DNA of 64,000 nt. Source: Duganella sp. 1224 (lineage in GTDB: Bacteria > Pseudomonadota > Gammaproteobacteria > Burkholderiales > Burkholderiaceae_D). Numbering within the stretch: the stretch's first letter is position 1; every line of letters begins with the position of its first letter. The notes below the pieces were generated by a model. It did not search any database and was not told the DNA's origin. It saw only the letters and a program-made list of their open reading frames with translations. The stretch lies in assembly GCF_013408245.1 (NCBI RefSeq), contig NZ_JACBYS010000001.1, positions 1,798,001 to 1,862,000 on the forward strand, in the 5' to 3' direction. This document shows positions 1 to 64,000 of the stretch, piece after piece. The position numbers and the translations under genes are program-made.

Positions 1-257
1 TGCGGCGCCGCCCGCAGCAGCACCTCGCGCTCGGCCAGCGCCTTGCGCACCAGCGCGAACTCGCGGTATTCCAGGTAGCGCAGGCCGCCGTGGATCAGCT
101 TGGTCGAGGCGGACGAGGTGTGGGCGGCCAGGTCGTGCTGCTCGCACAGCACCACCGACAGCCCGCGGCCGGCGGCGTCGCGGGCGATGCCGGCGCCATT
201 GATGCCGCCGCCGATGACCAGGACATCGCAATCGAGTATATGCTGGGGTGGCGCCAT
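1..257 (-). CDS. glpD: Glycerol-3-phosphate dehydrogenase, N-terminal part (cut by window edge)
   Basis: The minus strand from the ATG at 257 reads about 85 residues before the window ends. The N-terminus holds an FAD-binding Rossmann motif (VIGGGINGAGIARDAAGRG) followed by TKLIHGGLRYLEY, both typical of the aerobic FAD-dependent glycerol-3-phosphate dehydrogenase GlpD. That family oxidises glycerol-3-phosphate to dihydroxyacetone phosphate at the inner membrane and passes electrons to quinone. A purine-rich GAAGGGA lies just before the start. It is divergent from the penicillin-binding protein gene. The C-terminal two thirds are not visible, so a related FAD oxidoreductase cannot be fully excluded. 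Confidence 0.85.
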   Translation of the reverse strand, partial: MAPPQHILDCDVLVIGGGINGAGIARDAAGRGLSVVLCEQHDLAAHTSSASTKLIHGGLRYLEYREFALVRKALAEREVLLRAAP

Positions 258-324
258 GTGGTCCCTTCGGAGCTGTATACCTGTACGTTACGTCAAGTGC
301 GGCCAAGCCACAATAGCCATGTTC

Positions 325-330
325 TATAAT
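325..330 (+). promoter_or_regulatory. Probable -10 box of the penicillin-binding protein gene
   Basis: A perfect TATAAT lies 33 bases before the TTG start. No good -35 hexamer is visible at the usual spacing, so this is a prediction from the -10 alone. Confidence 0.35.
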
Positions 331-362
331 CGCGCATCGTTCCGCAACCGAGAGATAGTGCT

Positions 363-2771
363 TTGACAACCTCGCCTCCCCTGCCCGCCTGGCTCACCCG
401 CCGCAACCTGCTGCGCGCCGCGCTGGGCGCCGGCCTGGCCGCCCTGGTCGGCGGCGGCCTGCTGCTGGCCTACCTGCTGCTGTACGTGGCGCCCAACCTG
501 CCGTCGCTGGACGCCATCACCGACTACCGGCCCAAGATCCCGCTGCGCGTGTACACCGCCGACAACGCCCTGATCGGCGAATTCGGCGAGGAACACCGCG
601 ACTTCATCCCGATCAAGGACATGCCCGAGCTGATGAAGAAATCGCTGCTGGCGATCGAGGACAAGCGCTTTTACGAGCACCACGGCATCGACTGGCTGCG
701 CGCGCTGGGCGCGGCCAAGGCCAACCTGGGCGGTGCGCTGCGCCAGGGCGGCTCGACCATCACGATGCAGGTGGCGCGCAACTTCTTCCTGACGCGCGAC
801 AAGTTCTACAGCCGCAAGCTGACCGAGGTGATGCTGGCGCTGAAGATCGAGGCCGCGCTCGACAAGGACCAGATCCTCGAGCTGTACATGAACCAGATCT
901 ACCTCGGCCAGCGCTCGTTCGGCTTCGGCGCCGCCGCCCAGACCTACTTCGGCAAGCCGCTGAAAGAGCTGGACGTGGCCGAGACGGCGATGCTGGCCGG
1001 CCTGCCGCAAAACCCGGCGCGCCACAACCCGGCGGTCAACCCCAAGCGCGCCAAGCAACGCCAGCAACTGGTGCTGCGCGCCATGCGCGACGCCGACTTC
1101 ATCACCGAGCCGCAGTACCAGAAGGCGCTGCACGAGACGCTGCACATCAACCGCAAGGGCCAGGACTTCGAGGTCCACGCCGAGTACGTGGCCGAGCTGG
1201 CGCGCCAGACCGTCTACGCCCAGTTCAAGGACGAGGCCTACACGCGCGGCATCAGCGTCTACACGACCATCCTCAAGGCCGACCAGAAGGCCGCCTACGA
1301 GTCGATGCGCCGCAACGTGCTGAACTACGACCAGCGGCACGGCTACCGCGGCCCGGAAGCGTTCATCCCGCTGCCGGCCGGCGAGGACGAGCGCGACGAC
1401 GCCATCGAGGACGCGCTGCAAAAGCGCCCCGCCAGCGACGGCCTGATCCCGGCGGTGGTGCTGACGGTGGGCGCCACGGCCATCACCGTGCAGAACCCGG
1501 CCGGCGAGGAGCTCACCATCAGCGGCGACGGCCTGCGGCTGGTGGCCGGCGCGCTGTCCGACAAGGCCAGGGACACGCTGCGGCTGCGCCCCGGCGCGGT
1601 GATCCGCATCATGCAGGGCGACAAGGGCGGCTGGGCGGTCACGCAGGTGCCGCAGGTGTCGGCCGCGTTCGTGTCGCTGGACGCCGTCAGCGGCGGCTAC
1701 CACGCGCTGGTCGGCGGCTTCGACTTCAACCTGCAAAAGTTCAACCACGTGACCCAGGCCTGGCGCCAGCCGGGCTCCTCGATCAAGCCCTTCGTCTACT
1801 CGGCGGCGCTGGAAAAAGGCTTCTCGCCGGCCACCGTCATCAACGACGCCCCGCTCAACCTGACCGGCGCCGAGACCGGCAACGAAGCGTGGTCGCCGAA
1901 GAACGACGACGGCAAGTTCGACGGCCCGATCAGCATGCGCACGGCGCTGTCGGAATCGAAGAACGTGGTGTCGGTGCGGATCTTGCGCGCGATCGGCGTG
2001 CCGTACGCCCACGGCTACCTGGGCAAGTTCGGCTTCGACCTGGCGCGCCACCCGAAAAACCTGACGCTGGCGCTGGGCACCGGCGCGGTGACGCCGACCC
2101 AGCTGGCCGGCGCCTACGCGGTGTTCGCCAACGGCGGCTACGCGGTCGAGCCTTACCTGATCGCCCGCATCGTCGACGGCGACGGCAAGGTCATCGCCGA
2201 GGCCAAGCCGCGCGCCACGCTGCCGGACGAGGCGCGCGTGATCGACCCGCGCAACGCGTTTGTCACCGACTCGATGCTGCGCCAGGTGACGCGCACCGGC
2301 ACCGGCGGCGCCGTCGCCCGCCTCGGCCGGCCCGACCTGGCCGGCAAGACCGGCACCTCGAGCGACGCGGTGGACGGCTGGTTCGCCGGCTACGGCGGCG
2401 GCATCGTGGCCGTCTCGTGGATGGGCTACGACGACTCGCGCTCGCTGGGCGGCAAGGAATTCGGCGCCACGGTGGCGCTGCCGATCTGGATCGACTACAT
2501 GAAGGTGGCCATGGCCAGCCGGCCGCCGCAGGAACGGCCGGTGCCGGCCGGGCTGACCCAGGTCGACGGCGAATGGCTGTACGACGAATTCACCGGCGAC
2601 GCCGCGCGCCGCACGCTGGACATGGACGACGTGCCGGCCGGCGCCGAGAACGTGGCGCCCGGCGAGGTGATGGTGCCGGCCGCGCCGGCCGGCACGCCGG
2701 GCGCCGGCGCGCCGGCGGCCACGCCGAACGCCGAAAACATCAAGCCGGTGCCGACCGGCCCGGGGCGCTGA
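363..2771 (+). CDS. mrcA: Class A penicillin-binding protein 1A (peptidoglycan glycosyltransferase/transpeptidase)
   Basis: This 802-residue protein polymerises and cross-links peptidoglycan at the inner membrane. A short cytoplasmic tail is followed by one membrane anchor (about residues 18-42). The GT51 glycosyltransferase domain has EDKRFYEHHG with catalytic Glu99 and the GGSTITMQ motif. The transpeptidase domain has the SxxK motif SSIK with catalytic Ser472, an SKN motif, and KTG at 662-664. The C-terminus is Pro/Ala/Gly-rich. Translation appears to start at TTG (363), with GAGAG eight bases upstream. The last 32 bases overlap the convergent TetR gene. It is not next to the pilM-Q genes that flank mrcA in many relatives, so it may be one of several class A proteins. 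Confidence 0.93.
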   Translation: MTTSPPLPAWLTRRNLLRAALGAGLAALVGGGLLLAYLLLYVAPNLPSLDAITDYRPKIPLRVYTADNALIGEFGEEHRDFIPIKDMPELMKKSLLAIEDKRFYEHHGIDWLRALGAAKANLGGALRQGGSTITMQVARNFFLTRDKFYSRKLTEVMLALKIEAALDKDQILELYMNQIYLGQRSFGFGAAAQTYFGKPLKELDVAETAMLAGLPQNPARHNPAVNPKRAKQRQQLVLRAMRDADFITEPQYQKALHETLHINRKGQDFEVHAEYVAELARQTVYAQFKDEAYTRGISVYTTILKADQKAAYESMRRNVLNYDQRHGYRGPEAFIPLPAGEDERDDAIEDALQKRPASDGLIPAVVLTVGATAITVQNPAGEELTISGDGLRLVAGALSDKARDTLRLRPGAVIRIMQGDKGGWAVTQVPQVSAAFVSLDAVSGGYHALVGGFDFNLQKFNHVTQAWRQPGSSIKPFVYSAALEKGFSPATVINDAPLNLTGAETGNEAWSPKNDDGKFDGPISMRTALSESKNVVSVRILRAIGVPYAHGYLGKFGFDLARHPKNLTLALGTGAVTPTQLAGAYAVFANGGYAVEPYLIARIVDGDGKVIAEAKPRATLPDEARVIDPRNAFVTDSMLRQVTRTGTGGAVARLGRPDLAGKTGTSSDAVDGWFAGYGGGIVAVSWMGYDDSRSLGGKEFGATVALPIWIDYMKVAMASRPPQERPVPAGLTQVDGEWLYDEFTGDAARRTLDMDDVPAGAENVAPGEVMVPAAPAGTPGAGAPAATPNAENIKPVPTGPGR

Positions 2772-3480
2772 GCGCGTCCCCGCCCGCCGCGCACGGGGTG
2801 GACCACGCCGCCAGGCTGGCGCGCATCATGCCCACCGCGCTGTCGGCAAAGCGGTCCGGGCCGATATCCGCCGCGCGGTACTTCCAGCGCTTGACATACC
2901 AGTCCTGGAAGGTGGCCAGCAGATGCGCGGCCAACAGCTGCGGATCGGCGCGCAGCCCCGGCACCTGCGCCACCACCCCGGCGAACAGCGCCTGCACATG
3001 CAGCTCCGACTGCCGCGCGGTGGCGCGCTGCGCGGCCGGCAGCACGCGCGAATCCATGAACACGAAATAAAACCACGGCTGCAGGATCTCCGACACATAA
3101 ATCGAGGCCCGAATCAGCGCCTCCAGCCGGTCGCGCGGATCGGCCACGGCGGCGAACATGCGCGGCACCTCGTGGGTGGCGTGGCGCACCACGTCCTCGA
3201 TCATCTCCGCCAGCTGATCCTTGCTGCCGATGTAGCCATACAGCCCGCCCATCGACAGCCCGGTCTCGCCGCACAGGTCGCGCAGATTCATGGCGCGGAA
3301 GCCGACCTCGTTGGCCAGCTTGAAGGTGGCGGTGAATATCCGCGCCAGGTTGTGCAGCGCCGGCTGGCGGCGCTTGACCGTGATGCGGTCGGCGTAGCGG
3401 TCGAACAAATACGCCCAGACCGTGGTGCCGTCGAGCGGCGTCATGGCCTGAAACTGGTGGAAATCGAATGGCGCCGACAA
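2740..3480 (-). CDS. TetR/AcrR family transcriptional regulator
   Basis: The 246-residue protein has a TetR-type DNA-binding domain placed unusually late, at about residues 45-95. The helix-turn-helix reads DLCGETGLSMGGLYGYIGSK, followed by a long helical ligand-binding and dimer domain. The first 35 residues are an N-terminal extension; the ORF opens with TTG, and an internal ATG at 3444 would give a shorter, more typical protein. Its C-terminal codons overlap the end of the penicillin-binding protein gene tail to tail. The ligand and target are unknown. A GGDEF gene follows downstream on the same strand convergence point, with no shared operon evident. Confidence 0.85.
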   Translation of the reverse strand: MSAPFDFHQFQAMTPLDGTTVWAYLFDRYADRITVKRRQPALHNLARIFTATFKLANEVGFRAMNLRDLCGETGLSMGGLYGYIGSKDQLAEMIEDVVRHATHEVPRMFAAVADPRDRLEALIRASIYVSEILQPWFYFVFMDSRVLPAAQRATARQSELHVQALFAGVVAQVPGLRADPQLLAAHLLATFQDWYVKRWKYRAADIGPDRFADSAVGMMRASLAAWSTPCAAGGDALSAPGRSAPA

Positions 3481-3510
3481 AGCTCGTCCCCGTGGTGTGT
3501 TTTTTGCCGG

Positions 3511-3516
3511 ATTATA
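3511..3516 (-). promoter_or_regulatory. Probable -10 box for the TetR gene
   Basis: On the minus strand this reads TATAAT, about 30 bases before the TetR start, with a GGGGACGAG purine stretch between it and the TTG. It lies in the short gap between the TetR start and the stop of the GGDEF gene. No clear -35 was recognised. Confidence 0.35.
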
Positions 3517-3532
3517 GCGCAGGCGCGCCGCC

Positions 3533-4666
3533 TCAGCCGGCGGCCACCTGGTTGCGGCCGGCGCGCTTGGCGGCGTACATGGCGGCGTCGCCGGCCGCCA
3601 TCAGCCGGAACAGATCGTAGCTGTGCTGGTCCGAGCACACCACGCCCAGGCTGGCCGTGTAGCGCACCGCCACGCCGGCGTCCTCCACCACCTCGCCGGC
3701 GATGCGCGCGCGCACCCGCTCGGCGATGCCCAGCGCCGTCGCCAGGTCGACCCCGTCCAGCACCAGCACGAACTCCTCGCCGCCGAAGCGCGCCAGCAGA
3801 TCCTGCGGCCGCAGCTCGAGCCGCAGCAGCAGCGCCAGATGGCGCAGCACGGCGTCGCCGACCGGGTGGCCATGGGTGTCGTTGATGCGCTTGAAGTAAT
3901 CGGCGTCGATCATGATCACCGCCAGCGGCCGGGCGGCGCGCAGCGCGCGCAGGGCGACGCGCTTGCCCTGCAGCTCCAGGCCGGCGCGGTTCAGCGCCCC
4001 GGTCAGCGGATCCAGCGTCGACAGCCGGCGCAGGCGCTCGGCGTAGCGCCACATGACCATCTGGATCAGGCCGAAGGCGATGCAGATCTGCGCCAGCGGT
4101 ATCGCCAGCGTGCTCAGGCCCATCACCAGCGCGCCGCCGCGGTCGGCCGGATCGCCGTGCAGCAGCATGTGCACGCCGCGCAACACCAGCGCCAGCCCCA
4201 GCAGCACAAAGCCGCCCAGGCTGACGATGCCGACGCGCCACACGCCCTGGCGCGCCACCACCGCCGCGCACAGCCAGTTGAGCAGGCCGAAATACAGGCC
4301 GCTGAAGCACAGCCGCGCGCGCAGGCTGGGCGCGCCCAGCGTGAACCAGGCCGGCACCAGCAGCGCCACGCCGACGATGGCCGCCACCGCCGTCCAGGAC
4401 AAGTCGGCCGCCGTGTGCACGCGCAGGCCGCGCAACACCAGCGCCAGGCCGAGCGCGACCACGCCGTAGCCGAGCACCCCGTGCAGCAGCAGCGGCAGCG
4501 CCGTGGCGTTGCTCAGCGCCAGCCCGACGCAGGCCAGCACATTGCCGCCGGCCCACCAGCGCTGCTCCGGCGGGCTCTCGGTGTAGCAGGCCGCCACCAC
4601 CAGCAGCGCGGTGGTCAGCAGCGTCACGCAGACCTGCACCAGCAACAGAGTATCGAGATTGAGCAC
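3533..4666 (-). CDS. Membrane-bound diguanylate cyclase (GGDEF)
   Basis: This 377-residue protein likely makes cyclic di-GMP from two GTP. The N-terminal ~200 residues form about six hydrophobic helices of no recognised sensor family. The C-terminal GGDEF domain begins at DPLTGALNRAGLE, and its active site is GGEEF at residues 295-299. An RxxD product-inhibition site (RPQD, 286-289) sits exactly five residues before it, so the enzyme should be active and feedback-inhibited. The gene is divergent from the 5'-nucleotidase and is followed on the same strand by the TetR gene. Confidence 0.9.
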   Translation of the reverse strand: MLNLDTLLLVQVCVTLLTTALLVVAACYTESPPEQRWWAGGNVLACVGLALSNATALPLLLHGVLGYGVVALGLALVLRGLRVHTAADLSWTAVAAIVGVALLVPAWFTLGAPSLRARLCFSGLYFGLLNWLCAAVVARQGVWRVGIVSLGGFVLLGLALVLRGVHMLLHGDPADRGGALVMGLSTLAIPLAQICIAFGLIQMVMWRYAERLRRLSTLDPLTGALNRAGLELQGKRVALRALRAARPLAVIMIDADYFKRINDTHGHPVGDAVLRHLALLLRLELRPQDLLARFGGEEFVLVLDGVDLATALGIAERVRARIAGEVVEDAGVAVRYTASLGVVCSDQHSYDLFRLMAAGDAAMYAAKRAGRNQVAAG

Positions 4667-4797
4667 GCGCGTCCCCGCAAAAGAGCTGCCAATGTAGCGC
4701 AGCGCCCGCCGCCAGGCAATGATTAAATTGCGGAAAAGAAATCATGCAGCAACGCCGGATGCGGTACAGTAACGCTCTGTCCACTACAGCGCCCATC

Positions 4798-5724
4798 ATG
4801 CCCTATCCTATCGAGCACAAGCTGGTGATCGGCATCGCCTCCAGCGCCCTGTTTGACCTCAGCGCCTCGCACCAGGTGTACCTGGAGCACGGCCCGGAAG
4901 CCTACCGCAGCTACCAGGAGGCGCACCTGAACAGCGTGCTCGACAAGGGGGTCGCCTTCCCCTTCATCCGCCGCTTCCTCAGCATCAACCAGGCCCACCC
5001 GCAGGCGGCGCCGGTCGAGGTGGTGCTGTTTTCGCGCAACTCGCCGGAAACCGGGTTGCGCGTGATGAACTCGATCGCCCACTACGGCCTCGACATCGCG
5101 CGCGCCTGCTTCCTGACCGGCGAGTCGCCGTACCGCTACCTGCCGGCCTTCAACACCTCGCTGTTCCTGTCGGCCAACGAGGACGACGTGCGGCGCGCGC
5201 TGGCGGCCGACTACCCGGCCGGGCTGGTGCTGCCGTCGCGCCCCGAGGACGACGCTGCCGACGGCGAGCTGCGCATCGCCTTCGACTTCGACGGCGTGAT
5301 CGCCGACGACGAATCGGAAACCATCTTCAAGCGCAACCACGACGTTGCCGAGTTCCACGCCCACGAGACCGCGCGCGCGGCGATTCCGCACCAGCCCGGC
5401 CCGCTGGCCGACCTGTTCCGCAAGCTGTCCGTGATGCAGCGGCTGGAGGAAGAGGCGCAGCGGGCCGACCCGGCCTACCAGAAAATCCTGCGCATCGCCA
5501 TCATCACCGCGCGCAGCGCGCCGGCGCACGCGCGGGTGGTGACCACGCTGAAGAGCTGGGGGGTATCGGCCAACGAAACCTTCTTCCTGGGCGGCATGGA
5601 AAAAGCCCGCGTGCTCAGCGTGTTCCGGCCGCACATGTTCTTTGACGACCAGCTCAGCCACCTGCACTCGCCGGCCGGCGACATCCCGATGGTGCACATC
5701 CCGTTCGGCGTGGCCAACCGCTAA
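4798..5724 (+). CDS. Cytosolic 5'-nucleotidase family protein
   Basis: The protein (about 308 residues from the ATG at 4798) matches the 5'-nucleotidase family found in betaproteobacteria and related to vertebrate cN-I enzymes. It has the HAD-like nucleophile motif DFDGVIADDES in its centre, the IAIITARSAP segment and FFDDQ near the C-terminus. The family hydrolyses nucleoside monophosphates to nucleosides. An in-frame ATG at 4744 would add 18 residues, but the family usually begins near PIEHKLVIGIASSALFDL, so 4798 was chosen. The gene ends immediately before the long palindrome at 5724, which may be its terminator. Confidence 0.85.
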   Translation: MPYPIEHKLVIGIASSALFDLSASHQVYLEHGPEAYRSYQEAHLNSVLDKGVAFPFIRRFLSINQAHPQAAPVEVVLFSRNSPETGLRVMNSIAHYGLDIARACFLTGESPYRYLPAFNTSLFLSANEDDVRRALAADYPAGLVLPSRPEDDAADGELRIAFDFDGVIADDESETIFKRNHDVAEFHAHETARAAIPHQPGPLADLFRKLSVMQRLEEEAQRADPAYQKILRIAIITARSAPAHARVVTTLKSWGVSANETFFLGGMEKARVLSVFRPHMFFDDQLSHLHSPAGDIPMVHIPFGVANR

Positions 5725-5817
5725 CTCCGGGGTCAGGTCCTCCATTTCTACACGACCTCTGCCGTACGCGCGCGTACGGCAGAGGTCGTGTAGAAATGGA
5801 GGACCTGACCCCGGAGT
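5724..5817. repeat. 94-base perfect palindrome (hairpin repeat, possible terminator)
   Basis: Two 47-base arms match without a mismatch around the centre GCGCGC at 5770/5771. The outer arm begins ACTCCGGGGTCAGGTCCTCC and continues through CATTTCTACACG. A second copy with the same outer arm but a different core lies at 29575-29657. The palindrome begins one base before the nucleotidase TAA ends the gene's tail and sits about 60 bases before mfd. As RNA it would form a very stable hairpin; it could act as a bidirectional transcription end or be a dispersed repeat. Confidence 0.9.
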
Positions 5818-5879
5818 GGGGTTCGTCTATAATGGCGGCAGCGGCGTTGCCACCCGGGCGGCGCCCGGATAACCGTTGA

Positions 5880-8800
5880 ATGTGTGTTGTGTCCTCAGCC
5901 TTAACTAAATCCATCCCCAAACCCGGCCACCGCTATGCCCTGCCCGCGCTACACGGCTCGGCGGACGCCTACGCGCTGGCGCAGATCGCGCTGGCCCTGA
6001 AGGCGCGCGGCCAGATGCTGGCGGTGGTGGTCGCCAGCGCCAGCGACGCCCAGCGCCTGCGCGACGAACTGCCCTGGTTCGGCGGCGCCGCGCTGCGCTG
6101 CCACCTGCTGCCCGACTGGGAAACCCTGCCCTACGACGCCTTCTCGCCGCACCAGGACCTGGTGTCCGAGCGCCTGGCCACGCTGCACGAAATCGCCAGC
6201 GGCCAGTGCGACGTCATGCTGGTGCCGGCCACCACCGCGCTGGTGCGCATGGCGCCGCCGTCGTTCCTGGCCGCCTACACCTTCTTCTTCCAGCAGGGCG
6301 AGTCGCTCGACGAGGCGGCGCTGAAGTCGCAGCTGACGCTGGCCGGCTACACCCACGTGACGCAGGTGATGTCGCCCGGCGAATACTCGGTGCGCGGCGG
6401 CCTGATCGACCTGTTCCCGATGGGCTCGGCGCTGCCGTACCGGCTCGACCTGTTCGGCGACACCATCGAGACCATCCGCACCTTCGACGCCGACAGCCAG
6501 CGCTCGCTGTACCCGGTCAAGCAGGTGCGCCTGCTGCCGGGGCGCGAGTTCCCGATGGACGAGGCGGCGCGCAGCGCCTTCCGCAGCCGCTGGCGCGAGC
6601 ACTTCGAGGGCGACCCGTCGCGCGCCGTGGTGTACAAGGACATCGGCGCCGGCATCGCCTCGGCCGGCATCGAATACTACCTGCCGCTGTTCTTCGAGCA
6701 GACCGCGACGCTGTTCGACTACCTGCCGCCGGGCACGGTGGTGGCCACGGTGGGCGACATCGAGGCCGCCATCCAGCGCTTCTGGAGCGACACCCACGCG
6801 CGCTACCGCTTCCTCAAGGCCGACCGCGAGCGGCCGATCCTGGCGCCGGAGGCGCTGTTCCTGTCGGACCAGCAGTTCTTCGTGCTGGCCAAGCCGTCGC
6901 CGCAGATCGCCCTCCGCCAGCACGCCGACGCCGGCGCCTCCGAGCTGTCGGCGCCGCTGCCCGAGATCGCCGTCAACCGCCACCTGGACGACCCGCTGAC
7001 CAACCTGCGCGCCTACCTGCTGCGCACCGACCGCCGGGTGATGATCTGCGCCGACTCCAACGGCCGGCGCGAAACGCTGCAGCAGTACTTCAGCGAATAC
7101 GGCCTCGATCCGGCCCCGGTCGAAGGCTACGACGGCTTCGCCGCGTCCGACGCCCGGCTGGCGCTGGGCGTGGCGCCGCTGCACGCCGGCTTCGAACTGA
7201 ACGCCGACGGCCTGCAACTGGCCTTCATCACCGAGACCGAGCTGTACGCCGGCTCCGGCCGCCGCGCCGGCAGGAAGAAGCAGGAAGCGGTCACCCAGGT
7301 CGAGTCGATGGTGCGCGACCTGTCGGAACTGAAGATCGGCGACCCGGTGGTGCACATCAACCACGGCATCGGCCGCTACATGGGCCTGACCAGCATGGAC
7401 CTGGGCGAAGGCGAGGCGGAATTCCTGCACCTCGAATACGCCAAGGAGACCAAGCTGTACGTGCCGGTGTCGCAGCTGCACGTGATCTCGCGCTACTCCG
7501 GCGCCGCGCCGGACGACGCGCCGCTGCACACGCTGGGCTCGGGCCAGTGGGAAAAAGCCAAGCGCAAGGCCGCCGAGCAGGTGCGCGACACCGCCGCCGA
7601 GCTGCTCAACCTGTACGCCCGGCGCGCGCTGCGCCAGGGCCACGCGTTCGAGTACTCGGCGCACGACTACGAGCGCTTCGCCGACAGCTTCGGCTTCGAC
7701 GAAACGCCGGACCAGCAGGAAGCCATCAACAACGTGGTGCGCGACATGACCTCGGGCAAACCGATGGACCGCCTGGTGTGCGGTGACGTCGGCTTCGGCA
7801 AGACCGAGGTGGCGCTGCGCGCCGCCTTCATCGCCGTCATGGGCGGCAAGCAGGTCGCCATCCTGGCGCCCACCACGCTGCTGGCCGAGCAGCACGCGCA
7901 AACCTTCGCCGACCGCTTTGCCGACTGGCCGGTCAAGATCGCCGAGATGTCGCGCTTCCGCACCGGCAAGGAGATCGCCCAGGCCATCAAGGGCATGGCC
8001 GACGGCACGCTGGACATCATCATCGGCACCCACAAGCTGCTGTCGGAGGACGTCAAGTTCACCCGCCTCGGCCTGGTCATCATCGACGAGGAGCACCGCT
8101 TCGGCGTGCGCCAGAAGGAGGCGCTCAAGTCGCTGCGCGCCGAGGTCGACGTGCTGACGCTGACCGCCACGCCGATCCCGCGCACGCTGGGCATGGCGCT
8201 GGAAGGCCTGCGCGACTTCTCGGTGATCGCCACCGCGCCGCAAAAACGGCTGGCGATCAAGACCTTCGTGCGCAGCGAGAGCGAATCGATCATCCGCGAG
8301 GCCTGCCTGCGTGAGCTCAAGCGCGGCGGCCAGGTGTACTTCCTGCACAACGAGGTCGAGACCATCCAGAACCGGCTGGCGATGCTGACCGCGCTGCTGC
8401 CGGAGGCGCGCATCGCCGTCGCCCATGGCCAGATGCACGAGCGCGACCTGGAAAAGGTGATGCGCGACTTCGTCGCCCAGCGCTACAACATCCTGCTGTG
8501 CACCACCATCATCGAGACCGGCATCGACGTGCCGACCGCCAACACCATCATCATGCACCGCGCCGACAAGTTCGGCCTGGCGCAGCTGCACCAGCTGCGC
8601 GGGCGCGTCGGCCGCTCGCACCACCAGGCCTATGCCTACCTGCTGGTGCACGACGTGCAGTCGCTGACCAAGCAGGCGCAGCGCCGCCTGGACGCGATCC
8701 AGCAGATGGAGGAACTGGGCAGCGGCTTCTACCTGGCCATGCACGACCTGGAGATCCGCGGCGCCGGCGAGGTGCTCGGCGACAACCAGTCGGGCGAGAT

Positions 8801-9332
8801 GACCGAGATCGGCTTCCAGCTGTACTCGGACATGCTGAACGAGGCGGTGCGCGCGCTCAAGGCCGGCAAGGAGCCGGACCTGGCGGCGCCGCTGTCGTCC
8901 ACCACCGAGATCAACCTGCACGTGCCGGCGCTGCTGCCGGCCGACTTCTGCGGCGACGTCCACGAGCGGCTGTCGATCTACAAGCGCCTGGCCAACTGCA
9001 CGACGCCAGGCCAGATCGACGACATGCAGGAAGAGCTGATCGACCGCTTCGGCAAGCTGCCGGACGCCGTCAAGGCGCTGATCGAAACGCACCGCCTGCG
9101 GATCGCCGCCAAGACGGTCGGCATCGTCAAGATCGACGCCCACACCGAGGCCGCCAACCTGCAGTTCATGCCCCAGCCGCCGATCGACCCGATGCGCATC
9201 ATTCAACTGATCCAGAAGAACCGCCAGATCAAGCTGAATGGCCAGGACAAGCTGAAGATCACCGCCGCCATGCCGGACCTGGCCGCGCGCGTCACGCAGA
9301 TCAAGGCCGCCATCAAGCAGCTGACCGCCTAA
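5880..9332 (+). CDS. mfd: Transcription-repair coupling factor Mfd
   Basis: This 1150-residue ATP-dependent translocase removes RNA polymerase stalled at DNA lesions and recruits UvrA; E. coli Mfd has 1148 residues. In order it shows the UvrB-like N-terminal region, the RNA-polymerase-interacting domain (VVHINHGIGRYMGL at about residue 490), and the RecG-like motor with Walker A GDVGFGKT (635-642), DEEH (736-739) and LTATPIPRTLGMAL. The translocation motif region HQLRGRVGRSHHQAYAYLL and the C-terminal TRCF domain follow. The ATG at 5880 fits the family; GTG at 5889 is an alternative. serB follows after 26 bases and could be cotranscribed. Confidence 0.98.
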   Translation: MCVVSSALTKSIPKPGHRYALPALHGSADAYALAQIALALKARGQMLAVVVASASDAQRLRDELPWFGGAALRCHLLPDWETLPYDAFSPHQDLVSERLATLHEIASGQCDVMLVPATTALVRMAPPSFLAAYTFFFQQGESLDEAALKSQLTLAGYTHVTQVMSPGEYSVRGGLIDLFPMGSALPYRLDLFGDTIETIRTFDADSQRSLYPVKQVRLLPGREFPMDEAARSAFRSRWREHFEGDPSRAVVYKDIGAGIASAGIEYYLPLFFEQTATLFDYLPPGTVVATVGDIEAAIQRFWSDTHARYRFLKADRERPILAPEALFLSDQQFFVLAKPSPQIALRQHADAGASELSAPLPEIAVNRHLDDPLTNLRAYLLRTDRRVMICADSNGRRETLQQYFSEYGLDPAPVEGYDGFAASDARLALGVAPLHAGFELNADGLQLAFITETELYAGSGRRAGRKKQEAVTQVESMVRDLSELKIGDPVVHINHGIGRYMGLTSMDLGEGEAEFLHLEYAKETKLYVPVSQLHVISRYSGAAPDDAPLHTLGSGQWEKAKRKAAEQVRDTAAELLNLYARRALRQGHAFEYSAHDYERFADSFGFDETPDQQEAINNVVRDMTSGKPMDRLVCGDVGFGKTEVALRAAFIAVMGGKQVAILAPTTLLAEQHAQTFADRFADWPVKIAEMSRFRTGKEIAQAIKGMADGTLDIIIGTHKLLSEDVKFTRLGLVIIDEEHRFGVRQKEALKSLRAEVDVLTLTATPIPRTLGMALEGLRDFSVIATAPQKRLAIKTFVRSESESIIREACLRELKRGGQVYFLHNEVETIQNRLAMLTALLPEARIAVAHGQMHERDLEKVMRDFVAQRYNILLCTTIIETGIDVPTANTIIMHRADKFGLAQLHQLRGRVGRSHHQAYAYLLVHDVQSLTKQAQRRLDAIQQMEELGSGFYLAMHDLEIRGAGEVLGDNQSGEMTEIGFQLYSDMLNEAVRALKAGKEPDLAAPLSSTTEINLHVPALLPADFCGDVHERLSIYKRLANCTTPGQIDDMQEELIDRFGKLPDAVKALIETHRLRIAAKTVGIVKIDAHTEAANLQFMPQPPIDPMRIIQLIQKNRQIKLNGQDKLKITAAMPDLAARVTQIKAAIKQLTA

Positions 9333-9358
9333 ACGCCCCTTAACTACCTCTTACGCAC

Positions 9359-10222
9359 ATGACTAACGCAAACACCGCCATGAACCTCGTACTGCAGGGC
9401 GTGGGCGATTGCAAGGCGCGGCTGGAGCGCATCGCCGCGCTGACCGCCTCGGACCACCTGACCTGGCTGGGCGACAACGCGGTGCGCTGCGAAGGCTTCG
9501 CCTTCTCGACGGCGCTGTGCCAGACCATCGAGGTGGCCGCCCAGGCCGCGCAGCTGGACACCACCTACTCGATCGGCCTGCACAAGATGAGCGACTACAA
9601 GCTGCTGGCCATGGACATGGACTCGACGCTGATCACCATCGAGTGCATCGACGAAATCGCCGACATGCAGGGCCTGAAGGCCGAAGTGGCGGCGATCACC
9701 GAGGCCGCCATGCGCGGCGAGCTGGATTTTGCCGCGAGCCTGACGCGCCGCGTGGCGTTGCTGGCAGGGCTGGACGCGTCGGCGCTGGCGCGCGTCTACG
9801 AGGAGCGCCTGCGGCTGTCACCCGGCGCCGAGCGCATGCTGAAGGCGGTGCGCAAGGCCGGCCTCAAGACGCTGCTGGTGTCGGGCGGCTTCACCTACTT
9901 CACCGAGCGCCTGCAGCAGCGCCTGGGCCTGGACTACACCCACGCCAACCAGCTGGAAATCGTCGACGGCAAGCTGACCGGCAAGGTGGTCGGCGGCATC
10001 GTCGACGCCGAGGAGAAGAAGCGCACGGTGGAACGGGTGTGCGCGGAGCTGGGCATCGCGCCGTCGCAGGCGATCGTCATGGGCGACGGCGCCAACGACC
10101 TGAAGATGATGGGCGTCTCCGGCATGTCGGTGGCGTTCCGCGCCAAGCCGGTGGTGCGCGACCAGGCCAACGTGGCGCTCAACTTCGTCGGCCTGGATGG
10201 CATCCTGCCGCTGCTGACCTGA
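9359..10222 (+). CDS. serB: Phosphoserine phosphatase
   Basis: The 287-residue enzyme removes phosphate from phosphoserine in the last step of serine synthesis. The HAD active site DMDSTL has nucleophile Asp86 and acid Asp88. Motif II is LLVSGGFTYF and motif IV is MGDGANDLKMM. The N-terminal ~75 residues form the small ACT-like regulatory part seen in long SerB proteins. The ATG at 9380 is an alternative start. It lies 26 bases behind mfd, and its stop overlaps a (GATGCCG)x3 tandem repeat at 10221-10241 that separates it from the convergent cyclase gene. Confidence 0.96.
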   Translation: MTNANTAMNLVLQGVGDCKARLERIAALTASDHLTWLGDNAVRCEGFAFSTALCQTIEVAAQAAQLDTTYSIGLHKMSDYKLLAMDMDSTLITIECIDEIADMQGLKAEVAAITEAAMRGELDFAASLTRRVALLAGLDASALARVYEERLRLSPGAERMLKAVRKAGLKTLLVSGGFTYFTERLQQRLGLDYTHANQLEIVDGKLTGKVVGGIVDAEEKKRTVERVCAELGIAPSQAIVMGDGANDLKMMGVSGMSVAFRAKPVVRDQANVALNFVGLDGILPLLT

Positions 10223-10241
10223 TGCCGGATGCCGGATGCCG
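10221..10241. repeat. (GATGCCG) x3 tandem repeat
   Basis: Three exact 7-base units fill the gap between the serB stop and the end of the convergent GGDEF gene. There is no hairpin terminator in this 24-base space. Confidence 0.8.
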
Positions 10242-10246
10242 GCGAC

Positions 10247-11215
10247 CTAATGCCGGCGCTTCCTGGCCGCCTTGATGGCGTACATCTCGGCGTCGCCGGC
10301 AGCCAGCAGCGCCTCCACCGAGCGCGGCGCGGCCGGGTCGAACTCCACCACGCCGGCGGAAAACTGCAGGTCGTAGCCGCGCCGCGCGCGGGCGTTGTAC
10401 TCGCCCAGCAGCGCGCCGAACTTGTCCAGCACCCGCTCGGCGTCATCCTTGCCGGCGCCGGTCAGCAGTACCACGAATTCATCGCCGCCCAGCCGCGCGA
10501 ACAAATCGGTGCTGCGGAAGCTGGCCTGCATCACCTCGGCAAACGCCACCAGCGCGAGGTCGCCCTCCGCGTGCCCGAACTGGTCGTTGATCGGCTTGAA
10601 GCGATCGAGGTCGATGAAAGCCAGCGCCGCCGGCTGGCGGTTGCGCACGCACACATTCAGGCCATAGTCGGCCAGTTGCAGGAAGCCGCGGCGGTTGGAG
10701 ATTTGCGTCAGGTCGTCGGTGGTGGAGGTCTGGAACGCCGCCAGCTCATCCTGCACCATCGACGCCAGGTCGAGCAGCGCCAGCGCGTCCTCCTCGTCGA
10801 ACACGCGCGGCACGGTGTCGATGATGCACAGCGTGCCAACCTTGGCGCCGTCCGGCGCGCGCAGCGGGCAGCCGACGTAAAAGCGGATGTGCGGCGCCCC
10901 GGTCACCAGCGGATTGTCGGCAAAGCGCGGGTCGGCCAGCGCGTCGGGAATCAGAAAAATGCCGTCGCCGAGGATGGCGTGGCCGCAGAACGAGACATTG
11001 CGCGGCGTCTCGCCCACGTCCAGCCCCTGCGCCGACTTGAACCACTGGCGGTTGGCGTCGACCAGGCTGACCAGCGCGATCGGCACGCGGAACATGCGCT
11101 TGGCCATGCGGGTGACGCGGTCAAAGCGCTCCTCGGCCGGGGTGTCCAGCACATTCAGCGACTTGAGACTGGCAAGCCGGGAGGATTCGTTGTGGGGAAT
11201 GCCTGGCTGTTCCAA
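10247..11215 (-). CDS. GAF-domain diguanylate cyclase
   Basis: The cytoplasmic protein has an N-terminal GAF-type sensor domain (about residues 10-155, including SFCGHAIL and FYVGCPLRAPDGAKVGTLCIID) and a C-terminal GGDEF domain. The active site GGDEF is at 243-247, and an RxxD inhibitory site (RSTD) lies five residues before it. I start it at TTG 11215 because AGGAG lies five bases upstream; an earlier in-frame TTG at 11263 has no ribosome binding site. It follows the tyrosine phosphatase gene on the same strand, probably in one transcript. The GAF ligand is unknown. Confidence 0.92.
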   Translation of the reverse strand: MEQPGIPHNESSRLASLKSLNVLDTPAEERFDRVTRMAKRMFRVPIALVSLVDANRQWFKSAQGLDVGETPRNVSFCGHAILGDGIFLIPDALADPRFADNPLVTGAPHIRFYVGCPLRAPDGAKVGTLCIIDTVPRVFDEEDALALLDLASMVQDELAAFQTSTTDDLTQISNRRGFLQLADYGLNVCVRNRQPAALAFIDLDRFKPINDQFGHAEGDLALVAFAEVMQASFRSTDLFARLGGDEFVVLLTGAGKDDAERVLDKFGALLGEYNARARRGYDLQFSAGVVEFDPAAPRSVEALLAAGDAEMYAIKAARKRRH

Positions 11216-11220
11216 GGGAT

Positions 11221-11226
11221 CTCCTA
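11221..11226 (-). promoter_or_regulatory. Ribosome binding site that decides the GAF-GGDEF start
   Basis: On the minus strand this reads TAGGAG, five bases before TTG 11215. The only upstream alternative, TTG 11263, has none. Confidence 0.6.
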
Positions 11227-11274
11227 TGCTTGTAAGGGCGTAGTCGGCCCCATCATACCCCAAACCGCGGCGGC

Positions 11275-11751
11275 TTACTTCTTATTCAAAGTTGCGAGCA
11301 GGCCGTCGGCGGCGTCCTCCAAGTAGTCGAGCACCAGGTCGAAACCCTGGCTGCCGCCGTAGTACGGATCGGGCACCACGTCCGCCGCGCTGCGGGTGGC
11401 GTGCGCCATCATCAGGCCCAGCTTGTGCCGGTGCTGCGGCGGACAGGCGGCCCGCAGCAGCGCCAGGTTGTCGTGGTCCATCGCCAGCAGATGGTCGAAG
11501 TCCTCGAAATCGAGCGCCGTCACCTTGCGCGAGCGCTGCGCCGACAGATCGTAGCCGCGCCGCGACGCGTATTCCATCGATCGCTGGTCCGGCGGCTCGC
11601 CGACGTGATAGCCATGCGTGCCGGCCGAATCGATGACAAAGCGCCCGCTCAGCCCCGCCGCCGCCACGCGCCGCCGGAACACGCCCTCCGCCGTCGGCGA
11701 GCGGCAGATATTGCCCATGCAGACAAACAGCACCGAAACAGGTTTCGCCAT
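11275..11751 (-). CDS. Low-molecular-weight protein-tyrosine phosphatase
   Basis: The 158-residue protein begins with the phosphatase loop CMGNICRS (CX5R; catalytic Cys11 and Arg17) and ends with the general-acid VPDPYYGG segment, so all catalytic residues are present. The length is normal for the family. Such enzymes dephosphorylate protein tyrosines, including bacterial tyrosine kinases of exopolysaccharide synthesis, although no exopolysaccharide genes are visible here. It lies upstream of the GAF-GGDEF gene on the same strand, with the intervening gap about 60 bases from the chosen start, and is divergent from the hydrolase gene. Confidence 0.95.
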   Translation of the reverse strand: MAKPVSVLFVCMGNICRSPTAEGVFRRRVAAAGLSGRFVIDSAGTHGYHVGEPPDQRSMEYASRRGYDLSAQRSRKVTALDFEDFDHLLAMDHDNLALLRAACPPQHRHKLGLMMAHATRSAADVVPDPYYGGSQGFDLVLDYLEDAADGLLATLNKK

Positions 11752-11767
11752 TGCCGCCAGCTCCTTA

Positions 11768-11773
11768 TATAAT
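11768..11773 (+). promoter_or_regulatory. Probable -10 box of the alpha/beta hydrolase gene
   Basis: TATAAT lies 37 bases before the ATG at 11810, in the divergent gap with the tyrosine phosphatase gene. The -35 is unclear. Confidence 0.35.
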
Positions 11774-11809
11774 CAGCATCGTTGCATTTTATGCGAAAAA
11801 GGACCGGGC

Positions 11810-12709
11810 ATGAAACTGAGTTGCGGTTGCCGCGTGCGCAATGTGCGCGACGTGGTGCAGGACGCGGACATTCCGCTGGCGGTGCTCTACCCGGCGCACG
11901 GCGCCGAACACACCGCGCATTTCGGCCCGTATTCGCTGGACGTGGTCAGCGACGCCGCGCCGGCGGACGGCGTGTATCCGCTGGTGGTGATCTCGCACGG
12001 CCACTCCGGCACGCCGTGGGCTTACCGCGAACTGGCCAAACACCTGGCGCTGTCCGGCTTCGTGGTGGCCCTGCCCGCCCACACCGGCAACACGCGCGAC
12101 GACAACACGCTGGCCGGCACCGCCGCCAACCTGGCCAACCGGCCGCGCCACATCACGCTGAGCATCGACGCGGTGCTGGCCGACGCCACGCTGGCGCCGC
12201 ACGTGCGGCGCGACGGCGTGGCCGTCATCGGCCACTCGATCGGCGGCTACACGGCGCTGGCGGCGGCCGGCGGCCTGCCATGGAGCGGCCCCTACGACCG
12301 CAAGGACACCGACACGCCGCCAGCGCCGGTGCCGGTGACGCCGGACCCGCGCATCCGCGCGCTGGTGCTGCTCAATCCCGCCACCTTCTGGTTCATCGCC
12401 GGCTCGCTGCGGCCGGTGCGTGTGCCGATCCTGATCCGCACCGGCGAAAAGGACGAGATCACGCCGATCGAACACGCGCACAAGATCATCGAGGGCGTGG
12501 CCGAGCCGGCGCTGGTGGAGCACCAGGACATCCCCGGCGCCGGCCACTTTGCCTTCATGAGCAAGTTCCCGCCGGAGCTGACGCGGCCCAACTTCAAGCC
12601 GTCGCAGGACCCGGAAGGCTTCGACCGCGAGCGCATCCAGCCCGCCTTCTTCGCCGACGTGACCGCCTTCCTGCGGCGGACACTGTGCGACACGCCGGCC
12701 GCCGCCTAG
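11810..12709 (+). CDS. Alpha/beta hydrolase, dienelactone-hydrolase/PAF-acetylhydrolase-like
   Basis: The 299-residue protein has the alpha/beta hydrolase fold: oxyanion segment VVISHGHSGTPWAY, nucleophile elbow GHSIGG (Ser143), an acid region around RTGEKDEITP, and a late histidine in GAGHFAF. No signal peptide is seen, so it is likely cytoplasmic. Its arrangement resembles predicted dienelactone hydrolases and PAF-acetylhydrolase-like esterases; the substrate cannot be read from the sequence. AAGGA precedes the ATG at 11810, which excludes the longer upstream reading. The next gene follows after 34 bases. Confidence 0.82.
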   Translation: MKLSCGCRVRNVRDVVQDADIPLAVLYPAHGAEHTAHFGPYSLDVVSDAAPADGVYPLVVISHGHSGTPWAYRELAKHLALSGFVVALPAHTGNTRDDNTLAGTAANLANRPRHITLSIDAVLADATLAPHVRRDGVAVIGHSIGGYTALAAAGGLPWSGPYDRKDTDTPPAPVPVTPDPRIRALVLLNPATFWFIAGSLRPVRVPILIRTGEKDEITPIEHAHKIIEGVAEPALVEHQDIPGAGHFAFMSKFPPELTRPNFKPSQDPEGFDRERIQPAFFADVTAFLRRTLCDTPAAA

Positions 12710-12743
12710 CTATACTCGGACAAAAATACACCAAGGAGAAATC

Positions 12744-13106
12744 ATGTCCCAACAACTGGTACTGGACGGCCGCCTCGAATCGGCCAAGACCACCGCGTGG
12801 TGGCTGTACGTCATCCACGCGGTCAGCTTCGTCTTTTCGCTGGGCGCGTTCTCCATCATCCCACTGATCCTCAATTATCTGCAGCGGCCCAGCACCGAGG
12901 GCACCTTCGTGCACAGCCACCACACCTGGATGATCCGTTCGTTCTGGTGGTACGTGGTGTGGGTGGTGGTGGGCGCCGCCTTCTTCATGACCTTCATCGG
13001 CATCCCGGTGGCATGGCTGATCTGGATCGGCGCCTGGCTATGGAAGGCCTACCGCCTGATCGTCGGCATCAGCCGCATCAACCGGAACGAGCCGGCGCCA
13101 ATCTAA
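12744..13106 (+). CDS. Small membrane protein, DUF4870-like
   Basis: This 120-residue protein has three likely membrane segments (about residues 20-45, 68-88 and 89-108) and is rich in Trp and His between them. It resembles the DUF4870 family of small membrane proteins of unknown function. A strong AAGGAG precedes the ATG. The gene ends inside the 3' end of the convergent UdgX-fusion gene, with a 29-base overlap. No function can be assigned. Confidence 0.75.
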   Translation: MSQQLVLDGRLESAKTTAWWLYVIHAVSFVFSLGAFSIIPLILNYLQRPSTEGTFVHSHHTWMIRSFWWYVVWVVVGAAFFMTFIGIPVAWLIWIGAWLWKAYRLIVGISRINRNEPAPI

Positions 13107-14523
13107 GCGCCTGCCGCAGGCCGGCGACGATGACGTCGTAGGCCTGCTTGCGGCTTTCCTCATCGCGCGCGCGCAGCACAAACGACGGGTGGTAGACCGC
13201 CACCACCCAGCGTCCCTCGTGCTGGAACGGCGCCTCCATCACGGCGCTCATGGTGGCGCCGCCGTCGCGCAGCACCGACTTCAGCGCGGTCGCCCCCAGC
13301 GCCACCACCACCTCCGGCCTGACCTGCTGCAGCTCCTCCTCCAGCCACACGTGACAGGCCGCCACCTCGCGCTGGGCCGGCGTCTTGTGCAGGCGGCGCT
13401 TGCCGCGCAGCTCCCACTTGAAATGCTTGACGGCGTTGGTCAGGTAGACCGCGTCGCGCGCCACGCCGGCTTCGGCCAGCGCCCGGTCCAGCACCGCGCC
13501 GGCCGGGCCGACAAACGGCAGGCCTTGCAGATCCTCCTGGTCGCCCGGCTGTTCGCCCACCAGCATGATGCGCGCCTGGCGCGGGCCGACGCCCGGCACG
13601 GCCTGGGTGGCGTTGCGCCACAGCTCGCAGCGGCGGCACTGGTCGAGCGTGTCCGGCGCGTCGCGCCGCGGCTGCGCGCGTTCCGGCGTCACCGCGATGG
13701 TGGTGGCGCCGCCGCGCCGGCCCACGGTGCCGGTCTGGCCGGTACGGCGTTCGCCGGTGGCGGCGCCACTGATCATGGCCGGCACGATCGCCCCCTCCGG
13801 CAGATTTTTCCAGAAGCGCGAAGGAATATGGCTGCGCAGCAGATCGGCGTTCAGGCGCGCCGGATTGAAGATGCTGCGGTAGTAGGTGAGCCACAACGAT
13901 TCGCCGGCGTCGTCGATGTCGGCCGCGCCGCGCATCAGGGCCGGCGCGTTGTGCAGGTGTTCACCGTCCCACAGCACGGTGGCGGTGGGCGTGGCGATCA
14001 TCCAGGTGGCGTTACCCATGCGGCGGGCGAAATGGCGCGCCACCTGCGGCAGCACCTCATGCGTTGGCTCGAACCAGGCGACGAAGCGTGGCGCGCCGTC
14101 TTCCTCCTTGCGTTCGCGGAATCGTACATAGGCATGCATGTCGTGCTCCTCGCGGCGGACCGCTTTGACCATCGCGTACAGGCGCGCGCCATCGACGTCC
14201 GCCGCCGACATCACATCGCGCTCGCCGCGCTGCCAGCGCCACAGCACCTTGTACAGAAAGGCCCAGCGGTCGGCGGCGCTGAAGCACGCCGCGCTGGCCA
14301 GCATCTCCATCAACTCGCGCGGCACGCGCAGCGCCGACCCGGCCGCGGCCTCGGCCCCGTGCCCGTGCCAGTGCCCGGCTGCGCCGTCGGCGCCGAACGA
14401 AAACAGATCGCCATCCGCCTCGCTGGCCGCCCACTCAACGGACGCCGGCGGCACCGCGCGCGCGACCAGATCCCGCGCCGCCGCCCGCCACTCATCAAAC
14501 GACCGCGCCACCTTGCGTATCAT
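13078..14523 (-). CDS. DUF4130 - UdgX fusion: uracil-DNA-binding glycosylase-type repair protein
   Basis: The 481-residue protein has two parts. Residues 1 to ~255 match the DUF4130/TIGR03915 family, the usual partner of the radical SAM protein encoded next door. Residues ~280-481 are a UdgX-type family 4 uracil-DNA glycosylase domain, with GEQPGDQED at 323-331, the UdgX-specific KRRLH loop at 375-379 (His379), and VYHPSFVLR. UdgX of mycobacteria uses the loop histidine to bind covalently to the abasic sugar after uracil removal. The early cysteines (QCRRCELW) should bind the iron-sulfur cluster. The start ATG overlaps the stop of the radical SAM gene (ATGA), so the two are translationally coupled. 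A longer ORF exists upstream but would run inside that gene. Confidence 0.92.
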   Translation of the reverse strand: MIRKVARSFDEWRAAARDLVARAVPPASVEWAASEADGDLFSFGADGAAGHWHGHGAEAAAGSALRVPRELMEMLASAACFSAADRWAFLYKVLWRWQRGERDVMSAADVDGARLYAMVKAVRREEHDMHAYVRFRERKEEDGAPRFVAWFEPTHEVLPQVARHFARRMGNATWMIATPTATVLWDGEHLHNAPALMRGAADIDDAGESLWLTYYRSIFNPARLNADLLRSHIPSRFWKNLPEGAIVPAMISGAATGERRTGQTGTVGRRGGATTIAVTPERAQPRRDAPDTLDQCRRCELWRNATQAVPGVGPRQARIMLVGEQPGDQEDLQGLPFVGPAGAVLDRALAEAGVARDAVYLTNAVKHFKWELRGKRRLHKTPAQREVAACHVWLEEELQQVRPEVVVALGATALKSVLRDGGATMSAVMEAPFQHEGRWVVAVYHPSFVLRARDEESRKQAYDVIVAGLRQALRLAPARSG

Positions 14524-15752
14524 GCCGCCTGCAACTCCGGCCATAAATTCATCTGTTGCGGCGCATCCGCCATCGCCCGCCGCAGATGCTCGGACGGGCT
14601 GGTATCGCGCGCCGGAAAATAATCCGCCGTAATGATGAACGGCGCGATCTTCTTCATACTGCAGCGCAAACGCGACAGGTCGGCATACCGCACCTGCCGC
14701 AAGCGGCGCAACTCGACGATGCGCTGCGCATTGCGCAATCCTATGCCAGGCACGCGCGCAATCATGTGCGGTTCCGCACGATTCAGGTCCAAAGGAAAAT
14801 GCTCGCGGTGCGCCAGCGCCCACGCCAGCTTGGGATCGATATCCAGCGCCAGGTTGCCACCACTGGACGGCAACAGCTCCTGCGCCTGAAAGCCATAGCC
14901 ACGCATCAGGAAATCCGCCTGGTACAACCGGTGCTCGCGCAGCATCGGCGGCGGCGCCAGCGGCACGCTCTTGGGGCTTTGCGGAATCGGGCTAAAGGCC
15001 GAATAGTAGACACGCTTGAGCTTATAGCTGCCGTACAGCGTCTGCGCGGTGGACAGGATCTGCTGATCGTCGCTGCCGTCGGCGCCAACGATCATCTGCG
15101 TGCTTTGCCCGGCCGGCGCGAAGCCTGGCGCCTTCGGCTCCTCCGCCTTCTCATCCAGCTTGCGGCGGATCGCCCCCATGGCCAGCTTGATGGTGTGAAC
15201 GCTCTTCTCCGGCGCCAGTTTCTGCACGCTGTCCTGCGTTGGCAGCTCGATATTGACGCTCAGCCGGTCCGCATAACGCCCCGCCGCCGCGATCAGCGCC
15301 GGATCGGCATCGGGGATCGTCTTCAGATGGATATAGCCGCGGAACTGGTGCACCTCGCGCAGCTCGCGCGCCACCTGCACCAGCTGCTCCATGGTGTAAT
15401 CCGCCGACTGGATGATGCCCGAACTGAGAAACAGCCCGTCGATGTAATTGCGGAGATAAAAATCGGTTGTCAGCCGCACCACCTCCGCCACCGCAAAGCG
15501 CGCGCGCGGCACGTTCGACGAGCGTCGGTTGACGCAATACTGGCAATCGTACAGGCAGTAATTGGTCAGCAGGACCTTCAGCAGCGAGACGCAGCGGCCA
15601 TCCGGCGTGTAGCTGTGGCAGATGCCCATGCCGGTGGTGGCGCCAAAACCGTCCTTGCCGATCGAATTGCGCTTCGGCGCACCGCTGCTGGCGCACGAGG
15701 CGTCGTATTTGGCCGCATCGGCCAGGATTTCCAGCTTGTCCCTGATCTCCAT
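14520..15752 (-). CDS. Putative DNA modification/repair radical SAM protein (TIGR03916 type)
   Basis: This 410-residue radical SAM enzyme carries the cluster motif CX3CX2C at Cys66, Cys70 and Cys73 (NYCLYDCQYC). A helix-hairpin-helix DNA-binding segment (ARVPGIGLRNAQRIVELRRL) lies near the C-terminus at about 325-345. The family is predicted to act in DNA modification or repair; its substrate is not established. Its stop overlaps the start of the DUF4130-UdgX gene, its conserved partner. A near-consensus LexA site lies 17 bases before the start codon, so it should be induced by DNA damage. Confidence 0.93.
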   Translation of the reverse strand: MEIRDKLEILADAAKYDASCASSGAPKRNSIGKDGFGATTGMGICHSYTPDGRCVSLLKVLLTNYCLYDCQYCVNRRSSNVPRARFAVAEVVRLTTDFYLRNYIDGLFLSSGIIQSADYTMEQLVQVARELREVHQFRGYIHLKTIPDADPALIAAAGRYADRLSVNIELPTQDSVQKLAPEKSVHTIKLAMGAIRRKLDEKAEEPKAPGFAPAGQSTQMIVGADGSDDQQILSTAQTLYGSYKLKRVYYSAFSPIPQSPKSVPLAPPPMLREHRLYQADFLMRGYGFQAQELLPSSGGNLALDIDPKLAWALAHREHFPLDLNRAEPHMIARVPGIGLRNAQRIVELRRLRQVRYADLSRLRCSMKKIAPFIITADYFPARDTSPSEHLRRAMADAPQQMNLWPELQAA

Positions 15753-15768
15753 CGCATTTTCCGATACA

Positions 15769-15784
15769 CTGTGTTTATATACAG
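15769..15784 (-). promoter_or_regulatory. LexA-binding SOS box
   Basis: On the minus strand this reads CTGTATATAAACACAG, an exact CTG-N10-CAG with the AT-rich centre of the E. coli/betaproteobacterial SOS box, flanked by TA. It is 17 bases upstream of the radical SAM start codon and is well placed to repress that operon. Confidence 0.88.
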
Positions 15785-15810
15785 TATATCAGCAAATGCG
15801 CGGCGGCAGC

Positions 15811-17436
15811 CTATTTTGTCATGGACAACTGCCGTCGCTGTTGCGCGGGCGCCGTCAGCCTGCGCAACGCGCCCTCCTCGTGCTGGTTCAACTGGAACAC
15901 GCTGACCAGCTGCGCCAGCGACGTCGCCTGCTCCTGCATGCTCTGCGCCGCCGTCGCCGCCTGCCCCACCAGCTCCGCGTTCTGCTGCGTCACCGTGTCC
16001 ATTTGCGCGATGGCCTGGTTGACCTGCTCGATGCCCAGGCTTTGCTCGCGCCCGGCGTTGGTGATCTCGGAAATCAGATCGGTCACGCGCTGCACGCTGG
16101 CCACCACGCGCTCCATCGTGCTGCCGGCTTCCGCCACCAGCTTGCTGCCCTCCTCCACCTGGCTGACCGAATTGCCGATCAACTCCTTGATCTCGCGCGC
16201 CGCGCCGGCCGAACGCTGCGCCAGATTGCGCACCTCGGACGCCACCACCGCGAAGCCGCGTCCCTGCTCGCCGGCGCGCGCCGCCTCCACCGCCGCGTTC
16301 AGCGCCAGGATATTGGTCTGGAACGCGATACCGTCGATGACGGCGATGATGTCGCCGATCTTTCGCGACGAGGCATTGATCGACTCCATCGTGTGCACCA
16401 CCCGGCCCACCACTTCGCTGCCCGCCTGCGCCACGTCGGAGGCCGAACCGGCCAGCTGGTTGGCCTGCGCCGCCGCCTCGGAATTCTGCCGCACCGTGGA
16501 CGTCAGCTCCTCCATCGACGCCGCCGTCTCCTCCAGCGAACTGGCTTGCTGCTCGGTGCGCGACGACAGATCCAGGTTGCCGGCCGCGATCTGCCCCGAG
16601 GCCGAGGCGATCACGTGGGTCGAGCCACGGACGTCGGTGACGATCTTGGCCAGATTGTCGCGCATGGTCTTCATCGCAAACAGCAGGCTGTGGCTGTCGC
16701 CGGCGCGGGTTTCCACCTGCGCCGACAGGTCGCCGGCCGCGATGCGGTTGACGATGTCCACCGCGTAGGCCGGCTCGCCGCCCAGACTGCGCATCAGCCG
16801 GCGCGTGATGATGAACGCGGCGGCCGCGCCCAGCGCCACGCTGACCAGCATCAGCGTGATGATCAGCGTGCGCGATGACGCGTAGCGCTTCACGCCCTCG
16901 GCCGCCGCCGCCTTGCCGCCATCGCTGTAGAAGGTGACCAGCTTGTCGACCTGGGCGCGCATGGAGACGATCAGCTTGTTGGATTCGCCGCGGATCAGCT
17001 TCTTGGCGTTGTCGGCGTCGCCAGCGCGCACGGCGGCGCGGATCTTCGCGTCCTCCTCCATGTAGCGTGCCCATTGCTCGGTGAATTGCGCATACATGGC
17101 TTTTTCCTCCACCGTTTCCAGTAACACCTGGTATTCATCCTGCATCTTTTTCAGGTCGTCCAGGTCGGTCGCGATGACTTTATCGTATTTATCCAGCTCG
17201 GTGGGCTCGCTGGAAATAATATATTGCAATTCCCGTGTGCGAATTCGCGCTATTTGGGATTTAATATCCTCAATAATTCTCACACTTGGTAACCAACGCG
17301 ATGATAAGCGTGTCGATATTTCATTTACTTGCGATAATTCCATTATTGAGAATATGCCCACAATCGCTGTCATGGACAAAACCGCGCAGAATGCGGCCGC
17401 CAGCTTGGTTGCAAGAGGCAATTCAGTTAATCGCAT
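15811..17436 (-). CDS. Methyl-accepting chemotaxis protein
   Basis: The 541-residue receptor signals to CheA. It has an N-terminal membrane helix (about 10-30), a four-helix-bundle periplasmic sensor (about 35-190), a second membrane helix (about 190-212), a HAMP domain and a long cytoplasmic signalling domain. The conserved hairpin tip reads [20 protein letters not shown]. No C-terminal NWETF-type methyltransferase-docking peptide is present. The first ~100 codons are clearly richer in A and T than the rest, as is the adjacent intergenic DNA. The gene is divergent from the dioxygenase gene. The ligand is unknown. Confidence 0.95.
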
Positions 17437-17587
17437 AATGATATTCCCCGGTTAAAAAGACGTTTATCCCTTCTTGAAATTCATCATAACGTAAGCCGGC
17501 GGCGTTTTATCGCCACTGTCAGAATTAAACTACAAACCGATTATTAAAAATCCCCTAGAATATTTTTAATCACACAGGGAGGTAATC
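17437..17587. promoter_or_regulatory. AT-rich divergent promoter region
   Basis: The 151 bases between the chemoreceptor and dioxygenase starts are strongly AT-rich compared with the rest of the window. They should hold both promoters, but no single -35/-10 pair stands out. CACAGGGAGGTAATC before 17588 is a strong ribosome binding site for the dioxygenase gene. Confidence 0.4.
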
Positions 17588-18583
17588 ATGCTGTCATCCG
17601 TCGAATACCAGGGCAAGATCGCGAAGGTGAATATTGATTTTTCATGGAATAATGATTTCAATATTATCTTTGACATATTAAGCCAACGGTTTAATGGTTT
17701 TAATGACAATGGCTTTTATCCGCATCCGGATGAAGTGGTCTTGCGACAGGAGCTGAAAGAGGTGTCCACGTTGCGCCGGCTGGCGGAACGCATCGGCGCG
17801 CTGAACGTCAACGGGCTGGTGCTGCACAATCTGGGGCTGCGCGACCTGCCGGAAGAGCGCCGCAACGCCGTGCTGTATGCGCTGACGCTGATGCTGGGGT
17901 ATCCCACCTCCACCGACCAGCGCACCGGCCGCGTGGCCTGGGACGTCAAGGCGCGGCCGGCCAGCGATAGCGATGGCCGCTTCGTCACCTTCTCCGAGCG
18001 GGTGGGCAGCGCCGATATGCATACCGATTCGTCGTTCTACCCGATGCCGGAGGAGCAGTTCATCCTGTACGTGGTGAACGCCGCGCAATGCGACGGCGGC
18101 CACTCGATCCTGATCGACGCGGACGACGTCTACGCCGCGCTGCAACGCACGCCGGAAGGCGCGGCCGCGTTTGAACTGCTGCGCACAACGCCGGTGCCGT
18201 TCCGCGTGCCGGCGGTGTACGCGGCGGGGGATGACAATCTGGAGATCCACGTGGCGCCGGTGTTCGGGCCGCCGGTGCGCGCGGGCGACCGCTTCACCAT
18301 GCGCTGGCGCTACGACGCGATCAAAAAAGGCCTGGCGGCGCGGCCGGACATGGGCAGTCCGGCGCTGGAGGACGCGGTGGAGATCATGCACCGCGTTGCC
18401 GAGCGGGAAGCGACGCGCTTCATGGAGCAGCTGCCGACCGACACGCTGATGCTGGCCGATAACCACCGCATGCTGCACGGCCGCACCACCTACACCGACG
18501 AGCGGCGCCACCTGATCCGCATCCGCATGTCGGAAGTGCCGAACGCCCAGCGCATCGGCCCTTCCGGCGTGGTGCGCGATTGA
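17588..18583 (+). CDS. TauD/TfdA-type Fe(II)/2-oxoglutarate dioxygenase
   Basis: The 331-residue protein has the iron-binding HxD in SADMHTDSSFYP and a distal His with the 2-oxoglutarate-binding Arg in HGRTTYTDERRHLIRIR, as in TauD/TfdA and clavaminate-synthase-like enzymes. These couple oxidative decarboxylation of 2-oxoglutarate to substrate hydroxylation. The substrate is not evident; taurine transport genes are absent. The first ~45 codons are AT-rich and Asn/Phe-rich, and the remainder has normal high-GC codon use. The stop overlaps the TTG start of the downstream MFS exporter gene, so the two form a coupled pair. Confidence 0.85.
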   Translation: MLSSVEYQGKIAKVNIDFSWNNDFNIIFDILSQRFNGFNDNGFYPHPDEVVLRQELKEVSTLRRLAERIGALNVNGLVLHNLGLRDLPEERRNAVLYALTLMLGYPTSTDQRTGRVAWDVKARPASDSDGRFVTFSERVGSADMHTDSSFYPMPEEQFILYVVNAAQCDGGHSILIDADDVYAALQRTPEGAAAFELLRTTPVPFRVPAVYAAGDDNLEIHVAPVFGPPVRAGDRFTMRWRYDAIKKGLAARPDMGSPALEDAVEIMHRVAEREATRFMEQLPTDTLMLADNHRMLHGRTTYTDERRHLIRIRMSEVPNAQRIGPSGVVRD

Positions 18584-20049
18584 GCACGCCAGCGCCTTCC
18601 GCCGCCACCGAAGCGGCACGCGATCGGTCCTGCCCACCTGCAGCGGCGGACGTAACGGCGGACATGCCGGCGGGCGTAACGCGGGCGGCCGGTGTGGCGC
18701 GGGACGGGCTGGCCGAGCGGCCGCGCGCGCTGGCCATGCTGGCGGTGATGACGGCGGTGGCGATGGCGTCGCTCGACACGGCCATCGCCAACACCGCCTT
18801 GCCGGCCATCGCCGCGCAGTTGCGCGCCACACCGGCGGACGCGGTCTGGATCATCAACATCTACCAGCTGGCGATGGTGTCCACGCTGCTGCCCTTCGCC
18901 GCGCTGGGCGACATCGCCGGCTACCGGCGCGTGTTCATCGCCGGCCTGCTGGTGTTCAGCGTCGCCTCGCTGGGCTGCGCGCTGGCATGGTCGCTGCCCT
19001 CGCTGGTGGTGGCGCGCCTGCTGCAAGGCGTGGGCGCCAGCGCGGTCATGGCCGTGACCACCGCCCTGATGCGCACCATCTACCCGGCCGCACTGCAAGG
19101 CCGCGGCTTCGGCACCAACGCGCTGGTGGTGGCCATCGCCTTTGCCGTCGGCCCCACCGTCAGCTCGCTGATCCTCGCGGTGGCCGCGTGGCCGTGGCTA
19201 TTCGCCATCAACGTCCCGTTCGGCCTTACCGCCTGGCTCATCGCCCGCAAGACGGTGCCGGACAGCGCCCGCGCCACGCACCGCTTCGACTACCTCGCCG
19301 CCGGCTACAACGTCGCCGCCTTCGGCTGCCTGGTGCTGCTGGTGGGCGAAGGCGCGCACGGCGCGGCGCCGGAGCACTGGCTGGCGGAACTGGGAATCGC
19401 CATCCTGTGTTTCGCCCTGCTGCTGCGCCGCCAGCGCAGCCACACCGCGCCGCTGCTGCCAGTGGACCTGTTCCGCAACCCGATGTTCTCGCTCTCCGCC
19501 CTCACCGCCGTCTGCACCTTCGCCGTCCAGGGCGCGGCCTTCGTCGCCCTGCCCTTTTATTTCGAGGCGCTGGGACGATCGCACATCGCCACCGGCTTCC
19601 TGATCACGCCCTGGCCGGTGCTGGTGGCCGTCACCGCGCCCCTCGCCGGACGCCTGAGCGAACGCCACGCCGCCGGCGCGCTGTGCGGCACCGGCCTGCT
19701 GATCTTGTGCGGGGGCGTGGTCGCGCTGATCGCGCTGCCGGCGGCGGCGGACGATATCGCCATCGCCTGGCGCATGGCCTTGTGCGGCATCGGCTTTGGC
19801 CTGTTCCAGGCGCCGAACATGAAAGCCATCATGGGCAGCGCGCCCGCCATGCGCGCCGGCAGCGCCAGCGGCATCGTCGCCACCGCGCGGCTGACGGGGC
19901 AAGCCATCGGCGCCGCCACCGTCGCCGGCTGCTTCATGCTGGCCGGCGCCCAGGGACCACGCGACGCGCTGGTCGCGGCGGCGGCATTCGCCGCGGTGGG
20001 CGCCTGCGCCAGCTTCGCGCGGCTGCGCGTCAGGCCAGGATTTGCCTGA
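18580..20049 (+). CDS. MFS transporter, DHA2 (14-helix) drug/proton antiporter type
   Basis: The 489-residue membrane protein has about 14 hydrophobic helices and DHA2-family motifs: [20 protein letters not shown] in the first helix, and [15 protein letters not shown] in motif C position. Such proteins export drugs, dyes or metabolites using the proton gradient. The start is taken as TTG 18580, overlapping the dioxygenase TGA; the first ~45 residues are a Pro/Ala-rich cytoplasmic tail, and an internal ATG at 18664 is a shorter option. The last 20 bases overlap the convergent hisC. Coupling suggests it exports the product of the dioxygenase or protects from its substrate. Confidence 0.87.
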
Positions 20050-21088
20050 GCGCGTCCACCAGCTTGGCGCATTCCTCGTCGGTGCCGATGGTAATGCGCA
20101 GGAACTGGTCGATGCGCGCCGCCTTGAAGTGGCGCACGAGAATCGCGCGCTCGCGCAACGCCGCCGCCAGCTGCGCGCCGTCCCGCCGGGGGTGGCGGGC
20201 AAAAATGAAATTCGCCTGCGACGGCAGCACCTCAAAGCCCAGCGCCTGCATCTGCGCCGTCAGCCACGCGCGGCTGGCGATGATGGCCTGCGCTGTCTGC
20301 TCCATGTAAGCCACATCGTCCAGCGCCGCCACCGCGCCGGCCTGCTGCACCTGCCCCAACGGATAGCAATTGAAACTGTTCTTCACCCGCTCCAGCCCCG
20401 CGATCAGGTCCGAGTGGCCAAGCGCGAAGCCGACGCGCAGGCCCGCCAGCGAACGCGATTTGGACAGCGTCTGGATCACCAGCAGATTGTCATGGTGTCC
20501 CAGCAGCGCGGCGGCGCTTTGCGCGCCGAAGTCCACATAGGCCTCGTCAATCACCACCACCTGGTCTGGATGCATCGCCAGCAGCGACTCGATCTGCGCC
20601 AGCGACAGCGCAATGCCGGTCGGCGCGTTCGGGTTGGCCAGAATGATGGCGCCGCACGGCTGCCGATAGTCCGCCACATCGATCTCGAAGCGCTGGTTCA
20701 GTGGCACGTACACCGCATCGATGCCATACAGGCTGCAATAGGTCGGATAGAAGCTGTAGCTGATATCGGGCGTCAGCAGCGGCAAATCGTGCTTGAGCAA
20801 GGCGTGGAAGGTATGCGCCAGCACCTCGTCCGAGCTGTTGCCGACGAAGACCTGCTCGCGCGTCAGGCCGAAACGGCGCGCCACCGCGTCCTTCACCACA
20901 GCATTGGACGGATCGGAATACTTGCGCAAGCCCTCGCCGGCCGCCGCCTGCATCGCGGCGATCGCCTTTGGCGACGGGCCATACGGGTTCTCGTTGGTAT
21001 TCAGCTTGACCAGGCCGGGCATCTGCACCTGCTCGCCCGGCGTGTACGGCGTCAGGCCGTGGACGACTTTGCTCCAGAACTTGCTCAT
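20030..21088 (-). CDS. hisC: Histidinol-phosphate aminotransferase
   Basis: The 352-residue class II PLP-dependent aminotransferase converts imidazole acetol-phosphate to histidinol phosphate. It shows [12 protein letters not shown] near the N-terminus, the aspartate segment [11 protein letters not shown], and the PLP lysine in [17 protein letters not shown], and it has normal length. Its start overlaps the metC stop (ATGA), making it the last gene of the creatininase/propeller/metC operon rather than part of a his operon, so a second HisC copy elsewhere and a different keto-acid substrate are possible. Confidence 0.93.
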
Positions 21089-22254
21089 GCCATTTCCTTG
21101 AATGCCTGCTCGATATCGGCGATCAGATCCTGCACGTCCTCCAGGCCGACGTTAAAGCGGATCAGCACCCCCTTGTCGTTCCAGTTGTCGCGCATGTGCT
21201 GTATGCGGTAAGGCATGACCAGGCTGTTCGCGCCGCCCCAGCTATAGCCGATCTTGAACAGCTTGAGCGCGTCGACGAAGCGGTCGGTCTGGGCCTCGGT
21301 ATAGCGCTCATCGAAGATTACCGAAAACAGGCCGCCGGCGCCGGAAAAGTCGCGCTTCCAGACCTCGTGGCCGGGACAATCGGGGAAGGCCGGATGCAGC
21401 ACCTTGGTCACCTCCGGCCGCGCCTTCAGCCATGCCGCCAGCGTGCGCGCCGCCGCGTCGTGCGCGTCGAAACGCAGGCGCATGGTCGGCAGGCCGCGCT
21501 GCACCAGGTAGGCGTCGTCCGCGCCCACGCCCAGGCCGAGGCGCATGTGCGCGAGGCTGATGCGGTCGTACAACGCGCGGTCGCGGGTGATGACGGCGCC
21601 CATCAGCACATCCGAGCCGCCGGACTGGTACTTGGTCAGCGCCTGCATGATGATGTCCACGCCCAGATCGAAGCCGCGCAGCGCCAGGCCGGCGGCCCAG
21701 GTGTTATCCAGCGCCACCAGCACGCCGCGCGCGTGCGCCGCCTTGCAGATGGCCGGCAGGTCCGGCACCTCCATCGACACCGATCCCGGCGCCTCGGTCC
21801 AGATCAGCTTTGTATTCGGCTGGATCAGCGCCGCGATGCCCGCGCCAATCAGCGGATCGTAATAGCGCGCGGTGACGCCGAAATCGGCCGACAGCCAGCG
21901 TCCCAGCTCGCGGTTAGGATTGTAGACATTGTCCGGCAACAGCACATCGTCGCCCGACTTGAGCAGCGCCAGGTCGACCATCGAAATGGCCGACAGGCCG
22001 CTCGGCGCCAGCAGGCAGTAGTTACCACCCTCGATTTCGGCCAGGCGCGCCTCCAGCGTGAAGGTGGTTGGCGTGCCGTGCAGCCCGTAGGTATAGGCGT
22101 TCTTCTCTTTCCAGTCGCCCGAGCGCATGGCCGCCACGTTCTTGAACAGCACCGTGGAGGCGTGATGGATGCCGACCGGGAAAGCCTCGAACCCTTGTGG
22201 CGCCTTGTAGTCCGTATGGATCAGCGCCGTCTGCGGAGATTTTTTCACGCTCAT
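21085..22254 (-). CDS. metC: Cystathionine beta-lyase
   Basis: This 389-residue Cys/Met-metabolism PLP enzyme cleaves cystathionine to homocysteine, pyruvate and ammonia. It begins [19 protein letters not shown]. The PLP aspartate lies in [10 protein letters not shown] and the PLP lysine in [15 protein letters not shown]. The C-terminal [12 protein letters not shown] favours cystathionine beta-lyase over gamma-synthase. The start at 22254 was chosen because it begins two bases after the propeller gene stop; the ORF remains open further upstream. It overlaps hisC by four bases. Confidence 0.92.
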
Positions 22255-22256
22255 GA

Positions 22257-23486
22257 TCAGCGCATATTGCCGGTGTGGCCCAGCGAGTAGCGGCCCGGTT
22301 GCGGCCACACGGTCAGGCCGTGCGGCTCCTGGCCGACCTTGACCTGCTTGACGTCGCCGTTGCTGGTGTCGATGCGGTAGACCACATCGTCAAAGCGGCC
22401 GGAGAGCCACAGCCACTTGCCGTCGGCGCTGACGTTGCCCATGTCCGGACTGCCGCCGCCGGGAATCGGCCAGTTGGCCACCACCTTCTCGGTGGCGAAA
22501 TCGATCACCGTCACGCGGCCCTTGCCCTTGCGCTTGCCGTGGATGTTGTGGGTGCCGCGGTTGGCCACGTACAGCTTGGTGCCGTCGCGGCTAGGATACA
22601 GGCCGTGTGCGCCGACGCCGGTCGGGATGAAGCCAACCTTGGTAAAGGTGGCCGCGTCGACAATGTGCACGCCGTCGGCGTCCATGTCGGCGATGTAGTA
22701 GCGCTTGCCGTCCGGCGAGACGCGGATGTCCTGCGGCATGCCCTTCTTCTTGCTGCATACTTCGCTGGCCAGCAGTTGGTCGATCGGATCCTTTTCCGAG
22801 AAGCGCGTGGTTGGCATGGTCAGCTTCAGATAACCGTCCACCTTGCGCTCCTTCAGGTCGATGCGCGCCACGGCGCCGTCGAATTCGCAGGTGAACATGG
22901 CGTAGCGGCCGTCCGGCGAAAAATCGGCGTGGTTGATGCCGCCGCATTGCGGCACGTCGATCGCATACTGCACCGCCATCGTCTTCGGATCGCGGAAGTC
23001 CAGGCGGTGCAAGGCCTCCGCCACCACGATGGCGGATTTGCCGTCCGGCGAGAAGTACATATTGTATGGATCGTCCACCGGCACCTGCGGGCCTGGCTTG
23101 CCGGTGCGCGGATCGATCGGCGTCAGGCTGCCTTTGTTGGTGCGCTCGGCATTGTTGGCCACCCACAGCGTTTGCAGATCAAACGCCGGCACCACGTGCT
23201 GCGGGCCGACGCCCACCTTGAACTTGTCCACCACCTTCAGGGTTTCAGGATCGATCACATACACGTCGTTGGAACGCAGGTTGGGCACGTAGACGCGCTG
23301 CAGGTGATCCTTGACCGACGGGCTCATATTCGCCAGGCCGATGCCGGCGTAGACGTTGACCGGGGTCGCCGGCGCGGCGGCTGGCGCGGCCTGCGCGGCT
23401 TGGGTGTTGGCGACAGCCAGCAGGCCGCCGGCGCCGATCAAACCAGAGACGGCCAGCGCCGCCAAGACGAGTCGATTAGTTTTCAT
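22257..23486 (-). CDS. Exported YVTN-type beta-propeller protein
   Basis: The 409-residue protein has an N-terminal signal peptide (about residues 1-33, ending near AQAAPA) followed by repeated blades with motifs such as RVYVPNLRSNDVYVIDPETLKVV, FSPDGK and KLYVANRGTHNI, characteristic of YVTN/cytochrome-cd1-like propellers. No CxxCH haem motif is present. The likely place is the periplasm. Such proteins often accompany quinoprotein or peptide-derived-cofactor systems, but no function is established here. It overlaps the creatininase-family gene upstream (ATGA) and precedes metC by two bases. Confidence 0.85.
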   Translation of the reverse strand: MKTNRLVLAALAVSGLIGAGGLLAVANTQAAQAAPAAAPATPVNVYAGIGLANMSPSVKDHLQRVYVPNLRSNDVYVIDPETLKVVDKFKVGVGPQHVVPAFDLQTLWVANNAERTNKGSLTPIDPRTGKPGPQVPVDDPYNMYFSPDGKSAIVVAEALHRLDFRDPKTMAVQYAIDVPQCGGINHADFSPDGRYAMFTCEFDGAVARIDLKERKVDGYLKLTMPTTRFSEKDPIDQLLASEVCSKKKGMPQDIRVSPDGKRYYIADMDADGVHIVDAATFTKVGFIPTGVGAHGLYPSRDGTKLYVANRGTHNIHGKRKGKGRVTVIDFATEKVVANWPIPGGGSPDMGNVSADGKWLWLSGRFDDVVYRIDTSNGDVKQVKVGQEPHGLTVWPQPGRYSLGHTGNMR

Positions 23487-24349
23487 TTGGATGCTTTACT
23501 AGAAGTAGGCGGCGCGCCATGCGCCGCAAAATCGGAAATCGCCGTCACCGAGGCATCGACGATGCGCTGCACGCCAAGCTTGCCCAGTTCGGCGGTGGCG
23601 CGGCGCGCATCGCCGCGCACGCCTTGCGCCACGGTCGGCGACGGGCCATGCGCCAGCGCCTCGGTGCGCACCAGGGATTTGTCGGTGGCCAGCATCAGCG
23701 CGGCGTCGGCCAGGCCGGCGTGCAGGCCGATTTCGGCCTTACTGTAGCCGCGCTTTTCAAGATCGGCGATGAACGGCTCCTGCGTCACGTCGTAATACGC
23801 CAGCAGCGCCAGCGCGGCGGCATTGCCGTCCTTGGCCCAGGCCTTGTTCAGCTTCTGCGCCACGCGCGTTTCGCTTTTCTGGTAGCCGCCATGGTCGCCG
23901 ATGAAGACGATGTGGCGGAAGCCATGCTGGCGCAGGCTTTGCCCGGTCGCGTACAGCAGGTCTTCAAACGTGGATTCGGGAATCGACAAGGTGCCGGCAA
24001 ACTTCATGTGGCCCACCGGCGGATTGATGCTGCCCTCGGGGACATACGCCACCACCGGCGCCACGACGGCGTTGCCCAGTTTTTGCGCGATCATCCGCGC
24101 CAGCACGGTGGCGCGCACATTGTGCTTGCCCAGCGCGATATAGGGGCCGCTTTGTTCGGTGCCGCCGATGGGAATGATGGCGGTGGTGGCGCCGGCATCG
24201 ATGCGGGCGCGCAGTTCGGTGCTGGTCATTTCTTCCAGCATGACCGGCGCATCGGGAGACGCGGCGGCCATTACGGGCCCTGCCAGCACGGCGGCCAGCA
24301 GGCAGGCGGCCAGCGCCGCCGGGAATCTCAAATCACGCATAAGCACCAT
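23483..24349 (-). CDS. Exported creatininase-family protein
   Basis: The 288-residue protein starts with a signal peptide (about 1-28) and then shows creatininase-family metal-site motifs: IPIGGTEQSGPYIALGKH, FIGDHGG and EIGLHAGLADAALM. The family contains creatininases, formamide hydrolases and the mycofactocin peptidase MftE. Export to the periplasm is unusual for a creatinine-degrading enzyme and argues for another amidase substrate. ATG 24340 (MRDLRF) is an alternative start. It is first in a four-gene operon and overlaps the propeller gene by four bases. Confidence 0.88.
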   Translation of the reverse strand: MVLMRDLRFPAALAACLLAAVLAGPVMAAASPDAPVMLEEMTSTELRARIDAGATTAIIPIGGTEQSGPYIALGKHNVRATVLARMIAQKLGNAVVAPVVAYVPEGSINPPVGHMKFAGTLSIPESTFEDLLYATGQSLRQHGFRHIVFIGDHGGYQKSETRVAQKLNKAWAKDGNAAALALLAYYDVTQEPFIADLEKRGYSKAEIGLHAGLADAALMLATDKSLVRTEALAHGPSPTVAQGVRGDARRATAELGKLGVQRIVDASVTAISDFAAHGAPPTSSKASK

Positions 24350-24360
24350 AAACTAAAAAA

Positions 24361-24387
24361 GGCGGACCGCGATAACGCCGGTCCGCC
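24361..24387 (-). terminator. Rho-independent terminator of rimO
   Basis: The arms GGCGGACC and GGTCCGCC flank an 11-base loop; on the minus strand the hairpin is followed by TTTTTT, and on the plus strand by TTTATTATA. It lies 34 bases after the rimO stop. Confidence 0.85.
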
Positions 24388-24390
24388 TTT

Positions 24391-24396
24391 ATTATA
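24391..24396 (-). promoter_or_regulatory. Possible -10 box for the creatininase operon, overlapping the terminator
   Basis: The minus strand reads TATAAT here. A transcript starting about seven bases later would begin inside the right arm of the rimO terminator and so would escape the full hairpin. No clear -35 is visible. Confidence 0.3.
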
Positions 24397-24420
24397 GTGG
24401 ATGTGCCGTGAAAAACGACG

Positions 24421-25812
24421 TTAAAGCGCGGCGCCCCACAGATCGTGCGCATCGGACGCCGTGATCTGAACGTCAACAAACTGGCCCACCACCAGCTTCT
24501 TGTGCGGTTCAAACGGCGGCTTGACGTACACCACGCCGTCGATTTCCGGCGCGTCGGCGGCCGAGCGGCCCACGCCGCCGGTGCGGTTGACTTCATCGAT
24601 CAGCACGCGCACGGTTTTACCGACTTTCGCTTTCAGGCGGTTCTTGGAGATTTCCTCCTGCAGCAGCATGACGCGGCCGCGGCGCTCCTCGCGCACCTCT
24701 TCCGGCACCGGATTGGCCAGTTCGTTGGCGGTGGCGCCTTCCACCGGCGAGTAAGCGAAGCAGCCCAGGCGGTCGATCTGCGCTTCCTTCAGGAAGTCCA
24801 GCAGGTACTCGAATTCCGCCTCGGTCTCGCCCGGGAAGCCGGCGATGAAGGTCGAACGGATGGTCAGGTCCGGGTTCATCGCGCGCCACGCCAGGATGCG
24901 GTCCAGGTTCTTCTCGCCGCTAGCCGGACGCTTCATGCGCTTCAGCACATCCGGATGCGCGTGCTGCAGCGGGATGTCCAGGTACGGCAGCACGTGCTCG
25001 CCCATCAGCGGGATCACCTGGTCGACGTGCGGGTACGGATAAACATAGTGCATGCGCACCCAGGCGCCGTAGGACTTGGCCAGCTCGCCCAGCGCTTCCA
25101 TCAGCTGCGTCATGTGGGTCTTGATCGGACGGCCGTTCCAGAAGCCGGTGCGGAACTTGACGTCCACGCCGTAGGCCGAGGTGTCCTGCGAGATCACCAG
25201 CAGTTCCTTGACGCCCGACTTGAACAGGTTCTCCGCCTCCAGCAGCAGCTCGCCGATGGGACGCGACACCAGGTCGCCGCGCATCGACGGGATGATGCAG
25301 AACGAGCAGCGGTGGTTGCAGCCTTCCGAAATCTTCAGGTAGGCGTAGTGCTTGGGCGTCAGCTTGATGCCCTGCGCCGGAATCAGGTCGATGAACGGCT
25401 CGTGCGGTTTCGGCAGGTGCTGGTGCACCGAGTCCATCACCTCGCCCAGCGCGTGCGGGCCGGTCACGGCCAGCACCTTCGGGTGCACCTTGGTGATCAG
25501 GTCCGTGCCGTCGCTGTCCTTCTTGGCGCCCAGGCAGCCGGTCACGATCACCTTGCCGTTTTCGGCCAGCGCTTCGCCGATGGCGTCCAGCGATTCCTGC
25601 ACGGCGGCGTCGATGAAGCCGCAGGTGTTGACGATCACCAGATCGGCGCCGTCGTAGGACTTGGCGGTCTCGTAGCCCTCGGCGCGCAGTTGCGTCAGGA
25701 TCTGTTCGGAGTCCACCAGCGCCTTGGGGCAGCCGAGCGAAACGAAGCCCACTTTCGGTGCTGGCGCGCCGGCGGCTGGCTTGGGAAGACGGGAGAGTGG
25801 TTGCGATTGCAT
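24421..25812 (-). CDS. rimO: Ribosomal protein S12 methylthiotransferase RimO
   Basis: The 463-residue radical SAM methylthiotransferase modifies Asp88 of ribosomal protein S12. In order: the UPF0004 domain with [17 protein letters not shown] and conserved Cys residues (VNTCGF, VTGCLGA), the radical SAM domain with [10 protein letters not shown] (CX3CX2C), and a C-terminal TRAM domain. The conserved S-E sequence [12 protein letters not shown] distinguishes RimO from MiaB. It stands alone, divergent from the LacI-type gene, and ends at a clear terminator. Confidence 0.97.
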
Positions 25813-25907
25813 AGTGGTTGCTTAAAACGTCACAAGAATTACGAGCAATCGACGATTATACCATGTTACGATAGCGCCTTACCGCCCTTTGTTTTATAGG
25901 AGTTTGC

Positions 25908-26942
25908 GTGGCAACACTGAAAGACGTCGCAATGCTTGCCGGCGTAGGCATGTCGACAGCATCGCGCGCCATCTCCGGCGCCGGCCCGGTATCGGCCGAG
26001 GCGATGAAAAAAGTCCAGGCCGCGATCGAACAGCTCAATTTCCGCCCGTCGTCCATCGGCCGCTCGCTGTCGGCGCAGTCGCTGGGCATGATCGGCATCT
26101 TCTGCCCGTCCTTCTTCGGCGCCTACTACGGCACCATCCTCAAGCAGACCGACATCGAGCTGCGCGCGCTGCGCCGCCACGTGGTGGTGGCCACCGGCTG
26201 CGGCGACGGCACGCCGCGCGAGGAAGCCATCGAGGCGGTCAAGTTCCTGATCGGCCGCGATTGCGACGGCATCGTCGTGCTCGGCCACGACCTGCTGGAC
26301 GAGGACATGCACATGCTGCACAAGATGCATCCCAAGATGGCCTTCCTCAACCGTCGCAGCGCGGGACTGGAAAGCTCGTCGTTCTGCCCCGACCACTACC
26401 ACGGCGGCGAACTGGCCGCGCGCACGCTGCTGGACGCCGGCCACCGCCAGCTGGCGGTCATCGCCGGTCCCACCGGCACCTCCGACAATGAGGAACGCCT
26501 GCACGGCTTCTTCGACGAACTGGCGCGGCACGGCATCGCCCGCGACGACGTGCGCCTGATCCCCTCCGACTTCTCGCGCGAAGGCGGCTTTGCCGCCACC
26601 CAGCAGTTGATCAACGAAGGCCGTAACTTCACTGGCCTGTTTTGCGCCAATGACGAGATGGCGGTCGGCGCGATGTCCTGCTTCCACCGCGCCGGCGTGC
26701 GCGTGCCGGACGATGTATCGATAGTCGGTTACGACGACGATTACTCGGCCGAGTTCTCGTCGCCGGGGCTGACCTCGGTCCACATCCCGATGCAGCGGCT
26801 GACGCAGAACGCGGTGCGCTGGCTGCTCAATATCTGCTACGGCACGCAGCACGAGATTTCGCGCGAGTTTCCGGTGACGGTGACCCGGCGCGGCTCCGTC
26901 GCCTCGCGGCCGCGCACCCCGCAGGGCCACGCAGGGGTCTGA
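25908..26942 (+). CDS. LacI-family transcriptional regulator of the beta-glucoside/sugar regulon
   Basis: The 344-residue repressor has an N-terminal LacI helix-turn-helix (TLKDVAMLAGVGMSTASRAI, residues 3-22) and hinge, then a periplasmic-binding-protein-like effector domain. The second helix reads GMSTASRA where most members have VS.aTVSR. Translation starts at GTG, with AGGAG four bases upstream. The gene is followed by the TonB receptor gene and the beta-glucosidase/ABC operon; both have LacI-type palindromes upstream (29495-29512 and 35280-35295). Control of these by this protein is inferred. Its stop codon lies inside the palindromic repeat at 26934. Confidence 0.9.
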   Translation: MATLKDVAMLAGVGMSTASRAISGAGPVSAEAMKKVQAAIEQLNFRPSSIGRSLSAQSLGMIGIFCPSFFGAYYGTILKQTDIELRALRRHVVVATGCGDGTPREEAIEAVKFLIGRDCDGIVVLGHDLLDEDMHMLHKMHPKMAFLNRRSAGLESSSFCPDHYHGGELAARTLLDAGHRQLAVIAGPTGTSDNEERLHGFFDELARHGIARDDVRLIPSDFSREGGFAATQQLINEGRNFTGLFCANDEMAVGAMSCFHRAGVRVPDDVSIVGYDDDYSAEFSSPGLTSVHIPMQRLTQNAVRWLLNICYGTQHEISREFPVTVTRRGSVASRPRTPQGHAGV

Positions 26943-26963
26943 CCCCGTACGGGGTCAGACCCC
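26934..26963. repeat. 30-base perfect palindrome of GGGGTC type
   Basis: The two arms GGGGTCTGACCCCGT/ACGGGGTCAGACCCC match perfectly around GTAC. The LacI-gene TGA (26940-26942) is part of the left arm. A degenerate relative with the same CCCCGTACGGGG core lies at 36196-36223. Confidence 0.85.
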
Positions 26964-27003
26964 GACCTGTGCGCACCGCTTGGGGGTGAACGCACGCAAA
27001 AAA

Positions 27004-27026
27004 GGGCTGGCGCAAGCCGCCAGCCC
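27004..27026 (-). terminator. Rho-independent terminator of the TonB-dependent receptor gene
   Basis: The arms GGGCTGGCG and CGCCAGCCC flank a five-base loop; on the minus strand six T follow at 27003-26998. It lies 28 bases after the receptor stop. Confidence 0.88.
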
Positions 27027-27053
27027 AAGGACACAACTCCCCCTTAACCGCCC

Positions 27054-29471
27054 TTAAAACTTCATCGACACGCGCGCGCCAAAAGTACGCGGGTTGTTGT
27101 AGTACGCCGCCCAGATCTGCTGCGTCGGCTGGCATGGCGCGCCGACCTGGGTGCAGACCTCGATCGCGTCGTACTTCACCTCCTTGTCGGTGGCGTTGTT
27201 GACGAACAGCTCCGCCGTGTAGGCTTTGCCGCGCGGCTCGTAGCGCACGCTCAGGTCCAGCGTGGTGTACGCGGCCTGCATCTTCACGCCCGGATGGCCC
27301 GGCACGTCGTTGGCGAAGGCGCCCGAGCCGACGAACGACTCGGTCTCGTGGTGCGCCGAGATGCGCGGCGTGATGCGGCCCTTGCTGGTGTCGAAATCAC
27401 GCTCGTACATCAGCGTGGTGGCGAAGGTCGGCGCGTGTTTCAGCACACTGCCACCAACGTTGACGGTCGGCGCGGTGGTGCCGCACACCTGGCCGTTGGC
27501 GCGCGCGGCGTCGACGTCGCACGACAGGAAGTCGTCGTAGCGCGCCTTCAGCCAGGTGGCGTTGCCGCTGAAGCGGTCCACGCTGGTCGGGCGCCATGCC
27601 CATTCCGCTTCCACACCCTTGACGGTGGCGCCGGCGGCGTTGAAGTTTTGCAGCGTGTTGTTGACCACCTGCGATTCCAGCTTGTCCTTGTACTTCATCC
27701 AGAAGGCGTCGATGTTGAGCGACAGCTTGCGGTCCAGCAGGTCGGACTTGAAGCCGAGTTCATAGCTGGTCAGCTTTTCCGGCTTGGTGGTGGCGCCGCC
27801 GTCGCCGATGGCCGGCGAGTGGAAACCGGTGGTGACCGAGGCGAAGGTCAGGATATCCTTCGACACCTTGTACTCCACCCGCCCCAGCCAGGTGGCCTGG
27901 CCGTAGGCCAGATCGGCGGTGTTGTCGCCGTAGGTGTTGCCGCAAGTGGCCTGGTTGACCACGCCGCCCGGACCGATGTTGTGGGTGTGGATGGTGCCCA
28001 CGCCCGGCGTCACCAGTTGCGCGATCTGGTTCGGCGTCAGCGTGGCGCCGCGCGGGGCGTTGTCCGGCCAGTTCGGGCAGGCCCAGTTCTGCCCGCCGAT
28101 GTCGTACTTGTGGTCCTTGGTATAGCGCGCGCCGGCGGTCAGCTTCCACATCGGATCCAGCTCATAGCTGGCCTGCGCGAAGGCGGCCTTGGAATGCAGT
28201 TGGCGGTCGCCCTGGATGAAGGACATGGCCGACGCATACTGGCCCACGGTCGGCTGCACGAAGATCACGCTGCCGCTGGCGATGTCCTGCGCCAGCATCT
28301 CCTCGGAAATCTGGCTGCGGTCAATGTCGAAGCGGATCTTGTTCTTCTCGCGGAAGAAGAACAGGCCACCGACCCATTGCAGCGGCGCGTCGGTATCGGA
28401 GCGCAGCTGCAGCTCGTTGGACACGCTGTCGAACTGGCCCCACTCGGTGCGGTTCTCGGCCTTGAAGCCGGGATAGAAGCCGGCGTCCGCGTCGCTGGCG
28501 TTGCTGCGTTTCAGGCGGCTCCAAGCCCCCAGGTACTGGGCCTCGATGCCCTCCACCGGACGGTATTGCACCTTGGTCTTGGCGGTGATGATGGATTGAT
28601 CGAGCGTGCCCGGCGTGTCGATCAGCGCCGCGCGCAGATTCTGGCCCGGCTTCGGCTCGGCCGACAGGTAGATGTTGCCGGCGCCGGTGTCGCTGTAGTA
28701 GTCGGCGATGAAGGTGGCCTTCAGCTCCGGCGTAAACTTCCACAGCAGCGAGGCGCGCGCGCCCGACTGGTTGCCGGCGCCGTACTTCTGCGCGCCGGAC
28801 GGCACGTTGGAGCCCTTGAGGAAATCGACATAACCGTCATGCTGGTCCTTAATGGCAGCGATGCGCAGCGCGATATCGTCGCTGAGCGGGATGTTGATCA
28901 TGGCCTGCGTCTGGATGCGGTGATAGTCGCCCAGCACCACGCTGGCCGAGCCGAACACCTTGCTGGTGCTGGGCGCGCCGGACACCAGGTTGACCGCGCC
29001 GGCGGTCGAGTTACGGCCATTCAGCGTGCCCTGCGGGCCGCGCGCCACCTCGACGTGGTTCAGGTCATACATCAGCGCCGTGGCGCCCTGCGGCCGCGGC
29101 ACATAGATGCCATCGACATAGAACGCCACCGCCGGGTCGCCCAGCTCGGTGTGATTGGCCGAGCCGACGCCGCGCATGTAGACGTGCACGCCGCCCGAGT
29201 CGCTGTGCGGCTCCACCACCAGGCTGGGCACCATGGCGGTCATGGTGGCCAGGTCCTTGACCTGGTTGTTGGCCAGCGTGTCCTGCGTGTAGGCGGTGAT
29301 GGCCAGCGGCGTGTCCTGCACCAGCGTGTCGCGGCGGGTGGCGGTGACGATGATCTTCTCCATGTTGTCGCCGGCGGCCGGGGTGTCGGCCGCCGCCTGC
29401 TGCTGCGCGTACGCTGCGCCGCCGCTCCACATCATCTGCGCGATGCTCAAGGCTAAAACGGTTTTTTTCAT
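27054..29471 (-). CDS. TonB-dependent outer-membrane receptor (sugar uptake)
   Basis: The 805-residue protein has a signal peptide ending at AYAQ, a TonB-box-like EKIIVTATRR, a plug domain (about 45-160) with MRGVGSANHTELGDPAVAFYVDGIYVPR, and a beta-barrel ending in Phe (FGARVSMKF). It imports large substrates across the outer membrane with TonB energy. GAGGAGAC precedes the ATG at 29471; upstream codons of the longer ORF overlap the operator. Placement beside a LacI regulator and a beta-glucosidase operon points to oligosaccharides or glucosides rather than iron. It is transcribed alone, with its own terminator. Confidence 0.93.
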   Translation of the reverse strand: MKKTVLALSIAQMMWSGGAAYAQQQAAADTPAAGDNMEKIIVTATRRDTLVQDTPLAITAYTQDTLANNQVKDLATMTAMVPSLVVEPHSDSGGVHVYMRGVGSANHTELGDPAVAFYVDGIYVPRPQGATALMYDLNHVEVARGPQGTLNGRNSTAGAVNLVSGAPSTSKVFGSASVVLGDYHRIQTQAMINIPLSDDIALRIAAIKDQHDGYVDFLKGSNVPSGAQKYGAGNQSGARASLLWKFTPELKATFIADYYSDTGAGNIYLSAEPKPGQNLRAALIDTPGTLDQSIITAKTKVQYRPVEGIEAQYLGAWSRLKRSNASDADAGFYPGFKAENRTEWGQFDSVSNELQLRSDTDAPLQWVGGLFFFREKNKIRFDIDRSQISEEMLAQDIASGSVIFVQPTVGQYASAMSFIQGDRQLHSKAAFAQASYELDPMWKLTAGARYTKDHKYDIGGQNWACPNWPDNAPRGATLTPNQIAQLVTPGVGTIHTHNIGPGGVVNQATCGNTYGDNTADLAYGQATWLGRVEYKVSKDILTFASVTTGFHSPAIGDGGATTKPEKLTSYELGFKSDLLDRKLSLNIDAFWMKYKDKLESQVVNNTLQNFNAAGATVKGVEAEWAWRPTSVDRFSGNATWLKARYDDFLSCDVDAARANGQVCGTTAPTVNVGGSVLKHAPTFATTLMYERDFDTSKGRITPRISAHHETESFVGSGAFANDVPGHPGVKMQAAYTTLDLSVRYEPRGKAYTAELFVNNATDKEVKYDAIEVCTQVGAPCQPTQQIWAAYYNNPRTFGARVSMKF

Positions 29472-29494
29472 TTGATGTCTCCTCGCTTTTTCCA

Positions 29495-29512
29495 GGTGGA
29501 ACCGGTTCCACC
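29495..29512. promoter_or_regulatory. LacI-family operator before the TonB receptor gene
   Basis: A perfect 18-base palindrome GGTGGAACCGGTTCCACC with a central CG lies 24 bases upstream of the receptor start. The inner 14 bases, TGGAACCGGTTCCA, resemble the operator at 35280-35295. Confidence 0.8.
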
Positions 29513-29574
29513 ACAAGACGCATGTAGGCGTCGGGCCCTACCGTGGCAGACCCGGTGATTTACGCTTCGGGAAA

Positions 29575-29657
29575 TCCGGGGTCAGGTCCTCCATTTCTAC
29601 ACGGCCTCAACCGCGCGGCGGTTGAGGCCGTGTAGAAATGGAGGACCTGACCCCGGA
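29575..29657. repeat. 83-base palindrome, second copy of the long hairpin repeat
   Basis: Two 40-base arms pair perfectly around a three-base loop. The outer arms (TCCGGGGTCAGGTCCTCC then CATTTCTACACG) are the same as at 5724-5817, but the core differs (CCTCAACCGC here). It ends two bases before the stop of the ABC ATPase gene, at the 3' end of the sugar operon, and probably terminates it. Confidence 0.88.
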
Positions 29658-29659
29658 GT

Positions 29660-30745
29660 TTAGAGCCGCTGTTCGCTGGCTCCGTCAAACAGGGAAATAC
29701 GATTGGTGCGGATCGAGAAGCTGATGTCCTTCTCGGTTTCGATTTGCAGCTGGTCCTGCACGATGCCCGCGACTTGCGTGCCGTGGAAGTCCAGCCACAC
29801 GACACGGTGCGCGCCCATGGCCTCGATCAGCGAGACCGAGGCGCGCACCGCCTGACCGACGCCGTCGCCATGCCCAACGTCGATGTCTTCCGGCCGCACA
29901 CCGAGCACGCATTCGTGCTTGCCGGTCAGCTGCGCCTTGAATGGATAGCCGGTCACGTCGACCGACAGATGCTGGTTGCTGAAGATGACGCGACCGCCCT
30001 GCTGCTCCAGCGTCCCCTTGAACAGGTTCATGCCCGGCGAACCGAGGAAGGTGGCCACGAACAGGTTGGCCGGCGTGTTGTAGATGACGTCCGGCGTGTC
30101 GAACTGCTGCACCACGCCGCCCTTCATCACCGCCATGCGCTGCGCCAGCGTCATCGCCTCGACCTGGTCGTGGGTGACGTAGATCATGGTGGCGCCGAGC
30201 TGCTTGTGCAGCTGTTTCAATTCGCGCCGCAGCTCGGTGCGCAGCTTGGCGTCGAGATTGGACAGCGGCTCGTCGAACAGCATCACGTCCGCCTCGCGCA
30301 CGATGGCGCGGCCGATCGCCACCCGCTGCCGCTGGCCGCCCGACAGGTTGGCCGGCTTGCGCTTCAGCAGCGCGCCAAGCTGCAGCATGTCCGACGCGCG
30401 CGACACGCGGCGGGCGATTTCCGCCTTCGGCGTGCCGTTGATGCGCAGGCCGAAGGACATATTCGCTTCCACGTTCATGGTCGGGTAGAGCGCGTAGGAC
30501 TGGAACACCAGCGCGATGCCGCGATCCTTGGGATCGGCCCAGGTCATGTCGCGCCCGCCGATCTCGATCTGGCCGGCGCTAGTGTCGATCAGGCCGGCGA
30601 TACTGTGCAGCAGCGTCGACTTGCCGCAGCCCGAGGGCCCGAGCAGCACCACGAATTCCCCCGCCTTCACATCGAGGTTGAGCGATTCAATCACCTTGTT
30701 GCCACCCAACTGGATCTGCAAATTACGAATAGCTACGTTAGACAT
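29660..30745 (-). CDS. Sugar ABC transporter ATP-binding protein (MalK/UgpC/GtsD type)
   Basis: The 361-residue ATPase drives sugar import. It has Walker A GPSGCGKST, Q-loop FQSYALYP, signature LSGGQRQRVAIGRAI, Walker B VMLFDEP and a C-terminal OB-type regulatory region with the PEDID motif (GVRPEDIDVG), as in MalK-family importers. It is the last gene of the operon beta-glucosidase, binding protein, two permeases, ATPase, and its stop abuts the long palindrome. The family often serves more than one sugar transporter. Confidence 0.95.
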   Translation of the reverse strand: MSNVAIRNLQIQLGGNKVIESLNLDVKAGEFVVLLGPSGCGKSTLLHSIAGLIDTSAGQIEIGGRDMTWADPKDRGIALVFQSYALYPTMNVEANMSFGLRINGTPKAEIARRVSRASDMLQLGALLKRKPANLSGGQRQRVAIGRAIVREADVMLFDEPLSNLDAKLRTELRRELKQLHKQLGATMIYVTHDQVEAMTLAQRMAVMKGGVVQQFDTPDVIYNTPANLFVATFLGSPGMNLFKGTLEQQGGRVIFSNQHLSVDVTGYPFKAQLTGKHECVLGVRPEDIDVGHGDGVGQAVRASVSLIEAMGAHRVVWLDFHGTQVAGIVQDQLQIETEKDISFSIRTNRISLFDGASEQRL

Positions 30746-30748
30746 GAT

Positions 30749-31723
30749 TTAACCCTTCACAGCGCCGGAGGCGATGCCGCGCACGAACCAGCGGCCAGAA
30801 ATAAAGTAGAGCGCCAGTGGCACGATCGACGTCAGGATCGTGGCCGCCATGTTGACGTTGTACAGGCGCTCGCCGGTGGTGGTGTTGATGATGTTGTTCA
30901 GCTGGACCGTCATCGGCAAATGCTCGGAGCCGGCGAACACCAGGCCAAGCAGGAAGTCGTTCCAGATGCCGGTGACCTGCATGATCACGGCCACCACGAT
31001 CACCGGCGTCGACATCGGCAGCATCAGCTGCAGGAAGATGCGCCAGAAACCGCCGCCGTCGATGCGCGCCGCCTTGAACAACTCCATCGGCAGCGCCGCG
31101 TAGTAGTTGCGGAACAGGAGCGTCATCACCGGCATGCCGAAGATGGTGTGGATGATGATGATCCCCGGCAGAGAGCTGAACAGGTTGACCGACGCCAGCA
31201 CCCGCACCAGCGGGTAAATCATCACCTGCACCGGAATGAAGGCGCCCATCATCAGGATGGCGAACAGCACGCCGGCGCCGCGCGGACGCCAGAACGACAG
31301 CGCGTAACCATTCACCGCGCCGATGGCGATCGACAGGATGGTGCTCGGCACCACGATGGCGACCGAGTTCCAGAAGCCCCCGCGTATGCCGTTGCATTCG
31401 AGCCCGGTGCAGGCCGACGACCAGGCCTGCGTCCACGGCTCCAGCGTGAAGTGTTGCGGCAGCGCGAACAGCGTGCCGAGGCGGATCTCTTCCATCGGTT
31501 TCACCGACGTCACCAGCATCACGTACAGCGGCAGCAGGAAGAACAGCGCGGCCACGATCAGGAAGCCGTAGACGCCGATGCGGGCCGGCGTCGACGCCAG
31601 GCTGCGGCGCGGGCGCGGCAGCGGGATGCTGGCGTCGTTGGCAGCGCCGGCTTCGGCGCCGGGCGCCATGCCGGCGGCGCGCGCCGCGGCGGTTTTATCG
31701 AGTTTCACAACTTGTCCCATCAT
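30749..31723 (-). CDS. Sugar ABC transporter permease (MalG/GtsC type)
   Basis: The 324-residue inner-membrane protein has a ~50-residue Ala/Pro-rich cytoplasmic start and six likely membrane helices. The EAA-like coupling loop reads ALPMELFKAARIDGGGFWRIF. The start is set at the first ATG of ATGATG (31723), which overlaps the stop of the first permease; the longer ORF runs through that gene. It pairs with the 31720-32604 permease. The ATPase gene follows after three bases. Confidence 0.93.
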   Translation of the reverse strand: MMGQVVKLDKTAAARAAGMAPGAEAGAANDASIPLPRPRRSLASTPARIGVYGFLIVAALFFLLPLYVMLVTSVKPMEEIRLGTLFALPQHFTLEPWTQAWSSACTGLECNGIRGGFWNSVAIVVPSTILSIAIGAVNGYALSFWRPRGAGVLFAILMMGAFIPVQVMIYPLVRVLASVNLFSSLPGIIIIHTIFGMPVMTLLFRNYYAALPMELFKAARIDGGGFWRIFLQLMLPMSTPVIVVAVIMQVTGIWNDFLLGLVFAGSEHLPMTVQLNNIINTTTGERLYNVNMAATILTSIVPLALYFISGRWFVRGIASGAVKG

Positions 31724-32604
31724 GCCCCCAGAGCGGCGCGGCGGTTGCGCACGTAGTACAGCGGCGCGACGATGGCCAGCACCGTCAGCAGCAGCACGAT
31801 CGATGCGGCGGAAGCCAGGCCGATATTGGCGCGGCCAAACAGATAATCCATGATGAACTTGGCCGGCACCTCGCTGGCCGTGCCAGGACCGCCCTGGGTC
31901 ATGGCCACCACCGCGTCGAACACCTTCACCACCATCACGAACAGCAGCACGAACGCGGTGGACACCGATGGCCCCAGCATCGGCAGCACGATGCTGATGT
32001 AGACGCGCCAGCGCGGGATGCCGTCGATGCGCGCGGCCTTCCAGATTTCCTCGTCCACGCCGCGCAGGCCGGACAGCATCAGCGCCATCACCAGGCCGGA
32101 GGCTTGCCACACGGTGGCGATGACGATGGTGTAGATCGCCATGTCCTGATCGACGATCCAGTCGAATTGCGCGCTGGTCCATCCGAGCTTGTGCAGCACT
32201 TCCTGGATGCCCAGTTCCGGGTTCAGTATCCACTGCCAGATCAGGCCCGTGGCCACGAACGACATCGCATACGGGTACAGGAACACGGTGCGCAGCGCGC
32301 CTTCCGCCATCACCTTCTGGTCGATGAACACCGCCAGCAGAAAGCCGATGACCAGGCAGGCCGCGATAAACAACACGCCGTACACCGCCACATTTTGCAG
32401 CGACAGCAGCCAGCGCTCGTTGTTAAACAGGCGGATGTACTGCGACGCGCCAATAAAGTCGCTGGCCGGGAAAGTGCGCGAGCTGCTGACCGACACGCGC
32501 GCGGTCCACAGCATGGTGCCCAGGTAGGCCAGCAGCACGGTCAGCGCCATCGGCAGCATGGCGACGTAGGCCGCGAGCGAAACGCTGTGACGTTTCTGTG
32601 CCAT
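31720..32604 (-). CDS. Sugar ABC transporter permease (MalF/GtsB type)
   Basis: The 294-residue membrane protein has six likely helices and an EAA loop (GVDEEIWKAARIDGIPRWRVY). It resembles the short MalF-type permeases of glucose/mannose transporters (GtsB). It lies three bases after the binding-protein gene and overlaps the second permease by four bases, so the transporter genes are translationally coupled. Confidence 0.93.
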   Translation of the reverse strand: MAQKRHSVSLAAYVAMLPMALTVLLAYLGTMLWTARVSVSSSRTFPASDFIGASQYIRLFNNERWLLSLQNVAVYGVLFIAACLVIGFLLAVFIDQKVMAEGALRTVFLYPYAMSFVATGLIWQWILNPELGIQEVLHKLGWTSAQFDWIVDQDMAIYTIVIATVWQASGLVMALMLSGLRGVDEEIWKAARIDGIPRWRVYISIVLPMLGPSVSTAFVLLFVMVVKVFDAVVAMTQGGPGTASEVPAKFIMDYLFGRANIGLASAASIVLLLTVLAIVAPLYYVRNRRAALGA

Positions 32605-32607
32605 GGC

Positions 32608-33852
32608 TTACTCGCCCTTGAGCGCGCGGGCGAACGCTTTTTGCGCTTCTTCCGGCGACTGGTTCTTGTTCCAGTAGCTGGTCAGCACATCCTGCAGCGC
32701 GCCGGTGGTGTCCGGCGAGGCCAGCATCTCGGTGTTGGGCAGCTGGCGCGACTTGTCCCTCATGATCGCCAGGCCCTGGCGGGCGCAGATGTCCAGCTGC
32801 GATTCATCGACGTCGCCGCGAATCGGGATCGCACCCTTGCGCGAAGCGAAGGCCACTTGCGCCGTTGGAGACGTTACCACATTGGCTAAAAGTTTTTGCG
32901 CCTTGACGGCGTTGGCGTCGTTCGTCTTGGGGAAAACGAAGGCGTCGCCGGCCACGATGTACGGCGCTTTCGGTCCGAAGCCGGGGAAGCAGCCATAGTC
33001 CTTGCCGGCCACCTGCCTGGCGGAGGCGAATTCGCCCTTGGCCCAGTCGCCCATGATCTGCACGCCGGCCTTGCCCTGCACCACCAGCGCGGTGGCGTCG
33101 TTCCAGTTGCGGCCCGGCGAGCCGGCGTCCACGAAGCCTTTCAGCTTTTTGAATTCGACCAGCACCTGCTTGAAGGCCGGCGACATCACTGCCTTCTGGT
33201 CGCGGTCGCGGTATACCTTCAGATACAGGTCGGCGCCGCCGACCATGGCGAAGATGGCGTCGAACGTCACCTTCTCCTGCCACACCTGGCCGCCGAAGGC
33301 CAGCGGCACCAGGCCGGCCGCCTTCAGCTTGGCCAACTGCGCGAGAAACTCTTCCCACGTCTGCGGCTCGTTGGTGATGCCGGCTTTTTTATACGCGGCC
33401 TTGGAGTAGAAGAACCATGCCGGCATGTGAATGTCCACCGGCGCGGCGTAGAAGTGGCCGTTGATCTTGATCGCCTGCAGAATCGACGGCGGCATGATCT
33501 GATCCCACTTGCCGGCAATGGCCACGTCGTCCACATTGTTCAGCAAGCCCTGGTCGACGAAATCGCGGAACTGCTTGGAGGTGTTGAACTGCGCGGCGGT
33601 CGGCGCGTTGCCGCCGACGATGCGGTTGATGGTGGTGGCGCGCGACTGGTCGGCGCCGGCCACCGCCTGGTCGATCCACTGCCCGCCCGCCTTGTTGTAG
33701 GCATCCGCGAACTGCTTGACCGCGGCGGACTCGCCCCCCGATGTCCACCAATGAATCACGGTTGCTTTCAACGGCGCTGGTGCTTGACCGTGCGCGCCGC
33801 TCACTGCGAAGGCGAGCGCGATGGCGCTGCCCACTTTTGTGGCTTTGTACAT
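32608..33852 (-). CDS. Periplasmic sugar-binding protein of the ABC transporter (glucose/mannose GtsA-like)
   Basis: The 414-residue protein has a signal peptide (cleavage near AHGQA, residue 22-23) and an extracellular solute-binding family 1 fold. The start of the mature part, VIHWWTSGGESAAVKQFADA, and the segment GNAPTAAQFN resemble GtsA, the glucose/mannose-binding protein of pseudomonads. It therefore probably binds glucose or a short glucoside in the periplasm. It follows the beta-glucosidase gene after a 43-base gap containing a small hairpin. Confidence 0.92.
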   Translation of the reverse strand: MYKATKVGSAIALAFAVSGAHGQAPAPLKATVIHWWTSGGESAAVKQFADAYNKAGGQWIDQAVAGADQSRATTINRIVGGNAPTAAQFNTSKQFRDFVDQGLLNNVDDVAIAGKWDQIMPPSILQAIKINGHFYAAPVDIHMPAWFFYSKAAYKKAGITNEPQTWEEFLAQLAKLKAAGLVPLAFGGQVWQEKVTFDAIFAMVGGADLYLKVYRDRDQKAVMSPAFKQVLVEFKKLKGFVDAGSPGRNWNDATALVVQGKAGVQIMGDWAKGEFASARQVAGKDYGCFPGFGPKAPYIVAGDAFVFPKTNDANAVKAQKLLANVVTSPTAQVAFASRKGAIPIRGDVDESQLDICARQGLAIMRDKSRQLPNTEMLASPDTTGALQDVLTSYWNKNQSPEEAQKAFARALKGE

Positions 33853-33864
33853 TCTGTCTCCCGA

Positions 33865-33879
33865 GGGCGTTGAGCGCCC
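33865..33879 (-). other. Small intercistronic hairpin
   Basis: GGGCG and CGCCC flank a five-base loop between the beta-glucosidase and binding-protein genes. It has no T-run, so it may stabilise the downstream mRNA (as the binding protein is needed in excess) rather than terminate. Confidence 0.4.
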
Positions 33880-33895
33880 ATTTTATTCTGATAGC

Positions 33896-35254
33896 TTAAC
33901 TTTTGGTCGCCCGCGTCGCCAAAAATTGTGTAACCAACTTGGCGCTGCGTTTCAGCGTACGCTTCTGCGTGGCGTAATCGACGTGGATGATACCGAAACG
34001 GCGCTCATAACCAAAGGCCCACTCGAAATTGTCCATCAGCGACCAGATAAAGTAGCCGCGCACGTCGACGCCCTGCTTCACCGCCGCGTCCACGGCGGCC
34101 AGGTGGCGGCGCAGGAAGGAGATGCGCTGCTGGTCATTCACCTCGCCGTCGATGACCTGATCGTCGGTGGCCATGCCGTTCTCGGTGATGTAAATCGGCG
34201 GCAGGTTCGGGTAGTCGCGGTGGAAGCCGACCAGCAGGTGGCGCAGGCCTTCGGGGTACACTTCCCAGCCCATCTGCGTGCGCTCCACGCCGTCCAGATC
34301 CACCTCCGTGTAGCCATGCTTGCCGTCGCTGACCACGTTGGTGCGGAAGTAGTAATTGATGCCCAGGAAGTCCAGCGGCGCGCCGATGATGTCCATGTCG
34401 CCGTGCAGGATGGTCGGCTCGGCGCCCGGCCACAGCTCCCACAGCGCCGATGGGTAGGCCTTCTTCAGCAGCGGATCGAGGATCCAGTTATTGTGCTGCA
34501 GCTCGAACAGCCAGGCGGCGCGCTGGCCGGCGTCGCTGCTGTCGGTGCTGGTGCCGCGTCCGACGTTGGCGACGATGCCCACCTGCGCTTGCGGATCGTT
34601 GGCGCGCAGGCGTTGCACCGCCAAGCCGTGACCCAGCAGCAGGTGGTGCATGGCCTGGGTGGCGAACACCACGTCCTGCTTGCCCGGCGCGTGGTGGCCG
34701 GTGCCGTAGCCGTGCATGGCCGAGCACCATGGCTCGTTCAACGTGGCCCAGGCGTCGACCAGGCCGGCCAGCGCCTTGCTGATCATATCGGCGTAGTCGG
34801 CAAACTTGTAGGCGGTGTCGCGGTTGACCCAGCCGCCCTTGTCTTCCAGGTGCTGCGGCAGGTCCCAGTGGTACAGCGTGACGTAGGTCTTCAGGCCCTT
34901 GGCGCGCAGCGCCTTCAGCAGATCGCGGTAGAAGGCGATGCCCTTCTCGTTCGGCTGGCCGTCCTGCGTCATCACGCGCGGCCAGGCGATCGACAGCCGG
35001 TAGGCGCCCACGTTCAGGCTGGCCAGCAGCTCGACGTCGCCCTGCCAGCGGTGGTAGTGGTCGCAGGCCACTTCGCCGGTATCGCCGGCCAGCACCTTGC
35101 CCGGCGTGGCCGAGAAGGTGTCCCAGATCGACGGGATGCGGCCGTCCTCGTGGACTGCGCCCTCGATCTGATACGCCGCGGTGGCCGCGCCGATCAGGAA
35201 ATCCTTGTTCCACAAGACCGAGTCGGCCGGCGGATCGAACATCTCTTCACCCAC
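33896..35254 (-). CDS. Beta-glucosidase, glycoside hydrolase family 1
   Basis: The enzyme (about 452 residues) cleaves beta-glucosides such as cellobiose. It has the GH1 N-terminal signature AATAAYQIEGAVHEDG, the acid/base Glu174 in TLNEPW and the nucleophile Glu358 in ITENGM. There is no signal peptide, so it works in the cytoplasm after uptake. I start it at GTG 35254, with AAGGAG five bases upstream; ATG 35242 is possible. It is first in the transporter operon, behind a LacI-type operator at 35280-35295. Confidence 0.94.
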   Translation of the reverse strand: MGEEMFDPPADSVLWNKDFLIGAATAAYQIEGAVHEDGRIPSIWDTFSATPGKVLAGDTGEVACDHYHRWQGDVELLASLNVGAYRLSIAWPRVMTQDGQPNEKGIAFYRDLLKALRAKGLKTYVTLYHWDLPQHLEDKGGWVNRDTAYKFADYADMISKALAGLVDAWATLNEPWCSAMHGYGTGHHAPGKQDVVFATQAMHHLLLGHGLAVQRLRANDPQAQVGIVANVGRGTSTDSSDAGQRAAWLFELQHNNWILDPLLKKAYPSALWELWPGAEPTILHGDMDIIGAPLDFLGINYYFRTNVVSDGKHGYTEVDLDGVERTQMGWEVYPEGLRHLLVGFHRDYPNLPPIYITENGMATDDQVIDGEVNDQQRISFLRRHLAAVDAAVKQGVDVRGYFIWSLMDNFEWAFGYERRFGIIHVDYATQKRTLKRSAKLVTQFLATRATKS

Positions 35255-35279
35255 AAAAACTCCTTCACTGACACAGGGA

Positions 35280-35295
35280 GTGGAAGCGCTTCCAC
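35280..35295. promoter_or_regulatory. LacI-family operator before the beta-glucosidase operon
   Basis: A perfect 16-base palindrome GTGGAAGCGCTTCCAC with a central CG lies 25 bases upstream of the GTG start. It shares TGGAA...TTCCA with the operator ahead of the TonB receptor gene. Confidence 0.8.
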
Positions 35296-35372
35296 ATAAT
35301 GTTGTCAATAGTAATACTGAAGAAATTCAGGTGTCAACGGAATTGTGGGAAATTTGTAATCCAGTTACGAAA

Positions 35373-35402
35373 ACGGCACAGCGCCGAGCGGAGCTGTGCC
35401 GT
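35373..35402 (-). terminator. Rho-independent terminator of phaR
   Basis: The arms ACGGCACAGC and GCTGTGCCGT flank a ten-base loop; on the minus strand TTTTC follows. It lies 28 bases after the phaR stop. Confidence 0.75.
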
Positions 35403-35430
35403 CTGTCGACCAGTTGGCGACGTAGCGGAA

Positions 35431-35982
35431 TTACTTTTTGTCGGTTGGCGGCACCGGCGCGAACGGGAAGCTGCCGAACAGGTTCTTGCTCTGGTTCTGC
35501 ATCTGCTCCTGCATCTGCACGAACAGGCTCTTGCTCTGGTCGATGTAGTTGTTCATCATGCCCTGCATCATCGGACCCTGCACATTCATGAACTGGGTCC
35601 ACATTTCCGGGCTGAACGGCTGGCCGCCCACCGCCGTGCTGGTGAACTTGCGCTGGATGTCGGTGAAGGCCTGGACGTTCTTTTCCAGGTAGGAGCCCAT
35701 CATGCCCTGCATGGCGTGGCCGTAGAAGCGGATGATCTGCGCCAGCACGTCGCTGGAGAACATCGGCGCGCCGCTGGCCTCTTCCTCCAGGATGATCTGC
35801 AGCAAGATGCTGCGGCTCAGGTCTTCATTGGTCTTGGCATCGACAACGGTGAACTCCTCGTTGTCCAGCACCAGCTGTTTCACGTCGGTCAACGTGATGT
35901 AGGAGCTGGTCTGCGTGTCGTACAGACGACGATTCGGATATTTTTTGATCAGGCGGTCAGCATTTTTTTTCGCACTACTCAT
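35431..35982 (-). CDS. phaR: Polyhydroxyalkanoate synthesis repressor PhaR
   Basis: The 183-residue regulator begins with the conserved PHB/PHA accumulation DNA-binding domain (RLIKKYPNRRLYDTQTSSYITLTDVKQLV), followed by the PHB-binding repeats and a Gln/Met-rich C-terminus. PhaR represses phasin genes and binds PHA granules. ATG 35982 fits the family start, MSSAKKNADRLIKKYPNRRLYDT. It lies downstream of phaC on the same strand, 255 bases away, and has its own terminator. Confidence 0.95.
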   Translation of the reverse strand: MSSAKKNADRLIKKYPNRRLYDTQTSSYITLTDVKQLVLDNEEFTVVDAKTNEDLSRSILLQIILEEEASGAPMFSSDVLAQIIRFYGHAMQGMMGSYLEKNVQAFTDIQRKFTSTAVGGQPFSPEMWTQFMNVQGPMMQGMMNNYIDQSKSLFVQMQEQMQNQSKNLFGSFPFAPVPPTDKK

Positions 35983-36074
35983 CACAAGTCCGTTTATTGC
36001 GCCGCAGCGCATGTCTCTTAAAAATCGGAAAGAAAGTGGACGGGTTGTCCAATTCCCGCGTGCCTACTTTCCTT

Positions 36075-36080
36075 ATTATA
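36075..36080 (-). promoter_or_regulatory. Probable -10 box of phaR
   Basis: The minus strand reads TATAAT about 95 bases before the phaR start. The surrounding 255-base gap is AT-rich next to phaR and contains the GGGGTCC palindrome next to phaC. No convincing -35 hexamer was found. Confidence 0.35.
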
Positions 36081-36195
36081 GGGGTGAAAAGGAATAACTT
36101 GCACAATCTGATATAAGTTTTGCCCTTTTATTGCAACGCAGCTAATTGTTGCGTGTTCGGATGGCACCGGCGCCACCCGCACAGCGCAGCAGCCA

Positions 36196-36223
36196 GGGTC
36201 GGACCCCGTACGGGGTCCGCCCC
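36196..36223. repeat. Imperfect palindrome with CCCCGTACGGGG core
   Basis: A 20-base perfect core (36200-36219) extends to 28 bases with one mismatch on each side. It is related to the repeat at 26934-26963 and sits 15 bases beyond the phaC stop. Confidence 0.75.
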
Positions 36224-36237
36224 TTCCGTCCGGGGTG

Positions 36238-37887
36238 CTAATCAGCTTTGACTTTGACGTAACGTCCCGGCGCGGCTTCGATCGGCTTGTATTTGGCGTT
36301 GCCCGGTTTCGACTTCGGCTTGACTTTTTTACCCCCGTTTTCATTCAGGAAGGCGGCCCACTCCGGCCACCAGCTGCCCGGGTGCTCGGCGGCGCCGGCA
36401 AACCAGGCGTCGGCCGTGTTCGCCTTGCCGCTGTCGTTGGTCCAGTAGCTGCGCTTGTTCTTGGCCGGCGAGTTGATCACGCCGGCGATGTGGCCGGAGG
36501 CGCCCAGCACGAAACGCGTCGGGCCGCTCAAAATCGCCAGCGAATCGAAGGCCGACGGCCACGGCACAATGTGGTCCTCGCGCGAGCCGTAGACGAAGGC
36601 CGGGGCGTCGATGGCGCGCAGGTCGACCGTCTCGCCGGCCACCTTCAGCTTGCCGTCCTTGAGCTTGTTCTCCAGGTAGGTGTTGCGCAGATACCAGCAG
36701 AACATCGGCCCCGGCAGATTGGTGCTGTCCGAATTCCAGTACAACAGGTCGAAGGCGGCCGGGTCGTTGCCCTTCAGGTAGTTGGACTGCACGTAGTTCC
36801 ACACCAGATCGTTCGGACGCAGGCTGGAGAAGGTGGTGGCCAGGTCGCGCCCCGGCATCAGGCCGCCGCCCTTGAGTTGCTGCTCGCGCAGCGATACCTG
36901 GGTTTCGTCGACAAACACATCCAGCACGCCCGTGTCGCGGAAGTCGAGGAAGGTGGTCAGCAGCGTCAGGCTGTTGGCGACCTGCTCGCCGCGCGCGGCC
37001 AGCACCGCCAGCGCGGTGGCCACGATGGTGCCGCCGACGCAAAAGCCGAACATGTTGAGTTGCTGTTCACCGCTGATCTCCTGCACCACGCGGATGGCCT
37101 GGATCACGCCTTTGTCGACGTAATCGTCCCACGTCGTCTGCGCCAGCGACTGGTCGGGATTGGCCCACGACACCAGGAACACCGTATTGCCCTGCTCCAC
37201 CGCGTACTTGACCAGCGAATTTTCCGGCTGCAAGTCGAGGATGTAGAACTTGTTGATGCAAGGCGGCACCATCAGCAGCGGCGTCTGGTTGACGGTGGCG
37301 GTCTTCGGCGTGTACTGGATCAGCTGGAACAGCGGATTTTCGTACACCACCGTGCCCTCGCTGATCGCCAGGTTGCGGCCGACCTCAAACGCCGACTCGT
37401 CCGACAGCGAAATGTGGCCCTTGTGCAGGTCGCCCAGCATATTGGCGAGGCCGCGCGTCAGGCTCTCGCCCTTGGTTTCGATCAGCTTTTGCTGCGCTTC
37501 CGGGTTAGTGGCCAGAAAGTTGGCCGGCGACATGGCGTCGACAAGCTGCTGCACGGCGAAGCGGATCTTCTGTTTTTGCTGCGGCGTGGCCTCGACCGTG
37601 TCCACCATCGCGGTGAGAAACTTCGCGTTCAGCAGATAGGCGGCGGCGTTGAACGCCGACATCGGGTTGCCCTGCCATGCGGCCGAGCTGAAGCGGCGGT
37701 CGCTGACGGCCGGCGTCTTCCCGGCCAACAAGTCTTGCCACAATGCGCCGAAATCCCTCAGGTAAGCATTCTTCAGTTCCTCCATTGCCTCCGGCTTGAT
37801 GTGGGCGCCGACATCCTGCATCATGGCGGCCATGGGATTGGACTGCATCCAGGCGGTGGCAAAAGCTTGAGGATCGGGCAAATTCAT
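36238..37887 (-). CDS. phaC: Class I poly(3-hydroxyalkanoate) synthase
   Basis: The 549-residue enzyme polymerises (R)-3-hydroxyacyl-CoA into storage polyester. The lipase-like box FGFCVGG holds nucleophile Cys283; the catalytic Asp lies in SREDHIVPW and the His in GASGHIAGV. The N-terminal PhaC_N domain is complete. The length is slightly shorter than the 589 residues of the Ralstonia enzyme but normal for class I. phaA and phaB are not next to it, which is common in this family. It is divergent from a small membrane protein gene and followed by phaR. Confidence 0.96.
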   Translation of the reverse strand: MNLPDPQAFATAWMQSNPMAAMMQDVGAHIKPEAMEELKNAYLRDFGALWQDLLAGKTPAVSDRRFSSAAWQGNPMSAFNAAAYLLNAKFLTAMVDTVEATPQQKQKIRFAVQQLVDAMSPANFLATNPEAQQKLIETKGESLTRGLANMLGDLHKGHISLSDESAFEVGRNLAISEGTVVYENPLFQLIQYTPKTATVNQTPLLMVPPCINKFYILDLQPENSLVKYAVEQGNTVFLVSWANPDQSLAQTTWDDYVDKGVIQAIRVVQEISGEQQLNMFGFCVGGTIVATALAVLAARGEQVANSLTLLTTFLDFRDTGVLDVFVDETQVSLREQQLKGGGLMPGRDLATTFSSLRPNDLVWNYVQSNYLKGNDPAAFDLLYWNSDSTNLPGPMFCWYLRNTYLENKLKDGKLKVAGETVDLRAIDAPAFVYGSREDHIVPWPSAFDSLAILSGPTRFVLGASGHIAGVINSPAKNKRSYWTNDSGKANTADAWFAGAAEHPGSWWPEWAAFLNENGGKKVKPKSKPGNAKYKPIEAAPGRYVKVKAD

Positions 37888-37916
37888 CTGTGGTTCCCTA
37901 AAGTGAGTTAAACACC

Positions 37917-38135
37917 ATGCTGATTGTCGCTATTGCTTGGATCTACGTGGTCGGCCTGATGGCGCTGACCGAGCCTTCCATCGTTGCGGGAATTGTAACG
38001 TTTTTGTTCTACTGTGTGCTGCCGCTGAGCACCGTGATGTACATCGCCGGCAGCGGCCGACGCAAGGCGCGCCGCCGCGCCGCGGAAGCGCAGATGCGGG
38101 ACGCCGCTCGACAAGATCAAGCCCTCCCGCGCTAA
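37917..38135 (+). CDS. Small two-helix membrane protein
   Basis: The 72-residue protein has two membrane helices (about 1-20 and 24-46) and a basic, Arg-rich C-terminal tail, suggesting an inner-membrane protein with a cytoplasmic tail. It is divergent from phaC, with a 29-base gap, and its stop is two bases before the end of the convergent pgeF-type gene. No family was recognised. Confidence 0.7.
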   Translation: MLIVAIAWIYVVGLMALTEPSIVAGIVTFLFYCVLPLSTVMYIAGSGRRKARRRAAEAQMRDAARQDQALPR

Positions 38136-38137
38136 GT

Positions 38138-38926
38138 TCATTTGAGCCAGATCAAGGTGGCCTGGCGGCCGGTGACGCCGTCCCGGCGGTAGGAATAGAA
38201 GCGGCCGGAATTGGAGACAGTGCAGAACTCGCCGCCATGCACCTCGGCCACGCCGGCCCGGTGCAGCAGATAACGCGCCAGGGCGTAGATGTCGGCCAGG
38301 TACTTGCCCGGCTTGTCCTCGACGACGCTGAACGCGGCTTCCACGTGGCGCGTGCCGGAGGCGTCGCGCGCGCCTTGCAGGAAAGCCTGCCGGACGTCCG
38401 GCCCGACCTCGAAGCGGTACTGGCCGATGGCCGGCCCCATCCACGCGGTCAGTTCGCCGGCGCCGGCCGCGCGCATCGCTTCCACGGTATTTTCCAGCAC
38501 ACCGGCGGCCAGCCCGCGCCAGCCGGCATGGGCGGCGGCCACGGTCTTGCCCTGTTTGTCGGCAAACAACACCGGCAGGCAGTCGGCGGTCATGATCACG
38601 CACACCTTGCCGGGCGTGGTGGACAGGCTGGCGTCCGCCTCCGGCACCTGTTGCGGGCCGACCTCGGCCACGTCAACCACCGTGGTGCCGTGCACCTGCG
38701 ACAGCCACACCGGCTCGTCCGGCAGCATGGCGCGCAGGATGGCGCGGTTGCGGGCGACGTTGTGCGGCAGGTCGCCGACGTGGGTGCCAAGGTTGAGGCC
38801 GCCGGCGCCCATGCCGTCGTCATACGGCGCCGGACTGACGCCTCCGCGCCGCGTGGTCGACAGCGCGCCCACGTTGTCTGGCAAGCCCGGCCAGTGCGGG
38901 AACAACCACTGCTGCTGTATAGACAT
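38138..38926 (-). CDS. pgeF: Purine nucleoside phosphorylase / multicopper polyphenol oxidase family protein (YfiH)
   Basis: The 262-residue protein belongs to the YfiH/DUF152 family, with metal-site motifs VHGTTV, TADCLPVLF and AAAHAGWRGLAAGV. Members act on purine nucleosides, and E. coli PgeF edits peptidoglycan precursors. ATG 38926 overlaps the rluD stop (TGATG), so the genes are coupled; the long upstream reading runs inside rluD. The rluD-pgeF-bamD neighbourhood is the usual betaproteobacterial and E. coli order. Confidence 0.92.
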   Translation of the reverse strand: MSIQQQWLFPHWPGLPDNVGALSTTRRGGVSPAPYDDGMGAGGLNLGTHVGDLPHNVARNRAILRAMLPDEPVWLSQVHGTTVVDVAEVGPQQVPEADASLSTTPGKVCVIMTADCLPVLFADKQGKTVAAAHAGWRGLAAGVLENTVEAMRAAGAGELTAWMGPAIGQYRFEVGPDVRQAFLQGARDASGTRHVEAAFSVVEDKPGKYLADIYALARYLLHRAGVAEVHGGEFCTVSNSGRFYSYRRDGVTGRQATLIWLK

Positions 38927-39972
38927 CAAATCTGTTCCGGTTCCTCGATGCCGGCCCGTGCCAGCAATTCGGCAAAGTCTTCGGCCAACGGCACCAGCCA
39001 CTCGCAGGCCTCGCCGGTGGCCGGATGGGTCAGGCCCAGGCGGCGTGCCTGCAGCGCCTGGCGCGGGAAATAGTCGGCCAGGTGCTGCTTGCCGTACACC
39101 GTGTCGCCCACCAGCGGGAAGCCGATCGACATCATGTGCACGCGGATCTGGTGGGTGCGGCCGGTTTCCAGGCGGCACTGCACCAGGCTGACGGGACGGC
39201 CCTCGCCCAGCTTGCCGCTGGCGAGCAGCTGGTAGTGGGTGATGGCCGGCTTGGAGCCCATGCCGGTCGACACCGCCATCTTGATGCGGTCGCGCGGGTG
39301 ACGGCCCATCGCCGCATCAATAGTACCGCTAATCCGCGGCGTGCCCCACACCAAAGCGAAATACTCGCGCTTGACGGTGCGCGCGGCCAGCTGGCGCACC
39401 AGGTCGGTCTGCGCGGCCAGCGTCTTGCCGACCACCATCAGGCCGCTGGTGTCCTTGTCCAGGCGGTGGACGATGCCGGCGCGCGGCACGCCGGCCAGTT
39501 GCGGGCAATGGTGCAGCAGGCCGTTGAGCAGCGTGCCGGACCAGTTGCCGGCGCCCGGATGCACCACCAGGCCGGCCGGTTTGTTGATGACGATCAGGTG
39601 GTCATCTTCAAAAACTATGTTAAGGTCGATCGGTTCCGGCTTAAAAGCCTCGTCTTCCGGCTCCGGTTGGGGCAGAATGATGACCTTCTCGTCGCCGTAG
39701 ACGGTGTCCTTGGTACTTTTGGCCGGCTTGCCGTCCACCGTCACGAAACCGTCGGTGATCCAGGTCTGCAGGCGGCCGCGGGAGAATTGCGGCACCAGGC
39801 CGGAGATGACCTTGTCCAGCCGCTGGCCGCAGTGTTCGGGGGCCAGTTGCAGTTCGATCGGCGCCAGGCCGTCGTCCTCGTCGCCGAAATCGGCGTCGTT
39901 GGCCAGCAACTCGGCGTCGGCATCGTGTTCGGAGGAAGATTCGGCCAAATTCGGCTTTGCGTTTAATATCAC
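38926..39972 (-). CDS. rluD: 23S rRNA pseudouridine synthase RluD
   Basis: The protein (about 348 residues) makes pseudouridine at 1911, 1915 and 1917 of 23S rRNA. After an acidic N-terminal stretch it has an S4 RNA-binding domain (GQRLDKVISGL...) and the RluA-type catalytic domain with HRLDKDTSGLMVV, where Asp is catalytic, and GRTHQIRVHM. I start it at GTG 39972 because AGGA lies five bases upstream; the ORF extends 23 codons further toward the bamD promoter. It is divergent from bamD. Confidence 0.94.
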   Translation of the reverse strand: MILNAKPNLAESSSEHDADAELLANDADFGDEDDGLAPIELQLAPEHCGQRLDKVISGLVPQFSRGRLQTWITDGFVTVDGKPAKSTKDTVYGDEKVIILPQPEPEDEAFKPEPIDLNIVFEDDHLIVINKPAGLVVHPGAGNWSGTLLNGLLHHCPQLAGVPRAGIVHRLDKDTSGLMVVGKTLAAQTDLVRQLAARTVKREYFALVWGTPRISGTIDAAMGRHPRDRIKMAVSTGMGSKPAITHYQLLASGKLGEGRPVSLVQCRLETGRTHQIRVHMMSIGFPLVGDTVYGKQHLADYFPRQALQARRLGLTHPATGEACEWLVPLAEDFAELLARAGIEEPEQI

Positions 39973-39987
39973 GGTAATCCTATCGGC

Positions 39988-39993
39988 TATAAT
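39988..39993 (+). promoter_or_regulatory. Probable -10 box of bamD
   Basis: TATAAT lies 43 bases before the bamD ATG, in the divergent gap with rluD. The -35 is not clear. Confidence 0.4.
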
Positions 39994-40035
39994 TAGCCTC
40001 GTAAAACTTTGGTTAAACAGTTTCTTGCAAAAGAT

Positions 40036-40851
40036 ATGCAAAAAAAATTATCGGTAGTTGCGGCAACGGTTGTTCTGCTTGGTTTGTCCGGTTGCGGCCT
40101 TTTCTCTGAAAAGATCGACGAAACAAAAGGTTGGAGCGCATCGAAATTATACTCGGAGGCGAACGAAGAACTGGAAGGCCAGCACTACGAGCGCGCAATT
40201 CAGTTGTTTGAGAAGCTGGAATCGAGCTATCCGTTCGGCACCTACGCCCAGCAGGCGCAGATGAATATCGCCTACGCCTACTACAAATCGCAGGACCAGG
40301 CGCAGGCGCTGGCGGCGGTCGAGCGCTTTATCAAGCTGCACCCGAACCACGCCAACGTCGATTATATGTACTACCTGCGCGGCCTGATCAACTTCAACGA
40401 CCAGGTCAGCTTCCTGAACTTTATCTACGAGCAGGACGCCACCGAGCGCGACCCGAAAGCCACGCGCGAAGCGTACGCGGCTTTCAAGGAGCTGGTGACC
40501 AAGTTCCCGAATAGCAAGTATACGCCGGATTCGCTGGACCGCATGCGCTATCTGCTGAACGCGATGGCGTCGTACGAGATTCACGTGGCACGCTACTACT
40601 ACCGTCGCGGCGCCTACCTGGCCGCCGCCAACCGCGCGATGGGCATCATGAGCGACTTCCGCGACACGCCGGCGATCGAGGAAGCGCTGTTCATCATGAT
40701 CCGCAGCTACGACAAGCTGGGCATGACCGAGCTGAAGAACGACACCGAGCGCGTGTTCAAGCTCAACTACCCGAACTCCAAGTTCCTGGACGAAGGCAAG
40801 AAAGCCGAGCGCCACTGGTGGAGGTTCTGGAGCTCCAACGCCTCGATGTAA
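40036..40851 (+). CDS. bamD: Outer membrane protein assembly factor BamD (lipoprotein)
   Basis: The 271-residue lipoprotein has a short signal with lipobox LSGC (Cys about residue 18) and about five TPR-like repeats (for example LYSEANEELEGQHYERAIQLFEKLES). It is the essential partner of BamA in outer-membrane protein insertion. The ATG at 40036 gives a proper lipoprotein signal; TTG 40009 would add nine residues. It is divergent from rluD, as in many betaproteobacteria, and is followed by the inverted repeat at 40864. Confidence 0.96.
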   Translation: MQKKLSVVAATVVLLGLSGCGLFSEKIDETKGWSASKLYSEANEELEGQHYERAIQLFEKLESSYPFGTYAQQAQMNIAYAYYKSQDQAQALAAVERFIKLHPNHANVDYMYYLRGLINFNDQVSFLNFIYEQDATERDPKATREAYAAFKELVTKFPNSKYTPDSLDRMRYLLNAMASYEIHVARYYYRRGAYLAAANRAMGIMSDFRDTPAIEEALFIMIRSYDKLGMTELKNDTERVFKLNYPNSKFLDEGKKAERHWWRFWSSNASM

Positions 40852-40863
40852 CCCCACCCCGCA

Positions 40864-40941
40864 GTCATTCCGGCGCAGGCCGGAATCCATAGAACGCGTC
40901 ACAACACGCTCAGCATGGATTCCGGCTTGCGCCGGAATGAC
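40864..40941. repeat. Inverted repeat with 27-base arms between convergent genes
   Basis: The arms GTCATTCCGGCGCAGGCCGG... and its near-complement (one G:T-type difference) are separated by 24 bases. The unit GTCATTCCGGCGCAGGCCGG resembles short dispersed repeats common between genes in many proteobacteria. It probably acts as a bidirectional terminator for bamD and yaaA. Confidence 0.8.
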
Positions 40942-40945
40942 GCGT

Positions 40946-41716
40946 TCAGGCCTCCAGCTTGCGGCGGAAAATCCAGGTCTTCTCGTCAGACGCGTCCGGC
41001 ACAAAGCGATAGCCATCGACGTCGAACTTTTTCAACTTCTGCGGATCGGTGATGCCCTTGACGGCCGCGTAGCGCGCCATCAGGCCACGCGCGCGCTTGG
41101 CGTAGAACGAGATGATCTTGTACTTGCCGTTCTTGAAGTCCTCGAACAGCGGCGTCAGCACCGGCAGCCCCAGCGCCTTCGGCTTCACCGATTTAAAGTA
41201 CTCCTCGGACGCCAGGTTAACCAGCGTCTCCGCCCCCTGCTCGCGCGCCGTCTGGTTCAGCGCGTTGGCGATGGTGTCGCCCCAGAAATCGTACAGGCTC
41301 TTGCCGCGCGCCGTGGTCAGGCGCGTGCCCATCTCCAGCCGGTGCGGATGGATCAGGTCCAGCGGCCGCAGCATGCCGTACAGGCCGGAAAGAATGCGGA
41401 TGCGCGCTTGCGCGTAATCCAGTTGCTTGGGCGCCAGCGTGCGCGCGTCCAGCCCGTCGTAGACATCGCCGTTGAAGGTCATCACCGCCTGGCGGGCGTC
41501 GCGGGTATCCTTGGTCCAGCTCGCATAGCGGGCGACGTTCAGCGCGGACAGGTTATCGGACAGGTCCATCAGCTCACCCAGCTCGGCCGGCGAAAATTCG
41601 CGCAGGCGGTGGATCAGTTGTTCGGAGTGATCGAGAAACGACGGTTCGGTGTGCAGCGTGGTGGTCGGTGGCGTCTCCAGGTCGAGACTTTTTGCCGGGG
41701 AAAGCACTATCAGCAT
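40946..41716 (-). CDS. yaaA: Peroxide stress protein YaaA
   Basis: The 256-residue protein matches the YaaA/DUF328 family from its first residues (MLIVLSPAKSLDLE) to the C-terminus, with LSALNVARYASW and ISFYAKRARGLMARY. E. coli YaaA lowers free iron under peroxide stress. It is convergent with bamD and divergent from the PIN gene. Its length is normal. Confidence 0.94.
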   Translation of the reverse strand: MLIVLSPAKSLDLETPPTTTLHTEPSFLDHSEQLIHRLREFSPAELGELMDLSDNLSALNVARYASWTKDTRDARQAVMTFNGDVYDGLDARTLAPKQLDYAQARIRILSGLYGMLRPLDLIHPHRLEMGTRLTTARGKSLYDFWGDTIANALNQTAREQGAETLVNLASEEYFKSVKPKALGLPVLTPLFEDFKNGKYKIISFYAKRARGLMARYAAVKGITDPQKLKKFDVDGYRFVPDASDEKTWIFRRKLEA

Positions 41717-41752
41717 AAGATTCCAAAATACATTGTTACGTAACTAGCCTAC

Positions 41753-42187
41753 ATGATACCTGTTCCAAAGAAAGTCGTTATCGACACCAACGTTTGCCTC
41801 GACCTGTTCGTGTTCAACGACCCGCGCTGGGCCAAGCTGGTGGACGCCATCGAACGCGGCGAGATCGAAGCCGTGACCCGCGCCGATTGCCGCGACGAAT
41901 ACCACATCGTGCTGCACTACAAGCACCTGCCGCTGGACGACGACAGCCGCCCGCTGGCCGCCGCCCGCTTTGACGCCATGATCAAGGTGGTGGCGCCGCC
42001 CGACAACGGCATCAAGCTGCCGGTGTGCAGCGACAAGGCCGATCAGAAATTCCTCGAAATCGCCCGCGACGCCGGCGCCGAGGTGCTGATTACCAAGGAC
42101 AAGGCGCTGCTGAAACTGGCCCGCCGCCTGGCCCGCGAAGGCATGTTCAAGGTGATGCAACCGGAAAAGTGGATTGCGCTAGAATAG
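41753..42187 (+). CDS. PIN-domain protein, toxin-antitoxin-like (COG1569 type)
   Basis: The 144-residue protein is a single PIN domain with the acidic residues expected for metal-dependent RNase activity: DTNVCLDLF at the N-terminus, a central Glu in CRDEYHIVL, and Asp residues in SDKADQKFLEIARDAGAEVLITKDKALL. It is commonly annotated as a putative toxin component, but no antitoxin gene is visible on either side. It lies 26 bases before the aminotransferase gene and may share its transcript. Confidence 0.85.
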   Translation: MIPVPKKVVIDTNVCLDLFVFNDPRWAKLVDAIERGEIEAVTRADCRDEYHIVLHYKHLPLDDDSRPLAAARFDAMIKVVAPPDNGIKLPVCSDKADQKFLEIARDAGAEVLITKDKALLKLARRLAREGMFKVMQPEKWIALE

Positions 42188-42213
42188 GTCATCCATCACC
42201 TCTTCCGCCGCCC

Positions 42214-43392
42214 ATGAACAGCCGTAATGATCCGCCGATGACGCCGTCCCTGACCACCCGCCTGCCGGCGGTGGGCACCACCGTTTTCACCCGCATGTCG
42301 CAACTGGCGGCGCAGGCCGGCGCGGTCAACCTTGGCCAGGGCTTCCCGGATTTTGGCTGCGACCGCGGCCTGATCACCGCCGTCAACGACGCCATGCAGG
42401 CGGACTTCAACCAGTACCCGATGATGAGCGGCGCGCCGGTGCTGCGCCAGGCCATCGTCGCCAAGATCGCCGCGCTGTACGGGCATGAATACCACGTCGA
42501 CAGCGAAATCACCGTCACCGCCGGCGCCACCCAGGCGCTGACCACGGCGATTTTCTGCTGCGTCCACCCAGGCGACGAGGTCATCGTCATCGAGCCGGTG
42601 TACGACAGCTATGTACCGGCGATTACGCTGGCCGGCGGCGTGGCGGTGCCGGTGGAAATGGAAGTCGGCGCCGCCGGCTACACCGTACCGTGGGACAAGG
42701 TAGCCGCCGCCGTCAGCGGCAAAACGCGCCTGATCATCATCAACACGCCGCACAATCCCACCAGCACCGTGCTGCGCGCAGCCGACCTGCAAGCGCTGGC
42801 CGACATCGTGCGCGGCACCGACGTGCTGATCCTGTCGGACGAGGTGTACGAACACATGGTCTACGACGGCCACCCGCACGAATCGGTCAGCCGCTACCCG
42901 GAACTGGCGGCGCGCGCCTTCGTGGTGTCCAGCTTCGGCAAGACCTACCACGTCACCGGCTGGAAGATCGGCTACGTGGCCGCGCCGGCCGCGCTGATGG
43001 CCGAATTCCGCAAGGTGCACCAGTACAACGTCTTCAGCGTCAACACGCCGATGCAGCATGGCATCGCCAGCTACATGACCGATCCCCGGCCATACACGGA
43101 ACTGCCGGCGTTTTACCAGCGCAAGCGCGACCTGTTCCGCGACGGCCTGAAAAATTCGCGTTTTGAGTTGCTGCCAGCCGACGGTACCTACTTCCAGTGC
43201 GTGCGCTACGATAAAATCTCCACACTGACGGAAGCCGCGTTCGCCGAGTGGCTGACCACCGAGATCAAGGTGGCGGCCATTCCCGTGTCGGCGTTTTACC
43301 AGCAGGGCAAGGAATCGGGCATCGTGCGCTTCTGCTTTGCCAAACAAGATGAGACGCTGGCGCTCGCCCTGGAGCGGCTGGCCACAGTTTAA
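42214..43392 (+). CDS. Methionine/kynurenine-type PLP aminotransferase (YbdL family)
   Basis: The 392-residue class I aminotransferase has NLGQGFPDFGCD near the start, NTPHNPTSTV, the PLP aspartate-tyrosine region LSDEVYEHMVYDG and the PLP lysine in SSFGKTYHVTGWKIGY, which places it in the YbdL/MtnE-like group that transaminates methionine with broad keto-acid partners. ATG 42214 was chosen because the upstream reading overlaps the PIN gene; ATG 42238 is possible. The HD-GYP-like gene follows after 13 bases. Confidence 0.9.
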   Translation: MNSRNDPPMTPSLTTRLPAVGTTVFTRMSQLAAQAGAVNLGQGFPDFGCDRGLITAVNDAMQADFNQYPMMSGAPVLRQAIVAKIAALYGHEYHVDSEITVTAGATQALTTAIFCCVHPGDEVIVIEPVYDSYVPAITLAGGVAVPVEMEVGAAGYTVPWDKVAAAVSGKTRLIIINTPHNPTSTVLRAADLQALADIVRGTDVLILSDEVYEHMVYDGHPHESVSRYPELAARAFVVSSFGKTYHVTGWKIGYVAAPAALMAEFRKVHQYNVFSVNTPMQHGIASYMTDPRPYTELPAFYQRKRDLFRDGLKNSRFELLPADGTYFQCVRYDKISTLTEAAFAEWLTTEIKVAAIPVSAFYQQGKESGIVRFCFAKQDETLALALERLATV

Positions 43393-43405
43393 GATCGGAT
43401 CGACC

Positions 43406-44377
43406 ATGACCGGGATGACTCACCTGGAACCGCCGCTGCTGGCGGAAGCGACGCCGTCGGTGCTGCACCAGCTCAATCTGTGCAACCGCCGGCTGGAGCG
43501 CCTGCTGCACAACCTGCGCAACGAGCACAACGCGGAGGCCGAGGTGCGCGACATCGCGCGCGACGTCATCCGCGCGGTCGACATCAACCCGGACGTGGCG
43601 CTGGCCTGCATCTTCCTCAGCCAGATCAACGGCATGTACGCGGTGCGCCACTGCATCGAAACCGCCGTGGTGACGGTGGTGATCGCCCGCAGCATGGGCA
43701 TGGGCACCGGCCACACGCTGACCGTGACCGCCGCCGCGCTGACCATGAACGTCGGCATGCTGCGCCATCACGAGGGCTTCCAGAACAAGAACGCGCCGCT
43801 CAGCAAGGAAGAGATGGCCATCGTGCGCCGCCATCCGGAGGAAAGCGCCGACATGCTGCGCTGCGTCGGCGTCGATGACGATGACTGGATTTCGTGCGTG
43901 CTGATGCATCACGAGAACGACGAGGGCAGCGGCTATCCGGCCGGCCTGGCCAGCCCGGAGGTGACGCTCAACGCCAAGCTGCTGAGTTTTGCCGACCGCT
44001 ACTGCGCGCAGGTGTCGGCCCGCAACTACCGCAAGTCCATCCTGCCCAGCCTGGCGCTGCGCAACCTGATCGAGGACAGGGAGGCGCCGGTCGACGCGCA
44101 ACTGGCCGCTTGCTTCCAGCGCGAGCTGGGCGACTTTCCGCCGGGCTGCCTGGTGCGGCTGGAGGGCGGCGAGATCGGCGTGGTCAGCCGCCGCCAGGGC
44201 TGCAGCAGCGGCCTGCAGATCCATTACCTGCGCGACGCCAGCGGCGCGCTGCTGTCGCCGGCGCAACCGCGCTGCCTCGGCGACGGCCCGCTGCCCATCG
44301 CCGAGGGCCTGAGCGAGGACCAGGCCTCGACCCGCTTCAGCATGAAGCAGATCTGGGGCGCCCAGGCCAGCCTGTGA
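43406..44377 (+). CDS. HD-GYP-like protein with degenerate active site
   Basis: This 323-residue protein aligns with the HD-GYP c-di-GMP phosphodiesterase domain across about residues 60-235. The signature HD pair is replaced by Met114-Asn115 in AALTMNVGMLRHHE, and HHExxDGxGYP reads HHENDEGSGYP (168-178), with Glu for Asp. The metal site is therefore incomplete, so it is probably not a normal phosphodiesterase and may bind c-di-GMP or a partner instead. The C-terminal ~80 residues form a small beta-rich part of no recognised family. It faces the end of the MSHA operon. Confidence 0.82.
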   Translation: MTGMTHLEPPLLAEATPSVLHQLNLCNRRLERLLHNLRNEHNAEAEVRDIARDVIRAVDINPDVALACIFLSQINGMYAVRHCIETAVVTVVIARSMGMGTGHTLTVTAAALTMNVGMLRHHEGFQNKNAPLSKEEMAIVRRHPEESADMLRCVGVDDDDWISCVLMHHENDEGSGYPAGLASPEVTLNAKLLSFADRYCAQVSARNYRKSILPSLALRNLIEDREAPVDAQLAACFQRELGDFPPGCLVRLEGGEIGVVSRRQGCSSGLQIHYLRDASGALLSPAQPRCLGDGPLPIAEGLSEDQASTRFSMKQIWGAQASL

Positions 44378-44407
44378 CCGGCGTTGCCGGCGCCCTCCCG
44401 CCGCGAC

Positions 44408-45673
44408 TTAGCGCGACAGTTGCTCGATCTTTTTGTCGACGAAGGCCTTCAGTTCGGGCGTGAGGCCGGCGCTGCCGCGCGCGCGGGTGTAGGCTTCGCG
44501 CGCTTCCGGCAGGTGCTGGTCGGCTTGCAGCGAGATGCCCAGTCCCATCCACCAGATGCCGTTGGAGGGCGCGATGGCCAGCGCGTCGCGGTAGTGCTGG
44601 GCGGCTTCGGCGTGGCGCTGTTCGCGTTGCAGCACGCCGGCCAGGAAAGCCTGGTAGTCGGCGTTGCCGGTGGCGTATGGCAGGGTTTTCAGCAGCGTGT
44701 CCAGCGCCGGGCCGCCTTTTTCCAGTTGCAGGCGGGCCAGCACCATGGCCAGGCCGGGCTGGCGTGGTTCGATGCCCAGCGCCAGCCGCAGTTGGCGGAT
44801 GGCGTCGTCGGTGCGGCGGTTTTCCAACAGCAGGCTGACGTAGGTTTGGCGCGCGGCGTCGTTGCGCGGGTCGACTTCGACCGCTTTGTCGAGATCGGCC
44901 AGGGCGGCGCTGACGCGGCCTTCCTGCAGCGCCACCAGGGCGCGGCGGTAGCTATTTTCCGACATCTGCTTGGGCGTCAGTTCGCGCACGACTACACCGT
45001 CTGCAGGAGAAGCGCCAGTGGCTGCGGTGCCGCGCGCGGCTTTGCGCGCCGGTTTGACGACTGGTGCGGCTGCGGTCGTTTCCGCCGGCGCCTCGCCAGC
45101 ATCAGCTGCGGCGGAACGCATGTCAGCACGCGTCCGCCTGGCGTTCGCAGCGACCGGCGCACCGGCGGAGAGCGCATCCGAGACTGGCGCCGCACCATGC
45201 ATGGCAGCCTGCCCGTCGTCGTGCGGCATTCCTGCTTTGGCGGCGGATAGCGCATCGGCGCGCGGCGCTCCGTCCTTCGCTGCGGGCGACGCGTCGGTGT
45301 GCGGCGCAGCGGGCTTGGCGGCGGCCAACGCTGCGACCTCGCCCTGCGCGCCCGCCTGAGCGACCGGGGCGGCGGCGGACGATAGCGCGGCGGCCGATGC
45401 CGGCGGTTCCTGGAAGCGCGGTTTATCCGGAATCCGGTTATCCTGCACAATCGGCACCGGCCCGGCCGGCGCGCGATGGGCCTGCCAGTAGCGCCAGCCG
45501 AACCATCCACCGGCCGCCACCACCAGCACCCCCGCCACCGCGCCGCCGATCACCAGCGGCCGGCGATCGCGCTCGCCGGACGGCACCGATTTCACCTCCG
45601 GCTGCTGCACAGCCGATGCCGCGCCGCCGCCGCGCGCGTCCAGGTCCTGCAACATTTTATTAATCAGGCTCAT
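44408..45673 (-). CDS. mshN: MSHA pilus biogenesis protein MshN (TPR protein)
   Basis: The 421-residue protein starts MSLINKMLQDLDARGG, typical of MshN and GspB-like proteins. It has one membrane helix (about 38-58), a long low-complexity Ala/Pro-rich periplasmic linker (about 95-255), and C-terminal TPR repeats (for example NSYRRALVALQEGRVSAALADLDKAVEVDP). It is the last gene of the MSHA locus. The start is ATG 45673, overlapping the mshM stop. It is convergent with the HD-GYP-like gene, with no clear terminator in the 30-base gap. Confidence 0.88.
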   Translation of the reverse strand: MSLINKMLQDLDARGGGAASAVQQPEVKSVPSGERDRRPLVIGGAVAGVLVVAAGGWFGWRYWQAHRAPAGPVPIVQDNRIPDKPRFQEPPASAAALSSAAAPVAQAGAQGEVAALAAAKPAAPHTDASPAAKDGAPRADALSAAKAGMPHDDGQAAMHGAAPVSDALSAGAPVAANARRTRADMRSAAADAGEAPAETTAAAPVVKPARKAARGTAATGASPADGVVVRELTPKQMSENSYRRALVALQEGRVSAALADLDKAVEVDPRNDAARQTYVSLLLENRRTDDAIRQLRLALGIEPRQPGLAMVLARLQLEKGGPALDTLLKTLPYATGNADYQAFLAGVLQREQRHAEAAQHYRDALAIAPSNGIWWMGLGISLQADQHLPEAREAYTRARGSAGLTPELKAFVDKKIEQLSR

Positions 45674-46563
45674 TTGGTCAGCGCCCAGGTCAGGCCGCAA
45701 GCGGCGATCAGCAAGCTTACACCAGCCGCCATCCAGGGCCAGCGCAATCGGCCGCCCGACGACACCGTATCGCTGGCCGCCAGGCTGACATGACGCCGCG
45801 TCACCTGCTGCTTGCCCTCGCCAAAGCACAGCATCAGCGACTTGTTCGCCATGATGTTGACCAGCCGCGGAATGCCGCCGCTGGCCTTGTACAGCCGCGA
45901 AATCGCCGCCCGGTTGAACAGCCGTCCGCCGGTATAGCCGGCCACGCGCAACCGGTGCGCGATGTAATACTCGATATCATCCCGCGACAGCGGCCCCAGG
46001 TGATAGTGGAAGGTGATGCGCTGCGCCAGCTGGCGTATCGACGTCGCCTGCAGATGCTGATTCAGCTCCGGCTGTCCGAACAGAATGATCTGCAACAGCT
46101 TGCGCTTCTCGGTTTCCAGATTGGTCAGCAGCCGCAGCGCCTCCAGGCTCTCGGTCGGAATCGCCTGCGCCTCGTCCAGCAACAGCAGCACCTGCTTGCC
46201 CTCGCGCGCCAGATCCATCAACCGCTGCGTGATCGACTTCAGCAGCTGGTGCTGATCGACATCCTTCTCCAGCGCCACCTCCAGCTCATCGGCCAGCGCC
46301 AGCATCAGCGTGCGCGGCTCCAGGTACGGATTGGGAATATACGCCGTCACGAACTCCGGCCCCACCGTGGCGATGAACTTGCGGCACAGCAGCGTCTTGC
46401 CGGTGCCCACCTCGCCGGTGATCTTGATGAAGCCCTCACCGCTCTTGGCCGCCACCAGCAAGGTATTCAGCGCCTCCTGCGAATGCGGGCTGGTGAAGAA
46501 ATAGCTGGTGTCCGGCGTGATGCTGAACGGCGCCTCGCGCAGGCCGAAGTGTTTGCTGTACAT
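45670..46563 (-). CDS. mshM: MSHA biogenesis AAA ATPase MshM (ExeA family)
   Basis: The 297-residue ATPase has MYSKHFGLREAPFSITPD, Walker A GEVGTGKT, Walker B LLLLDEAQ, the sensor region ILFGQPELNQHL and a C-terminal membrane helix. ExeA-type proteins help secretins assemble through the peptidoglycan. It is between mshL and mshN, overlapping mshN by four bases. A clear paralogue is at 58769-59683. Confidence 0.92.
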   Translation of the reverse strand: MYSKHFGLREAPFSITPDTSYFFTSPHSQEALNTLLVAAKSGEGFIKITGEVGTGKTLLCRKFIATVGPEFVTAYIPNPYLEPRTLMLALADELEVALEKDVDQHQLLKSITQRLMDLAREGKQVLLLLDEAQAIPTESLEALRLLTNLETEKRKLLQIILFGQPELNQHLQATSIRQLAQRITFHYHLGPLSRDDIEYYIAHRLRVAGYTGGRLFNRAAISRLYKASGGIPRLVNIMANKSLMLCFGEGKQQVTRRHVSLAASDTVSSGGRLRWPWMAAGVSLLIAACGLTWALTK

Positions 46564-46565
46564 GA

Positions 46566-48329
46566 TTAACGTCCCCTGCCCCGGCCCGGATCCAGTTCTT
46601 TCAGGCGGCGGCCGCTGTCCAGCAGATCCTGATTCCAGTCGGACGAGGTCTCGACGATGGTCGGCTTGATCAACACCACCAGCTCGCGCTTCTGCAGCAC
46701 CTCGCTCTTGCTGCCGAACAGCGCGCCCAGCACCGGCACCTTGTTGGCGCCCGGCACGCCGGAATTATCGGTGGTCGTGGCCTGACGCATCAGGCCGCCG
46801 ATGGCCACCACCTGGCCGTTCTGGCCGCGCACCATGCTATCCATCTCCGACGTCGACGACGACGCCAGCGGCAACGTGAAGTTGCCCAGCGAACCGAGGT
46901 TCAGGCCCTTGTTGACGGTCGACACCTGGCTGACCGACGGGTGCACGTGCAGGATGATGTTGCCATCCTCATCGATCTGCGGCGTCACATCCAGCACCAC
47001 GCCGGAGAAGAACGGTTGCAGCGTCAGGCTCGGCGTGGTGACGCCGGTGCCGGTGCCGCTGGTGGTCGTGGTGGTGCTGACGCCGGTGACAAAGAACTCG
47101 TCCGTGCCGATCTTCAGCAGCGCTTTCTGGTTGTTCAGCGTGGCGATACGCGGGCTGGACAGCACATGCACCGTGCCCTGTCCCTCCAGGAAGGAAATCA
47201 GCGCGGCGAAATTACTGGTCTGGAACGCCAAGCCGAACAGCGAGCCGACCGCGTCGCCGGCGGCGCCAATGCTGCTGCCCGGCGACGCGGTGATGCCGCC
47301 CGAGCCGCTGCTCAACGGCGTGCCCAGCGGCCCGAGCGTGGTGCCCGGCTGCAGGGTGCCGGCCGAGAAGCGGTTGTTGCCACCCGCCGCGAACTTGCCG
47401 AACGCCGCCCAGTTGACGCCGCTCTGGTAATTGCTGTTCAGCTCCACTTCCAGAATCTTGGCCTCCAAAATCACCTGGCGGTCGACCGAAATCTGCGTCG
47501 CCTTCAGGTACATGTCGACGTTGCGCAGCTCGTCCGGCATGGCGCGGATCACGATCACACCGGACTGCGGGCTGATGGTCACGCTGCGGCCCTCCTTGGC
47601 GGTGTCGACCAGCGCCTCCAGCGCCGTCTTCAGCTCCAGCCAGAAATCGCTTTCCGACGTGGTGGACACATTGGCCGAGTCGCGCTGCTGCTGCGTGCCG
47701 CCGTTGGGATTGTTCGGATCGCTGCCGCCGTTATTGCCGCCGTTGTTGTTATTGTTGTTGCCGTTGTTGTTCTGGCCGCCGCTATTGCTGGTGCCGGCAC
47801 TGGCGACCGAGGTCGACGACACGCGCAGGCTGGACTGCCCCTTGCGCTTGGCCGTCAGATAGTTGATCTTGAACATCTTGGTCTGCATGGTCAGCGGACG
47901 GATGTAGATGCGCGTGCCCTCCACCTTGTAATCGTAGCCGTACAGCTCGCGGATCGCATCCAGCGCCTCGAACAGCGTCACATCCTTGAGGTTGGCGGTG
48001 ACGGTGCCGGTCACTTCCGGATTGATCAGCATGTTGTAGCGGGTGCCGGCCACGATGGAATTGTAGAACTGCTGCACCGGCACATTGTTGAACGACACAT
48101 TGAAGCGCTCCTCCAGCACCGCGCGCGCCTTCGGCAGCTGGTCGGCCATCTGCGACACCGGCGGCAGCAAGGCGCTGGCCACCGCATCGGTCTGGCCCAC
48201 AACGGCCGGCTTGGCGGCGGCCGCGTTGACCTCGTTGCTGATCTTGTCGTAGGTGTCGCGCGTGGACGGCGTCTGGCAGCCGCTGAGCAGCAGCGCGGTC
48301 ACGACAGCGAGGGTGAGGATTTTTTGCAT
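46566..48329 (-). CDS. mshL: MSHA pilus outer-membrane secretin MshL
   Basis: The 587-residue lipoprotein (lipobox LLSGC, residues 14-18) forms the pilus pore. It has an STN-type N-terminal domain (FNVSFNNVPVQQFYNSIV), an Asn/Gly-rich linker (about 175-215), a secretin N1-type domain, and the secretin domain with VLSSPRIATLNNQKALLKIG and VAIGGLMRQATTTDNSGVPG. The linker is coded by AAC/GGC-type trinucleotide runs that could slip. mshM follows after two bases. Confidence 0.94.
   Translation of the reverse strand: MQKILTLAVVTALLLSGCQTPSTRDTYDKISNEVNAAAAKPAVVGQTDAVASALLPPVSQMADQLPKARAVLEERFNVSFNNVPVQQFYNSIVAGTRYNMLINPEVTGTVTANLKDVTLFEALDAIRELYGYDYKVEGTRIYIRPLTMQTKMFKINYLTAKRKGQSSLRVSSTSVASAGTSNSGGQNNNGNNNNNNGGNNGGSDPNNPNGGTQQQRDSANVSTTSESDFWLELKTALEALVDTAKEGRSVTISPQSGVIVIRAMPDELRNVDMYLKATQISVDRQVILEAKILEVELNSNYQSGVNWAAFGKFAAGGNNRFSAGTLQPGTTLGPLGTPLSSGSGGITASPGSSIGAAGDAVGSLFGLAFQTSNFAALISFLEGQGTVHVLSSPRIATLNNQKALLKIGTDEFFVTGVSTTTTTSGTGTGVTTPSLTLQPFFSGVVLDVTPQIDEDGNIILHVHPSVSQVSTVNKGLNLGSLGNFTLPLASSSTSEMDSMVRGQNGQVVAIGGLMRQATTTDNSGVPGANKVPVLGALFGSKSEVLQKRELVVLIKPTIVETSSDWNQDLLDSGRRLKELDPGRGRGR
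47697..47790 (-). repeat. Asn/Gly trinucleotide-rich tract in mshL
   Basis: Imperfect (AAC)n/(GGC)n runs on the coding strand encode an Asn-rich linker of about 30 residues (such as NNNGNNNNNN) between two secretin domains. Confidence 0.7.
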
Positions 48330-48344
48330 ATGCGTTCTTCGCGT

Positions 48345-48692
48345 TTAATGAGCGGGCTTCTTGCCCTCGTCCGGGAACAAGGTCAGCACTTGCTTGTTGC
48401 GGCCGTTTTGCAGCACCACGGAATTCTTGTTGACCTGCACCAGCGTGGCGCCCTTGAACTTCTCGCCCCTGCGGATGGTCTGGCCGTCGATCACCGCCAC
48501 CTGCCGGCCGTGCGAGCCGATCAGCACCGACTGCAGTTGCGGGCCGGTATAGACCGGGACATCGCTGACGCTGGCTGGCAGCAGGCGCGACTCCGGCGGC
48601 GGCTGGGTCGGATCGGTCAGCGTCTGCGCGCCGGCGGCAAACAGCAGCAGCGACAACGCGACGCCGGCGCCCAGCTTCATCAGGCGGTTCAT
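48345..48692 (-). CDS. mshK: MSHA biogenesis protein MshK
   Basis: The 115-residue periplasmic protein has a signal peptide (about 1-23, ending AAGAQ) and the DPTQPP motif with LQSVLIGSHGRQVAVIDGQTIRRGE..., as in MshK/PilP-like pilus proteins that link the inner-membrane platform to the secretin. ATG 48692 overlaps the mshJ stop. mshL follows after 15 bases. Confidence 0.85.
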   Translation of the reverse strand: MNRLMKLGAGVALSLLLFAAGAQTLTDPTQPPPESRLLPASVSDVPVYTGPQLQSVLIGSHGRQVAVIDGQTIRRGEKFKGATLVQVNKNSVVLQNGRNKQVLTLFPDEGKKPAH

Positions 48693-49429
48693 AGTTTCAT
48701 CCATTTCTGATCCAGGCTCAGCGTGTACAGGGTCAGCGTCAGGCGCGAATTCGGATACTGCTGCGCGTCCAGGCTGGCCTTGCCCCAGAACAGCTGTACC
48801 GGCAGCGCCTCCAGCGCGGCCATGTAATTGACCATGTCCACATAACCACCTTGCACGACGATTTCCACGCCATGGCGGTACAGCAACTCGTGCGGCTTGG
48901 CCGCCGCTGGCTGGCCGGCCGGCGCCGCAGCGGCAGCCGCTGCCGGCGCTGGCGTCTGGGCCGGCGCAGCCGCCGCTGGCTTGGCCGCCTCGTTCAGGCC
49001 GGTCACCGGCAGCGTCTTCATCGAAATCAGTTTCAGCTTGCCGTTGCCGCGCAACAGATGCTCCAGCAGCGGCGCGATCTTGTCCGGCGCCACCAGGCCT
49101 TTTTGCACCGCCATCAGGCTGGTGCTGGTGGCGTCGATCTGGTTACGCACCTTGGCCAGCTGCTCGCGGATCCCCGCATCCGGATCCACCTTGAAGCCCT
49201 GCGCCTTGGCGACGATTTCCATATCGATGCCAGCGATCTGGTTCTGCTGCTGCTTGATCTGCAGGCGCAGCGCCTTCTGCTTGTTCAGCAACGGCTCGGC
49301 CGACACCGTGTAGATCAGGAACAGGATGGCGGCCACCACCGCCGAGAACACCATGGAGCGTTCGCGCAGCGTCATCGCATCCAGCCTGGTGCTCAGCTTA
49401 ATCCATTGTTGCAACAGTTGCTGCTTCAT
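48689..49429 (-). CDS. mshJ: MSHA biogenesis protein MshJ (PilO-like)
   Basis: The 246-residue protein has a short cytoplasmic start, one membrane helix (about 26-45), a coiled coil rich in Gln and Lys (about 50-110), an Ala/Pro linker (about 145-180) and a small periplasmic ferredoxin-like C-terminal part. This layout is that of MshJ, the PilO analogue of the MSHA platform. It overlaps both neighbours by four bases. Confidence 0.87.
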   Translation of the reverse strand: MKQQLLQQWIKLSTRLDAMTLRERSMVFSAVVAAILFLIYTVSAEPLLNKQKALRLQIKQQQNQIAGIDMEIVAKAQGFKVDPDAGIREQLAKVRNQIDATSTSLMAVQKGLVAPDKIAPLLEHLLRGNGKLKLISMKTLPVTGLNEAAKPAAAAPAQTPAPAAAAAAAPAGQPAAAKPHELLYRHGVEIVVQGGYVDMVNYMAALEALPVQLFWGKASLDAQQYPNSRLTLTLYTLSLDQKWMKL

Positions 49430-50106
49430 TTGGCCGTCTCCTGCGCCGGAGTCGATTGCAGGCTGAACTCCACGAACGGCGCGGACGATGGCGCCGCTGA
49501 CGCCACCGTCGCCGCTGCCGGCGCGGCGCTCGCGGTGGTGCTCGCAGCCGGCGCCGCATCCGGCCGGCCGATATCCAGGCTGGCGAAACTCTTGCCGTGC
49601 ATGACGCGCTCGCCGGTCAGGCGCGCGATGTAATTCGGGATCAGCGTCGCCTGCATGGCCCTGCCCTGCACGCCGATATCATTGCCGGCGCCATTGATGG
49701 TCACGCCGGTCAGCCACAAACCGCTGACGTTCTGGCGCGACAACGCGCGGAAGTACTCGGCATAGCCATTCGTGTTGCCCAGCGCGCCGCCCTGCAACAC
49801 CGCCGACACATCATTCAGCGCCTTCAGCTCGGCCTGCGCGTCCGCCAGTTCGGCCGCCAGGCGCGGATCGCTGGCGCGCGGCGCGAACTGCTGGCCGGCC
49901 TTGACCAGACGCTGCTCGCGCACCGCCAGCATGGCCTTGCCCTCGTCCGCCTCGCGCTGCAGCTCGGCTACCTGGCGCGACGCGTACCAGTCCAGCAGCA
50001 AGGCGCCGGCCACGATGACGCCCAGCGCCTCGGCCATCGGCAAGGCGGTGAAAATCTTCTTCTGCTTGAGGAAGATGGGATTGAACAGATTGATCTGCTG
50101 GCTCAC
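49426..50106 (-). CDS. MSHA biogenesis protein MshI2 (PilN-like)
   Basis: The 226-residue protein begins MSQQINLFNPIFLKQKKIF, the PilN-like signature that binds the PilM-like partner. It then has a membrane helix (about 23-43), a coiled coil and a periplasmic C-terminal domain. Translation starts at GTG overlapping the mshI stop (GTGA). It is usually named MshI2 or a PilN-family protein. Confidence 0.85.
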   Translation of the reverse strand: MSQQINLFNPIFLKQKKIFTALPMAEALGVIVAGALLLDWYASRQVAELQREADEGKAMLAVREQRLVKAGQQFAPRASDPRLAAELADAQAELKALNDVSAVLQGGALGNTNGYAEYFRALSRQNVSGLWLTGVTINGAGNDIGVQGRAMQATLIPNYIARLTGERVMHGKSFASLDIGRPDAAPAASTTASAAPAAATVASAAPSSAPFVEFSLQSTPAQETAK

Positions 50107-51047
50107 AGCCGCACCTCCTCGTGCCGCAGGGCCGCGCCCAGCGGCAGGAAGAAACGCCGCTGCTGTTCTACGTCCTGCAATGCCGGCACCTTGCCGAGGT
50201 CGAACACGTCCTCCAGCCCCATCGCCTCCACCGGCATGTACAGGTTGCCGGTGAGGTGCTCGTGCAAGCCTTCGGCGCCGGTCGGCGCCAGCAACAGCTT
50301 CAGCACGTTCACAAACGAGAACTGGCGGTCGAAGTGATCCAGCGAGCGCTGCAGCTCCAGCGTGATCTTGTCGAAGTGGCTTTGCTGGCGGATCGAATCG
50401 CGCTCCAGCAACTGCTCCAGCGTCACATCAATGCGGCGCGACAGGTACAGCTCGGCCTTGTAGGTAATGGTCAGCAAGCCGCCGTCGGCGTCGAAGGACA
50501 GCATGGCCAGGCCGCGGCCCTCGGTCTCCAGCAGCGCCGAGATGTTCCGTTGTGCCATCTCCGGGATATCGATCACGGTCAGGTCCAGCGCGGCTTCGCT
50601 GAACAGCGTCTGGCGCGACTGGATCAGCGCGTTGCGCGCGGCGATGGCAAACATCGAATGGCCGCGCGCAGCGGCATTGCTGTCGACCGGAATGTCCAGC
50701 ACATCGATGGTGGCGTCGTCGATGTGGAAGTCGAGCATATCCTTCAAGCGCCAGCGCACGGCGGTTTTCAACTCGTCCTGCGGCACGTTGGGGGCGTCCA
50801 CCATCAGCAACTGATACTCGCCGCCGCTGAGCATGGTGCCGCTGTAGTAGCTGCCGGCCTTCAGATCCTTGTTCAGGCGCTCCAGCGCCTCGGGCGAAAA
50901 GCTGCTGTCGGCCGGATAGAAGGCCGCCACCTCGACAATAGCCTTGGCGTCGCGCACACGCTGCACGCGCGCGGCGCAAATGCCGTCCTTTTGGAACGTG
51001 ACGGTCAGCCAGCCATCGGTCTTTTTCGCTCTTTTAAAGAAACCCAT
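50103..51047 (-). CDS. mshI: MSHA biogenesis protein MshI (PilM-like)
   Basis: The 314-residue cytoplasmic protein has the actin-like PilM/MshI fold, beginning MGFFKRAKKTDGWLTVTFQKDG and with a conserved VDAPNVPQDELKTAVRW segment. It anchors the inner-membrane platform. It is first of the assembly arm mshI-I2-J-K-L-M-N, separated from mshP by a 118-base gap containing a promoter-like TATAAT, so it probably has its own promoter. Confidence 0.9.
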   Translation of the reverse strand: MGFFKRAKKTDGWLTVTFQKDGICAARVQRVRDAKAIVEVAAFYPADSSFSPEALERLNKDLKAGSYYSGTMLSGGEYQLLMVDAPNVPQDELKTAVRWRLKDMLDFHIDDATIDVLDIPVDSNAAARGHSMFAIAARNALIQSRQTLFSEAALDLTVIDIPEMAQRNISALLETEGRGLAMLSFDADGGLLTITYKAELYLSRRIDVTLEQLLERDSIRQQSHFDKITLELQRSLDHFDRQFSFVNVLKLLLAPTGAEGLHEHLTGNLYMPVEAMGLEDVFDLGKVPALQDVEQQRRFFLPLGAALRHEEVRL

Positions 51048-51082
51048 ATCTCAATACACGAGGTTTACGCGCTAGATGCTTG

Positions 51083-51088
51083 ATTATA
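51083..51088 (-). promoter_or_regulatory. Possible -10 box for the mshI arm
   Basis: TATAAT on the minus strand lies 35 bases before the mshI ATG in the AT-rich 118-base mshP-mshI gap. The -35 is unclear. Confidence 0.35.
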
Positions 51089-51165
51089 TTCAACTTACCA
51101 GACAATTCATGCCCAAATTGACAACACTTCTGTAAAAACAGCCACATTTCCCCACAGATGCGACA

Positions 51166-51663
51166 CTAAAGCTGCGCCGTGACCCGGCGCTGCACATAAT
51201 CCGGCCCCGGCGCGGCATTGGGGCAGAACCCGTCCGCTCCCGGCTGGCTGCACGCGGTGGACTCGATGAAGACGTGAAACGCAGTTGCATCATTCGGCCC
51301 GCCACCGGCGATGCCGCTTACCCCTTGGTCACAAGTCACGCGCACCGTCACCCGGAACGCCGACAGCGTCGCACCCGGGACGGTAATGTTGACGGGCGGC
51401 GGACTAGTCGGATTACATCCCAGCGCCGTCGAAGGCTGCGGGGGCTGCTGTGTCTGCAGCGCCTGGTATAACGCCCACTCGATCCCGGAACGCGCGGCCA
51501 GGTAGGCGCGCGTGCCTTGCAAGTCCTTGGCTGACGCATCCTGTTGCGTGGTCGTCAGCGAGACGATGGCCACCACCAGTCCGGCCACCACCACCAGCAG
51601 AAAGATCGCCGTCACGATGGCGATACCGGCCGATTGGCCGCGCCTGAATATCGATGGCTTCAT
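51166..51663 (-). CDS. mshP: MSHA biogenesis protein MshP (PilX-like minor pilin)
   Basis: The 165-residue protein has a basic start and the hydrophobic segment IAIVTAIFLLVVVAGLVVAI (residues 14-33), lacking the usual prepilin Glu5 as in PilX/MshP proteins, and then a Cys-containing globular part. It would join the pilus tip complex. Its ATG overlaps the mshO stop. No mshQ gene follows. Confidence 0.85.
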   Translation of the reverse strand: MKPSIFRRGQSAGIAIVTAIFLLVVVAGLVVAIVSLTTTQQDASAKDLQGTRAYLAARSGIEWALYQALQTQQPPQPSTALGCNPTSPPPVNITVPGATLSAFRVTVRVTCDQGVSGIAGGGPNDATAFHVFIESTACSQPGADGFCPNAAPGPDYVQRRVTAQL

Positions 51664-52598
51664 GGTGTGTTATCCACGTGAATTTGCTGGGCCAATGTGA
51701 CCGTCTCCAGATCGGTGGCGGCCGCGCCCGGCTTGGGCCGCGCCAGCGCAATGCCCAGACCGACCAGCGCTGCCTGGCGGTTGGCCAGGGCGGTAACGGA
51801 AAAGTTGCAGCCCACAACGTTATCAGCCATCAGCGTCATCTTGACTTGCTGTGCCGGCAGCAAATTGAGGCTGCCCGGATCGACCTGGTTGGCCCGAAGA
51901 CCGTAGTTCGAATAGCGCATTAACCGTCCGCGGCCAGTCGACGGGTCGTTCACGCAGGCGAAAGTGACTGGCTGGTTTGCCACAATAAAGCGCTTGCTGG
52001 CGGGCGGATTGACGACGCCGGGAAAGGGGTTGCTCACCAGTGTCACAACCTTGCCGTCAAACGCACTGACGACGGCGACATTTCTAGCGAGGTTGCCGCT
52101 CCCATCGGTTGCGTAGGCGTCGCCGTTGACGTTGAGGAAGCCCGTGCCGAAATTGCTGAGGATGATGTAATCGCCTGGCGCGATGGCGGATTGCGGCTGC
52201 GCCGACGCAATCGGACCGACTACTTCAAACTGGTTAGAAGTGATGCTGGGGTCAAAGTTCAGCGATTGATGCGGCGGTGACGCGGGCGCCGCCCCATCGT
52301 CCTGGGCGAGGTAGCGGCCGCCAGCGTGGCTCGGGATGAATTCCAGGAAAGAAGTGTTGCCGGACGCCGTAAAGCGGATGCTGTTGGGCACCGCGGTACG
52401 AATTTCGCGCGCCATGCGTCGCAGGGCAATGTCGGCCACATCGGTCAACTCGGCGCGGGCGGCGGTGTCGACATAGCTGCTCACCGGATTGCGGATGAAC
52501 ACCACCATGATGCCGGCCAAAATGCCGGTGAGCACCATGACGACAATCGCCTCGACCAGCGTAAAGCCGCGCGCGCGCGTGACGGTAGGCGCCATCAT
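51660..52598 (-). CDS. mshO: MSHA minor prepilin MshO (PilW-like)
   Basis: The 312-residue prepilin has a cleavage site ARG/FTLVEAIVVMV (residues 8-18), with Glu5 of the mature form, then a long globular domain with Cys residues. The length and position between mshD and mshP match MshO. It overlaps both neighbours at start and stop. Confidence 0.88.
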   Translation of the reverse strand: MMAPTVTRARGFTLVEAIVVMVLTGILAGIMVVFIRNPVSSYVDTAARAELTDVADIALRRMAREIRTAVPNSIRFTASGNTSFLEFIPSHAGGRYLAQDDGAAPASPPHQSLNFDPSITSNQFEVVGPIASAQPQSAIAPGDYIILSNFGTGFLNVNGDAYATDGSGNLARNVAVVSAFDGKVVTLVSNPFPGVVNPPASKRFIVANQPVTFACVNDPSTGRGRLMRYSNYGLRANQVDPGSLNLLPAQQVKMTLMADNVVGCNFSVTALANRQAALVGLGIALARPKPGAAATDLETVTLAQQIHVDNTP

Positions 52599-53254
52599 CG
52601 CGCCCCCGGCGCATAGCGCGTACGATAGCTTTCCAGCACGATTGACTGGCCAGGCGCGTACGTGGTGGTGATGGTGATGTGCAGTATGCGCACGTTGTCG
52701 TAGTTGTTGTTGGCGTAGCTGGAACTCAAATTGCCCAGCGTGGCCACCGGGTCCAGCGTCAGTGTGGTGACGATGCCCTCCAGCCCGCTCTTGCCTAGCG
52801 TACCGCCAACCGCACTGGCGCCCAGCGGGTTGCCGGCAACATCGACATCGACCGCATTGCCGCCAATCGTCGCCTGGAAAGCACGGTAAGGCGTCCCCAC
52901 CTGGTTAGGGTTAGGGATGTAATCGTTGATGTTATCAAACGGACGATTGAGGTTGCCGGTCTCCGGGCCGAAGTCTTCCGGTACATTCGCGCAGTCGGCT
53001 TTAACGGTGGCGTTGGCGGCATTGGAATCACCAGGATCGCAGGCTGTAAACTGCGCCTGCATCACCTCTTCCATGTAGGCCTCGGCAATCAGCATCGCCT
53101 GCTTGCGGCGTACCGGGTCGACGCTGTTGCGGCTGGCCAGATTCAGCACCTGCACCAGCGCGGCGGCGGCGATGCCGACGATGACGATGAAAATCACCAG
53201 CTCGATGATAGTCAGGCCACGCTGGCGGCGGGCGTCACGGCGCATTTTGCACAT
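52595..53254 (-). CDS. mshD: MSHA minor prepilin MshD
   Basis: The 219-residue prepilin has the processing site QRG/LTIIELVIFIV and a PilV-like segment QAMLIAEAYMEEVMQAQF after the hydrophobic helix. The start may be ATG 53254 or ATG 53245; both overlap the end of mshC. The order A-C-D-O-P is the same as in Vibrio. Confidence 0.88.
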   Translation of the reverse strand: MCKMRRDARRQRGLTIIELVIFIVIVGIAAAALVQVLNLASRNSVDPVRRKQAMLIAEAYMEEVMQAQFTACDPGDSNAANATVKADCANVPEDFGPETGNLNRPFDNINDYIPNPNQVGTPYRAFQATIGGNAVDVDVAGNPLGASAVGGTLGKSGLEGIVTTLTLDPVATLGNLSSSYANNNYDNVRILHITITTTYAPGQSIVLESYRTRYAPGAR

Positions 53255-53858
53255 ATCCGGTTTCCGGCCAGATGCTCAGGCGGGCGGTGTTGGTGCCGCT
53301 GCTGAAGGTCAACGTCATGGCCGGCAGGTTCGCCATCGGCACACCGGCCTGTTGGTCATTCGTTGATGTCATTGGCGTGCCATTGCGATTGTATGGGCGC
53401 CCCAGGCCATCGAAGGAAAAGAAACCGCCATTGCCCAGTTCCGGACGCGTCGCCTCGGCGGCCACGGCCACGTTGGCCGGACGGCCGATGCACATCCATT
53501 GCGCGGCGTAGGCATTGCCCTGCTGGCAGTATTGTTTGGTGGCGGTGCTGCCGTTGTTGCTGCCGCCCGGTGCGACGATCATGCCGTTGACGTCGCAGGC
53601 GGCATTGGAGCACACGGCAAAGCTGTTACCGTCCGAACGGACGAAGATTGAGCGGTTCTGCGCGATGGCCATTTTTTGCGCGTAGCGGAGCAAGCTGCGG
53701 ACCTGATCGGCATACGCGCGGTTCTCGAACGCCGTGTTGTCAAAGAACCGGGCGGCGCCGATGGCGCCCAGGATGCCGACCACCACAATCACCGTGACCA
53801 GCTCCACAATCGTGAAGCCGTCCGCCCGCTGGCGGCTGGCTACGCCGCCCGATCGCAT
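53235..53858 (-). CDS. mshC: MSHA minor prepilin MshC
   Basis: The 207-residue prepilin has the site ADG/FTIVELVTVIV and then RYAQKMAIAQNRSIFV, typical of GspH/FimT-like minor pilins. Its ATG directly overlaps the last base of the mshA stop region (gene ends abut at 53858). It is likely a tip or initiation pilin. Confidence 0.87.
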   Translation of the reverse strand: MRSGGVASRQRADGFTIVELVTVIVVVGILGAIGAARFFDNTAFENRAYADQVRSLLRYAQKMAIAQNRSIFVRSDGNSFAVCSNAACDVNGMIVAPGGSNNGSTATKQYCQQGNAYAAQWMCIGRPANVAVAAEATRPELGNGGFFSFDGLGRPYNRNGTPMTSTNDQQAGVPMANLPAMTLTFSSGTNTARLSIWPETGYVQNAP

Positions 53859-54394
53859 CAGTTGTTGCAGTTGATAGCGTTCGGCAGCGCCACAGTCGGT
53901 GGCGTCACCACATTATTGGCCGAGGTCGCAGCGGTGTACAGCACGTAACAGGTCAGGCCTGCGGCATTGGCTGACACACTTTGCGGCTGCACAAGCAGAC
54001 TGCCGGCGGGAACGCCCGGACGGTTCGCGGTCGCTGCGGCATTCGCTGCCGAACCTACAGTAACGAAATAGTCAGGTGCATTAATCCCGGCTGCGGCTGT
54101 CGTGTTCGCGTCTGCGCCAGGATAGCCATTGGTATTCGTAATGGTCACGCCTTCGTTGACAAACGGACCATTCGGGTTAATCAGAAACTGACCATGCATC
54201 ATCGACACCGTGGTATTCAAAGCGCCACGGGCAGCGTTCAGCGACGCCGCGCGTGCGTCCCCCCCCATATTGGCAAACCTGGGCAACGCAGTCGCGGCCA
54301 GAATACCCAGAATAACGATCACCACTATCAGTTCGATCAGGGTGAAACCGCCTTGGGCGCGTTGACGGGATGCGATGCTCGCTTGCTTGTTCAT
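53858..54394 (-). CDS. mshA: MSHA major pilin
   Basis: The 178-residue prepilin has the type IV cleavage site QGG/FTLIELIVVIVILGILAA with Glu5, followed by ALPRFANMGGDARAASLNAARGAL, close to Vibrio MshA. Two C-terminal Cys residues (LTCYVLY and INCNN) can form the D-region disulfide. ATG 54394 follows GGAGAG at good spacing. Only one such pilin is present, so it should be the major subunit; MshB would look similar. Confidence 0.9.
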   Translation of the reverse strand: MNKQASIASRQRAQGGFTLIELIVVIVILGILAATALPRFANMGGDARAASLNAARGALNTTVSMMHGQFLINPNGPFVNEGVTITNTNGYPGADANTTAAAGINAPDYFVTVGSAANAAATANRPGVPAGSLLVQPQSVSANAAGLTCYVLYTAATSANNVVTPPTVALPNAINCNN

Positions 54395-54433
54395 TACACT
54401 CTCCAAATCGTCGAAAAATTTGCGCGGATTGCG

Positions 54434-54952
54434 CTAGTCCTTCACTTGCTCAAAGGCCACACCTGCGGATTCGGGTGCGCCTGACGGCTTGGCGGGGCTA
54501 TGGGGCAACCGGAGCAATTTTACCTTGAATTTCAAACGTTTCGTTTGGGCATCTTCAAAAGATTTTCCGAAATTTAACAAATAAATCAGACTTTTATCGG
54601 TGCGATCAAAGCACCAATTCCCCTCGCCGATGTCGTCGTCGCTTGGACTGAAAAACTCCCCTGCATAATTGACAGGTTTATTTTTTAACAAATTCAGCGG
54701 ATTTTCTTCGGTCAACAACGTTAAATCATTGCTGCGTCCCAGCAATTTTGATTGCGTAGCCTTAATTTCTAAGGCGGCACGTACATTGGCCACTGTCATT
54801 TGCACCGCCACGCGCTCGGCCTCGCCCTGATAGAACCACAGCCGTTGCAACAGCAATCCCATCAAAATCCCTACCACAAGGATAGCCACCGCGAACTCCA
54901 ATAAACTTGCGCCGCGTTGTTTTCCAGTCACAAGCATTGTCAAAAAAGCCAT
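54434..54952 (-). CDS. mshF: MSHA biogenesis protein MshF (prepilin-like)
   Basis: The 172-residue protein has a prepilin-like start (GKQRG/ASLLEFAVAILVVGILMGLLL) with Glu at position 5 and a C-terminal part rich in charged residues. Position between mshG and the pilin genes fits MshF. The coding sequence is visibly more AT-rich than its neighbours, with Lys, Asn and Phe codons ending in A/T. Confidence 0.8.
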   Translation of the reverse strand: MAFLTMLVTGKQRGASLLEFAVAILVVGILMGLLLQRLWFYQGEAERVAVQMTVANVRAALEIKATQSKLLGRSNDLTLLTEENPLNLLKNKPVNYAGEFFSPSDDDIGEGNWCFDRTDKSLIYLLNFGKSFEDAQTKRLKFKVKLLRLPHSPAKPSGAPESAGVAFEQVKD

Positions 54953-54962
54953 GATTTCACAA

Positions 54963-56189
54963 TCAATGATGCAAGGCAGCCTTGCCCAGGTCCCAGATCG
55001 GCAAGAAGATGCCCAGCGCCAGAATCAGCACCATAACTCCCAGGAATACAATCAAAATAGGCTCGATCTGCGAGGACAATGTTTTTAATTCGTAGTCCAC
55101 CTCGCGCTCGTACATCTGGGCGATTTCGTCCATGAGTTCGTCGATGGAGCCGCTCTCCTCGCCCACCGCGATCATTTGCAACACGATCGGCGTGAACACG
55201 TTGGTGGCGGTGGCCGTGCGCAGAATGCTTTCGCCACGCTCCACGCCGTCGCGCATCTGTTCCACGCGCGCCGTCAGGTAGGCGTTATCAACCGTCTGCG
55301 CCACCACCGACAGTGCCTGCACAATCGGCACCCCGCTGCGGCTGGATAAAGAAAAGCTGCGGGCAAACCGCGCCAGCGTGGCCTTCAGAATGATCTTGCC
55401 GGCCACCGGAATCTTCAGCTTGATCTTGTCCCACTGATAGAGTCCCTTGGCCGTACCCACCCACATGCGGAAACCCCACACGGATGCCGCCACCGCCACC
55501 GCCAGCACCGGCCAGTAGCGTACCGAGAAGTTGGACGTGGCAATCAAAATCCGCGTCATCAGCGGCAGCTCGGCGTTAAATTTGGAGAACACGCCCACGA
55601 ACGCGGGAATCACGAAGATATTGACCACCACCATCGCGGCAATCATGGCAAACACCACGAAGCTCGGATAGCGCATCGCCGTCTTGACGCGCTCGCGCAT
55701 GTCGCGGTCGAACTCCAGGTGGTCGAACAGGCGCAGGAACACTTCCTCCAGACGGCCGGTCATCTCCCCCACCCGCACCATCGACAGGTAAAACGGCGTG
55801 AACACGTCCGGATGACGGCGCATGGCGGATGACAACTCGCGGCCCGAGTCCAGCGACTCGCGCAAATCCTTGATCACCTTGCCAAACGATTTGCTGACCG
55901 CCGACTCCTGCAAGCCGGCCAGCCCGCGCATGATCGGCACCCCCGACTTGAGCAACGTATACATCTGCCGGCTGAACAGCTGCACGTCCATCGACGTGAC
56001 CTTTTTCTCCAGCAGCTTGGCCCACCAGGTTTCGCCATCGGCGGTCTTGCGGGTAGTGACGTTGATCTCGATCGGCGTCACGCCCGTATTAAAGAGCTGG
56101 TCGGCCACGGCGCCGCTGTCGGCCGCCTCCAGCACGCCTTGCATCAGCTCGCCGCGCGCGTTGCGGCCCTTGTAGGCAAAGAATGGCAC
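54963..56189 (-). CDS. mshG: MSHA inner-membrane platform protein MshG (GspF/PilC family)
   Basis: The 408-residue polytopic protein has two homologous GspF domains (about 68-190 and 270-395) with three membrane helices. It starts MPFFAYKGRNARGELMQGVL, typical of the family, and contains FYLSMVRVGEMTGRLEEVF. It forms the platform on which MshE works. It follows mshE after three bases. Confidence 0.95.
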   Translation of the reverse strand: MPFFAYKGRNARGELMQGVLEAADSGAVADQLFNTGVTPIEINVTTRKTADGETWWAKLLEKKVTSMDVQLFSRQMYTLLKSGVPIMRGLAGLQESAVSKSFGKVIKDLRESLDSGRELSSAMRRHPDVFTPFYLSMVRVGEMTGRLEEVFLRLFDHLEFDRDMRERVKTAMRYPSFVVFAMIAAMVVVNIFVIPAFVGVFSKFNAELPLMTRILIATSNFSVRYWPVLAVAVAASVWGFRMWVGTAKGLYQWDKIKLKIPVAGKIILKATLARFARSFSLSSRSGVPIVQALSVVAQTVDNAYLTARVEQMRDGVERGESILRTATATNVFTPIVLQMIAVGEESGSIDELMDEIAQMYEREVDYELKTLSSQIEPILIVFLGVMVLILALGIFLPIWDLGKAALHH

Positions 56190-56192
56190 GGC

Positions 56193-57899
56193 TTAGTCCT
56201 CGACCTGGTTGCTGATGCGCATGGCTTCCGAAATCGTGGTCCGTCCCTGAACGACCAGCTGGACGGCGTGGCGGCGCAGCGTTTCGCCAGCCATCTGCTG
56301 CTGCGCGACCTTGAGGAAGTTGGACGGGTCGGGATCGTTGGCGGCGTCCACCACCGAGCGCGTCATTTCCAGCAGTTCGTAGACGCCGGTGCGGCCGCGA
56401 TAGCCCATGCCGTTGCAGTGCGAGCAGCCTTTGCCGTGGAAGTAGCGCGCCTTGTCGACCTTGTCGTTCAGTTCCAGGCTCAGCCATTCACGCTCGGTCG
56501 GCGTCGGCTCGTACGGCGTGGTGCAGCTTTCGCAAATCACCCGCACCAGGCGCTGCGCCAGCACTGCCTGCAACGACGAGCCGACCATGTAGCGCGGCAC
56601 GCCCATGTCCATCAGGCGCAGCGGCGTGCTGACGGCGTCGTTGGTGTGCAGCGTCGACAGCACCAGGTGGCCGGTCATGGCGGCGCGCAGGCCGATGGCG
56701 GCGGTTTCCTGGTCGCGCATCTCGCCGACCAGCACGATGTCCGGGTCTTGCCGCAGCGCCGAGCGCAGCACGCGGGCGAAGTTGAGGTCGATCTTGTCGT
56801 TGACCTGCACCTGGTTGATGCCGGCCAGCCGGTATTCCACCGGGTCTTCAACCGTGATCAGCTTTTTCTCGACCGAGTTCAGCTCCGACAGCGCGCAATA
56901 CAAGGTGGTGGTCTTGCCGGAACCGGTCGGCCCGGTCACCAGCACCAGCCCATTCGGGCGCTGGACGATGGCGCGGAACTTTTCCAGCAGGCCGCGCGGC
57001 ATGCCGATGGCGTCCAGCTTCAGCTGGGTGCCGCCCTGGTTCAGCAGACGCATCACCACCGATTCGCCGTACTGGGTCGGCATGGTGGAGATACGCACGT
57101 CGATGCGCTGGTTTTTCACGCGCACGGCGAAGCGGCCGTCCTGCGGCAGGCGTTTTTCCGAAATGTCGAGGTCGGACATCAGCTTCAGGCGCAGCGCCAG
57201 CGACGGCGCGATCTTGATGTCGGCCTCGGTTTGCAGGTGCAGCACGCCGTCGATGCGGAAGCGGATCTGCAGCCGGCCTTCCTGCGGTTCGATGTGGATG
57301 TCGGACGCGCGCACCTGCGCCGCGTCCTCGAACACCGATTGCAGCAGCTTGACCACCGGCGCTTCTTCAACGTTGGGATTGGCCGCGGCCAGCGCGCCAA
57401 AGTCCACCGAGACGTCGCCGACGTCCTGCTCCAGCTCGCGCGCCAGGTCGGAAATGTCCTCGGTGCGGCGGTAGATGCGGTCGATGGCCGCCATCACCTC
57501 GGTTTCGTTGACCACCGCCAGCGAGATATCCTGGCGCACGATGCGGGCGATTTCGTCGTAGGCGAACAGGTCGGTCGGGTCGGACATGCCGACCAGCAGC
57601 GAGCCATGGCGGTCTTCCAGCACCAGCGCGCGGAAGCGCCGCGCCTGGGTTTCCGGCAGCAGCCGGACAATCTCCGGATTGATGTTGAAGAATTTCAGGT
57701 TCAGGTACGGGATGTTGAGCTGCCGCGCCAGCGCGCCGGCGATCTGTTCCTCAGTAACATAGCCGTTCTCGACGAAGACGCGGCCCAGCTTGCGTCCGCT
57801 GCGCTTCTGATCGGCCAGCGCCAGGCCCAGCTGCTCCTCGGAGAGCAGTTTCTGCTGCACCAGAATTTCACCCAACCGTACTTTTTCTGGCCTGGACAT
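56193..57899 (-). CDS. mshE: MSHA pilus extension ATPase MshE with N-terminal c-di-GMP-binding domain
   Basis: The 568-residue GspE/PilB-type ATPase powers pilus extension. The N-terminal MshEN domain has two tandem motifs, RLGEILVQQKLLSEEQLGLA at about 8-31 and KLGRVFVENGYVTEEQIAG at about 34-57, close to the consensus that binds cyclic di-GMP in V. cholerae MshE. The ATPase core has Walker A GPTGSGKTTT and the Asp box. A tetracysteine zinc motif (CESC and CSHC) follows. AAGGAG precedes the ATG. It is the first gene of the MSHA locus, divergent from the ABC ATPase gene. Confidence 0.95.
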   Translation of the reverse strand: MSRPEKVRLGEILVQQKLLSEEQLGLALADQKRSGRKLGRVFVENGYVTEEQIAGALARQLNIPYLNLKFFNINPEIVRLLPETQARRFRALVLEDRHGSLLVGMSDPTDLFAYDEIARIVRQDISLAVVNETEVMAAIDRIYRRTEDISDLARELEQDVGDVSVDFGALAAANPNVEEAPVVKLLQSVFEDAAQVRASDIHIEPQEGRLQIRFRIDGVLHLQTEADIKIAPSLALRLKLMSDLDISEKRLPQDGRFAVRVKNQRIDVRISTMPTQYGESVVMRLLNQGGTQLKLDAIGMPRGLLEKFRAIVQRPNGLVLVTGPTGSGKTTTLYCALSELNSVEKKLITVEDPVEYRLAGINQVQVNDKIDLNFARVLRSALRQDPDIVLVGEMRDQETAAIGLRAAMTGHLVLSTLHTNDAVSTPLRLMDMGVPRYMVGSSLQAVLAQRLVRVICESCTTPYEPTPTEREWLSLELNDKVDKARYFHGKGCSHCNGMGYRGRTGVYELLEMTRSVVDAANDPDPSNFLKVAQQQMAGETLRRHAVQLVVQGRTTISEAMRISNQVED

Positions 57900-58031
57900 G
57901 CCCGCTCCTTGTCAATTGTCACCAAAACTTGCGGCCATTCTATGACAGATGGGCTGGCAGAGCGAGTGAGGTGTCGCTTTCTTTGGACGGATGCGCTACA
58001 GTGTTGCTCGTTTCTTTCGTCGCCACGATCC

Positions 58032-58748
58032 ATGACCGTCCCCGCCCTGCGCTTTCAGCACGTCGTCAAACGCTACGGCACGGCCACGGTGCTGCATGGC
58101 GTCGATCTGGAACTGCGCGCCGGCGAGTGTTTTGGCCTGGTTGGCGTCAACGGCGCCGGCAAGACTAGTCTGATCAAGTGCTTGCTGGATTTTTGTGCAT
58201 TGGACGGCGGCGGCATCGACATTTTCGGTCAGCCGCACCACCGGCCGGCCGCGCGCCAGCCGCTGGGCTTTCTGCCCGAACGCTTCACGCCGCCGTACTA
58301 CCTGACCGGCGCCGACTTCATCCGCTATCTGCTGACCTTGCAGGGCCTGCCCTACCAGCCGGACGCGGTGGCCGCCATGCTGGCCGCGCTCGACCTGGAC
58401 CAGGACGCCCTCAAAAAGACCGTGCGCAGCTATTCCAAGGGCATGACCCAGAAGCTGGGCCTGGCCGCCTGCCTGCTGGCGCGCAAGCCGCTGTACGTGC
58501 TGGACGAGCCGATGAGCGGCCTCGACCCCAAGGCGCGCGCGCTGCTGAAGGCGCAACTGCGCGCGCTGCACCGTGCCGGCAGCACGCTGTTCCTGACCTC
58601 GCACGCGCTGGCCGACGTGGACGAGCTGTGCGACCGCATGGCCATCCTGCACGATGGCCGCATCCGCTTTGCCGGCACCCCGGCCGAGTGCCGCGCCCGC
58701 TACAGCGCCGACACCCTCGAACAAGCCTTCCTGGCTTGCATTGCGTGA
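58032..58748 (+). CDS. Orphan ABC transporter ATP-binding protein
   Basis: The 238-residue protein has Walker A GVNGAGKT, the signature YSKGMTQKLGLAA (in place of LSGGQ), Walker B YVLDEPMSGLDP and a switch His (TSHALADVDELC), as in ABC-2 type (CcmA/NatA-like) export or gliding ATPases. No permease gene is adjacent. The start ATG 58032 was chosen over a far longer upstream reading. Its stop overlaps a possible GTG start of the ExeA-like gene. Confidence 0.88.
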   Translation: MTVPALRFQHVVKRYGTATVLHGVDLELRAGECFGLVGVNGAGKTSLIKCLLDFCALDGGGIDIFGQPHHRPAARQPLGFLPERFTPPYYLTGADFIRYLLTLQGLPYQPDAVAAMLAALDLDQDALKKTVRSYSKGMTQKLGLAACLLARKPLYVLDEPMSGLDPKARALLKAQLRALHRAGSTLFLTSHALADVDELCDRMAILHDGRIRFAGTPAECRARYSADTLEQAFLACIA

Positions 58749-58768
58749 GCCAGACCCAGACCCAGACC

Positions 58769-59683
58769 ATGTACCAGTCCCATTTCGGCCTGCGCGAGTC
58801 GCCCTTCAACATCACGCCCAATCCGGCCTTCTTCTATGCCGGCAGCGAGCGCGGCGATATTCTCGACGCCATGTTGTACGCGGTCGGCCATGGCGAGGGC
58901 ATCATCAAGGTGACCGGCGAGGTCGGCACCGGCAAGACCATGCTGTGCCGCATGCTGGAAAGCCGCATGCCGCCGCACATCGACGTGATTTACCTGGTCA
59001 ATCCCAACCTCGATCCGCAGGAGGTGCAGTACGCCATCGCCGCCGAGCTGGGCCTGCCGACGCACGGCCTGCGCACCGACGAGGTGCAGCGCAGCCTGCA
59101 TGCCGAGCTGATCGCGCGCCACAGCGCCGGCCGCCAGGTGGTGCTGCTGGTCGAGGAAGCGCAGGCCATGCCGCTCGACACGCTGGAGGCCATCCGCCTG
59201 CTGACCAACCTGGAAACCGCGCGCAGCAAGCTGCTGCAGATCGTGCTGTTCGGCCAGCCCGAGCTGGACCAGCACCTCGGCCTGGCCAGCATGCGCCAGC
59301 TGAAGGAGCGCATCACCCACAGCTTCCACGTGGCGCCGCTGCCGCCGGCGCTGACCGGCGAATTCCTGGCCCACCGGCTGCGGGCAGCCGGCCATGCCGA
59401 GGGCGGCGCGCTGTTCAGCCCGGCCGCGGCGCGGCTGATCGCCGAGGCGTCGGAAGGCATCGTCCGCCGCATCAATATCTTGGCCGACAAGGCGCTGCTA
59501 GCGGCCTTCGCCGCCGACGCCACCGTGGTCGAGGCGCGCCACGTGCGCCAGGCCATTGCCGAGTCGCCGTTTGGGCGCCGCCGCCGCGGCTTGCAACCCA
59601 GAGCTGTTGCGCTAACGGGTTTGCTGCTTCTGATAATTGGGGGAATTTGCTGGACCATCCTTGCGGCAACGCGAAATTTGTAA
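58769..59683 (+). CDS. ExeA/MshM-like AAA ATPase (second copy)
   Basis: The 304-residue ATPase is a paralogue of mshM, with MYQSHFGLRESPFNITPN, Walker A GEVGTGKT, LLVEEAQAMP, and VLFGQPELDQHL, and a C-terminal membrane helix (about 280-300). It probably helps assemble the adjacent second secretin. In-frame GTG 58745 overlapping the ABC ATPase stop is an alternative start. The secretin gene follows after 75 bases. Confidence 0.9.
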   Translation: MYQSHFGLRESPFNITPNPAFFYAGSERGDILDAMLYAVGHGEGIIKVTGEVGTGKTMLCRMLESRMPPHIDVIYLVNPNLDPQEVQYAIAAELGLPTHGLRTDEVQRSLHAELIARHSAGRQVVLLVEEAQAMPLDTLEAIRLLTNLETARSKLLQIVLFGQPELDQHLGLASMRQLKERITHSFHVAPLPPALTGEFLAHRLRAAGHAEGGALFSPAAARLIAEASEGIVRRINILADKALLAAFAADATVVEARHVRQAIAESPFGRRRRGLQPRAVALTGLLLLIIGGICWTILAATRNL

Positions 59684-59758
59684 GATCATGTTATTCACAA
59701 TTGCAAAAGCACAACAAAAACAACCACTTCCAGCATCATCCCGGGCCGGAAAGACACG

Positions 59759-61579
59759 ATGAAAAAATTCAGCTCCCCTCTCGCCCCTGTGGTTTGCAGT
59801 GTCTTGCTGAGCGCTTGCGCCAGCCATAGCATTCCCAACTCGCCGTTGCACATCACCGAAGCGCCGCAGCCGGCCGGGGCCATTCCCGAACCGGTGCAGC
59901 AAAGCGTGGCGCTGCCGCCGCCCAAGCCGGCCGCCAAGGTCGAGACGTTCAGCGTGACGGTGCACAAGGTGCCGGTGCAGTCGCTGCTGTTTGCGCTGGC
60001 GCGCGACGCCGGCATGAACGTCGACGTGCACCCGGGCGTCGAGGGCACGGTGACGCTGAACGCGCTCGACCAGACGCTGCCGCAACTGCTGAGCCGCATC
60101 CAGCGCCAGGTCGACATGCGCTATGAAATCAACGGTAGCACGCTGACGGTGCTGCCGGATACGCCGGAGTGGCGCAATTACAAGGTCGACTACGTCAACA
60201 TCGCGCGCACCACCACCAGCAGCGTCAACATCGCCACCCAGATTTCCACCACCGGTGGCGGCACGGACAGCAGCGCGCAGTCCCCGGTCCAGCAGGCGGT
60301 GGCGCCTGCGCAGCCACAGGGATTGGGAACGGCCGGCGCCGCGCAACAGTCGCAGCAGCAGTACAGCAACGCGCCGCAGGGCAACGGCAGCAATAACTCG
60401 ACCACTTCGGTCAGCAACCGTTCGGACAACAATTTCTGGTATCACCTGGAAAAGAACATCCGTGACATGCTGCGCGCCTCCAACCTGGCCGACAACCCGG
60501 TCGATCCGTTGGGATCGCAGCAGCAACAACCGGGCGGCGGCGGCGCTTTCGCGCCCCAGGTAACGACCGCCGACCCGGCCAGCGCCAGGCTGCGCAATTC
60601 GGTCATCGTCAATCCGGAAGGCGGCCTGATCGCGGTGCGCGCCACCTCGCGCCAGCACGAGAAGATCCAGCAATTCCTGGACGTGGTGGTGGGCGCGGCC
60701 AAGCGCCAGGTGCTGATCGAGGCGACCATTATTGAAGTCAAGCTGAGCGATAACTACCAGCAGGGCATCGACTGGAAATCGGTCGGTAAAGGCGGCCTGC
60801 GGCTGACCCAGCAGCAGGTCAGCAATGTGCCGCTGCCGAGCGGCGTTCAGCCCGGCAGCAGCGCCGGCGTATTTGTGCTGAACTATGCCAATCCGACCAG
60901 CCGGCTGGGCGACATCGCCACCACCATCCAGCTGCTGGAGTCGTTCGGCAAGGTCAAGGTGCTGTCCAGCCCGAAAATCAGCGTGCTGAACAATCAGACC
61001 GCGCTGCTGAAGGTGGTCGACAATAATGTGTTTTTCTCGATCAAGGTGACGCCGGCGGTACTCAACTCCAGTGGCGGCGTCAGCACGCCGGCCACGTATG
61101 AGTCGACGCTGCAGACGGTGCCGGTGGGCTTCGTCATGAGCGTGACGCCACAGATTTCCGACAACGACGAGGTGACGCTGAACGTGCGCCCGACCATCAC
61201 CCGCGTGGTCAACTACGTCAAGGACCCGAATCCGGCGTTGGCCAATGTGCCCAGCCAGATCCCGGTGATTCAGGCGCGCGAGCTGGAATCGATCATGCGC
61301 GTCAGCAGCGGCCAGGTGGCCGTCATGGGCGGGCTGATGCAGGATTCGGTCGACAACGCCAAGGACGGCATTCCGCTGTTGAGCAGCATCCCGGTGGTGG
61401 GCAATCTGTTCGCCTACCGCAATGAGAGCAGCACCAAGACCGAGCTGGTGATCTTCATGCGGCCGGTGGTGGTCAAGGATGCCAGCATCAACGGCGATTA
61501 CAAGGACTACCGCTACATGTTGCCGGGCCAGAAGCCGGACAATGAACCGTATCCCGTGCCAAAGGCGAATGGATCATGA
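59759..61579 (+). CDS. Second secretin (MshL/PilQ-like lipoprotein)
   Basis: The 606-residue lipoprotein has a lipobox LLSAC (about residues 16-20), an STN domain (FSVTVHKVPVQSLLFALARDAGMNVDV), a Gln/Asn/Ser-rich linker (about 165-225), and a secretin domain ending VAVMGGLMQDSVDNAKDGIPLL. It is more like MshL than classical PilQ or GspD. It differs clearly from mshL at 46566, so it is a second pore and not a duplicate of the same operon. Its stop overlaps the ATG of the TPR gene. Confidence 0.92.
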   Translation: MKKFSSPLAPVVCSVLLSACASHSIPNSPLHITEAPQPAGAIPEPVQQSVALPPPKPAAKVETFSVTVHKVPVQSLLFALARDAGMNVDVHPGVEGTVTLNALDQTLPQLLSRIQRQVDMRYEINGSTLTVLPDTPEWRNYKVDYVNIARTTTSSVNIATQISTTGGGTDSSAQSPVQQAVAPAQPQGLGTAGAAQQSQQQYSNAPQGNGSNNSTTSVSNRSDNNFWYHLEKNIRDMLRASNLADNPVDPLGSQQQQPGGGGAFAPQVTTADPASARLRNSVIVNPEGGLIAVRATSRQHEKIQQFLDVVVGAAKRQVLIEATIIEVKLSDNYQQGIDWKSVGKGGLRLTQQQVSNVPLPSGVQPGSSAGVFVLNYANPTSRLGDIATTIQLLESFGKVKVLSSPKISVLNNQTALLKVVDNNVFFSIKVTPAVLNSSGGVSTPATYESTLQTVPVGFVMSVTPQISDNDEVTLNVRPTITRVVNYVKDPNPALANVPSQIPVIQARELESIMRVSSGQVAVMGGLMQDSVDNAKDGIPLLSSIPVVGNLFAYRNESSTKTELVIFMRPVVVKDASINGDYKDYRYMLPGQKPDNEPYPVPKANGS

Positions 61580-63423
61580 GCCTATTAATGCAGGCGCTCA
61601 AGAAAGCCGAGCGCGCCAAACAGAATGCGCTGCCCGACGAGGAGCTGGACAAGCCATCGCAAGCGTTTGACGAGATCCTGGCGCTGACGCCGGAGCCGGC
61701 GCCGCGCGCCGCGGCCGCGCCGTCCACGCCCGCCGCCTCGCCGGTCGAGTTCAGCCTGGAGCCGATGGATGGCCTGAGCCTGGAACCGATGGCGCCGCCG
61801 GTGTCGGCCTCGGTCGCCAGCGAGCCGCGTCCCTCGCCCAGCCCGCTGCCGGCCGTCAGCGACCACAAGGAGCCGGGCCTGACCATGGATCTGGCGCTCG
61901 ACCCGATCGCCGCGCCGCCGACCGTGGCCGCACCGATGCCGGCGCTTGCGCCGGGGCCAGAGCTGACAGCGTCCACCACGCCCGCGCCCGCCACCGCAAG
62001 CGCAGGCAGCGCAGCGGCGGCGCGTGGTGCGGGTAGCACGCCCACTGCTTCGTCCGCCGCCGAATCGGCCGTCACCTACGCCGAGCCGGCCGGCACGTCC
62101 GCCGCGCGGACAGCGGCCGCTAGCGCCGCCGCGATCGGCGGCGCGCTTGCCGGCACCGTCGCAGCCGCCGGCGCCGCATCGCCGGCCGCGTCGCGGCCGG
62201 CGCCCGCTGCCAGCGCGGCAAGCGCAGCCAGCCCTGGCCCAACCGCGGCATCCGCGCCGCGCGGCGCCGCGCCCGCCGGAGCGCCTGGCGCCGCCGGCAA
62301 CGGCGGCAATGGCGGCAATGGCGGCAGCGGCGGCAAAAGGAGCGATGGCGCCACCCGCGCCCGCGCGCGCACCGCCGCCGCCGCCGAACCAAGCAGCTTC
62401 GATCCCGAACGCCTGCGCCTGTTCGGCCTGATCGCCCTGCTGGTCATCGTCGTTGGCGGCCTGGGCGGCTACTACTGGATCGCCCTGACCGGCCCCGGCG
62501 CTGGCGCCGGCCTGCCGCCGGTGCCGATGCCGCCAGCCGGCGCCACCGGCGCCACCACCGGCGCCGGCCAGATCATCGCCGCCAACAGCGGCCCCGGCAG
62601 CGCCAGCGACATCCCCGGCGCCGGCCCCGGCGGCCCAGGCACTGACGCCGACGATCCGCTGCTGGCCCCCACCGGCATCAGCCGCGCCAGCCAGCAAGAC
62701 CTGGAACGCCGCCTGGCCCGCACCGAACAGGAACTGGCCGCCGCCCAGCAAGCCATCCAGGCCGCCGCCGCGCCGCGCGCCGAGCAGATGCCGGTGCTGG
62801 CCGCGCCGAAAAACGACGACATCCGCATCACCCGCCTGGTGCAGCCCGCCCCGGTCTCGCCGACGCTGGACAGCGCCTACCAGGCCTTCAACAGCGGCGA
62901 CACCGCCGGCGCCCAGCAGCAATACGAGGCCGCGCTGGCCCAGGACGCCAACAACCGCGACGCCCTGCTCGGCGCCGCCCACGTGGCCGCGCGCCAGAAC
63001 CTGAAAGACAAGGCCGCCGGCTACTACCTGCGGCTGCTGGAACTGTCGCCCAACGACGCCGACGCCACCGCCGGCCTGATCGGCCTGCGCCAGGGCGACA
63101 TCAGCCAGAGCGAAGCGCGCCTGAAAGCCATCCTGGCCAACACCCCGGACGCCGGCCCGGTGCTGTTCGCGCTCGGCAACCTGTACGCGCAACAAGGCCG
63201 CTGGCCGGACGCGCAGCAAGCCTACTTCCGCGCCGTCGGCGCCGCGCCGGACAACCCGGACTACGCCTACAACCTGGCCATCGGCCTGGACCGCCTGAAC
63301 CAGGGCAAACTGGCGCTGGGCTACTACCAGCGCGCGCTGGCGCTGGCGCAGGACAAGGCCGTCGGCTTCGACCGCAACGCGCTGCGCAAACGCATGCATG
63401 AACTGAGCACCGTCACGCACTAA
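61576..63423 (+). CDS. TPR protein of the second secretin locus (MshN/GspB-like)
   Basis: The 615-residue protein starts MSLLMQALKKAERAKQNALP, as MshN/GspB-type proteins do. A very Ala/Pro/Gly-rich region (about 35-275) contains a GGNGGNGGSGG run and precedes one membrane helix (about 282-303). Another Gly/Ala linker leads to a coiled coil (about 375-400) and C-terminal TPRs (for example AYQAFNSGDTAGAQQQYEAALAQD). It overlaps the secretin by four bases and is followed by the ATPase gene. Confidence 0.85.
   Translation: MSLLMQALKKAERAKQNALPDEELDKPSQAFDEILALTPEPAPRAAAAPSTPAASPVEFSLEPMDGLSLEPMAPPVSASVASEPRPSPSPLPAVSDHKEPGLTMDLALDPIAAPPTVAAPMPALAPGPELTASTTPAPATASAGSAAAARGAGSTPTASSAAESAVTYAEPAGTSAARTAAASAAAIGGALAGTVAAAGAASPAASRPAPAASAASAASPGPTAASAPRGAAPAGAPGAAGNGGNGGNGGSGGKRSDGATRARARTAAAAEPSSFDPERLRLFGLIALLVIVVGGLGGYYWIALTGPGAGAGLPPVPMPPAGATGATTGAGQIIAANSGPGSASDIPGAGPGGPGTDADDPLLAPTGISRASQQDLERRLARTEQELAAAQQAIQAAAAPRAEQMPVLAAPKNDDIRITRLVQPAPVSPTLDSAYQAFNSGDTAGAQQQYEAALAQDANNRDALLGAAHVAARQNLKDKAAGYYLRLLELSPNDADATAGLIGLRQGDISQSEARLKAILANTPDAGPVLFALGNLYAQQGRWPDAQQAYFRAVGAAPDNPDYAYNLAIGLDRLNQGKLALGYYQRALALAQDKAVGFDRNALRKRMHELSTVTH
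62302..62337 (+). repeat. Gly-rich 9-base tandem tract
   Basis: Imperfect repeats of GGCGGCAAT encode GGN GGN GGS in the low-complexity linker of the TPR protein. Confidence 0.6.
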
Positions 63424-63426
63424 CCC

Positions 63427-64000
63427 ATGGCAGAACAACCCAAACTCCCGCTCGGCAAACTGCTGATACAGAAGGGCATCATCAGCGAAGACCAGTTGCG
63501 CATCGCGCTGATCGAGCAGAAAAGCAGCAATGAACCACTGGGAAAACTGCTGATCACACTGGGCTTCGTCACCGAGGCCACGGTGCGCGAGGCGCTGTCG
63601 GAAAACCTCAACACCCAGAGCGCGGACCTCAACAGCCTGGTGGTGGACGCCATCGCCCTCAAGCTGATTCCCAAGGAGGTGGCCAAGCGCTACCGCGTGT
63701 TCCCGATCGTCTACGAACGCGCCGCCGACAACCTGATCCTGGCCATGTCCGACACCAGCAACATCGTCGCGCTGGACCAGATCAGCGCCATGCTGGTCAA
63801 GGGCATCACCATCACGCCGCTGCTGGTGAACGAATCGGACATCCAGCGCGCCATCGACCAGTACTACGGCTTCGAGCTGTCGATCGACGGCATCCTGCAC
63901 GAAATCGAAACCGGCGAGGTCAATTACGCCAGCCTGGGCACCACCTCCGACGAATACAGCCAGCCGATGGTGCGCCTGATCGACGCCATCCTGGCCGACG
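63427..64000 (+). CDS. GspE/PilB-type ATPase, N-terminal part (cut by window edge)
   Basis: The visible 191 residues are an MshEN/GspE N-terminal domain: PLGKLLIQKGIISEDQLRIA at residues 8-27 and PLGKLLITLGFVTEATVRE at 32-50, followed by the linker into the ATPase domain. Both motifs have Pro where the c-di-GMP-binding consensus has Arg (RLG), so binding is doubtful. It starts three bases after the TPR gene stop and is the motor of the second secretin machine. Walker motifs lie beyond the window. Confidence 0.88.
   Translation, partial: MAEQPKLPLGKLLIQKGIISEDQLRIALIEQKSSNEPLGKLLITLGFVTEATVREALSENLNTQSADLNSLVVDAIALKLIPKEVAKRYRVFPIVYERAADNLILAMSDTSNIVALDQISAMLVKGITITPLLVNESDIQRAIDQYYGFELSIDGILHEIETGEVNYASLGTTSDEYSQPMVRLIDAILAD

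Follow-up and report, generated by a model that had tools for sequence, protein, structure and literature searches.

We propose that two overlapping genes in Duganella sp. 1224 encode an SOS-induced, probably clamp-tethered DNA lesion-processing module made of a radical SAM enzyme and DUF4130, with UdgX as an accessory, a reading that we judge about evenly poised between right and wrong. The genes lie in a 64 kb stretch of genomic DNA that was analyzed as a whole (the window). New are a likely docking tag on the radical enzyme and an optional uracil trap in its partner, both of which alter the tests that the system calls for. SOS control and DUF4130 go together with the radical enzyme and UdgX does not, which shifts the question from what UdgX needs to which lesion would be acted on by a fork-tethered radical enzyme.

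The operon and its two proteins

The first gene encodes a radical SAM protein whose assignment to TIGR03916 in an earlier note on this DNA was borne out by its profile score (Table 1). We take COG4277 to be the same family. The Pfam Radical_SAM score of the 410-residue protein was 29.2, marginally under the cut-off of 29.5, and the radical SAM fold was confirmed by the CxxxCxxC motif, whose three cysteines were invariant across all 46 sequences aligned, together with matches of the predicted structure to radical SAM enzymes. The AlphaFold2 model (mean pLDDT 84.7) gave a best match with a Z score of 18.1 over 227 residues at 3.3 A, and lipoyl synthase and HydE scored at Z of about 18. An N-terminal stretch with invariant cysteines is a possible second metal or Fe-S site; residues 21-31 and 34-43 of the model had pLDDT below 50. 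The helix-hairpin-helix that the earlier note also gave this protein scored clearly below the Pfam cut-off of 27 (matches of 22.5 and 21.8); HHH_3 in a Fusobacterium relative reached 29.3 bits, above the cut-off.

The overlap of the radical SAM stop codon with the start of the next gene was as described before, an ATGA consistent with translational coupling, and the second gene does encode a DUF4130-UdgX fusion, both profiles matching one protein. UdgX is described in the available text of PMC10359453 by a GEQPG motif A, a KRRxH R-loop with the cross-linking histidine and an HPS motif B. The fusion carries all three, with GEQPG at residues 323-327, KRRLH at 375-379 (the cross-linking histidine being 379) and HPSFVLR at 445-451, where motif B has F at a position given as S or A in that text. 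The domain scored 246 bits with TIGR03914 and matched Mycobacterium smegmatis UdgX (PDB 6L5B) at Z 27.1 with 49% identity over 191 residues. The fold search of the fusion protein returned lists filled by UDG chains, and a Pfam search with four standalone DUF4130 proteins, at E values of 10 or less, yielded DUF4130 plus weak matches only.

Table 1. Features of the operon, in window positions
Feature	Position	Strand	Evidence or content
LexA (SOS) box CTGTATATAAACACAG, CTGT-N8-ACAG, perfect	15769..15784	-	motif match
Radical SAM protein TIGR03916, P0001, 410 aa	14520..15752	-	NCBIfam 551 bits, curated cut-off 343.5
N-terminal stretch, Cys20, Cys45-His46, Cys54	15591..15695	-	invariant in 46/46
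CxxxCxxC radical SAM cluster motif, CLYDCQYC, residues 66-73	15534..15557	-	alignment
Helix-hairpin-helix, residues 321-350	14703..14792	-	Pfam HHH_3 21.8 bits, cut-off 27
Sliding-clamp-binding-like motif QMNLW, residues 400-404	14541..14555	-	pattern survey and alignment
ATGA stop/start overlap, radical SAM gene to DUF4130-UdgX gene	14520..14523	-	translational coupling
DUF4130-UdgX fusion protein, P0002, 481 aa	13078..14523	-	profile matches
TIGR03915/DUF4130 domain, residues 7-243	13795..14505	-	201 bits, cut-off 112.25
UdgX domain (TIGR03914), residues 280-471	13111..13686	-	CRRC, GEQPG, TNAV, KRRLH, HPSFVLR

LexA boxes across genomes

The box had been called near-consensus and placed 17 bases upstream of the radical SAM gene; it is in fact a perfect match, and the gap to the ATG (15752) is 16 nt. 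It is the single exact CTGT-N8-ACAG site in the window. Sites with at most one mismatch numbered five against a shuffle mean of 16, and as the window holds fewer sites than expected the significance of this single site must come from a survey of genomes rather than from the window. The same box was found in the Duganella genome before lexA (two), imuA, a dnaE2-like gene and a PA0069 radical SAM gene. An extended -10-like element, TGATATACT, spotted by eye, overlaps the LexA box, and a promoter scan found no full sigma-70 pair or consensus promoter at the operon.

An exact LexA-type box was present at the radical SAM gene in 77 of 85 proteobacterial genomes, sampled as one per species among species still related to each other, and in 38 of 41 genera. 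The type of box differed by family, CTGT-N8-ACAG in some and a GAAC/GTTC-N7 direct repeat in others. Counted by locus after removal of a gene remnant (L101, G115), 154 of 165 had an exact box between -250 and +20 of the radical SAM start (119 CTGT-type and 35 GAAC/GTTC-type), a figure whose members are not independent because some species are repeated, loci L103-L182 partly duplicating species of the one-per-species set (for example L079 and L136). Of 4340 tiles of equal size from the rest of these loci, 5 held a CTGT-type box and 15 a GAAC/GTTC-type box. Eight of the 85 genomes had no exact box; four loci (L016, L017, L046 and L067) had no box of the CTGT, GAAC or GTTC type even with one mismatch allowed, and none of the non-proteobacterial loci examined had a convincing exact box. 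The earlier note had proposed that the operon is induced by DNA damage through LexA, and had named lack of induction, together with absence of the site from close relatives keeping the gene pair, as what would speak against this. When the orthologous loci were compared the box was conserved together with the pair, and on the strength of this genome survey LexA/SOS control of the operon is strongly supported.

Partners of the radical SAM gene and its C-terminal tail

Profile counts were made in 80 of 86 genomes (G115, G046, G071, G114, G078 and G098 were left out). All 80 genomes that have the radical SAM gene also had DUF4130 over its cut-off, each time downstream and in the same orientation, at a distance of no more than 720 nt in 78 and of 2.8-3.1 kb in two. 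UdgX fell below its cut-off in 13 of these 80, nine of which had an exact box at the retained pair and three more a box with one mismatch. The pair was also seen with no adjoining UdgX in single loci of Bacteroidota, Clostridia, Fusobacteriota and Acinetobacter, and a control genome, Bacteroides ihuae, matched TIGR03915 and TIGR03916 and not TIGR03914. The fusion was present in 142 of 172 loci scanned. The canonical loop with its cross-linking histidine was kept in 135 of the 142 fusions, five further fusions had a loop insertion and retained RxH as judged by eye, and two Pseudomonas fusions had lost the histidine. Across Pseudomonas, UdgX was degenerate in two loci and absent in others with the pair retained. 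None of five standalone UdgX genes had an exact LexA box. Genomes lacking UdgX over cut-off, loss of the histidine and boxless standalone genes make UdgX look like an optional addition to a radical SAM/DUF4130 unit under SOS control.

A wider operon was considered and rejected: in 20 wide loci (about 7 kb, families in at least three loci) no other gene family recurrently accompanied the radical SAM gene, the only results being ABC ATPases (six, scattered) and kin-specific sets (three). Within the family, ImuA exceeded its cut-off in 33 of 34 genomes that have the radical SAM gene, compared with 50 of 82 that do not (Fisher p 2.8e-5, without correction for kinship), an association that may reflect kinship and genome size. 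Among 114 genomes of the class TIGR03915 matched G000 only, making this draw uninformative. Phage origin looks unlikely: among viral contigs there was no confirmed match with P0001 as query, and alignment A1 gave two contigs. A role in anti-phage defence was set aside when neither protein matched PADLOC at E 0.01; a PHROGs search gave weak matches only. Ten records of a phage collection matched, one of which, an 'Acinetobacter phage' contig with glyS/glyQ, looks chromosomal.

The radical SAM proteins end in a QLSLF-type motif in 157 of 169 cases against a shuffle mean of 2.9 of 169, and the pattern occurred in 3 of 1327 tiles elsewhere (L186, a Gemmatirosa sequence with 36% identity and no second gene found, was removed before the count). 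An alternative pattern detected the motif in 154 of 169 and the one-per-species set had it in 74 of 84; the QLSLF-type pattern missed 12 of 169 proteins and 10 of 84. All 46 sequences in the alignment had Gln400, and residues 399-410 of the model had pLDDT below 50. A QLxLF-type peptide in an exposed tail is the general consensus of beta-clamp clients, and such a peptide in this low-confidence, presumably exposed tail makes the enzyme a candidate client. Loss of the related ImuB motif, QLPLWG, abolishes ImuB foci according to the available text of PMC10421592, and the resemblance of the radical SAM tail motif to it was counted toward clamp tethering. The enzyme probably bears a clamp-docking peptide, of which no earlier report was found in a literature search.

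Mechanism, rival readings and known systems

In the proposed mechanism LexA would repress the operon, whose expression after DNA damage would coincide with that of the ImuA/DnaE2 translesion apparatus. The radical SAM protein would hold DNA through its helix-hairpin-helix domain, and its C-terminal QxxLW/F peptide would tether it to the beta sliding clamp; DUF4130 would be its constant partner, possibly in a complex. At stalled forks or behind them, a 5'-deoxyadenosyl radical may then act on a base lesion that blocks replication, or modify a base. Where UdgX is present, as in most proteobacterial genomes examined, its covalent capture could cover uracil and abasic sites in the same gaps. A more specific version, which we offer tentatively and regard as rather less likely, is an SOS-induced, replisome-tethered radical SAM DNA repair enzyme of a kind not recognized before, with a conserved, clamp-docked QLSLF tail, DUF4130 as constant subunit, a possible second Fe-S cluster at Cys20/Cys45/Cys54 and radical reversal of a lesion that blocks forks, in which UdgX is a secondary shield of abasic sites.

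The earlier note had placed all three activities in one pathway, in which UdgX captures uracil or abasic lesions and the radical SAM/DUF4130 pair processes or releases the adduct. The fusion and gene overlap in Duganella, the frequency of the fusion among the loci scanned and the retention of its loop and histidine argue for such a pathway. However, the pair persists with UdgX under cut-off in 13 of 80 genomes, nine of them exactly boxed, as well as in individual loci from three further phyla, in Bacteroides ihuae and in Pseudomonas with UdgX degenerate or missing, and capture as the core function fits poorly with boxless standalone UdgX genes and with the two fusions short of the cross-linking histidine. 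We consider this single pathway quite improbable. Repair of a pyrimidine photoproduct or a lesion like it by direct reversal, in the manner of spore photoproduct lyase, would agree with a CxxxCxxC radical SAM protein carrying a helix-hairpin-helix and with the available text of PMC3765255, which mentions associated radical SAM photolyases of the SplB type as possible modifiers of thymines. The fold lists were nevertheless led by lipoyl synthase, HydE and biotin synthase; spore photoproduct lyase was not among the 50 matches listed, an absence that excludes nothing, and we regard this reading as unlikely. The same text terms DUF4130 a predicted mutagenesis-related enzyme, and with the clamp-like motif and the co-occurrence of ImuA this would fit a factor on the mutagenesis side, the pair modifying template bases or tRNA/nucleotides and so altering translesion synthesis rather than repair. 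Against this, the ImuA statistic is not corrected for kinship and imu-like families were not among the recurrent neighbors in the 20 wide loci, and we hold this reading to be very doubtful.

The preferred reading, a tethered radical SAM/DUF4130 module with accessory UdgX, has precedents in its regulation, as SOS control of such a pair was known before in Clostridium and Bacteroidetes; neither this nor the clamp-like motif is mentioned in the earlier note. For Clostridium acetobutylicum the control of CAC3343-CAC3344 is in print (PMC3828012); from the clostridial locus we infer that CAC3344 is DUF4130, and unlike in Duganella UdgX is not mentioned in the available text of that source. The COG1573-COG4277 SOS operon is described for Bacteroidetes in PMC8565304 (available text), which cites it for Verrucomicrobia and Caulobacter as well. 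It likewise places a UDG gene and a second gene under LexA, whereas the Duganella UDG is a UdgX fused to DUF4130 behind a CTGT-N8-ACAG box, and the available description mentions neither a DUF4130 partner nor a clamp motif. In a literature search no reaction assigned to the radical SAM/DUF4130 pair came up, and the available text of PMC10359453 describes the physiological role of UdgX as largely unknown. Mycobacterium smegmatis UdgX (PDB 6L5B, 6AJO and others) shares the GEQPG, KRRxH and HPS motifs, but its PDB chains have about 210 residues whereas here UdgX makes up the C-terminal half of a fusion protein encoded in an SOS operon. ImuB resembles the radical SAM protein in being SOS-linked and in its QxxLW/F peptide, a likeness of working mode only, as ImuB is a relative of Y-family polymerases and the window protein is a radical SAM enzyme of another family.

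The probably LexA-controlled operon and its box

The window carries a two-gene operon on its minus strand with a LexA box in front, encoding a radical SAM protein (TIGR03916) followed by a fusion of DUF4130 and UdgX. The earlier note had the coordinates and description right, the exception being the distance from the box to the radical SAM start, given as 17 nt and actually 16 nt. An ORF on the same strand precedes the operon and stops at 15811, leaving the box in a 58-nt gap. Among named genomes the closest relatives were Duganella and Janthinobacterium.

Features of the operon in the window
Feature	Position	Strand	Basis
LexA box, CTGT-N8-ACAG type	15769-15784	minus	sequence
TIGR03916 radical SAM protein, 410 aa	14520-15752	minus	profile match
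DUF4130-UdgX fusion, 481 aa	13078-14523	minus	profile match; overlaps radical SAM gene by ATGA

The radical SAM gene was matched in 35/116 genomes in a family search (34 over cut-off) and in 66/299 in a phylum search (53 over cut-off). An exact LexA-type box was detected within -250 to +20 of the radical SAM start at 154/165 loci, as compared to 5 and 15 of 4340 equal tiles elsewhere in the same loci; one box counted as exact stands as far up as -167 (L035). In genome families f1, f2, f5, f11 and f16, which from motif and named relatives we infer to be beta- and gammaproteobacteria, the exact boxes were CTGT-N8-ACAG (42/48 genomes). Exact boxes in f31, f37, f38, f41, f44, f48 and f54 were GAAC-N7-GAAC or GTTC-N7-GTTC direct repeats (35/35), and motif and named relatives suggest that these families are Alphaproteobacteria; passages of PMC8565304 give this repeat as the alphaproteobacterial LexA motif. 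Neither f8 nor f13, each represented by one genome, had an exact box. Seven of the 11 loci lacking an exact box had one with a single mismatch (L079, L091, L099, L100, L108, L136 and L180, the last three read by eye from upstream sequences), and L016, L017, L046 and L067 had no LexA-type box even at one mismatch. As the box tracks the gene while its sequence varies by lineage, the association is not explained by shared DNA ancestry alone. Counted per species, the exact box was present in 77/85 genomes and 38/41 genera, which strongly supports the LexA control of the operon proposed in the earlier note, though this was largely anticipated in print. The case for SOS control is strong.

Non-proteobacterial loci had no exact box of the scanned motifs apart from a GGA-N5-TCC match in L188 (MT835514.1) that is likely due to chance. 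Two near-matches to GAAC-N4-GTTC, GAACAAATGTGC and AAACAAATGTTC, were read by eye upstream of the radical SAM gene of L188 and resemble Clostridium/Bacillus-type LexA boxes.

Within the window's own genome, exact CTGT-N8-ACAG occurred in 30 places and the pattern read backwards in 8. Among 15 of these places fetched for inspection, two boxes preceded lexA (TIGR00498, over cut-off), one imuA (NF033429, over cut-off) and one a DnaE2-like protein matching error-prone DNA polymerase PRK05672, which could not reach the curated cut-off because the query was a 300-residue piece. Another of the fetched boxes, a perfect one (C1:299457-299472, L005), lies 16 nt before a gene of the PA0069 radical SAM family (over cut-off), which gives this genome another, distinct radical SAM protein that is likely SOS-controlled. 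At C1:2207244-2207259 (L009) a LexA-like box lies 26 nt before a large ORF that had no NCBIfam match and is reminiscent of FAN1-type nucleases. Two CTGT-N8-ACAG sites with starts 19 nt apart precede a 93-aa ORF (C1:2517932-2517966; L010, L011). Several other fetched sites, before unrelated or doubtful ORFs, may be chance matches.

DUF4130 as partner and UdgX as probable accessory

DUF4130 was over cut-off in 80/80 genomes with the radical SAM gene, always downstream and on the same strand. The two profile matches were at most 720 nt apart in 78/80 genomes and 2.8-3.1 kb apart in the other two (G343, locus L066; G355, locus L069). When 172 loci were scanned, the second gene was a DUF4130-UdgX fusion in 142, DUF4130 only in 24 (a few cut by the locus end), separate in one and not found in five: L031 and L146, both cut off by the contig edge, L186, and the loci of G343 and G355. 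UdgX was over cut-off in 67/80 genomes; six of the remaining 13 had no match and seven had weak matches only, and the radical SAM gene of these 13 had an exact box in nine and a one-mismatch box in three more. Single loci of Bacteroidota, Clostridia, Fusobacteriota and Acinetobacter carried the radical SAM/DUF4130 pair with no UdgX adjoining it in the locus. No exact LexA box turned up in about 3 kb at any of five standalone UdgX genes, which come from two families.

The fused UdgX of five Pseudomonas loci, two of them identical in sequence, carried a loop insertion, that of L171 and L182 had lost the cross-linking His, and other Pseudomonas loci (e.g. L175, L180) had no UdgX beside the pair. 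With DUF4130 constant, UdgX variable, absent or decayed, and standalone UdgX genes lacking the box, UdgX is best seen as an accessory. The earlier note had proposed radical processing of lesions captured by UdgX. The frequent fusion fits such coupling, but as a conserved core function it is unlikely given that UdgX was below cut-off in 13/80 genomes and the pair is kept without it.

Changes or decay of the UdgX half were seen in Pseudomonas L094, L171-L174, L176 and L182 (L094 has the sequence of L172). In the UdgX fusions of L083, L085 and L189 (the last from Azospirillum brasilense) the first two cluster cysteines (CRRC) were gone, with GEQPG and the cross-linking loop kept. L101 (G115) has a radical SAM remnant of 61 profile positions; the same-genus genomes G023, G058 and G081 keep the gene.

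Twenty wide loci, about 7 kb each side and one cut by its contig, were compared by BLAST; all 20 had the radical SAM gene and 19 of them the second gene. The other families listed in at least three wide loci were putative ABC ATPases (six loci, distances and strands scattered), sets common to three loci, such as the ORFs resembling carB and greA of L203-L205, and shadow ORFs in other frames. The contig of L187 (CAKLQH020000003.1) is recorded as Acinetobacter phage and, with glyS and glyQ as well as the pair on it, looks chromosomal; an AAACGA...TCGTTT inverted repeat was read by eye before the pair.

The radical SAM protein and a clamp-binding-like C-terminus

The radical SAM protein ends in a QLSLF/QMNLW-like peptide, and QLxLF is the general clamp-binding consensus. 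The peptide was found in 154/169 proteins by one pattern and in 157/169 by another (shuffle mean 2.9; 3/1327 tiles elsewhere in the same proteins), and in 74/84 of a one-per-species set; several proteins missing the pattern were read by eye as variants, e.g. QLSLGF and QASLF. Gln400 was invariant in 46/46 aligned sequences, three other phyla included. Tail residues 399-410 had pLDDT under 50 in the structure model, as would be expected of a flexible end. In ImuB, a passage of PMC10421592 reports, changing QLPLWG abolishes clamp-dependent foci. These sequence data support, but do not prove, a predicted recruitment of the radical SAM protein to the replication clamp. In the literature searched, no paper named radical SAM together with a clamp-binding motif or with UdgX, and one paper each named UdgX with DUF4130 and with COG4277.

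The three radical-SAM Cys were invariant in the same 46/46 sequences, as were Cys20, Cys45-His46 and Cys54. The best fold matches of the model were lipoyl synthase (Z 18.1, 227 residues, 3.3 A) and HydE, with biotin synthase lower; as an additional cluster occurs in some of these enzymes, the radical SAM protein may likewise have a second Fe-S site. Solved structures matched the family by sequence weakly and partially (best E 0.0046).

Comparison with known systems

The window's UdgX half is like M. smegmatis UdgX (Z 27.1, 191 residues, 2.3 A; sequence E 2.6e-74). For Acinetobacter, part of PMC13130816 reports such a radical SAM gene upregulated on desiccation at 8% relative humidity; another was among those upregulated in a Fusobacterium co-culture, with no bearing on damage (excerpt of PMC9848294). 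Of the readings that remain, a possible tethering of the enzyme to the clamp is the most interesting. Passages in print place a COG1573-COG4277 operon in a predicted Bacteroidetes SOS network, with Verrucomicrobia and Caulobacter cited (PMC8565304), and predict SOS control of splB, there a TIGR03916-type or PA0069-type gene, in alpha- and betaproteobacteria (PMC3323433) and LexA control of CAC3343-CAC3344 (PMC3828012). In outline, then, a pair of this kind was already known to be SOS-controlled; the present analysis adds a wider survey, a ranking of the parts and the clamp motif.
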